In this document: positions 1-64,000 of the stretch, piece after piece
Position numbering within the stretch: the first letter of the stretch is position 1
Layout: each line of letters starts with the position of its first letter
Source of the DNA: Bacteroidota bacterium
Lineage (GTDB): Bacteria; Bacteroidota; Bacteroidia; Chitinophagales; Chitinophagaceae
NCBI GenBank assembly: GCA_016868815.1
Contig: VGFQ01000012.1
Span: 16,028-80,027 of the forward strand
DNA length: 64,000 nt
Direction: 5' to 3'
Notes under the pieces: generated by a model
The model's input: the letters and a program-made list of their open reading frames with translations, nothing else
Database searches by the model: none
Told to the model about the DNA's origin: nothing
Made by a program: the position numbers and the translations under genes

Positions 1-3000
1 GGTACTTCACCCCTCAATCCGATTCAGGTAACACAGGCTTTTAGCAATGATCCGGCAGATAGGCCCTATCAGGATGTGGGCTTTGATGGGATGACGGACA
101 CCACCGAGCAGCGCATCCGCAACCCATACCTGGCCGACATCCGTAACGGCTTTGGGGCAGGCTCCAAAGCCTTCCTGGATGCGCGTACAGACCCATCCTC
201 TGACAATTTCCGCTACTACCGAGATGCTTTCTACGATAAGTCGAATACCGGCATCCTCGGCCGTTACAAACATTTCAACAGTCCGGAAGGGAACTCTCCG
301 GTTGCCACAGCCGGCTCCAGCGTTGCATCAGCCTTTACGATGTACCCGGACGGGGAAGATCTGAACCGAGACAATACCCTCAATGAAGCGGAAGAGTATT
401 TTCAATACCGCGTCGACATACGTCCTTCAGGCCACCCAGCCATGCAGGTAGGACAGAACTTCATCACAGACCGGAAGGTCGTCAACGTCCCCCTGGCAGA
501 CGGCACCCGTCAAGATCAGCTCTGGTATCAGTTCCGGGTGCCTGTCGCTAAATACGATCGAAAAGTGGGGCAGATCCCAGACTTCAAGTCGATTCGATTC
601 ATCCGCATGTTTATGACCGATTTTGAGGACTCCGCCGTCTTACGATTTGCCAAACTCGAACTCGTGCGCAACAACTGGCGCCGTTTCACCTATGCATTTG
701 ACACCAGCGGCCAGTACCGATCGATCGACCTTGTCGGGCCCACCACTTTCAATGTCACGGCGGTCAACATCGAAGAGAATGATAAGAGAGACCCAATCCC
801 TTACCGGATCCCGCCAGGGATTGAGCGGGTGCAAGCCTTGAGCAACGGCGGCATCAACATTCTACAAAATGAGCAGGCCCTCAGCATGTCGGTCTGCAAC
901 CTTCAGGAAGGTGATGCAAGAGGGGTATTCCGCAATCTCAACCTGGACATCCGCCAGTATCGCCGTCTCTCCATGTTCATCCACGCCGAGAGCCTCAAAG
1001 GACAGACAGCTATTCGAGACAAAGAATTGTGGGCTGTGGTCCGCATCGGTAACGACTTCATCAACAACTTCTACGAGCTGCGATATCCGCTGAAGCTGAC
1101 GGCTTTTGGCAGCGCCGACCCGAAAGATGTCTGGCCCGATGTGAATAGCCTGGACATCTCCTTGACCGACTTGGTACAACTCAAAACGGAACGGAACCTC
1201 AACAACAACAACCCAAACGCCATCTACCGCAGGCGGGTGGGAGAGAAGATCTACGGTATTGTTGGCAATCCGAACCTGGGGGAGGTCCGTGGCATCCTAG
1301 TGGGTATTGAAAATCTCCGGGATGCTAGTGGCGGCCGGCCCGTCTGCGCGGAAGTATGGATCAACGAGCTAAGGCTTTCCGAGATCGACCAGTCGGGCGG
1401 CTGGGCAGCCGTCGGCCAGGTAAACATGCAACTCTCAGACCTGGGTACGGTCTCCCTCTCCGGAAATGTCCACACCCGTGGCTTCGGCCAGCTGGAGCAA
1501 CGCGTCATGGAACGCTTTCGCGACGATTTTACTCAGTTTGATGCTTCTGCGAATCTGCAGCTTGGCAAGCTGTTGCCTAAGGGCTTGGGGCTACAGATCC
1601 CCTTCTTTGCCAACTTCTCCCACGTCTCCAGCACGCCTCAGTTCGATCCATATGACAAAGACGTGCTGCTCAGGGATAAAATTCGTGCCTTTGGCACCAG
1701 AAGCGATTCGATCCGATCTGAGTCGATAGACTTCACCAGCATCCGGACCATCAACTTCAACAATGTCCGGCTTTCGCCTCCTCAGGATGGGAAGGCAAAG
1801 CCCTGGAGCCTGTCCAACTTCGACGTCAGCTATTCCTATACCAGCACCCGGCAGTACAATCCACTCATAGAGTTGAATGAGGTGACCCGTCAACTTGGTG
1901 GCCTCGGGTACAACTACGTTAGTCAGGCTAAGTATCTGGAGCCATTCAAGAAGCTGCGCATGCCTAAGGCGAAGGTGCTCGACGCCGTACGTGCCTTCAA
2001 CATAAACCCCACCCCCAATCTCCTTGGCTTCCGATGGGATGCGCGCCGGCAGTTTGGTGCCATCCGTCCGCGCAATGTCGGCGGTGGGCCCTATAAGATC
2101 CCGGAGACCTATGACAAGTATTTTGTGATGGACCGCGTGTATAACATGCGCTGGGATCTCACCAAGACCTTCAACATCGACTTCAAGGCTACGAATAATT
2201 CACGCGTCGACGAGCCCTCCGGCCGCATCGACTCCAAATTCAAGAAAGACACGCTTTGGCGGAATACGCTTCGCGGTGGACGCAACACCCTCTACAATCA
2301 AAGCCTGGACCTGACCTATAACCTGCCTACCAACCTCTTGCCGCTGCTCGACTGGACGACGGCCAACCTGGCCTATCGCAATACCTATGGCTGGATAGGG
2401 GCTTCCAGGCTCGCAATAGAGTTAGGCAACTCCCTTCAAAACAGTCATCAGAAAGGAGCTACCCTAGAATTGAACTTCCAACAACTCTACGCCAAGTCGC
2501 GGCTGCTGCGGGCGGCAGCAGAGCCCGCGTCGGCAGAAGCGCCGCCTGCCGTGCAGCCGGACCCTGCAAAAAAAGAGCTCGATACGGCCTCCACCCGAAA
2601 GGCCCGGAAGGCCGCCCGAAAGGCAAAGAAGATGCAGGGCAAGCCAACCGCCAAGCGCCGCCTCCCCAAGGCCACGGCCCAGCCTCTCGCAGCAGACACC
2701 ACGTTAGCCCGGAAAGCAGTCAGCTCCCAGCAGAAAATCGACCGTATCAAAGAAAGAAAAGCACGAAAAGCAGCTCGGAAGGCGAAAAGGAAAGAAAAGA
2801 AGCTTCAGCGGCTCCAGGAGCAAAAAGAAGTAACCGTCAGCCCGTTTGCCCGGGCCATCCTCGGCGTGCTGACTTCCATGAAGCGGGCCGGCCTCACGTA
2901 CAATGAAGGGGCTACAACTTTCTTGCCCGGATGGACCGACAGCACGCGGGCCTTGGGCAACAACTTCCAAAGTATGGCGCCGGGGATGGGCTTTATCATG

Positions 3001-4275
3001 GGCCGACAGCCCGACAGCAACTGGCTGAAAAATGCAGCCTCCCGTGGGCTGATTAGTAAGGACCCCATGCTGAACAACATGTTCCGCCAGACCTATGAAC
3101 AGCGGCTGGGAATCAATGCGCAGCTAGAGCCGGCCCGCGACCTGCAGATCGACTTGAACCTTGACCGCACCCTCAGTAAAAACTACACCTCCCTCTTCAA
3201 GGATACGGTTGGCACCGGTCAGTTCTCCAACCTCAGCCCCTATTCGGGGGGGGGATTTTCCATGACCTACGTATCCTTTCAGACGCTGTTCCGGAAGGTA
3301 GACCCAAATGTTGTCAGCCAGACCTTCCAGGAATTCGAAAGAAACAGGCTCGTGCTCTCCAAGCGCCTGGGGGAGGCCAACGGCTATAGCAAGACGGCAG
3401 GGGTGGATGGATATTACAAGGGATATGGCCGCTATGCGCAGGACGTGCTGATCCCTTCCTTCATCGCAGCCTATACGGGAAAGGACCCAGGTGCCGTCGG
3501 CCTACTAAAGACGGGCGCAGGCGACTATGTCCGCTCCAACCCCTTCAGCGCTTATCTGCCCAGGCCTAACTGGCGACTAACATACAATGGACTCAGCCGT
3601 CTGCCGGCCATGGAGCAGTATTTCACCAATTTCAGCCTCACCCATGGATATACCAGCTCGTTGGGGATGAATAGCTTCAACTCAGCACTGCTCTTCCTGG
3701 ATGACCTCGGCTATGGTTATCCTTCGTTCATCGACTCCGTCTCGGGCAATTTTATACCATACTTCCTAGTGCCCAATGTGACCATCCAGGAGCAGTTTGC
3801 TCCTTTGATCGGGATCGACTTCTCCACGCCCGGGCAGTTCTCAGGAAGATTGGAGTATAAGAAGAGCCGGAACCTGAGCCTGAGCCTAGTCGACTTTCAA
3901 CTCAGCGAAGTGTTGTCTACAGAAGCCACCCTCGGCATCCGATGGCGCAAACGCGGATTCCCCCTGCCGTTCACCATCCGCATCGGCAAAAAAGGGCCTG
4001 CCAAAGAGCTGGAGAATGACATCACATTCACCTTAGACGTGAGCATTCGAGACGACATGAACTCCAACAGTCGCCTGGACCAGTCCAACGCCTTTGCAAC
4101 CGGAGGCCAGCGGATCCTGACTATCCGGCCAACGATCGACTATGTCTTAAGCAACCGCATCAACCTCCAGCTCTACTTCGACCAGAAGCGGGTCAATCCA
4201 TATATTTCCAGTTCAGCGCCCCTTGTAAACACACGGGGGGGCGTACAGGTACGGGTGAGCCTGGCACAGCAGTAG
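1..4275 (+). CDS. sprA: Cell-surface protein SprA (T9SS outer-membrane translocon), 5'-truncated by window start
   Basis: Frame is open from base 1 (GTSPLNPIQVTQAFSNDPADRPYQDVGFDGMTD...). SprA-like C-terminal two thirds, ending in beta-strand-rich ...NTRGGVQVRVSLAQQ. Confidence 0.9.
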   Translation, partial: GTSPLNPIQVTQAFSNDPADRPYQDVGFDGMTDTTEQRIRNPYLADIRNGFGAGSKAFLDARTDPSSDNFRYYRDAFYDKSNTGILGRYKHFNSPEGNSPVATAGSSVASAFTMYPDGEDLNRDNTLNEAEEYFQYRVDIRPSGHPAMQVGQNFITDRKVVNVPLADGTRQDQLWYQFRVPVAKYDRKVGQIPDFKSIRFIRMFMTDFEDSAVLRFAKLELVRNNWRRFTYAFDTSGQYRSIDLVGPTTFNVTAVNIEENDKRDPIPYRIPPGIERVQALSNGGINILQNEQALSMSVCNLQEGDARGVFRNLNLDIRQYRRLSMFIHAESLKGQTAIRDKELWAVVRIGNDFINNFYELRYPLKLTAFGSADPKDVWPDVNSLDISLTDLVQLKTERNLNNNNPNAIYRRRVGEKIYGIVGNPNLGEVRGILVGIENLRDASGGRPVCAEVWINELRLSEIDQSGGWAAVGQVNMQLSDLGTVSLSGNVHTRGFGQLEQRVMERFRDDFTQFDASANLQLGKLLPKGLGLQIPFFANFSHVSSTPQFDPYDKDVLLRDKIRAFGTRSDSIRSESIDFTSIRTINFNNVRLSPPQDGKAKPWSLSNFDVSYSYTSTRQYNPLIELNEVTRQLGGLGYNYVSQAKYLEPFKKLRMPKAKVLDAVRAFNINPTPNLLGFRWDARRQFGAIRPRNVGGGPYKIPETYDKYFVMDRVYNMRWDLTKTFNIDFKATNNSRVDEPSGRIDSKFKKDTLWRNTLRGGRNTLYNQSLDLTYNLPTNLLPLLDWTTANLAYRNTYGWIGASRLAIELGNSLQNSHQKGATLELNFQQLYAKSRLLRAAAEPASAEAPPAVQPDPAKKELDTASTRKARKAARKAKKMQGKPTAKRRLPKATAQPLAADTTLARKAVSSQQKIDRIKERKARKAARKAKRKEKKLQRLQEQKEVTVSPFARAILGVLTSMKRAGLTYNEGATTFLPGWTDSTRALGNNFQSMAPGMGFIMGRQPDSNWLKNAASRGLISKDPMLNNMFRQTYEQRLGINAQLEPARDLQIDLNLDRTLSKNYTSLFKDTVGTGQFSNLSPYSGGGFSMTYVSFQTLFRKVDPNVVSQTFQEFERNRLVLSKRLGEANGYSKTAGVDGYYKGYGRYAQDVLIPSFIAAYTGKDPGAVGLLKTGAGDYVRSNPFSAYLPRPNWRLTYNGLSRLPAMEQYFTNFSLTHGYTSSLGMNSFNSALLFLDDLGYGYPSFIDSVSGNFIPYFLVPNVTIQEQFAPLIGIDFSTPGQFSGRLEYKKSRNLSLSLVDFQLSEVLSTEATLGIRWRKRGFPLPFTIRIGKKGPAKELENDITFTLDVSIRDDMNSNSRLDQSNAFATGGQRILTIRPTIDYVLSNRINLQLYFDQKRVNPYISSSAPLVNTRGGVQVRVSLAQQ

Positions 4276-4286
4276 CCCTTTGATAT

Positions 4287-5039
4287 TCATTTCTTCAGGT
4301 AAAAAGAGTTGGCTTGTGCCGTGCATGTCATGACGATTTCGTTGATGCATACATGTGCCGGCGTGCCGGCGCAGTAATGCACAATGTCTGCGACATCCTT
4401 CGCGACGAGGGGCTCATATCCGGCATATACGGCCGATGCCTGAGTGGCGTCTCCTTTGAATCGGACGAGTGAAAATTCAGTCTCAGCAGCCCCCGGGTGC
4501 ACCGCAGTCACGCGGACCCCGTGTCTGAGGAAGTCTGCCCGCATCGACTTGCTGAGTGCATCCAGCGCGTGCTTGGAGGCACAATATCCATTGCCTTTTT
4601 CATATACTTCTTTGCCGGCGATGGATCCGATGTTTAGAATATGCCCGCCGGGTTTGCGGAGCAGTGGCCACACAGCCCGCGTCACATACATCACACCTTT
4701 GACATTCGTATCGAGCATGGTATCCCAGTCATCCAGGCTGGCTTCTTCGAAATAGTCGCGCCCCAGCGCCAGCCCGGCATTATTGACGAGTACGTCGACT
4801 GCTCTCCATGCTGCGGGCAGCGATGCGATCGCGTCAAACACCGTCCGCCGGTCTCGTACGTCGAAGGGCAATGGCCATGCCGTACCCTCTTTTGCATTGT
4901 TGATATCTTTAGCCAGTGCTTGCAGCCTATCTTCACGTCGTCCTGTTAGGATGAGGCGATCGCCCGAGGAGGCAAACGTGTTGGCGATGGCATGACCGAA
5001 TCCAGAAGTGGCGCCGGTGATGAGGATTGTCCTGTTCAT
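4287..5039 (-). CDS. SDR family NAD(P)-dependent oxidoreductase (YdfG-like)
   Basis: TGATSGFGHAIA nucleotide-binding motif, NNAGLAL, YCASKHALDALSKSMR. Start chosen at MNRTILITG. Confidence 0.88.
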   Translation of the reverse strand: MNRTILITGATSGFGHAIANTFASSGDRLILTGRREDRLQALAKDINNAKEGTAWPLPFDVRDRRTVFDAIASLPAAWRAVDVLVNNAGLALGRDYFEEASLDDWDTMLDTNVKGVMYVTRAVWPLLRKPGGHILNIGSIAGKEVYEKGNGYCASKHALDALSKSMRADFLRHGVRVTAVHPGAAETEFSLVRFKGDATQASAVYAGYEPLVAKDVADIVHYCAGTPAHVCINEIVMTCTAQANSFYLKK

Positions 5040-5242
5040 ATGTGTGATTACTGGATGAGGGTGGATGTGCCTTTTCGGTAGATGGTATTCCCCAGGTAGT
5101 CGCTGCTCTGTACCTGCCGTGGAACCCGCGCCTAAATATTCATAGCTCATTTCTCCGCCGGATATATATCTCGCCTCTGCAGCAACCCCGAGCAGGCGTA
5201 AAAAAAAATATGAATATAGTGGGGTATTTCTTCAACGCATAT

Positions 5243-6046
5243 TTATCTATCGGAGAGGAAGGAAGTCAGAAATGCAACCAGCTGCTTCGGGCATTCTTTC
5301 ATGCCCATGTGGGCTATATCTGCCCAGATGGCCTTCTGTGCAGTGGGCAACCCTGCTATTTGGGGCAGGATTTCTTCTAACGGTACGGCCTTGTCGAGTG
5401 CACCGGCGAGGAAGCCTGCCGCCCAACGGGAATCTTGCAAGTACTGCTGTCTGTCGGGGCGGTCCATCATGGCCCGGTAGTGAGCGATCAGCACCGCTGG
5501 GCTCGCCCATTCTAGCGCGTGTTGGAGGTGTTTCTGGATGATGGATGGGTGGGCTGCTGCAAAGGCAGGGGCATAGAGGGCCGGGATGGTCTCTCGGAGA
5601 AAGGCGGCGGCCCCGTATGTCTCCATAAATCGGATGCTGCGGACTCTCTGGGTGCGTTTGCTCTCACTGTCGGGCATGGCGGTAGAATGCAGCAGTACCA
5701 GGCCATGGATCCGTTCCGGATGTCTTTCTGCAAAGGCGAGGGACAGATACCCTCCCATGCTATGTCCGAGGAGGGTGCAGGCATGGATCTTCGCGTCTGT
5801 CAGGGTCTCCAACAGCTGGTCAGCCATGTATTCCAGGGATAGATATTCGTCGTGAAGATAGGTCCATTCCTGTCCATCGCAGCCTGGCAGGGTTGGCACG
5901 ATCACCTCGGCTGTTTCGGAGAGCTCGTGCAGGATGTTGTCCCAGATGCGTCCATCTTCTCCAAAGCCGTGCAGGCCTACGAGCCAAGGTCCTTCGCCGA
6001 GACGGCGGTAGGTGAGGGGTTTGTGGGATGCAGCTGCTTGGCCCAT
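5243..6046 (-). CDS. Alpha/beta hydrolase
   Basis: GLHGFGEDGRIWD, GHSMGGYLSLAFAERHPE nucleophile elbow, C-terminal catalytic His region. Confidence 0.88.
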   Translation of the reverse strand: MGQAAASHKPLTYRRLGEGPWLVGLHGFGEDGRIWDNILHELSETAEVIVPTLPGCDGQEWTYLHDEYLSLEYMADQLLETLTDAKIHACTLLGHSMGGYLSLAFAERHPERIHGLVLLHSTAMPDSESKRTQRVRSIRFMETYGAAAFLRETIPALYAPAFAAAHPSIIQKHLQHALEWASPAVLIAHYRAMMDRPDRQQYLQDSRWAAGFLAGALDKAVPLEEILPQIAGLPTAQKAIWADIAHMGMKECPKQLVAFLTSFLSDR

Positions 6047-6052
6047 CTATGG

Positions 6053-7216
6053 TCAGGGGATAGGCTGCATGAGCCGGTAGGCCCTCCATCCTTGCCATAA
6101 GACCAGCGGAAAGAGGGCCGAGTTCAGTTGTTGTGGCAAAAAATTCCAGCCGACTGCGATGAGTATGGAGAGGAGGAAGACCGATTGAAAATAGCCCCTG
6201 ACAAGCTTTGTGTGAGAGGAGCGTCGAAAAGCAGCGATGAGATGGGAGGGTAAAGCCCAGGCGAGGTTGAGGTTGTCTCTACAGGATGCATGGTCTGTAC
6301 CCGTCCACATGAATACTAAGAGCAAGCCTAACAGGCCGGTGGTGAAAAAAAGGAAGAAGTCGGCAACTGACAGGCATCGTTGCGCCCATTGCTGCCTGCT
6401 CATCGACAGCAGTACCATGCAGGCCAGTATGGCGGAGAAGGCCCATAGAGTAGGTGAGCTGCGTGTCGGCGCCGTCGCTGCCGAAATCTGGCGGTCGAGG
6501 ATGACTTTCTTTTCTGAAACAATCGTGCCGCTGGCATCTTTTGAGCTGTCGATGGCCTTTTCCAGGAAGTCCGGGAGAAACATGGCTTGCGCGTTGGTCA
6601 TCGGCTGGTCGATGCGCGAGCCTAGGAGGATGTCGATGCCGAGGGCTGACCAGTGTTGTTGGTTTTTGTCAAGATAGACATGCAATTGGTTGCGGAATGT
6701 CTGGCTGCTGTCTTCAAGGATTGGGCTGGTATGGATGGAGGTCGCTTCCTGGCCCAGGATCAGGTCGCGCAGCCGTGTCGTACAGTTATCATAGAGAAAG
6801 TCGTACTTGTAAAAACGATTCTCTGGCCGGAGGTTTTCTGCCAGGAAGGACTGCATCTTTTTATCTCGGCCGGGGTGCAGTCGTAGCACCTGCTCGGTGA
6901 TGCCCCTTCCTTCGACCACATAGGCATATTGGAAGTAGGTGAAGGATTCCTGGTCGAGGAAATAGAGCAGTTTGCCCCGGACGAAATGAAGGTAGAAGTC
7001 GGGGTCACTGAAGTTAAACACCCCGAAATTATATACGATGTCGGTACCTGCACTGCTGTCGATGATGCGCAGGGCGCTGTGACCGAAGGTGGAGTAGAGC
7101 TCGGCACCTGGGCTGCAGGTCAGCAGGCTGATGCGGAGCCCTGAGTGGTCGGGTTGCGGTTGTGCCCTGCCGGGTTGTCCTATGCCCAGGAGGAAGAGTG
7201 CGATCAGCAGACGCAT
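6053..7216 (-). CDS. DUF4105 domain-containing membrane protein
   Basis: LLTCSPGAELYSTFGHSALRIID, YNFGVFNF, YDFLYDNCTTRLRDLI, followed by TM segments. Start chosen at MRLLIALFLLG, with signal peptide. Confidence 0.8.
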   Translation of the reverse strand: MRLLIALFLLGIGQPGRAQPQPDHSGLRISLLTCSPGAELYSTFGHSALRIIDSSAGTDIVYNFGVFNFSDPDFYLHFVRGKLLYFLDQESFTYFQYAYVVEGRGITEQVLRLHPGRDKKMQSFLAENLRPENRFYKYDFLYDNCTTRLRDLILGQEATSIHTSPILEDSSQTFRNQLHVYLDKNQQHWSALGIDILLGSRIDQPMTNAQAMFLPDFLEKAIDSSKDASGTIVSEKKVILDRQISAATAPTRSSPTLWAFSAILACMVLLSMSRQQWAQRCLSVADFFLFFTTGLLGLLLVFMWTGTDHASCRDNLNLAWALPSHLIAAFRRSSHTKLVRGYFQSVFLLSILIAVGWNFLPQQLNSALFPLVLWQGWRAYRLMQPIP

Positions 7217-7305
7217 ACTTAAATGTAGCAAATTAGGGGTATGTATTTTGCTGGCCTTCGGATATGCCGGCAGAGTCATTAATTTCACTTCTTGAAGCCG
7301 TTTCC

Positions 7306-8325
7306 ATGTTCCTACTTCCGCAAGCCTGTCTTCCATGGTGCATCTTCCTCATCCTCACCGCCTTTGCCTGTCGGAAGCCGGAGAGAGATGCTATGCCGGA
7401 GCCGACTCCTCCGCAGGCGCCAGATCCCACGACCCTTAAGGGCCCAATGGTCTTCCAGTCGAATTTCGAGGCAGGCTGTTCCATAGTGCCGTATGGGTCT
7501 GTCAACGACCGGATCATTGGCAAGGACAATAGTTTATCGACGCTGAGCGACTGGGATATGCTGGAGACGACGGTGCTTTCTTCCCGGCCCTACTTCAACT
7601 ACAATGGTGGCGACAGCGGTCTGCGGGCTGCCAGACTGACGCCAGATCCCCTTCAACCTGCCAATCGCGTCTTGCACTTCCGTCTGCACAACACCTGGTT
7701 GGATGGGGGCTCCTACCGGGGTCGGGTGCAGTATGAGTTCTACAATGTCCGCAAGGGCTACAAAGAATATTTCCAGTCGGTGCGCATATTCCTCCCTGTG
7801 GCTGAGTTTGAAGCCTTGCGCAAATACCCTGCCTCCATCAGCTGGCTGACCATAGTGGAGATCTGGAACAACATCACCTGGAGCCAAACTGTGCCCAACC
7901 GCTATCGGTTGACTTTGGGGATCGGTAAACTGGTGCCGACGGAGAGTGACCTGTGTTTTATTTTGGATGGGCAGGACTGCGAGCTTTTTGCCGATGGCAG
8001 CCAGAAGTACACAACCCTCTGGACGCGACAGGCCCCGACTGTCAAGGTGCCTGTCGGCAAATGGTTCACGATGGAGTTTTGGTTCAAGGAAGGCAACCGA
8101 GAGAACGGTCGGTTTTGGATGTCTATTCAGCCCGATGGTGGGGCGCGTCAGATTGTTTTTGATGTGACTCATTTCACGCATGCCAGCACCGATCTGGCGC
8201 CGGATGGCCTGACGCATGTCAATCCAATGAAGCTATACACTTCAAAGCCCTTGATGGACTATCTCCGCCAGCAGGGGCTCTCACTGAATATTTACTGGGA
8301 CGATATCAGGCTCTGGGCTCGCTAA
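7306..8325 (+). CDS. Putative lipoprotein with polysaccharide-lyase/ConA-like fold
   Basis: N-terminal hydrophobic segment with Cys (LTAFAC). Aromatic- and beta-rich body (YRGRVQYEFYNVRKGYKEYFQSVRIFLP) ending in NIYWDDIRLW. Confidence 0.5.
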   Translation: MFLLPQACLPWCIFLILTAFACRKPERDAMPEPTPPQAPDPTTLKGPMVFQSNFEAGCSIVPYGSVNDRIIGKDNSLSTLSDWDMLETTVLSSRPYFNYNGGDSGLRAARLTPDPLQPANRVLHFRLHNTWLDGGSYRGRVQYEFYNVRKGYKEYFQSVRIFLPVAEFEALRKYPASISWLTIVEIWNNITWSQTVPNRYRLTLGIGKLVPTESDLCFILDGQDCELFADGSQKYTTLWTRQAPTVKVPVGKWFTMEFWFKEGNRENGRFWMSIQPDGGARQIVFDVTHFTHASTDLAPDGLTHVNPMKLYTSKPLMDYLRQQGLSLNIYWDDIRLWAR

Positions 8326-8334
8326 ATTATTTTT

Positions 8335-9828
8335 TTAACGGCTGTAGTTGGGGGCTTCCTTGGTGATGACCACGTCGTGTGCATGGCTTTCCTTCATGCC
8401 GGCATTGGTGATCATGATAAAGCGAGCTTTTTGCAGGGCTGCGATGTCGGGAGCCCCACAATAGCCCATGCCTGAGCGAAGTCCTCCGGAGAACTGCGCC
8501 ACGACTTCGCTGAGGTATCCCTTGTAGGGTACCCGTCCTTCAATTCCTTCCGGCACCAACTTCTTGGTACCCGCCTTGGCGTCCTGGAAGTAGCGGTCGC
8601 TGCTGCCCTGCTGCATTGCGCCAATTGATCCCATGCCGCGGTATTGTTTGAATTTGCGGCCTTCGTAGATAATGGTTTCTCCGGGGCTTTCCTCTACGCC
8701 GGCGAAGATGCTGCCCATCATGACAGCGGATGCTCCTGCGGCAATAGCTTTCACCACATCTCCCGTATATCGGATGCCACCGTCGGCTATGAGGGGGATT
8801 TGCCTTTTCCGGAGGGCGCCGGCGGCTCCTAGGATGGCGGTAATCTGTGGCACGCCTGCTCCTGCCACGATCCTTGTGGTACAGATGGATCCAGGTCCGA
8901 TGCCTACTTTCACAGCATCGGCGCCGGCGTCTGCCAGGGCGATGGCACCTTCGGCGGTGGCGATGTTGCCAGCGATGATCGGTAGGTGTGGAAAGCGCTT
9001 CTTCAGGGCTTTGAGGGCGTCTATGACTCCTTTGGAATGGCCATGAGCGCTGTCTAGGCAGACGATGTCCACCCCATTCTGCTGCAGCGCAGCGGCTCGC
9101 TCCATGAGGTCGGAGGTGATGCCCAGGGCGGCGCCTACGCGGAGCCTGCCGAGATGGTCTTTGACGGCATGCGGGAAACTTTGCTGTTGGAGGATGTCCC
9201 GATAGGTGATCAACCCGATGAGTTTACCATTGCGGCCTACCACGGGTAGTTTCTCGATGCGGTGTTTCTGCAGGATCTTCTCTGCTTTTTTCAGGTCGGT
9301 TCCTTCGGGTGCCGTTATGAGTCCTTCAGAGGTCATGACGTCGGAGACTTTCCGGTGCGTGTCGGTCTCAAACCGAAGGTCCCGATTGGTGAGGATACCG
9401 ACCAACTTGCCCTGGTTATTGACGATCGGGATCCCTCCGATGCGGTTTTCGCGCATCAGACGTTGGGCGTCTCCGATGGTGGCGTTTTCCTGCAACGTCA
9501 CGGGATCTATAATCAGCCAACTCTCGCTTCGCTTCACCTGCCGTACCTGTTCGGCTTGCGCTTCGATTCTCATGTTTTTATGGAGGATGCCGATACCTCC
9601 TTCGCGGGCCAGGGCCATGGCCATCTGCGACTCTGTGACTGTATCCATGGCGGCCGAGAGGAATGGTACTTTCAGGGAGATCTCTCTGGTGATGCGGGAG
9701 GTAAGGTCGATCTCTCGAGGGAGTACTTCGGAATAGGCGGGGCAGAGGAGGACATCATCAAACGTGAGGCCTTCCCCGAAAAAGCGCTCGGCTATCTCGG
9801 CCGGGAGGGATTGTTTTTTAGGTGCCAT
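8335..9828 (-). CDS. guaB: Inosine-5'-monophosphate dehydrogenase
   Basis: [20 protein letters not shown] repeats, [30 protein letters not shown]. Confidence 0.98.
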
Positions 9829-9890
9829 CGGTAAAGTTACGCATTGGTTCAGTTATAGCTTACCATAGGAGGCTGGTGTGGACAAACTTG

Positions 9891-11009
9891 TCAATGCCTG
9901 CCTAATGGGAAGGTCCTGTAGCGTTTTCCCGGAAGGGCTTCCAACAGGCCTGATAATTCCAGCGCCAGCAGGGTCTTGGCAGCTGCCTGGGGAGTCATCT
10001 CTATTCGCTGGCAGAGTTCATCGATGTGTATTCCTTCTTGTTCCGTCACTGCACGCAGCAGAAGGCGTTCTTCTGGCTTTAACTCTGGGAAGAGTTGTGT
10101 CTGTATAGATGCCTTTTGGGGGGGGGGTACGTCCCAGTTCAGCAGTTGCACTAGGTCGCCAGCCTCTCTTACGAGGTGGGCGCGATGCTCCCGGATCAGG
10201 CGGTTGCATCCCTGACTTTTTGGATCACAGACCCTTCCTGGCAGTGCCAATACTTCACGATGATATCCATTGGCCAGGTCTGCCGTGATCATGCTGCCTC
10301 CTTTTTCGCCTGTCTCCACGACGACAACAGCATCTGAGATGGCGGCTACAATGCGGTTGCGTCTGGGAAAGTTCTGTGCGTCGGGCGGTGTATGGCTTCG
10401 GTATTCGGTAAGCAGTCCACCCTGTCGGGTCATCTCCCGTGCCAGTGGCTGGTTCACTGACGGATAGACCCTGTCTTGTCCATGGGCCATCACGCCGAGG
10501 GTCGCTAGGCCACATGTGAGTGCCTGGCGATGCGCCAAGGTGTCGATTCCATAAGCCAGCCCGCTGACGATCAATGGCTGAAAGTCGGCCAGTGCGTCGA
10601 TGAATCCCGTCAGCCAATCTTTGCCATAGGCGGTCGGTGCCCTGGTGCCTACGATGCTGATGGTTCGGGCTTCGTTGAGTGAGGCTTGGCCTTTGAAATA
10701 CAGGAGCACCGGCGCGTCCGGGCAGTGGAGTAATCGCCTGGGGTAGGAGGGATGTCCTTCTGCGACGGCCTCTACGCCGCTTTGTTGTAGGAATTGCAGC
10801 TCTTTTTCAGCCCGGCGTAAGTCCCGATAACCACGGATAGCGCTGGCCCTGACCGAACCGATGCCCGGTATCCGCTCCAGCTCGGACCGTCGGGCACGAA
10901 AGATTGCCTGTGCGGATCCAAGGTGTCGCAGCAATGCGCGGGCATGTACATCCCCGATCTGAGGGACGCACGTGAGGGCGATCAAGTGGAGCAGTTCTTC
11001 TGTTGGCAC
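9891..11009 (-). CDS. dprA: DNA-processing protein DprA
   Basis: SIVGTRAPTAYG, VSGLAYGIDTLAHRQAL, FPRRNRIVAAISDAVVVVE, C-terminal winged-helix segment. Confidence 0.97.
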   Translation of the reverse strand: MPTEELLHLIALTCVPQIGDVHARALLRHLGSAQAIFRARRSELERIPGIGSVRASAIRGYRDLRRAEKELQFLQQSGVEAVAEGHPSYPRRLLHCPDAPVLLYFKGQASLNEARTISIVGTRAPTAYGKDWLTGFIDALADFQPLIVSGLAYGIDTLAHRQALTCGLATLGVMAHGQDRVYPSVNQPLAREMTRQGGLLTEYRSHTPPDAQNFPRRNRIVAAISDAVVVVETGEKGGSMITADLANGYHREVLALPGRVCDPKSQGCNRLIREHRAHLVREAGDLVQLLNWDVPPPQKASIQTQLFPELKPEERLLLRAVTEQEGIHIDELCQRIEMTPQAAAKTLLALELSGLLEALPGKRYRTFPLGRH

Positions 11010-11098
11010 CCTGCAAAGTATGTTGTAGGGGAGGATGCCGGGAGGGCCATCCCACGATGGGGCGGGTTATTTTTCCCTGTGGGAAGGAGCAGAATTCC

Positions 11099-13018
11099 TT
11101 AGAACCCAAGTATGCGCAGTTCTGTGCGGCGGTTTCGGGCTCGACCTTCTACAGTCTGGTTGAGTGCGACGGGCCGAGATGCTCCATAGCCTTGTGCGGA
11201 GAGTCGTTCACGGCGCACCTGGCGGCTGGCCAGGTAGTCGACTACGGCCAGTGCCCTGCGTTGCGACAAGGCCAGGTTATCTGCGGTTGTGCCGACATCG
11301 TCTGTATGCCCTTCGATGCGCACCTGCAGGGTGGGGTTTTCCGTGAGCAGTTGCACCAGCAGGTCGAGCTCTGTCGTAGAGCTGGATGCCAGGAGTGAAG
11401 AGCCGGTGGGGAAGTAGATGTTTTTCAGTTCGATGACCGCGTCTTTTTCGATGGGTCGAAGGGGGATGTCGAGCAAGAAGGGTGTAGCAGGGGAGGTGAG
11501 GAGGGGGAAGGAACCTGAATGGAAGAGGTAGCCCTTGCGGCGGACATGGAAGCCGTAGGCGGCATTTGAGGGCAGCGTGATGAGGTAGTTCCCTTCTTCG
11601 TCAGTCTGTACCTGATGCAGAAGGCCGCCTTCGGCGAGGTCTGTCAGCTCCACGGAGGAGGGCAGACCTTGGCGAGTCTTTGCATCATAGACTCTGCCCT
11701 GCACCCATGTGGTGGCCTTAGGGGCGATGCCTGGACGCATCTGGAAGGAGTAGAGGTCCAGGCTGCCCCGGGAGTCGGTACGTTCGCTAGCAAAATAGCC
11801 TGTCCGCCCATCGGCTGCCACGATGAGGCTTCCTTCATTGCCGATGGTATTGATCGGGTATCCGAGGTTGTGGACGGTATCCCAGGTTCCATTCCATCCT
11901 CGGTGGGTTACGAAGAGGTCATCACCCCCATACCCAGGATGGGTGTCGGAGGTGAAATATAGGGTACGGCCGTCTGCATGCAGAAAGGGGCAGGATTCAT
12001 TGCCGGGCGTATTGACGGGGGCACCGAGATTTGTAGGCTCACCCCAGGTGCCGTTAGCAGTGCGTTGGCTTACCCATATGTCGTTCCCCCCCATTCCTCC
12101 GGCCCTGTTGCTGGCAAAGAAGAGGAAGCGTTTGTCGGGCGACAGAGAGGGCGCCGACTCCCAGGCCTCTGTGTTGACGAGTTCACCCAGGTTCTGAGGG
12201 CGGCTCCAGGAGCCTTGCCGGGTACGGTACGACATGTATAGATCGCAGCTACCCATCCCTTCCGGAAAGTTGCAGCCAGTGAATACTAGCCATTCGCCGT
12301 CTTGCGATATATTTTGTGCGCCTTCGTTCAAATTTGTATTGATGTTGCCACTCAGGCTTTGGGCTTGCGACCAAAGGCTATCTGCCTGGTGGGCGACGAG
12401 AAAGTCTTCGTCGACTCCGCGCAGCCTGCGGGTGAAGATGAGCGTCCTGCCATCGACGGTGAGGGAGGGGTAGTATTCAGGGAAGGTCGTGTTTACGCTG
12501 TCGCCTAGGTTCTTGGCGTCAAAGACATAGCCGGAGCTGGCCATGTGTTGGGCGAGACTGTCTCCCAGTTGAAAGCAGCGGCGTCGGTATTGCGCAGCCT
12601 TGCGGGCGCCTTCTTCTATGTCGGGGAATGCCAGAAAGCCGTCCAGTGCCCGCAGCGCCTCGGCAAACCGACCTGCACCACCCAGGTTGATGGCATAGGG
12701 CAGCCGGTACTCCCGGCAAAAAAGGCTGTCGAGGGCAAATGCCCGTTCATAGGATTGGACGGCAGCTGTAAAGTTGCGCAGCTCTCCCATCAGTCCTGCC
12801 TTGGTCAGCCAGGCTTCTACAAAGCCGGATTCCAGGGCGATGGCCTTCTCTGTGGTGGACAGTGAACCCCTGAAGTCTCCTTCGGCCGCCAGGCCCAACG
12901 CTTGCTCGTACAGTCCCCTGGCCTTGCGGCCTATCTGGGACGGTTGATATCCTTGGCCATGGAGAGTCGGGGCCAGCAGCAGGGCGGTACAGGCAATGAG
13001 GGGGATACGACGCTTCAT
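11099..13018 (-). CDS. OmpA family protein with TPR, PD40 propeller and carboxypeptidase-regulatory-like domains (PorE-like)
   Basis: Signal peptide MKRRIPLIACTALLLAP; TPR region; PD40 blades (YYPSLTVDGRTLIFTRR, SAPSLSPDKRFLFFASNR); VQGRVYDAKTRQGLPSSVEL; OmpA motif RIEGHTDDVGTTADNLALSQRRA. Confidence 0.87.
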   Translation of the reverse strand: MKRRIPLIACTALLLAPTLHGQGYQPSQIGRKARGLYEQALGLAAEGDFRGSLSTTEKAIALESGFVEAWLTKAGLMGELRNFTAAVQSYERAFALDSLFCREYRLPYAINLGGAGRFAEALRALDGFLAFPDIEEGARKAAQYRRRCFQLGDSLAQHMASSGYVFDAKNLGDSVNTTFPEYYPSLTVDGRTLIFTRRLRGVDEDFLVAHQADSLWSQAQSLSGNINTNLNEGAQNISQDGEWLVFTGCNFPEGMGSCDLYMSYRTRQGSWSRPQNLGELVNTEAWESAPSLSPDKRFLFFASNRAGGMGGNDIWVSQRTANGTWGEPTNLGAPVNTPGNESCPFLHADGRTLYFTSDTHPGYGGDDLFVTHRGWNGTWDTVHNLGYPINTIGNEGSLIVAADGRTGYFASERTDSRGSLDLYSFQMRPGIAPKATTWVQGRVYDAKTRQGLPSSVELTDLAEGGLLHQVQTDEEGNYLITLPSNAAYGFHVRRKGYLFHSGSFPLLTSPATPFLLDIPLRPIEKDAVIELKNIYFPTGSSLLASSSTTELDLLVQLLTENPTLQVRIEGHTDDVGTTADNLALSQRRALAVVDYLASRQVRRERLSAQGYGASRPVALNQTVEGRARNRRTELRILGF

Positions 13019-13058
13019 GAGGTGGGGGTTGCCAGACTGTCCACGAGGCAATGGTTCC

Positions 13059-13706
13059 TCAAGGTATATGGATGTATTTGTGCATCTGAAGGGACAGGCG
13101 CCAGCGGGGATGGGATTGGATATACTCCAGCATGACGGGCAGGAGTAGGTCTTTTCGGCTCCATTCCGGTTGTAGGAACAGTTGGCAGTCGCCCTGCACG
13201 GCCAATGCCTGCTGCTCCGCCCATGCCAGATCTGAGCGGTGGTAGACGACAACTTTCAGTTCATTGGCAACCGGAAAGACAGCTGGCAGCGGGGCTTTGA
13301 ATTTCTTGGGAGATAGGCATACCCAGTCCCACGCTCCAGTCAAAGGATGGGAACCCGAAGTCTCCAGGTGGGTGCGGATGCCTGCGAGTTGTAAGGTTTC
13401 TGTCAGGCTTAGCAAGTCATGCATGAGGGGCTCGCCTCCGGTGATGACAGCCGTGGTGGCGGGGCTTGCCTGTACGATGGCCATGAGTTCTTCGACGGTG
13501 CGGCCTGGATGTCGTTCTGCATCCCAGCTTTCTTTCACATCACACCATACGCAGCCTACGTCGCATCCTGCAAGTCGGATGAAATAGGCAGCCCTGCCAG
13601 TGTGTGCGCCTTCCCCTTGTAGGGTGTAGAAATGCTCCATCACCGGAAGGCGGCGTTGGAGTGCTACAGGGCTCTGTGTTTGCAGCATATCCAGAGAGGT
13701 GCTCAT
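13059..13706 (-). CDS. queE: 7-carboxy-7-deazaguanine synthase
   Basis: HFYTLQGEGAHTGRAAYFIRLAGCDVGCVWCDVKESW (radical SAM, short Cys spacing), TGGEPLMHD. Confidence 0.93.
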   Translation of the reverse strand: MSTSLDMLQTQSPVALQRRLPVMEHFYTLQGEGAHTGRAAYFIRLAGCDVGCVWCDVKESWDAERHPGRTVEELMAIVQASPATTAVITGGEPLMHDLLSLTETLQLAGIRTHLETSGSHPLTGAWDWVCLSPKKFKAPLPAVFPVANELKVVVYHRSDLAWAEQQALAVQGDCQLFLQPEWSRKDLLLPVMLEYIQSHPRWRLSLQMHKYIHIP

Positions 13707-13743
13707 GGTTTAGGGGTGCCGGCAGCTTGGGGCGGCCTGTGTA

Positions 13744-14622
13744 TTAAGTCTTTTTGTGGGTGCAGGAATACCAGGTGTTTTTGAGTAGGGCGGCAATCGT
13801 CATAGGTCCGACGCCGCCGGGTACGGGGGTGATGTAGCTGCAACGAGGCGCGACAGACTCGAAGTCGACGTCGCCCCGGATGGCGAAGCCTGCCTTTCTG
13901 TTGGCATCCGGTACTCTGGTGATGCCTACGTCGACCACGACGGCCCCTTCTTTCACCATGTCGGAGCGAAGGAAGCCGGGTTGCCCCAGGGCGGCAATGA
14001 TAATGTCTGCCTGCAGGCAGATGGCAGGCAGGTGTAGTGTGTGCGAATGGCAAAGGGTCACGCTGCAGTTGCCAGGGTAATCATTGCGGCTGAGCAGGAT
14101 GCTCATCGGGCGACCGACGATGTGACTGCGTCCAATCACCACGGCATGTCGTCCTTTTGTCTGTATCTGGTAGTGCTCCATCAGTAGCAGGATGCCATAG
14201 GGTGTAGCTGGCAGAAAGGATGGCAGTCCCAGGGCCATGCGGCCCATCGACTCGGGATGAAAGCCATCCACATCTTTTTCCACCCGGATGGTTTCTATGA
14301 CTTTATGCTCTGAGATATGTGCAGGAAGGGGTAATTGCACCAGGATGCCATCTACCTCCGGATCCTGATTGAATGCTTCTATCCGATGGAGGAGTACAGC
14401 TTCAGGGAGGTCTCCTGGCAGCTGCAGCAGCGTGGAACGAAAGCCGACTTCCTCACAGGCTTTCACCTTGGATGCCACGTAGGTCTGGCTGGCCCCATTA
14501 TCTCCGACCAGGATGGCCGCCAGATGCGGTGTCTTTCCACCTCCGCGGAGGTGATTTTCCACGCTGGCAGCTAGGCTATCCTTCACCGACTTGGATACGA
14601 GTTTCCCGTCCAACAATTGCAT
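13744..14622 (-). CDS. folD: Bifunctional methylenetetrahydrofolate dehydrogenase/cyclohydrolase
   Basis: [64 protein letters not shown]. Confidence 0.97.
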
Positions 14623-14694
14623 AGTGCAAAGGTATCGACGTGGAAAATGCATGCCAAATGCGTGGATACAAGCAGGGAAGCTCCTCGGTAAGGT

Positions 14695-15537
14695 TTGAGT
14701 TTTGCAAGGATGCGTCAGATGGTTGTGATGTTTCTCATTGGTGCTGCTGCCGGGCTGCCTGTCATAGGGCAGGGGCTATCCTCCCTTACACTGTTTGGGC
14801 ACCCTTCGACGGCTGCGGTAGCTGATATGCCTGCAGATGCTTTTGGTGTGGCGGCGCAGCTCGGGGCGAGGGGAGCAGAGAAGGGGGTGATGGCAGGCCT
14901 TCGGTGTGTGCGGCTGGCGGTGGAGGGGGCCCCTTCGATTGTACAGGGGGTCTTGGCCTGGCAAGTGGGTACTGGTACTGGCGTTCTGCAGGCCTGGCAT
15001 GCTGGTCAACCCGACTTGCGCGAGCATTCCGCCTTGCTATCCTATAGCTTGCCTTTGACCACTTCCTTGCATACGGGCCTTGGCCTTGGCTATGCCCGAC
15101 AGCGTACACCCCTACACCCTTCTTGGCAGCGCCTGCAGGTGCAATGGGGAGCTGTCTGCCGCGTGTATGGCGGACTCCGGATGTCTATACGGGTAGCGTT
15201 ATTCCCTCCGTTGGTTTCCGCTCATCCCGTCTTCCCACTGCCTGTTGCCATGGCTGCAGGGCTAGGGTATACGTTCTCTCCACAGCTGGCGTTGGCAGCC
15301 GAGCTGTTGCGTGAAGGTGGGCGTGTTCCTGTGCTGACGCCCGTCTTGTACTATCGACCGGCTCCTTCTGTGACGCTTCGTGTTGGCGTTCGGACCGACA
15401 ATGGTAGTTTTTCGCTCACCATAGCCTATCGCTTTCGGCGGTTCGGGATCGACGTCGGTGGCCGGCAGGTCGGGCTGCTGGGATGGTGTGGCGATCTCGC
15501 TCTGGATTGGCGGCCGGAGGAAACAGCTGCTTTATGA
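14695..15537 (+). CDS. Hypothetical exported, beta-barrel-like protein
   Basis: Hydrophobic N-terminus; alternating beta-strand pattern ([44 protein letters not shown]). ATGA overlap with the next gene. Confidence 0.5.
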
Positions 15538-17579
15538 TACGGCGCTTGTCCATCGGCTTCTTTTTTGTAGTTGTTATCACTGCCTGCTTGCAGGGTCAGG
15601 AGACGGTTCACCTGGAAGAGCATCTGCAGGAGCGCGTTGCCTCCCTCTCTGAAGAAGAGGGCCTGGCGGATGGCGGGCAGGATTGGGAACGGTTGATGCG
15701 TCTACGCCGTCGTCTCGACCTCAATCGCATCGATCCTGTCGAGATGGGAGACCTGTTGGGTCTGACTCCTTTACAGGTACAGGCATTCGAAAGCTATCGA
15801 AGGCTTGTCGGTCCAATGGTAGATGGATTGGAGTTGCAGGCAGTCCCGGGCTGGGACGAGGCAACCGTCCGGAGGGTTCTTCCCTGGGTCTATGTCGCAG
15901 CGCATCCCTCTCTGCCCACACTGCTGCACAACCAATGGCAGGCAGGAGTGCATACCATTCTATGCCAATCCAGCCTGCAGTCGTCCCATCTGCAGGAGCA
16001 AAAAGAAGCCGTTCAGCGCGGGCAACCATTTCTGGGCAGTCCGGTGCGCCTACTCTTGCGCTATGGTTTTGTGTATGACCGGAAAATCCGTTGGGGGATC
16101 ACGCTGGAAAAAGATCCCGGTGAGCCGCTACTAGCCCAAAAGCCCGCAGCAGGCTTCGACATGCTGGCGGCTCATGTGGCATGGAAGGGGTCTGGGGTCA
16201 TTCGGACACTGGTGCTGGGCGACTTCCAGGTGAATTTGGGCCAAGGGTTGGTCATGTGGCAGGGGATGGCATACCGAAAAACCTCCGACGCCATGCTGAT
16301 CATGCGGCAAGGAGAGGTTTTCAGGCCCCATACCGGCACGGATGAACTTCGCTTTCAGCGGGGGTTTGCCCTGGAAGTGGGCAGGGGACGCTGGCAGCTT
16401 GCTATGTTTGCCTCCACACGTGGCCTCGATGCACATCGGGTGACCGATACCGGGAGCGGACAGCCTGCCTATGTCAGTTCTCTGCTGACGACAGGACTTC
16501 ATCGAACTCCCCGGGAACTGCAGCAGCGGCAAGCCCTTGGACTGTCAGGCATAGGGGGCAGACTGACCTATCATCATAGACGGGGGCGCATCGCATTCAA
16601 TGGATGGGGTGGACGGTATAGCCTACCATGGAGAAAGGAGCCTTCGATGTACAACCTCTTTGCTATGTCTGGTCTGCATTTTTCAAATATGTCTGCAGAG
16701 GTTGGCTATTCTCTCCACAACATGTATCTCTTCGGCGAGGTTGCTGTAAACGGTTGCGGGGGTGTGGCGTATATACAGGGAGCAATGGCCAGCCTGCATC
16801 CCCGGCTGGACTTGGCATGGCTGCACCGTAGGATATCCCCCCGCTACCATACCCTTTATGGGAATGCATTCACTGAAGGCGCAGAGCCGACGAATGAAGT
16901 AGGCAGTTACCTGGGTATCAGCCTCCGGCTGCCCTTGGGCTGTAAGGTAGATGCTTGGCTGGATGCTTTCCGTTTTCCATGGCTTAGATATCAGGTTGAC
17001 AGGCCTTCCAGGGGCCAGTCTGCACTCCTCCAAGTATCCTGGTTGCCTGACAAACGGACAGACATTTTCCTGCGATGGATGCGCGAATCCAAAGGTCAGC
17101 ACGCTGTCGGGGTGTCGGGCCCGATGAGGGAAGTGCTAGCCTTTACCCGGTCTGCCATGCGCTTCCAGTACAGCCATCGGCCCGGACCTGCCTGGCTGGT
17201 TCGGGTGCGAGTCGAAGGCACCACAGTGCGGGCGGGGCAGATGCCGGAACATGGATTCGCAAGCCATCTGGACCTCCAGTACCGACCCATCTCATGTCGT
17301 TGGCGCTGGATGGCGCGCCTGGCATATTACGAGACAGGTGGCTATTCCTCACGCATCTATGGCTTTGAAAATGACGTGCCGTATCGCAATGTGCAGTCTG
17401 TCTACCATGGCAGAGGCTTTCGTTGCTATGGTATTGCCGAATGGAGAGGTGGGCGACAGATTTCCTGTGCGGCCAAATGGGGTATAACGCTGCGGGGAAA
17501 GACACAAGGGATGGATATCCGCGTTCAGATGCTTTTAGTACTCGGGTCAGAGGGCGGCGCAGTTGCCAGACGGGATTAG
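15534..17579 (+). CDS. Helix-hairpin-helix domain protein with outer-membrane barrel-like C-terminal region
   Basis: Signal peptide [25 protein letters not shown]-like LDLNRIDPVEMGDLLGLTPLQVQAFESYRRLVGPMVDGLELQAVPGWDEATVRRVLPWV; long beta-rich C-terminal region. Confidence 0.7.
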   Translation: MIRRLSIGFFFVVVITACLQGQETVHLEEHLQERVASLSEEEGLADGGQDWERLMRLRRRLDLNRIDPVEMGDLLGLTPLQVQAFESYRRLVGPMVDGLELQAVPGWDEATVRRVLPWVYVAAHPSLPTLLHNQWQAGVHTILCQSSLQSSHLQEQKEAVQRGQPFLGSPVRLLLRYGFVYDRKIRWGITLEKDPGEPLLAQKPAAGFDMLAAHVAWKGSGVIRTLVLGDFQVNLGQGLVMWQGMAYRKTSDAMLIMRQGEVFRPHTGTDELRFQRGFALEVGRGRWQLAMFASTRGLDAHRVTDTGSGQPAYVSSLLTTGLHRTPRELQQRQALGLSGIGGRLTYHHRRGRIAFNGWGGRYSLPWRKEPSMYNLFAMSGLHFSNMSAEVGYSLHNMYLFGEVAVNGCGGVAYIQGAMASLHPRLDLAWLHRRISPRYHTLYGNAFTEGAEPTNEVGSYLGISLRLPLGCKVDAWLDAFRFPWLRYQVDRPSRGQSALLQVSWLPDKRTDIFLRWMRESKGQHAVGVSGPMREVLAFTRSAMRFQYSHRPGPAWLVRVRVEGTTVRAGQMPEHGFASHLDLQYRPISCRWRWMARLAYYETGGYSSRIYGFENDVPYRNVQSVYHGRGFRCYGIAEWRGGRQISCAAKWGITLRGKTQGMDIRVQMLLVLGSEGGAVARRD

Positions 17580-17884
17580 GCCTGTGCGGTGGGGCCACCG
17601 AAGTGCAAGGGGAGTTGAACTTCGCCGATATCTTTGATGGCACCGTTCACCTGCTCATATTTTTCAATATTGTCGGCCAACGCATTCATGAGGCGTTTTG
17701 TATGCTGAGGTGTCAGGATGAGGCGTGCCTTCACACGGCTTTTGGGCGTGCCGGGCATAACATTGACGAAGTCGAGCACGAATTCTGAATGGCTATGTGT
17801 GATGATAGCCAGGTTGGCATACTGTCCTTCCGCAATGTCTTCAGATATTTCTATGTTCAGCTGATTGGGATCCTGATCTGCCAT
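17576..17884 (-). CDS. DUF3467 domain-containing protein
   Basis: MADQDPNQLNIEISEDIAEGQYANLAIITHSHSEFVLDFVNVMPGTPKSRVKARLILTPQHTKRLMNAL. Confidence 0.85.
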   Translation of the reverse strand: MADQDPNQLNIEISEDIAEGQYANLAIITHSHSEFVLDFVNVMPGTPKSRVKARLILTPQHTKRLMNALADNIEKYEQVNGAIKDIGEVQLPLHFGGPTAQA

Positions 17885-17927
17885 GGGTTTCATGTTGGCT
17901 GCCAAAGGTAGGATAATTGTCCTTCCA

Positions 17928-18626
17928 TCATAGCATGGCGTTGTCAGCAAAGCTGTAGAATCCTTCATTTCCAACAATGATATGGTCTAGCAGCCTGATG
18001 TCAAAGAAACGGGCAGCCTCCCGCACTTTTTGGGTGAGCTCTTTGTCGGTTTGGCTGGGTTCTAGCCTGTCAGAGGGGTGATTATGGCAGAGGATGATAC
18101 CCGTGGCTTCTTCTTCCAGCGCCTTCTTCATGATCAGACGGATGTCTACAATGGTTGCGGTGATGCCGCCCGAGCTAATCACCTCTACATGCAGGATCCG
18201 ATTCCCTTGGTTCAGATACACAACTGCAAAGACTTCTTGGCTTAAGTCTCGGAACCTTGCCTGCAGGTATTGACCGATATCCCCGCTGCCATTGACCTGC
18301 TGGCGCGGCAGGCAGGCAGCAGCCATCCTTCTACGACCCAGTTCCAGGGCCGCTGCAACAGCCAGTGCCCTGGCCCAGCCCATGCCACTTATCTTGCTGA
18401 GGTCGGTTACCGAGCGCCTTCCCAGTTCCGCCAGACTCTCCTTGCTATGCGACAATAGCGATCTACATAACCCCAGAGACTGGGGGTCTGGATTTCCTGG
18501 CTGCAAAACGATGCACAGCAGTTCTGCATCGGAGAGGGCGGAAGGCCCGAGGATACGAAAGCGCACCCTCGGATCATCTGAAGCCTCCCAGGCCCGTTGC
18601 ATCCTATGACTCCCTTCATCCGTCAT
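17928..18626 (-). CDS. radC: RadC family (JAB/MPN domain) protein
   Basis: LSDAELLCIVLQPG; HHH-like region; HNHPSDRLEPSQTDKELTQKV; LLDHIIVGNEGFYSF. Confidence 0.92.
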   Translation of the reverse strand: MTDEGSHRMQRAWEASDDPRVRFRILGPSALSDAELLCIVLQPGNPDPQSLGLCRSLLSHSKESLAELGRRSVTDLSKISGMGWARALAVAAALELGRRRMAAACLPRQQVNGSGDIGQYLQARFRDLSQEVFAVVYLNQGNRILHVEVISSGGITATIVDIRLIMKKALEEEATGIILCHNHPSDRLEPSQTDKELTQKVREAARFFDIRLLDHIIVGNEGFYSFADNAML

Positions 18627-18735
18627 GCCTTGGCACCCAGCTTTCTCTGGGAGGTGGATGTGTTTTGAAATGTGGGTTATTTGAGTATTTCCGTTACCAC
18701 CCATTTGATACCTTCACCGTTCATTCCACAAACAC

Positions 18736-19695
18736 ATGGAACGTATTGGACCATCGATTAAAATTTTTTCCGGCACAAATTCCCGCTACCTCGCAGAGCG
18801 GATTGCAACGGAGTTGGGCACAACCCTGGGAAAGATCTCCATCCAACATTTCAGCGATGGGGAGATCTCTCCCACGTACCTCGAAAGTATCCGCGGCGAT
18901 TATGTTTTCCTTGTGCAAAGCACGTTTTCCCCCAGTGATAACCTCATGGAACTGCTGTTGATGATCGATGCAGCCCGGAGGGCTTCTGCGAATAAGATCA
19001 TCGCTGTCATCCCCTATTATGGGTATGCGCGTCAAGACCGAAAGGACAAGCCCCGGGTGGCCATCGGGTCGAAACTGGTGGCCAACCTGCTTACCGCGGC
19101 CGGGGCGGACCGTGTCATCACCATGGACCTCCATGCCCCCCAGATCCAGGGATATTTCGACATTCCCGTCGATCATCTCGACAGTTCAGCCATTTTCATC
19201 CCATATATTCAGAATCTTGGCTTAAAAAACCTTACTTTCGCGGCCCCAGACGTGGGAAGTGCGAATCGCATTCGAGAAATGGCCAGCTACTTCAACGTGG
19301 AAATGGTCATCTGCGACAAGCACCGGAAGCGTGCCAACGAGATCGCTAGCATGGTCGTGATTGGAGATGTGACGGACAGGGATGTAGTGATCATCGATGA
19401 CATATGCGATACGGCGGGGACTTTGACAAAGGCGGCCCGGCTCCTTAAAGATAAAGGTGCTGCCAGCGTCCGGGCGGCGATCACACACCCTGTCCTCAGC
19501 GGCAATGCCTATGCCAACATAGAGGCAAGCGTCCTGAAGGAACTCGTCGTGTGCGACACGATACCGCTCCGAGGACATTCTGCCAAGCTGCACCAGCTGG
19601 GTGTAGCCGGGTTGTTTGCCACGGCCATCCGCAACTCCTATGAAAACAAAAGCATCGCCAGCCTCTTCTTACACTCTCAGATGAAGAACAAGTGA
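18736..19695 (+). CDS. prs: Ribose-phosphate pyrophosphokinase
   Basis: KIFSGTNSRYLAERIA, HFSDGEI, YYGYARQDRKDKPR, VVIIDDICDTAGTL (PRPP-binding). Confidence 0.97.
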   Translation: MERIGPSIKIFSGTNSRYLAERIATELGTTLGKISIQHFSDGEISPTYLESIRGDYVFLVQSTFSPSDNLMELLLMIDAARRASANKIIAVIPYYGYARQDRKDKPRVAIGSKLVANLLTAAGADRVITMDLHAPQIQGYFDIPVDHLDSSAIFIPYIQNLGLKNLTFAAPDVGSANRIREMASYFNVEMVICDKHRKRANEIASMVVIGDVTDRDVVIIDDICDTAGTLTKAARLLKDKGAASVRAAITHPVLSGNAYANIEASVLKELVVCDTIPLRGHSAKLHQLGVAGLFATAIRNSYENKSIASLFLHSQMKNK

Positions 19696-19732
19696 TGCGC
19701 ATTAAACATCGTAAATCCGTTAATTATATACA

Positions 19733-20320
19733 ATGAAAAGTGTTACCATCGAAGGACAACTGAGGACCGCAACGGGCAAGTCAGCCACCCGCCAATTGCG
19801 CTCTCAGGATTTAGTGCCCGGTGTTATCTACGGGGGTGCCAAAGAAATTAACTTTTACGCCTCAGCCGCGGCCTTCAAGCCGCTGATCTACACGCCGGAC
19901 TTCCAGCTTGCCGAGGTTGTGATCGAAGGACAATCCTATACCTGTATCCTCAAAGATCTGCAGTTCGATAAGGTCTCCGACCGACTCGACCATGTCGACC
20001 TCCTGGAGCTGGTGGAAGACAAAAAGGTCACAGCTGACATCCCGGTGAAATATGTAGGTACCTCCGTGGGTGTAAAGGACGGCGGTAAGCTGGTGACCAA
20101 GATGAAATCGCTGAAGGTGAAGACTCTTCCCAAATACCTTCGGGAAAACATCGAGGTGGACATCACCAACCTCGATCTGAACGGGAACATCCGGGTGGAA
20201 GACGTGAAAGTGGAGCATTATGAGATCCTCAACTCGCCCCGCATCCCCATGGCCTCCGTGACGATGACCCGTCAATTGAAGCAAGAAGAGGCTGCTGCCA
20301 GCAAGACTCCCGCCAAATAG
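19733..20320 (+). CDS. rplY: 50S ribosomal protein L25/Ctc
   Basis: TIEGQLRTATGKSATRQLRSQDLVPGVIYGG; HVDLLELVEDKKV. Lies between prs and pth. Confidence 0.93.
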   Translation: MKSVTIEGQLRTATGKSATRQLRSQDLVPGVIYGGAKEINFYASAAAFKPLIYTPDFQLAEVVIEGQSYTCILKDLQFDKVSDRLDHVDLLELVEDKKVTADIPVKYVGTSVGVKDGGKLVTKMKSLKVKTLPKYLRENIEVDITNLDLNGNIRVEDVKVEHYEILNSPRIPMASVTMTRQLKQEEAAASKTPAK

Positions 20321-20389
20321 TAAAACCGTAAGGCCTTCGGCTACTCGCCTGGGGTTGGATGAGACAGAGCCCATCTGCCATCCCATCTT

Positions 20390-20983
20390 GTGAACTTCGA
20401 TGCTATGTCCACATACCTGATTGTAGGACTGGGCAATCCTGGAGCTGCGTATGCAGGAACCCGCCATAACATTGGCTTCGATGCCCTTGACGGGTTCGTA
20501 GCTTCTCACAAAGGCGACTTCACCCTGGAAAGACACGCAGAGAAAGCCCATATCCGATGGAAGGGACGCACCATCGTCTGCATCAAGCCGACCACCTTAA
20601 TGAACTTAAGTGGCAAGGCGGTGAAGTATTGGCTGGATAAAGAGGCGGTCTCCCTGGAGCATATACTGGTCGTTGTAGACGAGATCGCCCTGCCGCTATC
20701 AAAGCTGCGGCTGAACGTGCGTGGAAGCGACGGAGGGCATAATGGCCTGAAAAGCATACAAGAATACCTTGGCACCCAATGCTATGCACGCCTTCGATTG
20801 GGCATCGGCAACCAATACCCAAAAGGTGGTCAGGTCGACTTCGTCCTCGGGAAATGGACAGCCGACGAGTCGCCCATCATCGGCAAAAAGCTCAACCAAT
20901 GCCCAGAGATCATAGACAGCTTCATTTTCCATGGCGCCGACCAGACAATGACGCGTTACAACAATTTGACGTTCAACGCTTGA
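20390..20983 (+). CDS. pth: Peptidyl-tRNA hydrolase
   Basis: YLIVGLGNPGAAYAGTRHNIGFDALD, KPTTLMNLSGKAV, VVVDEIALPL, GSDGGHNGLKSI. Confidence 0.97.
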   Translation: MNFDAMSTYLIVGLGNPGAAYAGTRHNIGFDALDGFVASHKGDFTLERHAEKAHIRWKGRTIVCIKPTTLMNLSGKAVKYWLDKEAVSLEHILVVVDEIALPLSKLRLNVRGSDGGHNGLKSIQEYLGTQCYARLRLGIGNQYPKGGQVDFVLGKWTADESPIIGKKLNQCPEIIDSFIFHGADQTMTRYNNLTFNA

Positions 20984-21102
20984 ATTTTTATTCGATACCG
21001 ACTAATTTAGCCCACAATGCTATAAATGCTCTTTTTTCGTTTCTCCTGGAAGAGGATTTTTAGCATCTTGATCTGTACGCTTACTGATAAAACGGACACA
21101 AC

Positions 21103-21720
21103 ATGAAGATTTTCTGCGTTGGCAGGAATTATGTGGCTCATGCGAAGGAACTCGGGAACGAGGTACCAGAGGAACCTGTCATTTTCATGAAGCCGAAAAG
21201 CGCTCTGCTCCAGCCCAATACGCCCTTCTACTACCCTGAGTTCACCAATGAGCTTCACTATGAGGCCGAACTTGTGCTCCGGGTGAGCAAGAACGGCAAA
21301 TACATTCAGGAAAAGCACGCTTTCAGATATTATAACGGCATCACGCTGGGGATAGACTTCACAGCTCGCGACATCCAAGACACGTTGAAGAAGAAAGGCC
21401 TGCCCTGGGAGAAGGCAAAGTCTTGGGATAATTCCGCTGCAGTTGGCAAATGGGTTGAATGGAAGCCAGAGCTGACCGGGAAAGTCCCCGAAACCCTGTT
21501 TTCCCTGTCGAAGAACAAAACGGTTGTTCAGGAAGGCAACAGCCAGCACATGATCTTCAACTTCAACCGGATCATCTCTCATATCTCCCAATATTTTTCC
21601 CTAAATATTGGCGACCTGATCTTTACCGGAACACCCGCTGGCGTTGGAGAATGTGTGGTGGGAGACGAGCTGGAAGGATATCTCGGCACCGACAAGCTCC
21701 TGGAGCTGGTCATCCGCTAG
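21103..21720 (+). CDS. Fumarylacetoacetate hydrolase family protein
   Basis: CVGRNYVAHAKELGNEVPEEPVIFMKPKSAL, YEAELVLRV, GIDFTARDIQ, LIFTGTPAGVG. Confidence 0.92.
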   Translation: MKIFCVGRNYVAHAKELGNEVPEEPVIFMKPKSALLQPNTPFYYPEFTNELHYEAELVLRVSKNGKYIQEKHAFRYYNGITLGIDFTARDIQDTLKKKGLPWEKAKSWDNSAAVGKWVEWKPELTGKVPETLFSLSKNKTVVQEGNSQHMIFNFNRIISHISQYFSLNIGDLIFTGTPAGVGECVVGDELEGYLGTDKLLELVIR

Positions 21721-21900
21721 GTATTAACCTCGCATGTATTGTACGGCCTGGCCCTATGTTTAAACAGGCTATCCCTTCTCTACTATTCAACGAAGGATCT
21801 AATCCCATCCGGCAGCCGTTGTTCATGCTAGGGTTTTCCTGGCCAGCTCATTTGGTTGCTCTGGGCTGCCTCTTCTGCGGGATGCGTTAAAATGCGTATC

Positions 21901-23397
21901 ATGGATCTGATGTTTTCATCCATGCTGAGGGTGGTAAAAGCTGCGCGCCAACATCCGGATGCGGCTGCCGTGCTGGAAGGGATGCAGGTATACCAGTATG
22001 CAGAGGTATATCATTCCGCTGTCCGGATGGCAGAGCGCTTGCTGGAGGGTCGGGCAGATCTCCAGGAGGCATGCGTGGCCTATCAGGTACCTCCTGGCTT
22101 TGGATATGTTCGCACCCTGTGGGGCATCTGGCTGGCAGGGGGCATCGCCGTACCCATCAGTCTTTCTCACCCGCTGCCCGCCATCGAGCAGTTGTTGGAA
22201 GATACGGGGGCAGAAGCCCTGGTGGTCTCTTGCGATCAGGCGGTCCTGCTGCAGGAGACGGCCTCCCGCATGGGCATTCGGTTGATATGTGAAGGGGAAC
22301 CCGAGGGAAAGGAGGGCATCGAGCTTCCTGTCATCCATGCGGATCGGGCTGCTATGATCTTATATACCAGTGGTACTACGAGCCGGCCCAAAGGCGTCGT
22401 ACTGTCGCATGCCAACCTGGAAGCACAGATGCGGGTACTCATTGAAGCCTGGGGATGGAAGCCTTCAGACCATATCCTCTGTGTATTACCGTTGCACCAT
22501 GTGCATGGCATTGTGAATGTGGTGGGGTGTGCTTTGTTTGCCGGTGCCCGTTTGGAATTTCTGCCTTCCTTCTCGCCTCAGGCAGTCTTCGATGTCTTCC
22601 TGCGAGGTTCGGTGAATCTATTTATGGCCGTGCCGACGATCTATTTCAAGCTGGCCAACCATTATGACTCCTTGCCCCTTACGGAGCAGCAGCGACTGAC
22701 GGAGAGCATGCGTCGCTTTCGGCTTATGGTCTGTGGCTCTGCCGCCCTACCGGTATCGGTGATGGATCGATGGGAATCGATCAGTGGTCAGCGATTGTTG
22801 GAGCGCTACGGGATGACTGAGATAGGGATGGCTTTAAGCAACCCGTTGGATGGAGAGCGGCGGGCTGGAACGGTCGGCCAGCCCCTCCCGGGCGTCTGTG
22901 TCAGAATCGTGGATGAGCAAGGGCAGGACCTCCCTCCGGGTGCGCCGGGAGAGATCCTAGTGCAGGGGCCTAATGTCTTTCGATCCTACTGGCAAAGGCC
23001 GGAGGTGACAGAGGACGCTTTTACCAAGGATGGATGGTTCCGCACGGGTGATGTCGCGGTGCTGGAAGACGGCTACTATCGCATCTTGGGTCGCCTTTCG
23101 ACCGATATCATCAAGTCTGGTGGCTATAAAATATCCGCACTTGAAATTGAAGAGTCGCTGCGGGGGCATCCTTTGGTCAGCGACTGTGCGGTGACGTCGT
23201 TGCCCGACGAGGAGTGGGGGGAGCGCATCGTGGTAGCACTGGTGGGGGAAGCTGGTCTGTGCGTTGAAGAACTGGATGGCTGGCTGCGGGAGCGACTGCC
23301 GAGATACAAGCTTCCCCGTCAATACTTGCTGGTGGCGGAGCTGCCCCGGAATGCAATGGGAAAGGTGGTCAAGGGATCTGTCAAGGCATTGTTTTGA
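21901..23397 (+). CDS. Acyl-CoA synthetase, malonyl-CoA synthetase (MatB/ACSF3)-like
   Basis: ILYTSGTTSRPKGVVLSH (AMP-binding), ERYGMTEIGMALSNPLDGERRAGTVGQPLPGV, DIIKSGGYKISALEIEE. Adjacent to madL/madM. Start ATG at 21892 or 21901. Confidence 0.85.
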   Translation: MDLMFSSMLRVVKAARQHPDAAAVLEGMQVYQYAEVYHSAVRMAERLLEGRADLQEACVAYQVPPGFGYVRTLWGIWLAGGIAVPISLSHPLPAIEQLLEDTGAEALVVSCDQAVLLQETASRMGIRLICEGEPEGKEGIELPVIHADRAAMILYTSGTTSRPKGVVLSHANLEAQMRVLIEAWGWKPSDHILCVLPLHHVHGIVNVVGCALFAGARLEFLPSFSPQAVFDVFLRGSVNLFMAVPTIYFKLANHYDSLPLTEQQRLTESMRRFRLMVCGSAALPVSVMDRWESISGQRLLERYGMTEIGMALSNPLDGERRAGTVGQPLPGVCVRIVDEQGQDLPPGAPGEILVQGPNVFRSYWQRPEVTEDAFTKDGWFRTGDVAVLEDGYYRILGRLSTDIIKSGGYKISALEIEESLRGHPLVSDCAVTSLPDEEWGERIVVALVGEAGLCVEELDGWLRERLPRYKLPRQYLLVAELPRNAMGKVVKGSVKALF

Positions 23398-23455
23398 CCG
23401 TCCGTAGCACGCTAAGCATTCACGAGCCTGTACATAGACGAGTAACTGACCGCAT

Positions 23456-23845
23456 ATGAAGATCTACGGTGTAGCTTTTTTGGCAGCTTGTTTTTTGCTG
23501 GGGCAGCTTATAGGAGAGCTGCTGGGTCTTGTCTTTCAGTTCAAGGGTAATATCGGAGGGGTTGGGTTTGGCATGCTGTTGCTGATCGTATGCGGGGATG
23601 CTGCCAAGCGCAGAGGTTGGATCGGAGGGGAGTCAGAGTCTGGCATCCATTTCTGGAATGCGATGTATATCCCGGTGGTTGTGGCCATGGCCTCCACTCA
23701 GTATGTGGGGGCGACCCTGAGCGGTGGCTGGCTGTCCTTGGCCGTTGGCGTGGGGGGGACACTGGCTTGCTTTCTCTTGATCCCATGGATGGCCCGGCTT
23801 GGTGGTAAGCGTGGATCCAACAAACCCGAAAGTCCTGAAGTATGA
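23456..23845 (+). CDS. madL: Malonate transporter subunit MadL
   Basis: MKIYGVAFLAACFLLGQLIGELLGLVFQFKGNIGGVGFGMLLLI; MadL-like length and TM pattern. ATGA overlap with madM. Confidence 0.83.
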   Translation: MKIYGVAFLAACFLLGQLIGELLGLVFQFKGNIGGVGFGMLLLIVCGDAAKRRGWIGGESESGIHFWNAMYIPVVVAMASTQYVGATLSGGWLSLAVGVGGTLACFLLIPWMARLGGKRGSNKPESPEV

Positions 23846-24588
23846 ATGTGTTCTCTGACCTATTGTCTCGCTACGATCTTGTCACGGCCTTTCTTTTTGT
23901 GGGGTTGGTGATGTGGAGCTCCTCTTTCCTAGCCCGAAGTTTATTCCGCAGCCGCATTCCGGGGGCGGCCATTGCCATTACGATGGGCTTATTATTGGCT
24001 GGTCTGGGGGAGAAAAAAGGGTTGGCAGACTTCCCCGTCTTGGCTGGCTTGTCGCTCTTGGGTGGTTCCATGCTGCGCGATTTCTCCATCGTCTCTACGG
24101 CTATGGGCGCCAGCATGTCACAGATCCGTAAATCCGGAGCGGCGGGGATTGCCTCCATTTTTGTGGGCATTCTGACCGCCTTTGGCTTTGGTGCCGCCAC
24201 GGCCTGGTGGATGGGGTACACAGATCTGCGCAGCATTGCCACCATCGGCGCCGGGGCCTGTACGTTCATTGTTGGGCCGGTGACGGGTGCAGCCTTGGGG
24301 GCTCCGGCTGAAATGATTGCGCTGAGTATTGCGATCGGAGTCATCAAGACGGTGGTGGTCACGGTGCTCACGCCGCTGATAGCCCGCTGGATCGGGCTGG
24401 ACAACCCGCATACGGCCATGGTCTACGGTGGGTTGATCGGTACGACCTCGGGTGTGGCGGCGGGACTGGCGGCGACGGATCCCAAACTGGTGCCATATGG
24501 GGCATTGACCGCGACTTTTTACACGGGCACTGCCTGCCTGCTTTGTCCCAGCCTGCTCTATTTTCTGCTGACGATTTTCTTGTCCTAA
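23842..24588 (+). CDS. madM: Malonate transporter subunit MadM
   Basis: LVTAFLFVGLVMWSSSFLARSLFRSRIPGAAIAITMGLLLAGLG; multi-TM, Gly-rich; directly after madL. Confidence 0.83.
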   Translation: MNVFSDLLSRYDLVTAFLFVGLVMWSSSFLARSLFRSRIPGAAIAITMGLLLAGLGEKKGLADFPVLAGLSLLGGSMLRDFSIVSTAMGASMSQIRKSGAAGIASIFVGILTAFGFGAATAWWMGYTDLRSIATIGAGACTFIVGPVTGAALGAPAEMIALSIAIGVIKTVVVTVLTPLIARWIGLDNPHTAMVYGGLIGTTSGVAAGLAATDPKLVPYGALTATFYTGTACLLCPSLLYFLLTIFLS

Positions 24589-24935
24589 GTTGTTTGGTTT
24601 CCTCCAAGGGGTATTTCTGATGCGGTCGTCTAGGCATGTGCTGGGAATGCCTGTTTCCATTATCTCCCGGGGACAATGACTTTGAGGTATTTCTGGATCC
24701 CAATGCCGATGCCGAGTAATATTTTGAGGTTTAAGTTACACTGCGTACCACCAAGCCGGTTAGGAATACTAAGCCATCTGCATAGGTCTTCAGGACCTGG
24801 TCGATGCCATACTCCATCCGGAGGTAGTCGGTCTTTCGGTCGAAGGCTGGGTCGGTGGGATAGATATTGCAGAAACAGGCGTATCGGCGAAGGGGCATCG
24901 CCGTCTAGGATCTCACGTTGCAAGATTTGCCATCC

Positions 24936-25985
24936 TTAGAGAATCAGCATGGAGTCGCCATAGCTGAAGAAGCGGTACTTATCCTTGATGGCTTTCTTAT
25001 ATGCTTCCATGGCTAGGTCGTATCCTGCAAAGGCGCAGGTCATAATCAGTAGACTTGTCTTGGGCAGATGAAAGTTGGTCACTAGCGCGTCTGCAATGGA
25101 GAAACGATAGGGGGGGTGGATGAAGATGTTGGTCCAGCCTTCGGAGGGCTTAAGGAGTTTTTCTGCAGTAAAGGAGGTCTCCAGGGCTCGGATGGACGTG
25201 GTACCTATGGCACAAATTCGGCTGCCTTCCATCTTGCTCTTATTGACGATCCGGCAAGCCTGGTCGTCTATGCGGTAATACTCAGCATCCATCTTATGTT
25301 TGCTAAGGTCTTCCACTTCGATGGGTCGGAAGGTGCCCAGTCCGGTGTGTAAGGTCAGCTCCGCAAAGCGAATGCCTTTGATCTCAAGTCTTTTGATGAG
25401 CTCGATGCTGAAGTGTAGACCTGCGGTGGGAGCGGCCACGGCACCTTCATATTTGGCATAGACCGTCTGGTAGCGGATCTTATCTTCCTCATTGGGCTTG
25501 CGTTTGATTAGCTTGGGAAGTGGGGTCTCTCCGAGTATGGCTAGGATCTGCCTGAATTCCTGATCGTTTCCCTCGAAGAGAAACCGGATGGTACGGCCGC
25601 GTGACGTGGTATTATCGATGACTTCAGCCACTAGGTCATCCGTATCTCCGAAATAAAGCTTGTTGCCGACCCGGATCTTCCGAGCGGGGTCTACGATGAC
25701 GTCCCAGAGACGGTTCTGCTTGTTTAGTTCCCGCAGCAGAAATACTTCGATGCGTGCGCCCGTCTTTTCTTTCCGTCCATACATGCGGGCAGGAAATACC
25801 TTGGTATTGTTGACGACGAAGACATCTTTGTCGTCAAAGTATTCAATGATGTCGCGAAAATGGCGGTTTTCAATATTGCCTGTGTCGCGGTGTACCACCA
25901 TCATCCTGGCATCCTCCCGTTTTTTAGCAGGATTTTCAGCGATCAGGTTTAAGGGGATGTCGAAGCGGAACTGGGACAGTTTCAT
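24936..25985 (-). CDS. queA: S-adenosylmethionine:tRNA ribosyltransferase-isomerase
   Basis: [83 protein letters not shown]. Confidence 0.97.
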
Positions 25986-26134
25986 CTGTACATTTTTTAT
26001 ATCCCCGCTTCTAGAAACAGTACCTCACACCTGTGACATCTTCATCACGAATCTGATCTTACGGCATCAGATACGTTTCTTGGGGGTCTTTTGAAGCGGC
26101 AAAATTAATTCAAAAAAATACATTTGGCAACGCT

Positions 26135-27859
26135 TTATTTCCTTGGATATCCAAAATTGCCAAGGCTCTCTGGAAGGGCATCCAAAAGTTGGCGGGTGCA
26201 GGGGTGAACAGGTCTTTGAAACACGTCCGATACCAACCCCGACTCTGCGATTTCTCCCTGGTGCATCACGAGGACCCGCTCGCACATATGCCGCACCACG
26301 GCCAGGTCATGCGAGATGAACAGCGCAGTAAAGCCAAGCTCCTTCCTCAGCTCTGCCAGCAGGTTCAGGACCTGCGCCTGTACACTCACATCAAGGGCCG
26401 AGACAGACTCGTCAAACACGATGAATGCGGGCTCTAATGCCAATGCTCGAGCGATGCCGATGCGTTGGCGTTGCCCTCCGCTGAACTCATGCGGATAGCG
26501 GTCGAGGTGCTCTATGCCCAGTCCGACGCGTTGGAGCAGTTTGCCGGCTTGGTCACGTCGCTGGGACTCTTCAGACAATCGTCGGTGAACTTTCAGGGGC
26601 TCTGTGAGCATGCTGCCGATGGTCAGCCGAGGGTTTAGGGATCCATAGGGGTCTTGGAAGACGATTTGTACGTCTTGACGCAAGGCCCTCAGTTCCCGGG
26701 ATGGGATCCCTGTCAGATCCCTTCCCCCTAGGCGGATGGATCCGGCTTCGATGGGCAAGAGCCGCAGCAGTGCCCTACCCAGGGTTGTCTTCCCGCAGCC
26801 GGACGGTCCAACCAGTCCCAGCATCTCCCCTTTGAAGATCTCCAAGGACACGCCATTGAGGGTCCTAGCTCTGTGCCGGGTGTGTCGGCTTTCATGGCTG
26901 ACGACCAAATCCTTTACCTCGACCAAGACATCTTTGGGTTGTTGACTGCTATTGATGGGGGCTCCATTTGCCTGAGCAGCTTTCGGCATGATGGCATGGA
27001 CGGGATCCGTGCCCAGGTAGTCAGATACCACGGGCAGTCGCGTGCCAGGCAAATGCCGGACGGGGCGGCAGGCCAGCAATGCCTGAGTATAGGGATGCGT
27101 TGGGTTTCGGAGGACTTCTGCTGCCGGCCCTTGCTCTAGGATTTGACCTTGGTACAGCACCATCACATCATCGGCCAGGTCCTCTACCAATGCGAGGTCG
27201 TGGGTGATAAAGAGTAAGCCCATGCCGGAGGCTTGTTGCAGGTCGCGGAGGAGTTTCAGGATGGCCTTTTGCACGACGACGTCGAGCGCGGTCGTGGGTT
27301 CGTCTGCAATGAGCAGATCGGGCTGGCAGGCGATGGATATGGCGATCATCACTCGTTGCTTTTGACCGCCACTCAACTGGTGGGGGTATTTGCGGGCGAG
27401 TGTGGCGGGAGCGGGCAGTCGTACTTGTTCGAATAAGTCGAGCGCTGCCGAAAGGGCCTTCTTTGTAGACATCCGCAAGTGGTGGCGGAGCATCTCTGAT
27501 ACTTGTTCTCCGCAAGTCATCAGCGGGTTGAGGGATGTCATTGGCTCCTGGAAGATCATGGAGATCCGGCGCCCGCGGATTTGCTGCATATCTGTTTCTG
27601 GCAGTCCTACAAGTTCCGTGGCATGCTCTTCACGCGCCGGCCAGAACCGCATCGAGCCTTTCAGCGAGGCACTGGTTGGAAGTAGCTGCTGGATGGCCAG
27701 TGCCGTCAGGGATTTACCGGAGCCGGACTCACCTACGATGGCGGTCACCCGGTTACGGGCCAGGTTGAAGGAGATGCCATCGATAGCGGGGCGGGTGGTG
27801 CTGCCTGAAGGCTGAAAGCAGACCTGTAGGTTTCGGACTTGCAGCAGGGGAGCCGTCAT
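26135..27859 (-). CDS. Dipeptide/oligopeptide-type ABC transporter, duplicated ATP-binding protein
   Basis: Two Walker A motifs ([22 protein letters not shown]) and two LSGGQ-type signatures ([26 protein letters not shown]). Confidence 0.94.
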
Positions 27860-27861
27860 GG

Positions 27862-28632
27862 TCAGAAGCGCAGATGGCGAACTGTCAGTCCGTCGTTGAT
27901 CAGCTGTTTGAGTGATTCAATCCCAATGCGCAGGTGTGTATGCACATATGTGAAAGTAACTTTCTGATCGCTCTCTTCGGTCTTAACGCCTTCTGGTATC
28001 ATGGGCTGGTCGCTGACCAATAGCAAGGCTCCTGTGGGGATGCGGTTGTAGAAGCCAACGGAGAAGATGGTGGCAGTTTCCATATCGATGGCGTAGGCCC
28101 GGATCTTTTGTAGGTAGTTTTTGAAATCTTCATCATGTTCCCAAACCCTGCGGTTGGTCGTGTACACAGTTCCGGTCCAGTAGTCGACTTCATGCTCCCG
28201 GATGGTGGTGGAGATGGCTTTCTGTAAGGCGAAAGCTGGTAGGGCGGGTACTTCTGGCGGGAAATAGTCGTTAGAGGTGCCTTCTCCCCGAATGGCGGCA
28301 ATGGGCAGGATGATGTCGCCGAGCTTATTTCGTTTTTTGAGACCTCCGCATTTACCCAGAAAGAGGACGGCCTTGGGCTCGATGCTGGTGAGCAGGTCCA
28401 TGATGGTAGCAGCCGTCGGGCTTCCCATTCCGAAGTTCACGATCGTAATGCCTTCTGCAGAGGCGCAGGGCATGGGCCGGTTGCGGCCTATGACTTCCAC
28501 CCCGTGCCATTCGGCGAAGAGTTCTACGTAGTGTGTGAAGTTGGTCAGGAGGATATACTTGCCGAAGGCTTCAGAAGGCATGCCGGTATAGCGCGGCAGC
28601 CAGTTTCTGACAATATCTTCCTTCTGGATCAT
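27862..28632 (-). CDS. amn: AMP nucleosidase
   Basis: GITIVNFGMGSPTAATIMDLL, FLGKCGGLKKRNKLGDIILPIAAIRGEGTSNDYFPPEVPALP, AIDMETATIFSVGF. Confidence 0.92.
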   Translation of the reverse strand: MIQKEDIVRNWLPRYTGMPSEAFGKYILLTNFTHYVELFAEWHGVEVIGRNRPMPCASAEGITIVNFGMGSPTAATIMDLLTSIEPKAVLFLGKCGGLKKRNKLGDIILPIAAIRGEGTSNDYFPPEVPALPAFALQKAISTTIREHEVDYWTGTVYTTNRRVWEHDEDFKNYLQKIRAYAIDMETATIFSVGFYNRIPTGALLLVSDQPMIPEGVKTEESDQKVTFTYVHTHLRIGIESLKQLINDGLTVRHLRF

Positions 28633-28683
28633 GGCAACTCTCTTGATCTAATAAAGGATGAAATTACTAATTAGATTGCATGC

Positions 28684-29127
28684 ATGCTACGAATGGAGTT
28701 TACGGCTCATGCTGATATACGCATCCGAGCAAGGTCTAACGGGACACAGGAGGTCTTCGATGTCATTCGCAAATCTTGGGTGCGCTACACCCCAGAGGAG
28801 AGGGTCCGGCAGCATGTCATCCGATTTTTGACAGGGCCCTGTGGTTATCCGGCCTCCATGATGTCCGTCGAGCGAGAGATCCGCCTGGGCGAACTGCGCA
28901 AGAAGTTTGATCTACTATTATATGATCGGGTGCACCGACCCTGGATGATGGTGGAATGCAAGGCCCCGGAGGTACCGCTCACGGAAGCTGTCTTGATGCA
29001 GATCCTTCGATACCATATGGCGGTGCCGGCCCCTTTCCTGGTGATGACCAATGGACATGAATGCCTAGCCGTAGACATCGGCGACGGGCAGGTCCATTGG
29101 CTGGAGGCCTGGCCTTTATATCCCTGA
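28684..29127 (+). CDS. Stand-alone type I restriction HsdR N-terminal-like domain protein
   Basis: TPEERVRQHVIRFL; PD-(D/E)xK-like KFDLLLYD...PWMMVECKAP. 147 aa. Confidence 0.83.
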   Translation: MLRMEFTAHADIRIRARSNGTQEVFDVIRKSWVRYTPEERVRQHVIRFLTGPCGYPASMMSVEREIRLGELRKKFDLLLYDRVHRPWMMVECKAPEVPLTEAVLMQILRYHMAVPAPFLVMTNGHECLAVDIGDGQVHWLEAWPLYP

Positions 29128-29140
29128 CCGCGCGTTGGCG

Positions 29141-30553
29141 TTATGGGAAGATACCCAGCTGGGAATAGATGGTGCCTACCTTGTTGATGGCTACTACGAA
29201 GCCAGCCGTACGCATATCCTGGATGTCGGGATTGGACCGCCAGCAATCTACGATCTCGCGGGTGGCGACAATCATCGTCTCTTCCAGTCCGCTGTAGACA
29301 AGGTCTACTTCATCGGGGCCATGCACAATGGCTAGGCGCTGCGTGTCATCGAGTTTTTTCCCTGTAAGTTTTTCTATCTGGTCAACGATGCGTCCGTTTT
29401 GGTTTTCGTTGAACCGTTTCTCCAATCTTCCATAGCGCACATGGCTGAGGTTTTTCAACCATTCGAAATAGGAGACGGTGACCCCGCCGGCATTCAGATA
29501 CATGTCTGGCACAACAAGGGTTCCTTTCGCGATGAATACTTCGTCGGCCTCCGGAGTGAGGGGGCCGTTGGCAGCTTCACCTATGATGGGAGCTTTGATG
29601 CGGGGTGCATTTTCTCCGTTGATGACGTTCTCTAGGGCTGCCGGGATGAGGATGTCGCAGTCGAGCTCGAGGGCGTCTGCATTGTTGGTAATATTCGTTG
29701 CACCTGGGTACCCGAGGATCGAGCCTGTGGCTTTTCTGTGCTGGAATACGGCTTCCACATCGAGCCCTTTGGGGTCGTGGATGGCCCCTTCATATTCTGC
29801 CAGTCCGACGATGCGTGCGCCTGCCTCTTGAAAAAACTTGGCGCTGTGGTATCCTACGTTGCCGAGGCCCTGGACGACCACGCGCTTGCCATCGATGCCG
29901 GTCGAGAGCCCTACTTTATCCATCAGGTCGGGCATGCTGCAAACCTCACGGATCCCATAGAATACACCTAGGCCGGTGGCTTCCCGACGTCCGCGGACGC
30001 CTCCCTGGGTGATGGGCTTTCCTGTGACGCAGGCCATGGCATCCACCTCACCCGGGTTCATGGCCATGTAGGTGTCAAGGATCCACGACATTTCACGCTC
30101 GCCCGTGCCGTAGTCCGGTGCGGGCACATCTTCTCCTGGGCCTATGAACTTCTTTTTCACCAGTTCTGTGGTATACCGGCGTGTGATGCGTTCCAGGTCA
30201 TAGGCGGTGTAGTTGCGGGGGTTGATGGAGATGCCACCCTTTGCGCCGCCGAAGGGGACATTGACGATGGCGCATTTATAAGTCATGAGGGCTGCCAGTG
30301 CCATGACCTCATCTAGGTTGACCATATCGCTGAAGCGAATACCACCCTTGCAGGGGAGCTTGTGTTGGGAATGTTGCACCCTGTAGGCTTTCACGACTTC
30401 GATGCGGTCGCCGATTTTGACCGGAAAGTTCATCCGGAGTACAGAGTTGCACTGTTTGATCTGTTCGAGGGTACCTGCGTCGAAGGAGGTAAATTTCGCA
30501 GCCTTGTCGAAGCTCTTGCAAACAGCGTTGAAGAAGCTATATTGTTTTGACAT
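29141..30553 (-). CDS. gdhA: Glu/Leu/Phe/Val dehydrogenase (glutamate dehydrogenase)
   Basis: [82 protein letters not shown]. Confidence 0.94.
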
Positions 30554-30586
30554 ATTTATACATAGATGATGGATGAGGGATGTTCG

Positions 30587-30823
30587 TCATTGTTTATCTT
30601 TTTCAAGCCTTGAGACACGCCGGTCGATGCGCAGCAGGTATACGATGAGTCCTGTCAGGATGGTAGCCATGACGGCAACGACGACATAGATCTTACCGTT
30701 GCTTCGCAGGGTATCTGCCATTTCTACGGGTGCGGGAGCACCCTGCGACTTGGCCGTCGTGGTGCCGGTGACTACGCCCACGAACGCCATCCAAGCCTTA
30801 CGAATTTTATTCATGTGATCCAT
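30587..30823 (-). CDS. ccmD: CcmD family protein
   Basis: Short single-TM protein (NGKIYVVVAVMATILTGLIVYLLRIDRRVSRLEK) directly downstream of ccmC. Confidence 0.7.
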   Translation of the reverse strand: MDHMNKIRKAWMAFVGVVTGTTTAKSQGAPAPVEMADTLRSNGKIYVVVAVMATILTGLIVYLLRIDRRVSRLEKDKQ

Positions 30824-31502
30824 TTTTCTGTTCTAGTGCATAAACCCTAACCCTCAGGGTGGCAATCCATACGCCCAGAAGGGTCCAGCCGATGACGGCA
30901 GGATAGAAGACAACCCGCATGCGTGCATCGATGTCATTGAAATTCAGTGCTGGGTTCCCTTCCTGTCCCGGGTGTAGGCTGGGCAGCAGCCGGGGCACAA
31001 TCCAAATGGATGGGAAAAGCATGGCATAGGCAAAGATGTTGTAGACGGCAGATACCCGGGCCCTGCGTTCCGGCTCAGGCATTGAGTCCCTAAGAACGAA
31101 ATAGGCAAAGTATGCGAGGAGTGCCATGGCGGCTCCGATCAATTTAGGCTCGCGGACGATCGATCCGAAGGAGGCATAGGCTGGATTGTTAGGGTCAGCC
31201 CAGGTATAGGCGGCCCAGATGGCACCGGTCGCATATCCTAACATGCCCATCCAGACACCTATCTGGGCATATGCCCTGGCCCGGGTGTCATAGGCTTCCT
31301 GCAGGGTCCTGAGGTAGCGGATGCTGTGTACGACAGATGCAGTCAGCAGAATCATCATGGTAAACCACATACATACATGGTAGTACAGATTGCGAATGGT
31401 CTCCTGCAGCTGGGGTAGCCTGGGGACAGGCAGTAAGAGTCCCCCAATGATGTCGTAGGCCAATAGGATGATGCAGAGGTATTTCCACCAGGCGAGGCGC
31501 AT
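30807..31502 (-). CDS. ccmC: Cytochrome c biogenesis protein CcmC/CcsA-like
   Basis: Multi-TM; YYHVCMWFTMM, AAYTWADPNNPAYASFGSIVREPKLIGAAMALLAYFAYF. Confidence 0.86.
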   Translation of the reverse strand: MRLAWWKYLCIILLAYDIIGGLLLPVPRLPQLQETIRNLYYHVCMWFTMMILLTASVVHSIRYLRTLQEAYDTRARAYAQIGVWMGMLGYATGAIWAAYTWADPNNPAYASFGSIVREPKLIGAAMALLAYFAYFVLRDSMPEPERRARVSAVYNIFAYAMLFPSIWIVPRLLPSLHPGQEGNPALNFNDIDARMRVVFYPAVIGWTLLGVWIATLRVRVYALEQKNGSHE

Positions 31503-31589
31503 CTTCGTAGGTATTATAGCAAAGTTAACAGGCCAATTTATACTTTATTGGGCCAGCCATTTTGGCGGGGCAAAGTTAGGAGCCTTTCC

Positions 31590-32249
31590 TCAATCCTTCC
31601 ACAGGAAGGGAAAGAGGATCAGGGAGAGTACGGCTACCGATATATCCAGGGCTAAGAGGAGCATGACAACTTCTAATGGACTTGACGTGGCGAATGATTC
31701 TCCCAACACGGTCTTGGAAAGCCGCATCAGCAGCAGCAGTTGTGGGAGGATGAGGGGAAAGCCCAGGATCGCCATCAGTGAGGCTTGCTGCAGCGCCTTG
31801 GTGGCAATGGCTGCCAGCATGGTGAAGACCAATGATAGTCCGGCTGAACCCAGCCAGCTGATGCCAAAGAACCGCAGAGCCTCTGTGGTAGGGTCTCCCA
31901 TGAAGGCCAGGAAGAGGAGGAGGGAGGCCGTGTTCATCACCGTCATGAGCAGGAGGTTGTAGGTCAACTTCGCGGTCATGAACTCTGCCGGGCTGACAAC
32001 CGTATGGAAGTACAACATCCGTCCCTGGGATTCCTGGAGGAAGGACTTGGCTACGGCGTTGATGCAGATAAAAAGCTGCGTCACCCAAAATAAGGCCATC
32101 CATATGTCGGCTTCGGGCTGTTCGATGGTCAGATAGAGGACAAAGATGGTGGACAGCACATACAGGAGTACGCCGTAGAATGCATGTCGTTGACGCAACT
32201 CCAGCAGGATATCTTTTTGGATCAGCAGCCAGACAGACTTCGTTCTCAT
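31590..32249 (-). CDS. ccmB: Heme exporter protein CcmB
   Basis: LLIQKDILLELRQRHAFYGVLLYVLSTIFV, FICINAVAKSFLQESQGRMLYFHTVVSPAEFMTAKLTYN. Confidence 0.86.
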   Translation of the reverse strand: MRTKSVWLLIQKDILLELRQRHAFYGVLLYVLSTIFVLYLTIEQPEADIWMALFWVTQLFICINAVAKSFLQESQGRMLYFHTVVSPAEFMTAKLTYNLLLMTVMNTASLLLFLAFMGDPTTEALRFFGISWLGSAGLSLVFTMLAAIATKALQQASLMAILGFPLILPQLLLLMRLSKTVLGESFATSSPLEVVMLLLALDISVAVLSLILFPFLWKD

Positions 32250-32264
32250 GTGTGGACGGTTGGC

Positions 32265-32855
32265 TTAGGGCTGGGGAGGGTCTGATGGAGGGTCGTTACG
32301 GAAACAAATCCGACAACGGGGCTCATAAAGATTTTTTTCTCCGATCAGTACCTGCTTGTCGCCCCCGGTGATGCGGTAGGAGTAGTGGGCGATCGAGCCG
32401 CAGCGCTGGCAGATGGCATGGAGTTTGGTAACATAATCTGCCAGAGAGAGGAGTTGCGGCATCGGACCGAAGGGTTTGCCTAGATAGTCCATGTCGAGCC
32501 CTGCCACGATCACCCGGATGCCTCTGTTGGCCAGCGCTTCACAGAGATCTACGACGGAGGGGTCGAAAAACTGCGCTTCGTCAATGCCTATGACGTCCAC
32601 TTCACCGATATGTTGTATGATTTGCTCGCTGTGTGCGACAGCGATGGACTCAAACCATTGTTCGTCGTGGGAGACGATTCGTGCTGTGTGGTACCGGTTG
32701 TCCATGGCCGGCTTGAATACCTTACTGCTGAGGTTAGCGATCCGCACTCGCTTCATGCGCCGGATCAGTTCTTCGGTCTTACCTGAGAACATGGACCCGC
32801 AGATCACTTCGATCCAACCGCCCGGGCCTTGTCGGATATGGGGTTCAATGAACAT
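32265..32855 (-). CDS. tdk: Thymidine kinase
   Basis: GWIEVICGSMFSGKTEELIRRMKR, IGIDEAQFFDPSVV, VIVAGLDMDYLGKPFGPMPQLL. Start chosen at MFIEPHIRQ. Confidence 0.96.
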   Translation of the reverse strand: MFIEPHIRQGPGGWIEVICGSMFSGKTEELIRRMKRVRIANLSSKVFKPAMDNRYHTARIVSHDEQWFESIAVAHSEQIIQHIGEVDVIGIDEAQFFDPSVVDLCEALANRGIRVIVAGLDMDYLGKPFGPMPQLLSLADYVTKLHAICQRCGSIAHYSYRITGGDKQVLIGEKNLYEPRCRICFRNDPPSDPPQP

Positions 32856-32930
32856 CTTGGTGCGGAGGAATGATCGTAGTATTGTTGTATCAAATACCGG
32901 ATAACCGAACGGCAAAAATATCCATTTCAT

Positions 32931-33611
32931 ATGGAAAGGATTGAGATTCTTGTTGACATACTCAGGGATCAAATTCGAAAAGGAGCCCCTAGGGAAAGCG
33001 TGCTGTGGACGTTGGGGATGATCCGGAACGAAGTCTTGCAGATGGCTTCTGCCCCTCAGGAGACGGTTGCTCCTGTTGGCGAGGATAACCGTAGATCCGT
33101 TCAGGATGCGGATGCCAGCGGGGCTGATGCATGGATGAAGGCTCTAGAGCCCTTGGACAATCAATCGGGTCAAAGGTCCTCAGAAGTCCAGGCCAGCCCT
33201 ATGCAGTTGTCGGACCTGGAATCATCCAACGCCAAACCCATGGCATCGGCTAAGTCTCCGGTGCAAAGTGGTAGCATGGTAGAGGTCAATCAGGTCATCG
33301 CCATACCGGCAGCCTCTCTAAACGATACGCTGCGGCAGGATGAGTCGGACTTGGCTCATCACCTGCGCCCGGAGGTTTTACTAGACCTGCGACAGGCCGT
33401 CGGTATCAACGATCGTTTCCGTTACATCAGTGAACTTTTTCAAGGCGATGCGGCCTTATTTGACCAGGCCATCGGAGTGCTCAATGACATATCTGACTTT
33501 ACGGAGGCTATCGAATGGATCGATCGGTTCTTACTCGTGGCGAGGAACTGGAATCCGGAAGACGCCCTGGTCCGCCAGTTTTATGGCTTGCTTAAGAGCC
33601 GGTTTGTATGA
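32931..33611 (+). CDS. Hypothetical protein
   Basis: Divergent from tdk. C-terminal GINDRFRYISELFQGDAALFDQAIGVLND resembles Bacteroidota uncharacterised proteins. Confidence 0.6.
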   Translation: MERIEILVDILRDQIRKGAPRESVLWTLGMIRNEVLQMASAPQETVAPVGEDNRRSVQDADASGADAWMKALEPLDNQSGQRSSEVQASPMQLSDLESSNAKPMASAKSPVQSGSMVEVNQVIAIPAASLNDTLRQDESDLAHHLRPEVLLDLRQAVGINDRFRYISELFQGDAALFDQAIGVLNDISDFTEAIEWIDRFLLVARNWNPEDALVRQFYGLLKSRFV

Positions 33612-34849
33612 ATGTAACGCAAGACTGACTCGGTGGCACCGGCTTGGGATTGTACATAGCGTGCGTTTCCTTGTCCAAGCTCGGTACACAAGGTTTGATT
33701 GGACAGAAGCTCACTGATCTGGCAGTACAGGGTTTCTGCATCTCCCACGCTGTAAGCGCTCTTTAACGATAGGAGGTCATAGGCTTCTCTGGACCGTTCA
33801 TACTGAGGGCCAAAAAAAACGGGGATACCATAGACGGCCGCTTCCAGGATGTTATGGATACCGCTGCGGTTGAACCCACCGCCGACATAGGCAATCGTCG
33901 CATATTGGTATATGCTGGAGAGCCATCCGAAATTATCCACCAACAGGCATCTGCCTTGCAGCTGCGTCGGTGTGGGGTTGTCAAGCGATGTGCAATTAGA
34001 AAAACGGAAGGTGCCGGGGATTCTTTTCTCCAGGTTGGAGAGTCGTTGCTCATCGAACGCATGTGGTGCGATCAGGATGACTAAGTCGGGCAACAGGTCT
34101 GCCAGCTGAGCCAGCAGCCGTTCGTCATCGGGCCAAGTACTTCCTGCCACCAGTGTCTGCCGGCCTTGTATAAAGGCTGCCATCCAGGGCACGGGCACCG
34201 GAGAAGAGGCGATGGAAAGTACTTGGTCGAAGCGTGTATCCCCGCTCACTTCGGCCATCGCACCGAGCCCTATTTGGTTGAGTAGCTGCCAAGATGATAG
34301 ATCTTGAACAAACAACCTGCTATAGTATGCGAGCATTTCTCTCCAAAAGCCGCCGTATCGTCGGAAAAAGGGTTGTGTGGGTCGGAATATGGCAGCGATG
34401 GATAAGGTAGGAATCCCACGCTGGGAAAGTTCGGAGAGGTAGTACTGCCAGTGCTCATATTTAACGAAGATGGCCAGGCTAGGCTTAACCTGTGCCAGAA
34501 AATGGCGGGAGCGGTGTCGGCCATCCAGGGGTAGATAGCATACCAGGTCTGCAACCGCATAATGCTTGCGGATCTCATAGCCTGAGGGCGAAAAGAAAGT
34601 GAGCAGGATCCGATGTTGCGGAAAGGCCTGTCGGATGGCTTCCAATACCGGCCTCCCCTGTTCAAACTCCCCCAGCGAGGCACAATGCATCCAAACGACC
34701 GGCTCCTTTGGGTGGTTTCGAAGGCTTGCCAATGGCTTTTCCGGATGCGTTCGGCCCCTCACCCAGGCCTTTGCTTTGGGGTTTACCTGAGCTGCCAGAT
34801 GGATGAGGATGCCGTAGGCAGCGAGAAAAAAATCATAAAGAAGTAGCAT
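33581..34849 (-). CDS. waaA: 3-deoxy-D-manno-octulosonic acid transferase
   Basis: WMHCASLGEFEQGRPVLEAIR, LLTFFSPSGYEIRK, VAGSTWPDDERLL, AYVGGGFNRSGIHNILEAAVYGIPVFFGPQY. Confidence 0.93.
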   Translation of the reverse strand: MLLLYDFFLAAYGILIHLAAQVNPKAKAWVRGRTHPEKPLASLRNHPKEPVVWMHCASLGEFEQGRPVLEAIRQAFPQHRILLTFFSPSGYEIRKHYAVADLVCYLPLDGRHRSRHFLAQVKPSLAIFVKYEHWQYYLSELSQRGIPTLSIAAIFRPTQPFFRRYGGFWREMLAYYSRLFVQDLSSWQLLNQIGLGAMAEVSGDTRFDQVLSIASSPVPVPWMAAFIQGRQTLVAGSTWPDDERLLAQLADLLPDLVILIAPHAFDEQRLSNLEKRIPGTFRFSNCTSLDNPTPTQLQGRCLLVDNFGWLSSIYQYATIAYVGGGFNRSGIHNILEAAVYGIPVFFGPQYERSREAYDLLSLKSAYSVGDAETLYCQISELLSNQTLCTELGQGNARYVQSQAGATESVLRYIHTNRLLSKP

Positions 34850-34925
34850 CTTGCTCAGTAGGCCATAAAGCTACGCGCATTCTCTGCAGCAAGGGCAATT
34901 TTCATAATTTTGAAACTTCAAAATA

Positions 34926-36065
34926 TTGTCTATGAGGCCAGTACAGATGGTTGACCTGAAACAACAGTATCTTGCCATGCAAGCTGAGATAGACGAAGCC
35001 ATCCGCAGGGTACTCGACAGCTCTGTCTTCATCGGTGGCCAGTCGGTAGAGGAGTTCTCACAACACCTGGCTGCATGGACCGGCTCCCGGTATGTGATCC
35101 CCTGTGCGAATGGAACGGATGCTTTGCAGATTGCTTTGATGGCCTTGGGACTCGAGCCCGGCGATGAGGTCATCACCCCTTCCTTTACATATATCGCCAC
35201 CACAGAGGTGGTCGCCCTTCTCCGCTTGAAGCCCATCTTTGTCGATGTAGACCCCAGGACTTTCTGCATGGATGCCAATGCATTGGAGCGGGCGATCACG
35301 CCCAAAACCCGTGCCATCGTGCCTGTCCACCTCTATGGCCAACCGGCGGCCATGGATGAAATCATGACCCTGGCGGATCGACATGGGCTCTATGTAGTCG
35401 AAGATAATGCCCAAGCCATCGGAGCCCGATACCGTTTCTATGACGGCACAGAAAGACAGACCGGCACAATGGGTACCATTGGGACGACCTCCTTTTTTCC
35501 TTCCAAGAATCTAGGTTGTTATGGCGATGGAGGTGCGATCTTTACCCAAGATGCATCGCTGGCAGATCGGATGCGCATGATTGCCAATCATGGCCAGCGC
35601 ATCCGCTATTATCATGATTTGGTGGGATGCAATTCCCGACTGGATGCCATCCAGGCCGCGATCCTCGATGTCAAACTCCGGCGGCTAGAAGGGTACATAG
35701 TGTCCAGACGTCAAGCCGCAGCTGCATACGACGAGGCATTCAAGACTGAAGACCGGATCCTGACTCCATGGGTGGATCCGCGGGGTACGCATGTCTACCA
35801 CCAATATACCCTTCAGTTGGAAGGGGTTGACCGCGATGAACTTCAGCGGTATCTTGCGGACCGATCCATACCAACTATGATCTATTACCCTGTCCCGGCG
35901 CATCGTCAACGTATGTTCACCCAGCTGGGTGCTGGGGGGGAAGACCTGCCCGTCACCGACTGGCTGACGGGTCGTGTTCTTTCTCTCCCCATCCATACAG
36001 AGATGGACGCCGAGCTAACGGAAAGGATTGCGACAGCGGTGCTCGACTTCATCCACAAAAACTGA
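34926..36065 (+). CDS. DegT/DnrJ/EryC1/StrS family sugar aminotransferase
   Basis: VIPCANGTDALQIALMALGLEPGDEVITPSFTYIATTEVV, VEDNAQAIGARY, TSFFPSKNLGCYGDGGAIFT. Confidence 0.93.
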   Translation: MSMRPVQMVDLKQQYLAMQAEIDEAIRRVLDSSVFIGGQSVEEFSQHLAAWTGSRYVIPCANGTDALQIALMALGLEPGDEVITPSFTYIATTEVVALLRLKPIFVDVDPRTFCMDANALERAITPKTRAIVPVHLYGQPAAMDEIMTLADRHGLYVVEDNAQAIGARYRFYDGTERQTGTMGTIGTTSFFPSKNLGCYGDGGAIFTQDASLADRMRMIANHGQRIRYYHDLVGCNSRLDAIQAAILDVKLRRLEGYIVSRRQAAAAYDEAFKTEDRILTPWVDPRGTHVYHQYTLQLEGVDRDELQRYLADRSIPTMIYYPVPAHRQRMFTQLGAGGEDLPVTDWLTGRVLSLPIHTEMDAELTERIATAVLDFIHKN

Positions 36066-36069
36066 CTTC

Positions 36070-37392
36070 ATGAAAATCTCCGTTGTAGGTACAGGCTATG
36101 TGGGCCTAGTATCTGGTACTTGTTTCGCTGAAACGGGTAACTATGTGACGTGCGTAGACATCGATCCCAAAAAAGTTGATAAACTCCGATCTGGCCAAAT
36201 CACCATCTTTGAGCCGGGCCTCGAGAAGCTCTTCCTTCGCAACCTCAAGGAAGGTCGCCTGCATTTCACGACGGACCTGCAGGAAGGAATCCGCGAGGCA
36301 GAAATCATCTTCCTGGCCCTGCCCACCCCCCCGGGAGAAGACGGATCGGCAGATTTGAAATACGTACTTGGAGTGGCTCGAGACCTTGGCAAGATCCTTG
36401 ACCGCTACGTGGTGGTTGTGGACAAGAGCACCGTCCCGGTAGGTACTGCGGAAAAAGTGCGTTCCGCCATCACCGAATATTTTCAAGGTGAGTTCGACGT
36501 TGTCTCCAACCCGGAATTCTTGCGGGAAGGAGTGGCGGTAGATGATTTTATGAAGCCGGACCGGGTCGTCCTGGGAACGGATTCCGAGCGCGCCCGCAAG
36601 CTCATGTCTGAATTGTACGCCCCTTATATCCGTTCCGGCAATCCCATCATCTTCATGGATGAACGCTCTGCAGAACTCACCAAATATGCCGCAAACTCTT
36701 TTCTGGCCACCAAAATTTCGTTTATGAACGAGATCGCCCAGCTATGTGAGCGCCTGGGCGCTGATGTCGACCTGGTGCGCAGGGGCATTGGTAGCGATGA
36801 ACGCATCGGTAAGCGCTTCCTGTTCCCGGGTATAGGCTACGGGGGGAGTTGCTTCCCCAAAGACGTACAGGCCTTGGTCAAAAGCGCTATAGAGGTGGGC
36901 TATGACTTTCAGATTCTGAATGCGGTGATGGAGGTCAATGAAAAGCAAAAACTGCATCTTTTGCCTTCCATTCGTTCCCATTTCGGAGGAAAGCTCAGGG
37001 GAAAGCATTTTGCCCTCTGGGGACTGGCCTTCAAGCCCAATACAGACGATATTCGCGAAGCCCCAGCCTTGATCATGATTGACGCCTTGCTCGCAGAAGG
37101 GGCCAGCGTTTGTTGTTTTGACCCTGAAGCCATGAATAATGTCAGGGCGGTGTATGGTGATCGTATCTGCTTTGCCGAGAATCCCTATGATGCCCTGGCG
37201 GATGCAGATGCACTGATCATCGCTACCGAGTGGAATGAGTTCCGCACGCCCGACTTCCTCCGAATCGTCAAGCATTTGAAAAACAGGATTATCTTCGACG
37301 GCCGCAACTTATTTGACGTAGATGCCATCAGGGACCTCGGGTTCCATTATGTCAGCGTAGGTAGATCGGCATCCCTGCCCATCGTAAAATAG
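36070..37392 (+). CDS. ugd: UDP-glucose 6-dehydrogenase
   Basis: [75 protein letters not shown]. Confidence 0.95.
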
Positions 37393-37396
37393 CATT

Positions 37397-38380
37397 ATGG
37401 ACAGAAAAAGAGTACTCATCACGGGGGCTGCTGGATTTCTGGGATCACACCTATGCGATAGATTTATTCGGGAAGGATGTGATGTCATCGGGATGGATAA
37501 CCTGGTCACAGGGGACCTTCGCAACATCGAGCACCTGTTTCGCCTCAAGGAATTCGAATTCTATCACCACGATGTCTCGAAGTTTATCCATGTGCCTGGC
37601 CGCATAGACTATATCCTGCATTTCGCCTCCCCTGCTAGCCCGATCGACTATCTGAAAATCCCGATTCAGACCCTAAAGGTGGGAGCATTGGGAACGCATA
37701 ACTGCCTTGGACTCGCCAAGACAAAAAATGCCCGGATTTTAGTGGCCTCTACTTCCGAGGTATATGGAGACCCACTCGTGCATCCCCAAACGGAGGAGTA
37801 TTGGGGAAATGTTAACCCTGTGGGTCCAAGAGGTGTATATGATGAGGCCAAGCGCTTCATGGAGTCCATCACCATGGCCTACCATACCTTTCATGGATTA
37901 GAGACCCGGATCGTCCGGATCTTCAACACCTATGGGCCAAAGATGCGGCTGAACGATGGCAGAGCCTTGCCGGCATTCATCGGGCAGGCACTGCGCGGAG
38001 AGGACCTGACCGTATTTGGCGATGGCAGCCAGACCCGTTCTTTCTGTTATGTGGACGATCTGGTGGAAGGCATCTATCGGCTCTTGCTCTCGGATTATGC
38101 CTATCCCGTTAACATCGGAAATCCTATTGAAATTTCCCTGCTAGACTTTGCCCGTGAAATCATCTCCCTGACTGGCACTGACCGGAAGATTGCCTTCAAG
38201 CCATTGCCAGTGGACGACCCCAAACAACGCAAGCCAGACATCAGCAAGGCAAAAAGCCTGCTCGGCTGGGAGCCGAAGGTAGACCGCTCCACGGGCCTCC
38301 GCATCACCTATGAATATTTCAAATCCCTGCCCCCTGAAGACCTTTACCGCCAACCAAAGGAATTCAACTTTAGCAGATAA
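37397..38380 (+). CDS. UDP-glucuronate decarboxylase (UXS)-like SDR
   Basis: [85 protein letters not shown]. Confidence 0.92.
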
Positions 38381-38382
38381 TT

Positions 38383-39678
38383 ATGAAAATCTACCAAGAC
38401 CTTCTCGACGGGAAGGCTAAGCTGGGCGTTATCGGTCTTGGGTATGTTGGTCTGCCCATAGCTCTGGAGTTTGCCAAGCGCGTTCATGTGATCGGGTTTG
38501 ATATCAACACCAAACGCATCTGTATGATGCAGATGGGCATCGATCCCAGCAAAGAGGTCGACGAATCCGAATTCAAAGGCCGCAATATTGTCTTCACGGA
38601 TAACATCGACATGCTCCGAGAAGTCCGTTTCTTTGTTGTGGCGGTCCCTACGCCGGTGGATGGCTTCAACATCCCGGATCTGAAGCCAGTCCTAGGGGCT
38701 TCCGAGACCATAGGGAAAATCATCAAGACAGGAGATTACGTCGTCTTTGAATCCACTGTATATCCGGGTTGCACTGAAGAGGACTGCCTGCCAATCATCG
38801 AACGCCTGTCAGGGCTCAGGGTCGGAACTGACTTCAAGCTGGGGTATTCTCCGGAACGCATCAACCCGGGCGACAAGAAGAATACCCTTCGGAATGTCGT
38901 CAAGATCGCGTCAGGCAGCGATGAAGTGTCTACTGAGGAGATTGCTAAGACATATGAATTGGTTGTAGATGCTGGCGTCTACCGGGCCCCGTCTATCAAA
39001 GTAGCTGAAGCAGCCAAGATCGTAGAAAACACGCAGCGCGACCTGAATATAGCCTTGATGAATGAGCTGTCCATGATCTTTGACCGAATGGGCATCAACA
39101 CCTACGATGTGCTAGAGGCAGCCGGTACCAAGTGGAACTTCCTGAAATTCTCGCCGGGGCTGGTGGGCGGGCATTGCATAGGTGTGGATCCATATTATCT
39201 TACACATAAGGCAGAAGCGCTGGGATATGACGCGAAAGTGATCGCCGCTTCCCGATTTATCAATGACAACATGGCCCGCAATGTGGCGCGGAAGGTCATC
39301 CAGCATGTACTCCGAAACGCTCAGGATGCGAACCACGCCCGGGTGTTGGTGAAAGGAGTAACCTTTAAGGAAGATGTCAGTGATATCCGAAATTCCAAGA
39401 TCATCGATACCGTCAAAGAGATACAGTCTTTCAACATCGCTGTAGATATTGTAGATCCATTTGCCCAACCAGATGAGGTCGAGTATGAGTATGGACTGAA
39501 GCTAGCTATAGAGGATGGGCGTGATTATGACGCGGTGATCATCGCTACAGCGCACTCGCCCTATAAGTCGCTCCGCCCCGAAGAATTGTACGCCCTATGT
39601 AGGCCATCGGGGCTTATCGCAGACCTCAAAGGGATTTTTAAAGGACAGATCAAGGAGCGCGACTACTGGAGCCTGTAA
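38383..39678 (+). CDS. Nucleotide-sugar dehydrogenase (WbpO/TviB-type, UDP-HexNAc 6-dehydrogenase)
   Basis: LGVIGLGYVGLPIALEFAKR, FESTVYPGCTEEDCLPIIE, SPERINPGDKKNTL, GLVGGHCIGVDPYYLTHKAE. Confidence 0.9.
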   Translation: MKIYQDLLDGKAKLGVIGLGYVGLPIALEFAKRVHVIGFDINTKRICMMQMGIDPSKEVDESEFKGRNIVFTDNIDMLREVRFFVVAVPTPVDGFNIPDLKPVLGASETIGKIIKTGDYVVFESTVYPGCTEEDCLPIIERLSGLRVGTDFKLGYSPERINPGDKKNTLRNVVKIASGSDEVSTEEIAKTYELVVDAGVYRAPSIKVAEAAKIVENTQRDLNIALMNELSMIFDRMGINTYDVLEAAGTKWNFLKFSPGLVGGHCIGVDPYYLTHKAEALGYDAKVIAASRFINDNMARNVARKVIQHVLRNAQDANHARVLVKGVTFKEDVSDIRNSKIIDTVKEIQSFNIAVDIVDPFAQPDEVEYEYGLKLAIEDGRDYDAVIIATAHSPYKSLRPEELYALCRPSGLIADLKGIFKGQIKERDYWSL

Positions 39679-39694
39679 TCGAAAATATACACAG

Positions 39695-40747
39695 ATGCAG
39701 AGGAAGCTGTTGGTCACTGGGGGGGCAGGATTTATTGGTTCTCATGTGGTGCGGCGGCTGGTAGCACGCTACCCTTCTTACCAGATTCTCAACCTGGATG
39801 CGCTTACCTATGCCGGGAACCTAGAGAATCTACGCGACGTGGAGGCTTCCCCCAACTATCAGTTTGTACATGCGGATATCACAGACGAAGCCGCCATGGA
39901 TCGGGTATTTGCCGATCACGTCGCCGACGCGGTCATTCACCTAGCAGCGGAAAGTCATGTCGACAGATCCATCCTCGATCCCCTGTCGTTCATCCGCACC
40001 AATGTGCTTGGAACGGCGGTACTCCTCAATGCAGCCCGCAAACACTGGGCTGGGAGAAGCGATGTGCTCTTTTATCATGTCTCTACAGACGAAGTGTATG
40101 GAAGCCTGGGGGATATCGGTTTTTTCACGGAGGATACGCCCTATGATCCCCGATCTCCTTATTCTGCCTCCAAGGCTTCTTCCGACCATCTCGTAAAGGC
40201 CTATCACCATACATTCGGGCTTCCGGTGGTCATCTCCAACTGTTCCAATAATTATGGCTCGCATCAGTTTCCGGAAAAGCTCATCCCGCTGATGATCCAT
40301 AATATTGTGCAGCGGAAGCCTCTGCCTGTCTATGGAGAAGGACTCAACGTGCGTGACTGGCTATGGGTGGAAGATCATGCCGCAGCGATCGACATCGTCT
40401 TTCATAAAGGTAGGCTTGGGGAGACCTACAATATCGGAGGTTTCAACGAGTGGAAAAATATCGATCTGGTACATCTGCTATGCCGGATCATGGATCGTAA
40501 GCTGCAGCGGGAAGCCGGTGACAGCGCATCCCTGATTACCTATGTCAAAGATCGGGCAGGCCATGACAGACGCTACGCCATTGACGCTTCCAAGATCCAA
40601 TGCGAGCTGGGCTGGAGTCCTTCCCTGCAGTTTGAAGAGGGGCTAGAGCGGACGGTTGAGTGGTATCTTGCCCATCCAGAATGGGTGGAACACATCACCA
40701 GTGGCAGCTATGCTGACTATTACCAACGGCAATACATCCATCGGTAA
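39695..40747 (+). CDS. rfbB: dTDP-glucose 4,6-dehydratase
   Basis: LVTGGAGFIGSHVVRRL, HLAAESHVDRSI, HVSTDEVYGSLGD, YSASKASSDHLVKAYHHTFGLPVVISNCSNNYG. Confidence 0.95.
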   Translation: MQRKLLVTGGAGFIGSHVVRRLVARYPSYQILNLDALTYAGNLENLRDVEASPNYQFVHADITDEAAMDRVFADHVADAVIHLAAESHVDRSILDPLSFIRTNVLGTAVLLNAARKHWAGRSDVLFYHVSTDEVYGSLGDIGFFTEDTPYDPRSPYSASKASSDHLVKAYHHTFGLPVVISNCSNNYGSHQFPEKLIPLMIHNIVQRKPLPVYGEGLNVRDWLWVEDHAAAIDIVFHKGRLGETYNIGGFNEWKNIDLVHLLCRIMDRKLQREAGDSASLITYVKDRAGHDRRYAIDASKIQCELGWSPSLQFEEGLERTVEWYLAHPEWVEHITSGSYADYYQRQYIHR

Positions 40748-40753
40748 CGACGA

Positions 40754-41311
40754 TTGATTATGAAAGTTCTTACTACCGCATTCCCGGGCGTACTTATCAT
40801 TGAGCCGGTCGTCTACCACGACAATCGGGGTTTGTTTCTGGAAGGATTCAATCATCATCGTTATCAGGAGTCTGGCATCCCATTCGAATGGGTGCAGGAT
40901 AACCTTTCCGCTTCTGTCCGGGGCGTCGTCCGGGGACTTCATTTCCAGAAGGATCCTGCCGCACAAACCAAGCTGGTGCAGGTGGTGCACGGATGCATCC
41001 TAGATGTCATACTAGACATCCGATTGGGTTCTCCTACGTTTGGTAAGCATATCAGTATTGAACTAGATGCACAACTTCGCCGCCAAATATTAATTCCCAG
41101 AGGCTTTGCACATGGTTTCTCCGTGCTCTCCCAGACAGCGGAGGTGATGTACAAGACGGATGCGTATTATAGTAAGACCTATGAGGCAGGCATCCTGTTC
41201 AACGACCCGGATTTGAAGATCGACTGGGGGATTTCTGCGGAGGATTACCTAGTCTCTCCGAGGGACAGGGCTATGCCCCCCCTCTGTAATCTTGGATATG
41301 CTTTCGAATGA
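40754..41311 (+). CDS. rfbC: dTDP-4-dehydrorhamnose 3,5-epimerase
   Basis: FEWVQDNLSASVRGVVRGLHFQKDPAAQTKLVQVVHG, ILIPRGFAHGFSVLS, NDPDLKIDWGI. Confidence 0.95.
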   Translation: MIMKVLTTAFPGVLIIEPVVYHDNRGLFLEGFNHHRYQESGIPFEWVQDNLSASVRGVVRGLHFQKDPAAQTKLVQVVHGCILDVILDIRLGSPTFGKHISIELDAQLRRQILIPRGFAHGFSVLSQTAEVMYKTDAYYSKTYEAGILFNDPDLKIDWGISAEDYLVSPRDRAMPPLCNLGYAFE

Positions 41312-42189
41312 GTCAGCACCACCCGCATCGTATTCTGGTCACAGGCGCTGACGGCCAGCTGGCTCAATGCATCCGGCTGGAGGCTGTACATCATCCCGAA
41401 CACACCTTTCGTTTTGTCACACGTGCAGACATGCCCATCGGCGACCCGGAAAAGGTCCGGGCCGTTTTCTTAGCATGGGCTCCCACCGTCTGCATCAACT
41501 GTGCCGCCTATACTGCGGTGGACAGGGCGGAGGTCGAAGAAACAGAGGCTCTCCACGTGAATGCAGTGGCGGTAGGCATCCTGGCGGCTGCCTGTCGGGA
41601 GCAGCGGGTACAACTGATCCATCTCTCAACTGACTATGTGTTTTCGGGAAATGCGCAGACTCCCTACCGGGAAGACGATCCGACCGAGCCATTGGGGGTG
41701 TATGGTGCCTCCAAGCGGGCTGGGGAGGTCCTTGCCCAGCAAGAGGCCCCCGAGAGCCTGGTCATCCGTACTTCCTGGGTTTATTCCGAAGTCGGGAAGA
41801 ACTTTTTGCTGACGATGGTCCGTCTGATGTCTGAGCGAGATTCAGTAGGTGTCATCTCAGACCAGTGGGGCTGTCCAACCTATGCCCGCGACCTGGCAGA
41901 TGCATTGCTTCGCATCATCGATGGTGGACGCTTCACCCCAGGGATCTACCACTATTGCAATGAGGGGGCCATCACTTGGTACCGTTTTGCGACGGCCATC
42001 CGAGACCTGCTGGGCAGCGCTTGCGAAGTAAGGTCGATTCCGACCCATGAATACCCCACCCCTGTTCGTCGGCCAGCCTACAGTGTCCTGGATACGCGTC
42101 GGTTCCGGCAAACATTTGGGATCATGCCCCCACCTTGGCTGGTCAGCCTGGAGGTTTGCCTTAGCCGGCTTAGGCATGCGCAAGGCTAA
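41308..42189 (+). CDS. rfbD: dTDP-4-dehydrorhamnose reductase
   Basis: ILVTGADGQLAQCIRL, CINCAAYTAVDRAEVE, HLSTDYVFSGNAQTPYREDDPTEPLGVYGASKRAGE. Confidence 0.95.
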   Translation: MSQHHPHRILVTGADGQLAQCIRLEAVHHPEHTFRFVTRADMPIGDPEKVRAVFLAWAPTVCINCAAYTAVDRAEVEETEALHVNAVAVGILAAACREQRVQLIHLSTDYVFSGNAQTPYREDDPTEPLGVYGASKRAGEVLAQQEAPESLVIRTSWVYSEVGKNFLLTMVRLMSERDSVGVISDQWGCPTYARDLADALLRIIDGGRFTPGIYHYCNEGAITWYRFATAIRDLLGSACEVRSIPTHEYPTPVRRPAYSVLDTRRFRQTFGIMPPPWLVSLEVCLSRLRHAQG

Positions 42190-42222
42190 AGCCTACGGCG
42201 TTTCCATACGGTTCGGGTATCT

Positions 42223-42684
42223 TTGCTAAAAGCGACTCCAATGCCCCTCATACGTGCTGCCCTCACTGATCCTGACTATGGTTTCGATATCTCTGACGAG
42301 TGCGGACATACCCTGCGGATGGATATCCCCGTCGATCAGGGCGGCGGTGGAACAGGCTTCCGACCCATGCAAACTTTGCTGGCAGCGCTTTGCGGTTGCA
42401 GTGGGGTAGACATCGTAAGCATCCTCCAGAAACAACGGCAGTCTATGACAGGGCTGGAAATCGAAGTCGACGCGGCTCGTGCGACCGGAGGGGATGTAGC
42501 ACTCTGGGAGACCATCGATCTTCATTTTCATATCACTGGCGAAGTATTACCGGATAAGGCCTGGAGGGCTGTACAACTCTCGATTGACAAGTACTGCTCT
42601 GTGGCTGAGACCCTTCGAAGGGCAGGTGCCCGGATTGTCTGGCAGCTGTCAGTCAATGGCCGTCTTGTGCCAGCAGAAGTTTGA
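42223..42684 (+). CDS. OsmC family protein
   Basis: GFRPMQTLLAALCGCSGVDIVSILQKQRQ, AVQLSIDKYCSVAETLRRAG. Confidence 0.88.
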   Translation: MLKATPMPLIRAALTDPDYGFDISDECGHTLRMDIPVDQGGGGTGFRPMQTLLAALCGCSGVDIVSILQKQRQSMTGLEIEVDAARATGGDVALWETIDLHFHITGEVLPDKAWRAVQLSIDKYCSVAETLRRAGARIVWQLSVNGRLVPAEV

Positions 42685-42712
42685 CATGTAACCTTCAGAA
42701 AATTGTTCATCC

Positions 42713-43885
42713 ATGCCCAGATATCCCGAGACAGAAGCCGTCAGGATCCAGACGCCGCGAACCGGTGAGAAGGAACACGCTACCCCGCTTTTTTTAACCA
42801 GCAGTTTTGTCTACGACTCAGCGGAGGATATGGTGGCCGCCTTTGCCGATGAGAGCCTGAAGCTCAACATTTATTCCCGGTTTTCCAATCCAACAGTGGA
42901 TGAATTCGTTCAGAAAGTATGCGTCCTGGAAGGCGCTGAAGACGGGATCGCCACCGCCACCGGCATGGCGGCCATTTTCTCCACGTTTATGACCTTTCTA
43001 TCCAAGGGAGATCACATCTTATCCGCTTCGGCAGTCTTCGGTTCTACGCATGCGATCTTGACAAAGTACCTTCCCAAATGGGGTATTCAGCATACCTATT
43101 TCTCCATGACCGATCCCGGCTCGATAGAGGGACTGATCCGCCCGGAGACGAAAATGTTGTATCTGGAAACTCCCTCCAACCCCGGGCTTGACATCATCGA
43201 CATCGCCTACCTCGCTGGCATCTGCCGTGCGCGGGGTGTGCTGCTGGTCGTAGACAACTGCTTTGCCACGCCTGTCGTCCAGCGGCCCATACCTTTAGGG
43301 GCAGACATTGTCATCCACTCTGCCACCAAGTTTATGGACGGTCAAGGCAGGGTACTTGGCGGCGTCGTCGTAGGTCGGAAAGAACTCATCGAGCCCCTGT
43401 ATCTTTTTGTCCGGAATACTGGGCCTTCTATGAGCCCCTTCAACGCCTGGGTACTCAGTAAGAGCCTCGAAACGCTCTATATCCGCATGGAGCGGCATGC
43501 AGCCAGCGCCCTCCGCATCGCCACTGTATTGGATGAACATCCTGCCATCACCCGGGTACGCTATCCTTTTCTTTCCTCCCATCCGGCCTATGAGGTTGCG
43601 ATCCGCCAAATGAAAAATGGAGGAGGCATCGTCACCTGTGAACTCAAAGGTGGCATCGAGGCGGGCAAGCGTTTCCTCAACCGGTTGCAGATGTTATCCA
43701 TAACTAATAATTTGGGCGACAGCCGGAGTATTGCAGCCCATCCGGCCAGCACCACCCATTCGAAACTGACTGAGGAAGAACGCCTCGCGGTGGGCATCAC
43801 CCATGGCCTGATCCGTATATCCGTCGGCCTGGAACATCCTGAAGATATCCTGGCCGATATCCTGCAGGCGCTGGCAGTGCCTTGA
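42713..43885 (+). CDS. metZ: Cys/Met metabolism PLP enzyme, O-succinylhomoserine sulfhydrylase-like
   Basis: PLFLTSSFVYDSAEDM, YSRFSNPTVDEFVQKVCVLEGAEDGIATATGMAAI, IHSATKFMDGQGRVLGGVVVG. Confidence 0.88.
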   Translation: MPRYPETEAVRIQTPRTGEKEHATPLFLTSSFVYDSAEDMVAAFADESLKLNIYSRFSNPTVDEFVQKVCVLEGAEDGIATATGMAAIFSTFMTFLSKGDHILSASAVFGSTHAILTKYLPKWGIQHTYFSMTDPGSIEGLIRPETKMLYLETPSNPGLDIIDIAYLAGICRARGVLLVVDNCFATPVVQRPIPLGADIVIHSATKFMDGQGRVLGGVVVGRKELIEPLYLFVRNTGPSMSPFNAWVLSKSLETLYIRMERHAASALRIATVLDEHPAITRVRYPFLSSHPAYEVAIRQMKNGGGIVTCELKGGIEAGKRFLNRLQMLSITNNLGDSRSIAAHPASTTHSKLTEEERLAVGITHGLIRISVGLEHPEDILADILQALAVP

Positions 43886-43896
43886 TCCATCAATCA

Positions 43897-45060
43897 ATGG
43901 AGACCATCCAATTCTCTCAGCTTAGCGCTGCTTTTGAAGGCTGCTTTGGAGCTCCCCCTCGTTTGTTCCGTTCGCCCGGCCGCATCAACCTAATTGGGGA
44001 ACATACGGATTACAATGAAGGCTATGTCTTGCCGGCAGCCATCGGGCGCTATGTCTATGTTGCAATGGCCCCTCGGGATGATGGCTTGATACGGCTGCGG
44101 TCGATGGATTTTCCAGAGGCCTATGAAGGGCATGTCGACAACCTGGCGGTCTGTGACATATCCTGGGCCAACTATGTCCTTGGCATCCTCCATGGCATGC
44201 AGGCGCGTGGGCTTTCCTGTCGGGGCTTCGACGCTTTTTTTGCCGCTGACCTGCCCGTAGGGGCCGGCCTTTCCTCCAGTGCAGCCCTCTGCTGTGCAGC
44301 AGCCTTTGGCCTGAATGCCCTCTTTGATTGGCCACTCCACCGGCTCGAGATGGCAGAGCTGGCCCAGGGTGCTGAGCATCGCTATGCAGGCGTGTTGTGT
44401 GGAATCATGGATCCCTTTGCCAGTTTGTTTGGCCGGGAAGGGCATTTCATACGCCTGGACTGCCGCTCGCGGGCGCATACGTACATACCATTTTTGACGG
44501 AGCACTATCAGCTGACACTGTTGAACACAAACGTCAAACACCACCTGGCCTCTTCTGCCTACAACCAGCGAAGGCAGGAATGTGCGCAGGGACTGGCATG
44601 GATTCAGGCTCATATGCCGGCAGCCTCTTCCCTTCGTGAGGTAACGATGGAGATGATCGATCGCTATGTGGCGGTAAGGGACGAAACCACCGCCCGACGC
44701 TGCCGGTATGTGGTGGCAGAAAACCAGCGACTGCTGCAGCTCTGCGAAGATCTGCAGCGCGGTGACCTTGCCGCGGCCGGCGCCAAGATGTATGAGACAC
44801 ATGCCGGGCTGAGCCAGCAGTATGAAGTCAGCTGCCCGGAAGCTGATTTTCTTGTCAGCCATGCACAGACAGCGCCAGCCGTGCTGGGCGCTCGGATGAT
44901 GGGAGGTGGTTTTGGGGGTTGCATCCTGGCATTGGTAGCCCGAGAAAAGGCGGCAGCATGGGAGCAAGACCTGGGAAATCGCTATGAAGATGCCTTCGGG
45001 AAAACCCTTTCGACGTTGTCGGTTCACCCCGCCGATGGCACCAGCGAAATGCTTATCTGA
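43897..45060 (+). CDS. galK: Galactokinase
   Basis: SPGRINLIGEHTDYNEGYVLPAAI, DLPVGAGLSSSAALCCA, RMMGGGFGGCILALV. Confidence 0.96.
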   Translation: METIQFSQLSAAFEGCFGAPPRLFRSPGRINLIGEHTDYNEGYVLPAAIGRYVYVAMAPRDDGLIRLRSMDFPEAYEGHVDNLAVCDISWANYVLGILHGMQARGLSCRGFDAFFAADLPVGAGLSSSAALCCAAAFGLNALFDWPLHRLEMAELAQGAEHRYAGVLCGIMDPFASLFGREGHFIRLDCRSRAHTYIPFLTEHYQLTLLNTNVKHHLASSAYNQRRQECAQGLAWIQAHMPAASSLREVTMEMIDRYVAVRDETTARRCRYVVAENQRLLQLCEDLQRGDLAAAGAKMYETHAGLSQQYEVSCPEADFLVSHAQTAPAVLGARMMGGGFGGCILALVAREKAAAWEQDLGNRYEDAFGKTLSTLSVHPADGTSEMLI

Positions 45061-45107
45061 TATATTTCATATTGCGGATGCTTGTATTTTACCATATATT
45101 GTTTGGT

Positions 45108-46295
45108 ATGCAAGGCAGTAAATTTCACATGCTCATCCTCCTGTCGGGGCTGATGGGTCTCACAGGCTGTAAAGACCTCGGCAAGATGTTCTCACAATCC
45201 GGCGAAGAGCAAGAAAAGCGCAGCGCGCTAAAAGGATATCCCTCTGATGAAGATTTTACCGATAGCCTGGATGGAAAGCCAATCAGGATCTATGAGTTGC
45301 GAAACAGTAGTGGCACGCGTGTCTTGCTGAGTAACTATGGCGCGCGCGTGATAGGGGTATGGCTCCCGGATGCGAAAGGAGCCATGACAGATGTGTGCCT
45401 GGGGATGGGCAGCTCGGCCGACTACCTAAATCCAGGAGCTAAGTTTTTCGGGTCTGTTATCGGTCGCTTTGCCAACAGGATCGCAAAAGGAGGGTTTACA
45501 CTTGACGGGGTCTACTATACCCTCGATCAGAATAATGGGCCCAATAGCCTCCACGGCGGGCGCACCGGCTTCCATAGCAGGGTATGGGAAAGTGCTCAGG
45601 TGGGCAGCGATAAGATCATTTTCAGCCTTGTATCCCCTGATGGGGAGGAAGGCTATCCTGGGAACCTGCTGGTATCTGTGACATACCAAATGATGGTAGA
45701 CAATTCGCTGAACATCGAGTACGCGGCTACTTGTGATGCGCGTACTGTGTTGAATCTAACCAACCATGCATTCTGGAACCTGAACGGAGAGGGTAGTGGA
45801 GATATCCTGGGACATGAGATGATGATTGCGTCTACCCGGTTTACGCCCATCGATAGCAATCTAATCCCTACCGGTATAGAACCTGTTGCAGGCACGCCCC
45901 TAGATTTTTCTACACCGGCTCCCATTGGGCAGCGGATTGGACAGGACCATCCACAGCTCCTGCATGGCAAAGGGTATGACCATAACTTTATCCTTAACGG
46001 GCGTTCTGACTCCCTGCCCCGGTTGGCAGCCAGGGTACGGGGCAACAAGTCGGGTATAGTCATGGAAGTCCTCACAGATCAGCCTGGCATCCAGTTCTAC
46101 AGCGGCAACTTCATGAAAGGAGCCCAAACCCTCAAGAGCGGTGCGAAGGATGACTTCCGGACAGCCTTCTGCTTGGAGACCCAGCATTTCCCTGACTCCC
46201 CCAACAGGCCTGAGTTTCCGTCTACCGTCCTAGAGGCGGGGGAACGGTTTCATAGTACTACCCTCTACCGTTTTCGGATAGAAAAAGCACCCTAG
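45108..46295 (+). CDS. galM: Aldose 1-epimerase, lipoprotein
   Basis: Lipobox LMGLTGC; GSVIGRFANRIAKGGFTLDG, NGPNSLHGGRTGFHSRVWE, NLTNHAFWNL, CLETQHFPDSPNRPEFPST. Start uncertain (45072, 45108 or 45129). Confidence 0.92.
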   Translation: MQGSKFHMLILLSGLMGLTGCKDLGKMFSQSGEEQEKRSALKGYPSDEDFTDSLDGKPIRIYELRNSSGTRVLLSNYGARVIGVWLPDAKGAMTDVCLGMGSSADYLNPGAKFFGSVIGRFANRIAKGGFTLDGVYYTLDQNNGPNSLHGGRTGFHSRVWESAQVGSDKIIFSLVSPDGEEGYPGNLLVSVTYQMMVDNSLNIEYAATCDARTVLNLTNHAFWNLNGEGSGDILGHEMMIASTRFTPIDSNLIPTGIEPVAGTPLDFSTPAPIGQRIGQDHPQLLHGKGYDHNFILNGRSDSLPRLAARVRGNKSGIVMEVLTDQPGIQFYSGNFMKGAQTLKSGAKDDFRTAFCLETQHFPDSPNRPEFPSTVLEAGERFHSTTLYRFRIEKAP

Positions 46296-46322
46296 TCTCC
46301 AGCATCCTGGTGAAGTATAGCC

Positions 46323-46355
46323 AAGGCCGCCCGTATATGGAGGGCCTTTGTCTTT
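46323..46355 (+). terminator. Candidate Rho-independent terminator downstream of galM
   Basis: Imperfect hairpin AAGGCCGCCC-GTATAT-GGAGGGCCTT followed by a T-rich tract (TGTCTTTCTG). Confidence 0.4.
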
Positions 46356-46392
46356 CTGTATATTCCTATCTTGAATGATAAACAGAAAGTAG

Positions 46393-47352
46393 ATGGCTGA
46401 TGTTTTGAGCAGGAGGGAGCTACTTTGCCACACGGCCTTGCTGGCAGCGGGTTCTGCCCTCCCCGAATCCTTGTGGGCCTTGGCCGCTACGGCCCGGCGC
46501 AGTCGCATCATCGACATCCACCAGCACCAGCATTACCATGGCTGGACGGACGAGCAGATGATGGCGCACCAGGACGCGATGGGCATTGGACGTACCATCC
46601 TGCTGCCAGCGGGAAGTCCGGTCGAGACGGCTTCCACTCATTTTGGAAAGTCGAATGGGCTGGCTGCCAGGGCTGGCGGGAACGCGGCCTGCTATGCTTT
46701 CGCCCAGCAACATCCCGACCGATATCTTTTTGGCGCTTGTGAAGTGCCTGACCTCTCGGGTGCTGTGGCAGAGATAGAGAAGTACCTCAAGCTGGGTGCC
46801 GTCGTCATTGGCGAGCTCAAGTTTGAGGTGGCCTGCGATGCGCCGGAGATGCAGCGCATCTATCAACTTGCCCAGGCATATGAAGTGCCCGTCCTCATGC
46901 ATTGGGAACATATGAAGTACAACCTGGGGTTCGACCGTTTCCATCGTATGCTGGAGAAGTATCCCCGGGTGAACTTTATTGGACATGCTGTCACCTGGTG
47001 GGCCAATGTCGACAAAAACCATCTCGACCAATCAGTCATGTATCCAAAAGGGCCAGTCTCACCGGGTGGATGGACAGACCGGCTGCTGCTTGATTATCCA
47101 AATCTTTACGGCGACCTCTCGGCTGGCTCTGGTCTGAACGCCATCCTGCGAGACCTCGAACAGGCCCGCGACTTCCTGGAGCGGCATCAGGACAAGCTGC
47201 TCTACGGGAGCGACTGCGCGGACCTGCATGGACAGGCATCACAGGGCTGCACAGGCGCACAGACACTGCAGAAGATTCACGAACTTGCCACCTCGCGCCG
47301 CATGTTTAAGAAAATACTGTATCAAAACGCTGAAAAACTGTTCAGGCTGTGA
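46393..47352 (+). CDS. Amidohydrolase family protein with Tat-like signal
   Basis: Tat-like N-terminus LSRRELLCHTALLAAGSALPESLWALA; IIDIHQHQHYHGW; VLMHWEHM; NFIGHAVTWW; LLYGSDCAD. Confidence 0.83.
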   Translation: MADVLSRRELLCHTALLAAGSALPESLWALAATARRSRIIDIHQHQHYHGWTDEQMMAHQDAMGIGRTILLPAGSPVETASTHFGKSNGLAARAGGNAACYAFAQQHPDRYLFGACEVPDLSGAVAEIEKYLKLGAVVIGELKFEVACDAPEMQRIYQLAQAYEVPVLMHWEHMKYNLGFDRFHRMLEKYPRVNFIGHAVTWWANVDKNHLDQSVMYPKGPVSPGGWTDRLLLDYPNLYGDLSAGSGLNAILRDLEQARDFLERHQDKLLYGSDCADLHGQASQGCTGAQTLQKIHELATSRRMFKKILYQNAEKLFRL

Positions 47353-49409
47353 ATCCACTCATCTCCCCCCGTCTGCATCTGTCCAAAGCCTCAGTGCGTA
47401 TTGCAGCCATCGTGGCATTGGTTGGCTTGTGCTGGATGCTGGCCTGCGAGGACGGGTCAAAGGCTGGCCGGTATGAAGGACCTCGTTCTGCAGAGGCGTC
47501 TATGGCTACATTCCGCTTTGCTGACTCATCTATCCATTCGGAGGTATTTGCGGCAGAGCCTTTTGTGGTGGATCCCGTCTCCATGGAATTCGATGAAGAG
47601 GGGAACGCGTGGGTTGTTGGTATGCTCGACGCCTATAAGCCTGACAGCGTCAAAGGTCGGGGTCGCATCGTGCGACTGGCAGACCTCAATGCGGATGGGC
47701 GCGCGGATACGGCCATCGTTTTTGCCGACAGCCTGCGGGAGGCTACGTCTGTCCTCCCCTGGCAGGGGGGATTGTTCGTGGCCGCAGCACCGAATATTCT
47801 CTTTTTTCGCGACAACGACGGAGATGGCCGGGCAGAGCAGAGAGACACTGTCTTTTCCGGCTTCTTCAACCGCAATGAAGAAGCACAGATCACCAATCTG
47901 CGGTTTGGTGTCGACAACTGGATCTATGCCAACAATAACGGGCAGGCAGGGGATATCTCTTACCGGAAAGGAAAAGATACGGTAAGGCTTTCTGTCAAAG
48001 GATGGGACTTCCGCTTCCGTCCCGATAAAGGTCTCTTTGAGTCGTCTACCGGACGCGGACAGTTTGGACTTGCCATGGATGTCTCCGGACATCGCTTTTA
48101 TACGCAGAATACCGATCATATCAGTCAGGTTGTCTTCCCGAAACGATATCTGGACCGCAATCCCCATTTACCTAAGTCGCTCCGACGGGCCACGCTCAAC
48201 ATCTCTGATCATGACCCCCTCATGTTTCAACTGACGCCAGCCCCCTGGTGGAGGGCCGAACGCACCCGACAGCGCAACCAGAAGTCTAGAGAGCATGGAT
48301 TGCCGGAGAAAGAGTTTGCGGAAGATCACTTCACCGGTGGCTCAGGTGGGACCATGTACACCGGTGCGCTGCTTCCACCTGGCTATTACGGTAGCCTATT
48401 TACCGGGGATGTGGCCGGCAACCTCGTCCATCGCGATCTGCTGCAAGACATCGACTCTCCCTACCTGCGGGCCATCAGGGGTCCATTGGAGCAGGATCGT
48501 GAGTTCATGGCAACGACGGACTCCTGGGTCAGGCCTGCCAGCTTTACAGAAGGGCCGGATGGCTCATTGTTTATGATCGACATGTACCGTCAGCATATTG
48601 AAACGCCCCTGTCCATTCCCGCCGACCTCCAGGAAGGGATGGACTTCGATGCCGGTGATACCTACGGACGCATCTACCGGATGGTTGCCAAAGGATCTCC
48701 CGCCTTACAGATGAAGCCTTTGCAGCTGCGGAACAAGCCATCCAAGGAATTGCTGAGCCTCTTATCCCATCCCAGCCAATGGTGGCGCCTCACCGCCCAG
48801 CGGCTGTTGCTAGAACGCAAGGACCGGACCATCATCTCCGCGGCCAAGGCCTACTGCCGTTCGCATTCAAGTGCTATGGGCCGTCTGCATGCACTTTACG
48901 TGCTGGAAGGGCTTGCGGCGATCGATGATGAGTTGTTGCGTGCCCTCCTGAAAGATGCCAACGCAGGTGTCCGGGAGCATGCCCTTATGCTGTCAGAAGG
49001 TCGAAACGAATTGCTGTCTGACATATACCCCCTTGTTGATGACATCTCTGGGCGCGTTGTCTTCCAGGCAGTGCTGAGTCTTGGGTCGTTCTCCGGAAGG
49101 GATGTGTGCCATACGCTGCAGCGCGTCCTATTGCGCAACGGTGCCAGTCCCTGGTACCGCATGGCTTTCTTCAGCGCGGCAGAGGGATCAACTGTGGACA
49201 TGTTAGAGTCCATCCTGGCAGCTCCTGGCTTCTTCCAGGCCCCTCAGGCCTGGCAGGAGGACTTTTTGAAGGAGGCGGCCTGCATCTTCCGAGACCGGGA
49301 GAATCCCTCTGAAATCTCAAGACTCCGAGCCTTGCTGGACCCATCGGCTTGGAAGGGGCCCTCATCTCTACGCGACACGGTCCTTGCCACTCTGCAAGGA
49401 ATCAAATGA
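47349..49409 (+). CDS. PVC-type membrane-bound-dehydrogenase-like beta-propeller lipoprotein with HEAT-like C-terminus
   Basis: GTG start overlapping the upstream TGA; lipobox WMLACED; MEFDEEGNAWVVGMLDAYKP, LADLNADGRADTAIVFADSL, DNDGDGRAEQRDTVFSGF, MDVSGHRFYTQNTDH. No CxxCH. Confidence 0.75.
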   Translation: MNPLISPRLHLSKASVRIAAIVALVGLCWMLACEDGSKAGRYEGPRSAEASMATFRFADSSIHSEVFAAEPFVVDPVSMEFDEEGNAWVVGMLDAYKPDSVKGRGRIVRLADLNADGRADTAIVFADSLREATSVLPWQGGLFVAAAPNILFFRDNDGDGRAEQRDTVFSGFFNRNEEAQITNLRFGVDNWIYANNNGQAGDISYRKGKDTVRLSVKGWDFRFRPDKGLFESSTGRGQFGLAMDVSGHRFYTQNTDHISQVVFPKRYLDRNPHLPKSLRRATLNISDHDPLMFQLTPAPWWRAERTRQRNQKSREHGLPEKEFAEDHFTGGSGGTMYTGALLPPGYYGSLFTGDVAGNLVHRDLLQDIDSPYLRAIRGPLEQDREFMATTDSWVRPASFTEGPDGSLFMIDMYRQHIETPLSIPADLQEGMDFDAGDTYGRIYRMVAKGSPALQMKPLQLRNKPSKELLSLLSHPSQWWRLTAQRLLLERKDRTIISAAKAYCRSHSSAMGRLHALYVLEGLAAIDDELLRALLKDANAGVREHALMLSEGRNELLSDIYPLVDDISGRVVFQAVLSLGSFSGRDVCHTLQRVLLRNGASPWYRMAFFSAAEGSTVDMLESILAAPGFFQAPQAWQEDFLKEAACIFRDRENPSEISRLRALLDPSAWKGPSSLRDTVLATLQGIK

Positions 49410-49415
49410 TGATCT

Positions 49416-49784
49416 ATGCTGGCAAGGCTGCGAGAGGGCAAGTTGGATAGAAGGCAATGGCTGTCGACGTTGTTGCCTTTTGCAGGATGTTCGCTGGTGA
49501 TTGCCTTTTCCGGCTGTAGGCATGGCGGGGAGCGGTCTGATGCGGATGTCCGCAAGAAGGAAGGGCCTGCCGACTGTACGGACTTACAAGGTCTCTCTGA
49601 AGATGACAGATCCGCTCGTGCGGCACTTGGGTATGAGGAATCTGCCTCTGACCCCGAGCGCCGGTGTGGCGAATGTGCCCTGTATATACCTCCCAAAGAG
49701 GGGGGATGTGGTGGTTGCATGCTTTTCAAGGGACCGGTGTTTGCAGAAGGAAGCTGTATTCAGTTCCAGCTACGGCCTGCCTGA
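49416..49784 (+). CDS. High-potential iron-sulfur protein (HiPIP)-like, Tat-type signal
   Basis: DRRQWLSTLLPFAGCSLVIAFSGC signal; AALGYEESASDPERRCGECALYIPPKEGGCGGCMLFKGPVFAEGSCIQFQL fits the HiPIP pattern (C-x2-C ... GxC ... C near C-terminus). Confidence 0.8.
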   Translation: MLARLREGKLDRRQWLSTLLPFAGCSLVIAFSGCRHGGERSDADVRKKEGPADCTDLQGLSEDDRSARAALGYEESASDPERRCGECALYIPPKEGGCGGCMLFKGPVFAEGSCIQFQLRPA

Positions 49785-49830
49785 CGTTCAAGTTTTCGTT
49801 CATGCATGACAGATAGTCGTCACCTGCCGG

Positions 49831-51129
49831 TCAGGGTACGGCAATGCGTACGGTTATCCATTTGCGGGTCTTATAGCCACCGTGGTTTCTGGGATAGGTG
49901 AGTATGATATCTTTGGTCTCCCTGTCTTCAAGCATGGAGAAATGGGAGATGTCGAGTCGACCCTGGCTGCGGTCGGGCTCCTCTTCTCTGTCTAGCTCGA
50001 GGAGGCTGCTGCGATAGAGTCGGGCGCTCTTGGGGTCTATTTCTGCCATAACCAGCGGCCACCTTGGCAGGTTGCCTTCCGGGTTTTGGGCTGTCAGATT
50101 CCCAAACCAGAAGACCCTGCCGCTCGAGTGTCGGAACAGGTTCGACATGGCAGAGGGGGAGAAAAAGGGTGTGCCGTCGTCGAAGGCGAAGGGTTCAGGT
50201 TTGGTCCAGCTGCGTCCTCCGTCACTGGAGAGGGACTGCCATTTGTATCCTGGCATGCGATAGCCAGACTTATCCTTGACATCATTGCTGCCGCGCATCA
50301 CCAGGAGGATACGGCCATCGGGCAGTTCGGCGAGGGTGGGCTCAATCATGCCGCGGCTTGACCTTTTGGGGTCGGCCTCTACGCGATCTCCCATGCTCCA
50401 TTCGATGCGGTGGTTCTTGGTCCATCGGCCCATAAGGATGATCACATCTGTATATGTGTACCCGCCGCCGGGGTTGGCGAGTTTACCATCAGGTCCCTGC
50501 AGGGTGGCCTGTGCGGGTACTAGGATCCTGCCTGCACGGGTCACTAGGGGGATGCAGCCCAGGTCCCCCAGGAAGATGGAGTTCTTTCCGATTTCGATGC
50601 CGGGTAAGGGCTTTTTCGGATCTTTCCTTCCTTTGAGTATGATGGGGGTCTCATGTACCCAACTGCGTCCACCGTCGGCCGACACGCGGTAGCGCAGATA
50701 GTAGTTGCTCAGGGCAATGGGCGGCTCGTTGATGGCGGGGTCGAGGTCGGGTAGGTCGAGTGCATTGACTATGGTCAGCAACCGGCCTGTCCGCTCGTCC
50801 AGGACTGAGGTCACCGGGTTGCGGCGATAGCCTTTGGGTAGGCCATCCATGTAGTTGGGCGTCATCGGTTGGAGCCGCCAGCTGCGGCCGTTGTCATCGG
50901 ATACACTGTCGCCGGAGCGCATGCGGGTGCCAGTGGGTTCCAGATAGATGCCGGAGGCGCCGGAGCCCGACCCGAAGATGGTGGCGTGTAGGGCAGGCAT
51001 CTCAGTTGTGACCAGGCGGCTTCGACTCTGCGCAGGTAGCGGCAGCTGTGCCAGGGCCTCGCAGTGGTTGCCAGCTGCCAGCAGTAGTCCCGCAAGTGAA
51101 GCCGCAAAAGGGGGTGTAGGCATAAGCAA
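49831..51129 (-). CDS. Sialidase-fold (BNR/Asp-box) exported glycosidase-like protein (BNR-1)
   Basis: Asp boxes SDDNGRSW, SADGGRSW, SSDGGRSW. N-terminal signal-like sequence. Confidence 0.78.
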   Translation of the reverse strand: MLMPTPPFAASLAGLLLAAGNHCEALAQLPLPAQSRSRLVTTEMPALHATIFGSGSGASGIYLEPTGTRMRSGDSVSDDNGRSWRLQPMTPNYMDGLPKGYRRNPVTSVLDERTGRLLTIVNALDLPDLDPAINEPPIALSNYYLRYRVSADGGRSWVHETPIILKGRKDPKKPLPGIEIGKNSIFLGDLGCIPLVTRAGRILVPAQATLQGPDGKLANPGGGYTYTDVIILMGRWTKNHRIEWSMGDRVEADPKRSSRGMIEPTLAELPDGRILLVMRGSNDVKDKSGYRMPGYKWQSLSSDGGRSWTKPEPFAFDDGTPFFSPSAMSNLFRHSSGRVFWFGNLTAQNPEGNLPRWPLVMAEIDPKSARLYRSSLLELDREEEPDRSQGRLDISHFSMLEDRETKDIILTYPRNHGGYKTRKWITVRIAVP

Positions 51130-51168
51130 TCAACATATACCGGCATGATGAGCCGGTGGATATAATAT

Positions 51169-52350
51169 TTATTTTGCAATCAGGTCCTTCTCGCTGAAGG
51201 CTATACGCAGCTCACCGAACATCGTGGTGATCCATAGCTCACCGGGAGTTCTTTCCAAGAAGTAGGGATATGAAACCTGTGTTCTTAGTCGGGTCACCTT
51301 GGCCATGACGATGGGTTCGCTCCAGCTGCGGCCATCGTCGTTGGAGAAGCTGACGGAGAGTTCTTCGCGGTGGTTGCTTTGGAAGACTTCTGCCCAGTTC
51401 TGGTCGCCACCGCGCAGCGGGTAATTGGTCTTGCCTTGCGGCATACTCTGGTTCCAAATGAGGATGAGTCTGCCGCTTTTCAGTCGCTTGAACATCGCGG
51501 GAGCGGAGCTGGCTGTCAAGGGGGTGGAGCGGAAGCTGTCCCAGGTGAGGCCTTTATCTTTGGAACGGGTCTCCCAAAGAGATCCCCAGTTGGTGCGCAT
51601 GTACATGAGCAGGCTTCCATCTTTCATTTCTTCTAGGGTGGACTCTGTCACGCCAGAGTGATGGCCGACGCCGCCCAAGTCGATGACATTGCTGCGTTTC
51701 CATGATCTGCCTTCATCGCTGCTGGTATAGGTGAGGACTGTGTGGTGGCCGGGGTTATGGCGCATCATCATGGTGGTAAAGACAACATTTCCGTCTCTGG
51801 TCTCGATGATGTCTCGGATGGCCCCTGTCCAGTCGCGGTGCATCAGCTGGGGTTCCTGCCAGGTGCGGCCACCGTCATTGCTGCGTACAACATAGGTGGG
51901 CAGCACGGCGCCAGGCATATCGTGGGTTTCATTATTCCAGTTGAATACTGATTTTTCTTTGTCGTTCATAAAGGCCAGGATGAGGGTGCCTTTACGAGTG
52001 CGGATGAGGGCGCGTTCGTTGCGGATTGAATATTTCGAGGTGTCTCTGAAAATGGGGTAGGTTGTCCAGGTCTTTCCTTCGTCTTGACTGATGAGGCATT
52101 TGGTGGTGTCGACCGTCAGGATGGAGCCGTCGGGCATGTTGACGAAGGGGCCCATACGCAGCCCGGTTAGCTCGCGGCTGGCGGGATGGATCCAGATGGC
52201 GTTGGAGGTAAACTTGCCTGTGCGGGTGTCGATGGTGTCTTTCAAGGGGGGGGTCTGGCCTTTATGGATGTAGGCCTTCCCCCGGACGGGCAGTAAGAGG
52301 GATAAGGACATCCCTACATAGAGGATCAGAATGGCATTTTTCCCTTTCAT
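51169..52350 (-). CDS. Sialidase-fold (BNR/Asp-box) protein (BNR-2)
   Basis: Asp boxes SQDEGKTW, SNDGGRTW, SSDEGRSW, SNDDGRSW; ESTLEEMKDGSLLMYMRTNWGSLWETRS; PYFLERTPGELWITTMFGELR. Confidence 0.82.
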   Translation of the reverse strand: MKGKNAILILYVGMSLSLLLPVRGKAYIHKGQTPPLKDTIDTRTGKFTSNAIWIHPASRELTGLRMGPFVNMPDGSILTVDTTKCLISQDEGKTWTTYPIFRDTSKYSIRNERALIRTRKGTLILAFMNDKEKSVFNWNNETHDMPGAVLPTYVVRSNDGGRTWQEPQLMHRDWTGAIRDIIETRDGNVVFTTMMMRHNPGHHTVLTYTSSDEGRSWKRSNVIDLGGVGHHSGVTESTLEEMKDGSLLMYMRTNWGSLWETRSKDKGLTWDSFRSTPLTASSAPAMFKRLKSGRLILIWNQSMPQGKTNYPLRGGDQNWAEVFQSNHREELSVSFSNDDGRSWSEPIVMAKVTRLRTQVSYPYFLERTPGELWITTMFGELRIAFSEKDLIAK

Positions 52351-52424
52351 GGTAATCGTTTTTGATGTGATGGATTTGTTTTATCAGGGTTAATGGCAAT
52401 GCATGATGAAGGTGTTATGGGAGA

Positions 52425-53603
52425 TCATCGACCTATGAAATCCTTTTCACGCAGGGAGAGGCGGAGTCCTCCGAACATGGTCGTGATCCATACTTCACCA
52501 GGGCTTCTTTCGAGAAAGTAGGGATAGGATACCTGCGTGTTCGGGAGTGTGACTTTTGCGATTACGATGGGGTCGCTCCAATGTTTTCCCTCATCTTCGG
52601 AGAAGCTGATGGATAGCTCTTCGCGGTGGTTGCTTTGAAAGACTTCCGACCATTCTTTATCGCCGCCGCGCAGCGGGTAGCTTGTCTTGCCCTGTGGCAT
52701 GCTCTGGTTCCAGATCAGGATGAGCCGGCCGCTTTTCATTCGTTTGAACATGGCAGGGGCTGAGCTGGACATGATGGGGGTGGAGCGATAGTTCGTCCAG
52801 CTAATCCCTTTGTTGGTAGAGCGGGTCTCCCATAGGGATCCCCAGTTGGTCCGCATGTACATCAGAAGGCTTCCATCTGTCATTTCTTCGAGCGTTGATT
52901 CTGTCACGCCCGAGTGGTGGCCGATACCGCCGAGATCGATGATGTTGCTCCGCGTCCAAGACTTGCCTTCGTCGCGGCTGGTGTAGGTTAGAACTGAGTT
53001 CCTACCAGGATTTGAAAGCAGCATCATACTCGTGAAAATGACATGGCCATCTTTTGTCTCAATGATGTCTCGTACGGCTCCGGTCCATTCGCGGTGCATG
53101 AGCTGTGGCTCCTGCCAGGTCTTGCCGTTGTCGTAACTTCTCACCACATAGGTCGGCAAGACGGATCCGGGTGCGTCGTGGGTCTGGCTATTCCAGGATC
53201 GGCGATGCTCTTTCTCGTTCATAAAGGCGAGGATGAGGGTTCCCTTGCGGGTTCGGATCAGGGATCTTTCCATGCGGATCAGGAACCGGGAGCTGTCTTT
53301 GAAGATGGGGAAAGATTTCCAGCTCCGACCTTCATTCAGACTGACCAGGCATTGGGTGCTATCGATGGTGAGGATTGATTTGTCGGGTAGGTGGACGAAA
53401 GGCCCCATGCGCAGGCCGGTGAGTGCCCGGCTAGAGGGATGTATCCAAATGCCATTGGAGGTAAACGGGCCCTTGCGGGTGTCGATGGTGTCTTTAAGGA
53501 CCTGTGTGTGGGCAAGTGGTTTGCGCTCCTTTGTCATGGCAAGCAGGAAGAGTGGGAGGGTCAATGTGGCAAGCCAGTTGACTAAGGGGGGTATCCTATT
53601 CAT
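52425..53603 (-). CDS. Sialidase-fold (BNR/Asp-box) protein (BNR-3), tandem paralogue of BNR-2
   Basis: Near-collinear with BNR-2 (TFTSNGIWIHPSSRALTGLRMGPFVHLPDKSILTIDSTQCLVS; PYFLERSPGEVWITTMFGGLR); Asp boxes SYDNGKTW, SRDEGKSW, SEDEGKHW. Confidence 0.82.
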   Translation of the reverse strand: MNRIPPLVNWLATLTLPLFLLAMTKERKPLAHTQVLKDTIDTRKGPFTSNGIWIHPSSRALTGLRMGPFVHLPDKSILTIDSTQCLVSLNEGRSWKSFPIFKDSSRFLIRMERSLIRTRKGTLILAFMNEKEHRRSWNSQTHDAPGSVLPTYVVRSYDNGKTWQEPQLMHREWTGAVRDIIETKDGHVIFTSMMLLSNPGRNSVLTYTSRDEGKSWTRSNIIDLGGIGHHSGVTESTLEEMTDGSLLMYMRTNWGSLWETRSTNKGISWTNYRSTPIMSSSAPAMFKRMKSGRLILIWNQSMPQGKTSYPLRGGDKEWSEVFQSNHREELSISFSEDEGKHWSDPIVIAKVTLPNTQVSYPYFLERSPGEVWITTMFGGLRLSLREKDFIGR

Positions 53604-54339
53604 GGCTGGCTTTTCTCTGGCTTACCATTGCATCCAGGAGTTTTTCCGCCATGAGCGCATGGCCTTGGTCGTTGGGATGCATCCCATCTAGCAGCAGGCT
53701 CTCCAATGGCTGCCTTCGGTATTTAAATTCGCGACGAAAGACCGAGGATATATCCAGCCAGCGTGCGCCTGTGCGACGGGCGACCTTTCGGGAGGCCCGT
53801 CGGTATCTTTCCAGTCTGCGGGCATGAAAGCCTGCGTAGCAAATTCCTGCAGGGTTAGGTCCTAGGATGATGGTTCGCCCGCCTATAGAGTCGATGGACT
53901 TAACGAAGCTGGACAAGCATTGCTGAAATCGGTCTAGTGAGATGCGAGATGGCGTTCCCCTGCCTTTATCCTGCCAGGAGTCGTTGATCCCAAAGGCCAC
54001 GATGAGCCAGTCGGGTTGCTGAGAAAGGACATCGTACCGGAACCGGTCGGTGCCATGTGCGATCCGGTGGAAGGCATTGTCGGCCAGCGTGGCTGCGTGG
54101 CTTCCGCCTTTGCCAGCATTGTGTATGCGGGCTGGAATCCCTTCGTTGAGTATCCGTGCTGCCAGTCTTTCGGGATAGGGTTGCTGTAATGCCTTCCTGG
54201 GTGCGGTGGTGGATTTGCCCAGGCAGACGACCACCAGGCTGTCGGCCAGCAGCGATGGTTCCATCGTCCTTTCTTTCGCAGCGGGGATGGCTGCCGAGAG
54301 GGCTATGACGGCGAGGGCTGCCGGGACGAGGGGTTTCAT
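53596..54339 (-). CDS. SGNH/GDSL family hydrolase
   Basis: LVVVCLGKSTTAP (divergent block I), NAGKGGSHAAT, VAFGINDSWQD, LLDGMHPNDQGHALMAEKLLD. Confidence 0.82.
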   Translation of the reverse strand: MKPLVPAALAVIALSAAIPAAKERTMEPSLLADSLVVVCLGKSTTAPRKALQQPYPERLAARILNEGIPARIHNAGKGGSHAATLADNAFHRIAHGTDRFRYDVLSQQPDWLIVAFGINDSWQDKGRGTPSRISLDRFQQCLSSFVKSIDSIGGRTIILGPNPAGICYAGFHARRLERYRRASRKVARRTGARWLDISSVFRREFKYRRQPLESLLLDGMHPNDQGHALMAEKLLDAMVSQRKASHE

Positions 54340-55205
54340 CTGCGCCAGTTGTGCATGAAGGGGGCGGTCGCGTAGGGCGCTGCGATCACCCCATTGTCCG
54401 CCAGCTTTTCTTTAATGTTGAACATCCAGTTTCTGGGCAGGTCTGGTAGGAGCATCTCTGTCATGCCTTTCCAAAATGCAGCCTGGAGGCTCATGGCGCT
54501 GTCAATATCTCGCTGCATGCCGGCCTCGCAGAGTGCTTTTAAGAGCCGGATAAAGCAGACGCCTCCGCCGGTGACCAGCCCATCACAGCCCAGCAGGAGC
54601 GAGGCGTCGTAGACAGACTCATCGCCCTGCATGATGGTGCCGGGGCGGGAGGCTTTGTCTGGGTAGCGCCGAAGAAGTTCGGAGAAGGATCCAAACTGGC
54701 AGGCTGAGTCTTTGACGCCACTGACGGCCGGTAGTTGGAGGATGCGGTCGAGGGTGTCCGTGGCGACGGGGTTGCCGGTGGAGCCGGGGGCGTTGTAAAA
54801 GATCAGGGGCAGGCGTGTCGACTCCGCGGTACGGGACACATGCGTCAGCATGCTTTCCGGATCCGGGAAGCGGTAGTAGTAGGGGGAGGTCGTCACCAGG
54901 TAGTCAGCCCCTAGCTGCTCTGCCCGCCGGGCGTAGCTGAGGGTTCGGCGGGTGGAGGCTCCCGATACAGTGACCAGCAGGGGCAGACGCTTATTGACCT
55001 GCTCGCACGCTACTTCTATGGCCGCTTCACGCACCGCGTCCAGCAGGGCAGCCCCTTCTCCCATGCTCCCGAGGATCATGAGGCCGTCGGCCCCATCTTC
55101 GATGCAATGATCGATGAGTCGTCGGAATGAGGGGATATCCAGGTCTTCATTGTCCAGGAGCGGCGTGGGCATGGCAATGACCAGGCCACCAAGTCTTTTC
55201 TCCAT
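54336..55205 (-). CDS. Dihydrodipicolinate synthase/N-acetylneuraminate lyase family aldolase
   Basis: GADGLMILGSMGEGAAL, TTSPYYYRFPDPESMLTHV, PLIFYNAPGSTGN, AVSGVKDSAC Schiff-base Lys region. Start chosen at MEKRLGGLVIAMPTPLL. Confidence 0.88.
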   Translation of the reverse strand: MEKRLGGLVIAMPTPLLDNEDLDIPSFRRLIDHCIEDGADGLMILGSMGEGAALLDAVREAAIEVACEQVNKRLPLLVTVSGASTRRTLSYARRAEQLGADYLVTTSPYYYRFPDPESMLTHVSRTAESTRLPLIFYNAPGSTGNPVATDTLDRILQLPAVSGVKDSACQFGSFSELLRRYPDKASRPGTIMQGDESVYDASLLLGCDGLVTGGGVCFIRLLKALCEAGMQRDIDSAMSLQAAFWKGMTEMLLPDLPRNWMFNIKEKLADNGVIAAPYATAPFMHNWRR

Positions 55206-55230
55206 GAGGGTTGTCTTAGGTGATGTATTG

Positions 55231-55280
55231 TTCCGTACCGAATTTAACACATATGTCCGACATATGTACGGAAAATTCGG
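55231..55280. promoter_or_regulatory. Candidate GntR/FadR-type operator upstream of the dapA-like gene
   Basis: ATATGT-CCG-ACATAT palindrome at 55251-55265, flanked by nested inverted repeats TTCCGTAC/GTACGGAA and CCGAATTT/AAATTCGG. Confidence 0.65.
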
Positions 55281-55286
55281 AGCTCC

Positions 55287-55985
55287 TCACATTTTATCCA
55301 GGAAATACCAGAGATGGCTTTCCATTTTATTGCGGAATCCGGAGGGATTCCCGTGTTGCAGTTCCTGGATGAGGTCTCGGTGGGTGGCCCGATGGGAGGG
55401 GGGGTGAAGGTCTTTGCGGGAGGCATGAACCTTGTCGACAATGTCGAAGATGGGGTTGAGCATGTTTTGGAAGCGGATGATGGTATCGTTTCCGGACATG
55501 CGGTAGAGTTGGGCATGGAATTCAACGTCTAGCCGCAGGCGCTCAATGCGGTCGTTGCTTTGTTCCTCCTGTGTGGCGATGTCCTCCAGTCGTTCAATGT
55601 CTTCCAGCGTCTTCCGGAGAAAGACGAAATGTGCCAGCCCGATTTCTATGACCAGTCGCATCTCGAACATATCGCGCATGGTCTCCCCATCCAGGAGTTT
55701 CGGGTCCAGCACCCGTTGCAGGTTGCCGAGTACGTCAGGGCGTGTCAACATCATACCCCGGTTCTTGCGAGACTCAATGATACCAAGCGTCTTGAACCTG
55801 GAGAGTGCTTCCCGAACAGCGGTACGGCTGACCCCCAGGGCCCGGGCGATCTCCACTTCTTTGGGAAGGTAGTCGCCCGGCTTGAAATGCCCCTCCTTGA
55901 GGTATTCCTCCAATCGGTTCTCTATCTGATCCACCTGGGTGAGGTGCTCGATGGGTCTGAGACGGGTCAGGGGCATAGGCTGCAT
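55287..55985 (-). CDS. FadR/GntR family transcriptional regulator
   Basis: LEEYLKEGHFKPGDYLPKEVEIARALGVSRTAVREALSRFKTLGIIESRKNRGMML (GntR wHTH), FCD-type C-terminal helical domain. Confidence 0.93.
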   Translation of the reverse strand: MQPMPLTRLRPIEHLTQVDQIENRLEEYLKEGHFKPGDYLPKEVEIARALGVSRTAVREALSRFKTLGIIESRKNRGMMLTRPDVLGNLQRVLDPKLLDGETMRDMFEMRLVIEIGLAHFVFLRKTLEDIERLEDIATQEEQSNDRIERLRLDVEFHAQLYRMSGNDTIIRFQNMLNPIFDIVDKVHASRKDLHPPSHRATHRDLIQELQHGNPSGFRNKMESHLWYFLDKM

Positions 55986-56065
55986 GTTCTGGTCTGCACG
56001 TTAAATATCCATTGAAATTTTTTTCAAAAAAAGTTGTTTGCGTATAACAATTTCGTAAGATTGTT

Positions 56066-56080
56066 ATATGTATGACATAT
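56066..56080. promoter_or_regulatory. Candidate GntR/FadR-type operator in the gntR-susC intergenic region
   Basis: ATATGT-ATG-ACATAT palindrome, same half-sites and spacer length as 55251-55265; lies 31 bp before the susC ATG. Confidence 0.65.
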
Positions 56081-56110
56081 CATAGCATTCAAACCCATAA
56101 TCACATCATC

Positions 56111-59100
56111 ATGAGAAAGGTATGGTTCATCATCCTGCTGACTTTTTCCTATGCGGGACTGACGATGGCCCAGACGGCTAAGGTCAGCGGCCGGGTCACG
56201 GCGCAGGACGGGACGCCGGTATCTGGCGCCAGCATTGTCGTCAAAGGGGGCATAGCCGGTGCACAGTCGGCGCCTGATGGCACGTTCAGCCTCAATGCCA
56301 GCGCCAAGGATGTGCTAGTCGTCACTGCGGTAGGCTTTGAGTCCAGCGAGGTGACAGCCGCCTCGGGCGTATTACTAGAGGTCGTACTCCAGCCTGACAA
56401 TGCCAAGCTCAGCGAGGTGGTGGTCGTGGGATACGGCACCCAGTCGCGCCGCAATGTGACGAGTGCCATCTCCAAATTAGATGGCCAGGTCCTGTCCAAT
56501 ACCCCCCGGGCAAACGTGGGGACAGCCCTGCAGGGAACCGTCTCGGGCCTGCAGGTGGTCAATGCAACAGGCAGTCCCGGAGCCACCCCACTCATCTTGC
56601 TGCGCGGCGGCGCCTCCATCAACAGTCCGGGCGCCCCTCTGGTCGTCATCGACGGGATCATCCGTCCTTTCAACGACATTGCCGCTCAGGACATCGAATC
56701 TGTTGAACTGCTCAAGGATGCTGCTGCCACTGCGATCTATGGAGCCCGGGCCAACAACGGGGTCATCCTGATCACGACGAAGCAGGGCAAAGCCGGTACT
56801 GCTCAGGTGTCGTATAAGTATACGGTAGGCTTCAACCGGAACCGCGAGGGCTATCAATTCATGAATGCACGGGATTACATCTATTACAACCGGCTGGGCA
56901 ACCTCAACTCCGGCCGCACCCTGGCACAGGTGGACGCCACCCCCGGGTATGGAGTGTTGACAACGCCTGCATATCTGGCATCTTTCGATATACGCCGTTT
57001 CTCTCCCACCACGGCCTCACTTCTCCAGCAAGGCTGGGATACGGTGAGCGACCCCTATGGAGGTGTACTTATCTTCAAAGATTACAGTGGAGAGGTGGAG
57101 AGTGTCCTGTTTCGCAATACTCGTACAGACGACCATTACGTCAATGTCGCTGGTGGCAACGACCGTGGTAAGTACTACGCCAGCTTTGACTATTTCACTG
57201 AAGATGGACTGATCATAGGCACCAGCTATAAGCGCTACTCCGCAGATCTGAACGGATCGTATAAGATCCGTCAGAACCTCGAGTTGAGCAGCATGGTGAA
57301 CATGTCGACGTCGTCGCAGTACGGAACGTTGGCATCCGAGATCAATACCCTATATCGGACACGTGCCATCTGGCCGACCTTCAAGCCCTGGCTCGATACT
57401 GAGAAGACCATGCCCAACCCGGGCAATGGTTCCTCCGACGGCAACCCCGTCTACTGGCTGGGCAAGATTAACCGTCGCAACGAGGTGAACCGCATCACGG
57501 CCTCTACAATCCTCAAATGGGACCTCACCAAGGATCTGTATATCAAGGCAACTGCATCTGCCTATCTGTTTGAGAATATCGATGAGGCCTCTACCAAGGC
57601 AACCCAAACTTACACCCAGATGTTCGCCGTGCCACAAGCCTTCAATGTGACACGTCCCTCCCGCGCTAGCTTCTCTAGGGCTTTCCAGGCCCAATACAAC
57701 ACTTTCGCCAACTATTCCAAGACCCTTGGCAAAGGGCATAACCTGAATGCCATGCTGGGTGCCGAGTTCTTCGATACAAGGGACTTTGATATGCAGGCTT
57801 CAGGTACCAATGCTCCGACAGACGAAATACCGACGGTCAACGCGGCCACGCTCTTTGCAGCGGGGAGCAACTACTCAAACAAATCACAGTTCCGCATCGC
57901 ATCCACCTTTGGACGCCTCAACTACGACTTAGACAATCGACTTCTCGTCTCGTTTGTCTTTCGCCGCGATGGCGTCTCGAGCCTAGCGGAGCAAAATCGC
58001 TTCGGTGTCTTCCCCGGCATGAGTGCTGGCTGGAACCTCCATCGGGAGTCATTTTTCAAGAATAGCGGCCTCTCCAACTTTATCAACACCTTCAAGCCGC
58101 GCGTGAGCTACGGGGAGAACGGCAACGTGGCCGGGCTGGGCCGGTATGAAGTGCAGGGTACCTACGGGGCACAGTCACTCTACAACAATACCGGCGGCTT
58201 CCTGCAGACAACCCTCTCCAACCCGAACCTGCGGTGGGAGCGGAGTAAGACGACGGATATAGGCCTTGACCTAGGCATGTTCGGCAACCGCGTCACACTC
58301 ATCTTTGACTATTTCGACCGCGTGACGAGCGACCTGCTGACCAACCTGGCACTCCCTGACTATACAGGCTTTGGATCCGTCCGCACCAACCTGGGCTCCT
58401 ACCAGAACAAGGGCTATGAGTTCACCCTGAACGCGACGATCCTGAGCATGCCTAACGGCTTCAAACTCGAAGCTGGCGGAAATGCCACCTATGTCAGCAA
58501 CAAAATCCTGAAGCTTCCCTTCAACGGCAATGACTTGAACCGCCAGGGCGGCTTTCAGATTTGGGATCCTGCCAGCTCCAAGATCATCTGGGTGAGTGGC
58601 CTGCAGGAAGGGAAGCGGCTCGGAGAGATCTTCGCCTTCAAGCAGCTCGGCATCTTCCGCGATAACGCAGAGATCGCCAAAGTAGCAGCCAACCGCTGGG
58701 ATCAGGTGGCCCTCATCGGAGGTCCTTCCCGCCCCGGCAACAACAAAATCACGCCAGGGGATGTCAATTGGCTGGACGTCGACAAGAACGACACCATCGA
58801 CTCGCGCGACCAGGTCTATATCGGGAATATCTTCCCCAAATGGACGGGCGGCTTCAACCTCAACGCCAGCTATAAGGGTCTGACCCTCTACACCCGCTTC
58901 GAGTTCGCCACGGGCCATACCATCTACAACGATTTGCTCGCACGGACGCTGGGCAACATGCAGGGCACCTTTAACTACTTCGTAGAGAACAAGTCGGCAT
59001 GGTCGCCTACCAACCCGGTATCTGACCTACCCAAGATCTACTATGCAGACCAGGTGGCAGCCCCCCTCGGGAAGAAAAACTACACGCGCATCAACAATGC

Positions 59101-59386
59101 CAGTGCCTTTTTGAACAGCAACAACTCGCGTATCTATGAGAAAGGGGACTACCTGGCCCTTAGGGAGGTGACCCTCTCCTACGACCTGTCGAAGTCGATG
59201 CTGGCGCGCACCAAGGTGGTCAGCCGTGCGCGTGTCTATGTGAGCGGCTCCAACTTACACTACTTCACCAAGTACTCGGGTCGTACACCGGAGCCCCCCG
59301 TAGAGGGCGGTGTCATTAGCGGCGTGGACAGAGGCATCTATCCCCTGCCCCGCACCTATGTGCTGGGATTGGAAGTATCTTTCTAA
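56111..59386 (+). CDS. susC-like: SusC/RagA family TonB-linked outer membrane protein
   Basis: Carboxypeptidase-D-like N-domain; EVVVVGYGTQSRRNVTSAISKLDG; plug LLRGGASINSPGAPLVVIDGI, VELLKDAAATAIYGARANNGVILITTKQGK. Confidence 0.96.
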   Translation: MRKVWFIILLTFSYAGLTMAQTAKVSGRVTAQDGTPVSGASIVVKGGIAGAQSAPDGTFSLNASAKDVLVVTAVGFESSEVTAASGVLLEVVLQPDNAKLSEVVVVGYGTQSRRNVTSAISKLDGQVLSNTPRANVGTALQGTVSGLQVVNATGSPGATPLILLRGGASINSPGAPLVVIDGIIRPFNDIAAQDIESVELLKDAAATAIYGARANNGVILITTKQGKAGTAQVSYKYTVGFNRNREGYQFMNARDYIYYNRLGNLNSGRTLAQVDATPGYGVLTTPAYLASFDIRRFSPTTASLLQQGWDTVSDPYGGVLIFKDYSGEVESVLFRNTRTDDHYVNVAGGNDRGKYYASFDYFTEDGLIIGTSYKRYSADLNGSYKIRQNLELSSMVNMSTSSQYGTLASEINTLYRTRAIWPTFKPWLDTEKTMPNPGNGSSDGNPVYWLGKINRRNEVNRITASTILKWDLTKDLYIKATASAYLFENIDEASTKATQTYTQMFAVPQAFNVTRPSRASFSRAFQAQYNTFANYSKTLGKGHNLNAMLGAEFFDTRDFDMQASGTNAPTDEIPTVNAATLFAAGSNYSNKSQFRIASTFGRLNYDLDNRLLVSFVFRRDGVSSLAEQNRFGVFPGMSAGWNLHRESFFKNSGLSNFINTFKPRVSYGENGNVAGLGRYEVQGTYGAQSLYNNTGGFLQTTLSNPNLRWERSKTTDIGLDLGMFGNRVTLIFDYFDRVTSDLLTNLALPDYTGFGSVRTNLGSYQNKGYEFTLNATILSMPNGFKLEAGGNATYVSNKILKLPFNGNDLNRQGGFQIWDPASSKIIWVSGLQEGKRLGEIFAFKQLGIFRDNAEIAKVAANRWDQVALIGGPSRPGNNKITPGDVNWLDVDKNDTIDSRDQVYIGNIFPKWTGGFNLNASYKGLTLYTRFEFATGHTIYNDLLARTLGNMQGTFNYFVENKSAWSPTNPVSDLPKIYYADQVAAPLGKKNYTRINNASAFLNSNNSRIYEKGDYLALREVTLSYDLSKSMLARTKVVSRARVYVSGSNLHYFTKYSGRTPEPPVEGGVISGVDRGIYPLPRTYVLGLEVSF

Positions 59387-59425
59387 GCATTGCGCCACAT
59401 CCAAACCAAACCTAAACATTGTATC

Positions 59426-60949
59426 ATGAGACATATCATCAAACATCTGACCCTCCTGGCCATGGCGCTACTGCTGGCTGCCTGTGCCAAGCGGCTCGAC
59501 TTGGCACCCATCAGCAGCGTCGGCGAGGGCAACTTTTGGCAGACAGGCGACCAGGTGGAGGCCTTCGTCTCCGGCCTACATTCCCGTTTCCGTACCCACG
59601 TGCAGCGATTCCTCTACCTGGGAGAGATGCGGGCAGACATCCACGGCACCGACCCCGGCACCAATTCCGCCTTCACCGGTGAATCCACGGCAGGCAACGA
59701 ACGGCTCTGGCAGAACACGCTGACCCTCGACGCGCCGGGCGTATCCGGCTATGGCGGCTTTTACTCCAACATCAACCAGCTCAACCTGCTCATCTCCAAG
59801 ATGAAGACGAGCACGGTCATGACCACCTCCAATCGAAACTACTACCTGGGCATAGCCCATGGCATTCGCGCCTTCTACTACTTCCAGCTCTATGTGTCCT
59901 GGGGAAAAGTCATCATCACCACAGAGCCTACGCAGGAGTTCGACATCAGCAACCTCGCCAAGGCGGCCTCTTCGGAAGCGGACGTGCTAAAACTGATCAA
60001 AGATGACATTGAGACGTCCCTCACAAGTTTTGGCAGCGACTATTCCTTCCGTCAGGGTAAAGGCTATTGGTCTAAGGCCGCAAGCCTGATGCTCAAGGCG
60101 GACTATCACCTTTGGCTGGCCCACCGGGCCGGAGGCACCGCGGGTGCAGGCACCGCCAAGGCTGCGCTGGTCGATATCCAGACCAACATCCCTGCATTGT
60201 CTCTTCAGTCCAACTTCGGCAACATCTTTGCGACCACCAACCGCGGCAACAGCGAAGTCATCTTCGCCAGCCGCCACCTGCTGAACGAAGCGACGCTGCC
60301 CGTCCAGCAACACACCCCGCAAAACGCCTTCATCATCAACTTTCACGACTCTGCCCAGCGCCGCCGCTTCGACGCCACCGACAACTGGGGCGGCCCTTAC
60401 TTCTTGTCGATGCGTTCCTCGACCTTCCGTCGTTTCAACGACCGCGACACCCGGAAATGGGCAACCATCCAGCCTTGCTACACGCTTTCCGGAACGACCT
60501 ACCGGCTGTCCGGGGTTTTCCCATCTAAATACAAGGGCGAACAGGCCGCCGGTGTACGCGCCTATACGAACGACTATATCATCTACCGCCATGCCGACCT
60601 GCTCCTGATGTTGGCAGAGGCCAAAGTGCTCCTGGGCGAGAACCCCGCTGCCGAGATCAATGCCGTACGCCAGCGGGCCTTCGGTGCAGCATACGTGGCT
60701 GCCACCGATGCCTTCCCCAATAAACCAGGCGACAGCAATGCCAAGGATGCCATCCTGGAAGAGCGCTACCTCGAGTTCATCATGGAAGGCAAGCGCTGGC
60801 TGGACCTGCGCCGTTTTGGCGACAGCTATGTCTTCCGGTTCACCAACATCAGAGCCGCGGAGGCATATAAAGTCCTTTGGCCCGTCGACAGAAATACACT
60901 GACCAACAATAAACTGCTGGAACAAACCCCCGGTTATCCTAAATTCTAA
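59426..60949 (+). CDS. susD-like: SusD/RagB family nutrient-binding outer membrane lipoprotein
   Basis: Lipobox LLLAAC; follows susC; FYYFQLYVSWGKV; RHADLLLMLAEAKVLLGENPAAEINAVRQRA; ILEERYLEFIMEGKRWLDLRRFG. Confidence 0.95.
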   Translation: MRHIIKHLTLLAMALLLAACAKRLDLAPISSVGEGNFWQTGDQVEAFVSGLHSRFRTHVQRFLYLGEMRADIHGTDPGTNSAFTGESTAGNERLWQNTLTLDAPGVSGYGGFYSNINQLNLLISKMKTSTVMTTSNRNYYLGIAHGIRAFYYFQLYVSWGKVIITTEPTQEFDISNLAKAASSEADVLKLIKDDIETSLTSFGSDYSFRQGKGYWSKAASLMLKADYHLWLAHRAGGTAGAGTAKAALVDIQTNIPALSLQSNFGNIFATTNRGNSEVIFASRHLLNEATLPVQQHTPQNAFIINFHDSAQRRRFDATDNWGGPYFLSMRSSTFRRFNDRDTRKWATIQPCYTLSGTTYRLSGVFPSKYKGEQAAGVRAYTNDYIIYRHADLLLMLAEAKVLLGENPAAEINAVRQRAFGAAYVAATDAFPNKPGDSNAKDAILEERYLEFIMEGKRWLDLRRFGDSYVFRFTNIRAAEAYKVLWPVDRNTLTNNKLLEQTPGYPKF

Positions 60950-60961
60950 TTTGGTTTGAAT

Positions 60962-60996
60962 GCGCGTGGCAGCCGATGGGCTGCCGCGCTTTTTTT
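60962..60996 (+). terminator. Rho-independent terminator or attenuator after susD
   Basis: GCGCGtGGCAGCC-GATG-GGCTGCCGCGC hairpin followed by TTTTTTT. Confidence 0.8.
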
Positions 60997-61010
60997 AGTG
61001 AGGGCTTGCT

Positions 61011-62144
61011 ATGCAAAAAATATCCTTTGTGCTGAGCCTCTGCCTGGCAGCCTTGCTGCCGTTTTGCTCAACCGTGGGCACTGCCCAGACAGCAGCCACG
61101 GACGCCCCCTTTCAAAAAGTGCTGCAGCTGCCGCCCGGCCCGGACAACCCCCGCAACAGCGAATGTGCCTTCATCACATTGAAAGATGGCTCCATCCTGA
61201 TGGTCTACAGCCATTTTTATGGCAGCTCCTCCAGTGATTATGGTACGGCACGACTGGCCTCGCGTCGCTCTCACGATGGTGGCCGCACCTGGTCCGCGCA
61301 GGACAAGGTGGTCGTAGCCAATGAGGGGGGCATGAATGTCATGTCTGTCTCCCTCCTTCGGCTGCAGGATGGGCATATCGCCCTTTTCTATGCCCGTAAG
61401 AATGCCCATGCCGACTGCATCCCGATGGTTAGATACTCTTCAGATGAGGCAGCCACCTGGTCTGAAGCCAGGGCCTGCATCACCGATGTGCCAGGATATT
61501 ATGTCCTCAACAACGACCGAGTGATTCAACTGGAGGATGGCAGGCTCCTCATGCCGGTGGCCATGCACCAGTCGCCCACGGAACCCTGGCAGGACCGTGG
61601 CCGCATCTTCTGCTACCGCTCAGACGACAACGGACAGAGTTGGCAGCGGAGCGCCCAGGTGGCGAACCCCGATACTGTGATCACACAAGAGCCCGGTGTT
61701 GTCGCTTTGCGCAATGGGCATATCCTCATGTTCCTGCGCACCAATGCCGGCGTGCAGTATGTCTCGCGGTCCAGGGACGGCGGTGTCTCCTGGTCGCCTG
61801 CCAGCCGCAGCAAGATCGTATCGCCGTTGTCACCCGCCTCGATCAAACGCATGCCGGATGGCCGGAGGCTCGTGATGGTCTGGAACCGCAACGATGGCAG
61901 CGATCCGGAAATCCGCGGCAAGAGGACCCCATTGACGATTGCCGTCTCCGACAATGAAGGCCGTCGTTGGAAGCATGTCACGACCCTGGAGTCCGACAAA
62001 GATGGATGGTACTGCTATATTGCGATGCATTTTACGGCCGAAGGACGACTGCTGCTGGGGTATTGCGCCGGAAGCCAGCGCCGCAAGACGAGGCTTGCCC
62101 AGACAGACCTCGCCCTGATTAACCCGGACCGACTGATGTATTGA
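61011..62144 (+). CDS. Exo-alpha-sialidase-like (BNR/Asp-box) exported protein (BNR-4)
   Basis: Signal peptide; SECAFITLKDGSILMVYSHF; Asp boxes SHDGGRTW, SDDNGQSW, SRDGGVSW; SPASIKRMPDGRRLVMVWNRND. Confidence 0.86.
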   Translation: MQKISFVLSLCLAALLPFCSTVGTAQTAATDAPFQKVLQLPPGPDNPRNSECAFITLKDGSILMVYSHFYGSSSSDYGTARLASRRSHDGGRTWSAQDKVVVANEGGMNVMSVSLLRLQDGHIALFYARKNAHADCIPMVRYSSDEAATWSEARACITDVPGYYVLNNDRVIQLEDGRLLMPVAMHQSPTEPWQDRGRIFCYRSDDNGQSWQRSAQVANPDTVITQEPGVVALRNGHILMFLRTNAGVQYVSRSRDGGVSWSPASRSKIVSPLSPASIKRMPDGRRLVMVWNRNDGSDPEIRGKRTPLTIAVSDNEGRRWKHVTTLESDKDGWYCYIAMHFTAEGRLLLGYCAGSQRRKTRLAQTDLALINPDRLMY

Positions 62145-62162
62145 ACCTGCGAGCGCCACCAC

Positions 62163-63074
62163 ATGAAGCACCCCGTTACCATTGACTCCGGGAAGCCCGG
62201 TCCTTCTCTCCTGATTACTGCGGGCGTCCATGGCGATGAGTATGAGCCGCTGATGGCGGCCTTTCGACTGATGGATGGTCTGGGGGGCATGTTGTCGTCT
62301 GGCAAGGTGACCGTCGTAGCCGGAGTCAACGAGACAGCTGTGCGGGCACACCTCCGGTGCGGCGCTGACAGCCTGGACCTGGCCCGTACCTGCCCGGGGG
62401 ATGCCCTTGGCTCACCTACCCAGGCAGATGCCTTTGCAGTGAGTGCCCTCATCCGGGCAGCGGATGCGCTGATAGACCTCCATACGGGTGGGCGGATCTT
62501 CGACATCCATCCCATGGCGGGATATATGGTACATCCTGAACGGTCTGTCCTGGCTGCCAACCGGGCCATGGCCCAGGCATTTGGCCTTCCGTTGATTTGG
62601 GGTACTGATCCTGCCCCCAATGGCCGTACCCTCTCCATTGCCAGGGATGCCGGCATCCCTTCCATCTATGTCGAATATGGCGGTGGCTCAATGGTCAGGC
62701 CCCATATCGCCGAAGCTTATGTACAGGGCTGCCTTCGGGTCATGTCTTCCTTTTCCATGCTCCTGGAGCCGCTGCCCCCTGCCGGACCGCCAGACTTTTG
62801 GATAGAGGATGCCGCACCCAATCAAGGGCATCTGCAGTCGAAAATGCCGGCACCCTGTGCGGGCATCTTCCTTCCGGCGGTGGCCCTGGGAGACTCCATC
62901 ACGCAAGGGGACCTATGGGGGCATATCCTCGATGTCCACACCGGGCAGCGCCTTCCTGTTCAGGCTGAGGATACGGGGCTGGTCTTATTCCTGCGGGTGG
63001 ATGCTGTCGTGTCGGCCGGTGACTCCCTCGGGGGCATCTGTGCTGTGAATGCCAAAACCATCTATCGCCCATGA
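62163..63074 (+). CDS. Succinylglutamate desuccinylase/aspartoacylase family Zn-dependent deacylase
   Basis: ITAGVHGDEYEPLMAA (HxxE Zn motif), ADALIDLHTGG, IPSIYVEYGGG. Confidence 0.87.
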   Translation: MKHPVTIDSGKPGPSLLITAGVHGDEYEPLMAAFRLMDGLGGMLSSGKVTVVAGVNETAVRAHLRCGADSLDLARTCPGDALGSPTQADAFAVSALIRAADALIDLHTGGRIFDIHPMAGYMVHPERSVLAANRAMAQAFGLPLIWGTDPAPNGRTLSIARDAGIPSIYVEYGGGSMVRPHIAEAYVQGCLRVMSSFSMLLEPLPPAGPPDFWIEDAAPNQGHLQSKMPAPCAGIFLPAVALGDSITQGDLWGHILDVHTGQRLPVQAEDTGLVLFLRVDAVVSAGDSLGGICAVNAKTIYRP

Positions 63075-63889
63075 TGCAGGGAAAGTCTGTCATCCTCACC
63101 GGAGCTGCCGGTGGTATCGGCCGGGCCATCGCCCAAAAGTTTGCGGCGGAAGGCTGTCGGCTAACCCTCGTCGACATGGAAGAGGCTGCCCTCCACTCGC
63201 TGGCAGAAGTGCTCAAGGCACATCCCGGTGCCGATGTTTTGGTGTTGTCCGGCGACTTGGCCGCTCCTGCCTTCCTACAGCAGGTGGCCCATGAGGCGGT
63301 CGCGCGTTGGGGACGCATCGACGTCTTGGTCAACAACGCGGCCTGGCGGCGACTCGGTAGTCTACGGCAGATCAGTCTGGATGATTGGCAACGGACGATC
63401 GATGTTTGCCTCACTGCGCCAGCCTTCCTGGGAAGGGCTGTGGCGGAGGTCATGGAACGCACAGGCACGGGCGGGGTCATCGTGAATGTCTCCAGTATGA
63501 TGTCTGAGCGGCCGGCAGGGAATAGTCCGGGTTATATTGCCGCTAAGGCAGGCCTGGAGGGGTTGACAAGAGAGATGGCCGTCACCTATGGCCGCAGCCG
63601 CATACGGGCTGTCTGTGTACGGCCTGGGTACATCGACACGGGCCTCAGCCACGACTATGAGACAGACACTACGGCCCGCGGGTTGACCGACCGGCTGGGG
63701 GGCTATCTGACAGACGCCACTCCCCTGAGCAGTCCGGGGCAGCCGGAGGAAGTGGCAGAGGCCATCTGCTGGCTGGCTTCACCGGCAGCCGCTTTTATCT
63801 CCGGCACCTGCCTGACCATCGACGGAGGATTCACCCATAACCTAAACAGCTATCCGCTCAAACACCAGCAGTTCCCCGATGAGTACTAG
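63071..63889 (+). CDS. SDR family oxidoreductase
   Basis: VILTGAAGGIGRAIAQKFAAEG, VLVNNAAWRRLG, YIAAKAGLEGLTREMAV, GTCLTIDGGFT. Confidence 0.92.
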   Translation: MMQGKSVILTGAAGGIGRAIAQKFAAEGCRLTLVDMEEAALHSLAEVLKAHPGADVLVLSGDLAAPAFLQQVAHEAVARWGRIDVLVNNAAWRRLGSLRQISLDDWQRTIDVCLTAPAFLGRAVAEVMERTGTGGVIVNVSSMMSERPAGNSPGYIAAKAGLEGLTREMAVTYGRSRIRAVCVRPGYIDTGLSHDYETDTTARGLTDRLGGYLTDATPLSSPGQPEEVAEAICWLASPAAAFISGTCLTIDGGFTHNLNSYPLKHQQFPDEY

Positions 63890-64000
63890 CCTGTGGACGT
63901 ATGAGCCTTATCTCGTGCCGGTGGAGCCGTCTGCCCGGGTCATCCTTGGAGAAGGGCATACCCCCTTGGTGAGGTCCAAGCGCATCGGACCCGGTTTGGG
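63879..64000 (+). CDS. Threonine synthase-like PLP enzyme, truncated at window end
   Basis: Open frame MSTSLWTYEPYLVPVEPSARVILGEGHTPLVRSKRIGPGL resembles the N-terminus of threonine synthase/fold-type II PLP enzymes. Confidence 0.6.
   Translation, partial: MSTSLWTYEPYLVPVEPSARVILGEGHTPLVRSKRIGPGL

Follow-up and report, generated by a model that had tools for sequence, protein, structure and literature searches.

A GntR-family protein and paired palindromic candidate operators at a SusCD locus of Bacteroidota

The window analyzed here, a 64,000-nucleotide stretch of a Chitinophagaceae genome assembly (Bacteroidota), carries a SusCD utilization locus (Table 1). Its adjacent susC and susD genes are accompanied by degradative and uptake genes, and this arrangement is kept in relatives. 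The gntR gene and the aldolase gene beside it are oriented leftward, and susC and susD are oriented rightward.

Table 1. Coordinates of genes and predicted regulatory features in the window.
Feature	Coordinates	Strand	Remarks
BNR_2 protein, probably the last gene of the aldolase arm	49831..51129	-	PF13088 9.3e-13
BNR_2 protein, aldolase arm	51169..52350	-	PF13088 4e-30
BNR_2 (sialidase-type propeller) protein, aldolase arm	52425..53603	-	PF13088 2.6e-28
GDSL/SGNH hydrolase, aldolase arm	53596..54339	-	PF13472 3.5e-20
DHDPS/NAL-family aldolase ("dapA-like")	54336..55205	-	PF00701 1.9e-38; under NCBIfam DapA and NanA cut-offs
Predicted -7 box TAAATTCG, aldolase arm	55239..55246	-	4 nt downstream of operator 1
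Predicted operator 1, ATATGT-CCG-ACATAT	55251..55265	.	gntR/dapA-like gap; exact in 6/6 close orthologues, same place
gntR, GntR winged HTH + FCD regulator, 232 aa	55287..55985	-	PF00392 1.5e-17, PF07729 1e-16
Predicted susC -33 element TTG	56034..56036	+	19 nt ahead of -7 box
Predicted susC -7 box TAAGATTG (TAnnWTTR)	56056..56063	+	TA..ATTG invariant in seven close genomes
Predicted operator 2, ATATGT-ATG-ACATAT	56066..56080	.	between divergent gntR and susC; exact in 6/6 close orthologues
SusC-type TonB-dependent receptor	56111..59386	+	PF00593, PF07715, PF13715; start by orthologue alignment
SusD-type lipoprotein	59390..60949	+	PF07980 3e-22; mechanical ORF coordinates
Hairpin resembling a terminator, T7 tail, behind susD	60964..60996	+	11-bp stem; -25.5 kcal/mol, z -4.86
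BNR_2 (sialidase-like) protein, susC arm	61011..62144	+	PF13088 5.4e-36
AstE/AspA-type deacylase, susC arm	62163..63074	+	PF24827 3.8e-23
SDR oxidoreductase, susC arm	63071..63889	+	NCBIfam SDR models, best 9.7e-58, below that model's cut-off

Some of these boundaries required adjustment. The mechanically called susC reading frame starts at 56072, inside operator 2, and this start is not real because alignment of the orthologues points to the ATG at 56111. The gntR gene may begin at the ATG at 55976, as in its orthologues, and the aldolase gene probably starts at the ATG at 55205-55203 on the minus strand. Because a strong terminator-like hairpin separates susD from the BNR gene behind it, the genes past this point may be more weakly expressed or may need a promoter of their own. 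Four BNR_2 propellers are present in this one locus, three in the aldolase arm (49831-53603) and one in the susC arm (61011-62144). The latter is the one that was compared with solved structures; its closest chains are mostly bacterial sialidases, with weak matches and only distant similarity.

Two palindromes flank gntR at exactly the positions given in an earlier note on this DNA. Operator 1 is situated in the 81 nt that separate the gntR stop at 55287 from the aldolase ATG, and operator 2 ends 30 nt ahead of the conserved susC ATG. The exact pattern ATATGTNNNACATAT has two copies in the window and none in 100 dinucleotide shuffles. Throughout the whole assembly (2,847,907 bases), exact ATATGT-N3-ACATAT is found only at these two positions, a model of independent bases predicts about 0.07 sites, and the reversed-pattern control returned zero sites. 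With up to two mismatches allowed, the window scan gave just the two exact sites, compared to 1.39 expected, and this count by itself does not exceed chance. Therefore, the case stands on exactness, position, and conservation.

To assess conservation among close relatives, 100 genomes (its own plus 99 relatives) were searched for a gntR orthologue. Close orthologues (58-84% identity) are present in six other genomes of the same genus, and in all six the exact palindrome flanks gntR on both sides, while the spacers and the surrounding DNA differ. Exact sites were then counted in a genus set of 41 genomes, seven of which (own included) have a close GntR orthologue. These seven carry 19 exact sites, all on contigs with genes of the GntR-SusCD locus: 14 make up susC-side and dapA-side pairs, and five more are found elsewhere on such contigs. 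Seven exact sites occur in the remaining 34 genomes, and gntR-paralogue or SusCD-sialidase loci account for three of these. A genome-wide scan had been named beforehand as a test on which the proposed regulon could fail, and the proposal passed, as the motif is rare and tied to the locus in relatives.

Extra exact copies were seen in three relatives (L036:2053, L054:18785 and 7232, L056:1992, L057:2084), at or just inside the starts of genes for PALP and aldo/keto reductase proteins within the same locus. It is possible that these are internal operators or are partly constrained by coding, and we do not place them among proven operators because they lie at or inside coding starts. Separately, the gntR orthologue of one genome (G027:C61:6516-7202; L011, L038) has one internal TAG, which is either an assembly error or the mark of a pseudogene, and both operators beside it are intact.

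A more distant set of 45 homologous loci was assembled by profile search (38-67% identity, named genomes, almost all Bacteroidota). Genera represented include Chitinophaga, Pedobacter, Sphingobacterium, Niabella, Pontibacter, Dyadobacter, Spirosoma, Polaribacter, and Salegentibacter. Three loci (L072, L085, and L106) are apparently contigs of genus genomes already used, and thus the sets overlap slightly. WTATGT-N3-ACATAW, with at most one mismatch and within 800 bp of gntR, is found in 42 of the 45 loci, compared to none for the reversed control, and is absent beside gntR in L096, L099, and L103. Equivalent sites lie upstream of susC in most of the distant loci. A palindrome scan that used no prior motif ranked TATGT-N3-ACATA first among gapped 5-mer palindromes, with 37 of 45 loci carrying it and no more than 4 in shuffles. 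The profile search also gave 35 loci of lower identity, apparently all non-Bacteroidota, and only one of them has such a site anywhere in the locus. The window genome also encodes a second GntR homologue (L053; G000:C1:100520-101173), 41% identical and adjoining an MFS gene, with no recognizable site; the best match in its upstream gap is 8 of 12.

These distributions bear on two explanations in which the GntR protein has no part. Chance palindromes in AT-rich intergenic DNA would account for a loose-mismatch count no higher than expected, but shuffles yielded no exact sites, both flanks of gntR keep their sites while the surrounding DNA has diverged, and this conservation footprint extends to 42 of the 45 distant loci, where the control has none. 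We rejected this explanation, whose probability we consider negligible. The palindromes could instead belong to another regulator such as a Crp-like global factor, since the Bacteroides Crp-type motif, wwwTATGTTnTAnAACATAwww, ends in the same TATGT and ACATA (PMC3878776). However, the gap between these ends is six bases in the Crp motif versus three here. Furthermore, a global factor is expected to have many sites, whereas this genome has two, both beside gntR, and in relatives the sites track the gntR orthologue. Another regulator is thus very improbable, and the Crp-type candidate was likewise set aside.

The GntR protein itself has the domain composition of the FadR subfamily, with an N-terminal GntR winged HTH (PF00392, 63.4 bits versus a cut-off of 27) and a C-terminal helical FCD domain (PF07729, 61.9 bits versus 24.3). 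Two helix arginines, R54 and R58, do not vary among 28 homologues and are presumably the counterparts of FadR Arg45 and Arg49. Operators of this subfamily take the form NyGTM-N0-1-KACNy, with TKGT/ACMA boxes (PMC4494728). The earlier note had already matched the half-sites and 3-bp spacer to the GT-N3-AC core of the subfamily. The CCG and ATG spacers also match the finer form GTM-N-KAC, and the GT-N3-AC core with adjoining M and K is shared by both sites and by nearly all susC-side sites in relatives. Unlike the TKGT box, the sites have A instead of K ahead of GT, with a T preceded by A in place of TK. Arg at HTH position 28 (FadR Arg35) favors G/C in the TKGT box. The departure from this box agrees with the protein, because none of the 28 aligned homologues has Arg at the FadR Arg35 position.

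Bacteroidota promoters are of the -33/-7 type, and therefore a sigma-70 scan of the window was uninformative. We instead aligned 42 susC-side sites, anchored on the operator. A TAnnWTTR box starts at -8 in 20 of these and at -10 in 11 (31 of 42 together), whereas the remaining upstream offsets average 0.13 each. TTG is enriched at offset -32 (11 of 42), and TTTG occurs at -31 to -33 in 17 of 42. The sigma-A -7 box of a flavobacterium spans -12 to -5 (PMC9723704). On this scale the operator would start at about -4 or -2, and operator 2 would therefore cover the predicted susC +1, close to 56068. On the aldolase side, a TAnnTT element lies just downstream of operator 1, and its TA and one later T do not vary in a seven-genome alignment. 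Because this element is only a few bases past operator 1, the operator is predicted to sit between the -33 and -7 elements, with the start of this arm predicted close to 55234.

Both placements fit repression. Some GntR-family proteins are known to activate, and the protein might act as an activator or in a mixed mode. However, one operator follows right after the susC -7 box at a fixed offset and the other lies between promoter elements of the aldolase arm, each a typical repressor position, which makes an activating or mixed role very unlikely. Repression at both arms is thus the reading carried forward. The earlier note had the GntR protein regulating itself, susC, and the dapA operon. Control of the two arms gains support from site rarity, paired conservation with gntR, and promoter placement. 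Autoregulation of gntR in the window genome is plausible but gains no support of its own; many relatives have a second, weaker site close upstream of gntR, and the window genome has the shared site only.

The gene content of the locus points to a class of inducer. The label "dapA-like" used in the earlier note holds at the level of the aldolase family (PF00701) but not of DapA identity. The match to the NCBIfam DapA equivalog reaches 130 bits against a cut-off of 206, so a lysine-biosynthetic DapA was rejected, and the gene is probably not biosynthetic for lysine. The window aldolase also falls below the NCBIfam NanA cut-off and is diverged. Genes in the 45 distant loci, labeled approximately by best phmmer match, comprise SusC (41 loci), SusD (40), DHDPS/NAL (36), BNR (29), NANM (26), and MFS (18). 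The NAL-type aldolase of one relative matches N-acetylneuraminate lyase (5afd, 2.7e-66). Likewise, N-acetylneuraminate lyase is the closest solved structure for a second aldolase in the locus of one close relative. Close relatives keep the NAL-type aldolase, a NANM-type mutarotase, and an MFS transporter in their loci, and in the close clade the usual set is joined by genes for AstE/AspA deacylase, SDR, PALP, RidA, and MlrC.

The regulator provides a second line of evidence. In Escherichia coli NanR, zinc and Neu5Ac are held by Asp172, His176, His222, His244, and Arg128 (PMC8012715). In a profile alignment with this protein (6on4), the corresponding window residues are position 153, H157, H202, H224, and R110; the last four are invariant in the 28 homologues, and position 153 is always D/E. 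An equivalent of NanR Arg203, the second arginine for the sialate carboxylate, is absent, and the window residue is Asp. From the NAL-type gene set together with the zinc ligands and the Arg128 equivalent, we take sialic acid or a related nonulosonate as the best candidate inducer. The earlier note suggested 2-keto-3-deoxy acids, uronates, and amino acids as effectors; given the sialic-acid-type gene set, sialic acid and related nonulosonates should be placed ahead of these. A sialic-acid-like nonulosonate is the more likely effector than a uronate, judging from sequence.

The unusual AstE/AspA, SDR, PALP, RidA, and MlrC genes leave room for a modified substrate. The same sites and the same GntR protein could answer to a signal other than sialic acid, with the locus handling another N-acylated or 2-keto acid substrate and the ligand pocket changed to suit. 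The genes added in the close clade, the diverged window aldolase, and the unconserved Arg203 position speak for such a signal, which would compete solely with the effector part of our explanation. Against it, close relatives retain the NAL-type aldolase, NANM-type mutarotase, and MFS transporter in their loci, and the zinc ligands and Arg128 equivalent are kept in the protein. We regard a non-sialic signal as an appreciable though doubtful possibility.

In the explanation that we favor, and that we hold to be highly probable, a GntR repressor would act through both palindromes on both arms of the locus, with a sialic-acid-like acid as its inducer. The FCD-domain GntR protein (55287-55985), presumably as a dimer, would bind both ATATGT-N3-ACATAT palindromes. 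Occupancy of site 2, over the predicted susC start, would repress susCD and the genes behind it, and occupancy of site 1, filling the -33/-7 space, would repress the aldolase-GDSL-BNR arm. A pathway acid, most likely sialic acid or a related nonulosonate held at the FCD metal site, would release the repressor, so that uptake and breakdown are switched on together. We infer binding, repression, effector, and substrate from the sites, their rarity, their co-conservation, and their promoter placement.

Palindromes first spotted by eye thus become a putative regulator-operator pair across many Bacteroidota genera. The pair offers a simple and testable way into the sensing of sialic-acid-like sugars by environmental Bacteroidota, and it suggests an inducer class for loci without an assigned substrate. 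A broader proposal is that a Bacteroidota-wide FCD-GntR family controls sialic-acid/nonulosonate SusCD loci through one palindrome, in place of the ROK-family NanR of Bacteroides, with the window clade retuned to an unusual N-acylated nonulosonate; we give this proposal an even chance. No description of the window-type GntR family or its operator was found in the literature searched for GntR, sialic acid, and SusC/SusD, whose coverage excludes most subscription papers. A 2015 survey of FadR-subfamily motifs has no Bacteroidetes member (PMC4494728), and the window operator therefore fills a gap.

Local GntR control of a SusCD locus, which the earlier note considered noteworthy, is less unusual than suggested there, with precedents in AusR (alginate) and ManR (mannosides); our locus is a new example of this known type of control. 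AusR of Zobellia galactanivorans, in the account available through PMC7874173 (Dudek et al. 2020), is a GntR-family repressor of an alginate locus. By that description alone, the likeness is that in both cases a SusCD-type locus of Bacteroidota would be under a repressor of the GntR family. The AusR system as outlined there has several operator copies, and AusR is relieved by pathway intermediates, as proposed for the window protein; the difference is that AusR serves the alginate pathway. ManR (BT2103) and FucR (BT1272) of Bacteroides thetaiotaomicron also exert GntR-family control of sugar use, and the ManR regulon includes a SusC/SusD operon (PMC3878776), but their sugars differ, and they too are likened by description only. 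E. coli NanR shares the FCD domain, the four zinc ligands, the Arg128 equivalent, and a sialic-acid-type neighborhood with our protein, whereas its site consists of GGTATA direct repeats rather than an inverted repeat with a 3-nt spacer (PMC8012715). The window GntR also lacks the Arg203 equivalent, and although NanR is its closest NCBIfam model, it scores 89 bits versus a cut-off of 260. Finally, Bacteroides NanR (BT0433), the predicted controller of sialic acid use in Bacteroidota, belongs to the ROK family (PMC3878776). This protein family is unrelated to GntR, and loci of the window type would thus represent a non-orthologous replacement.
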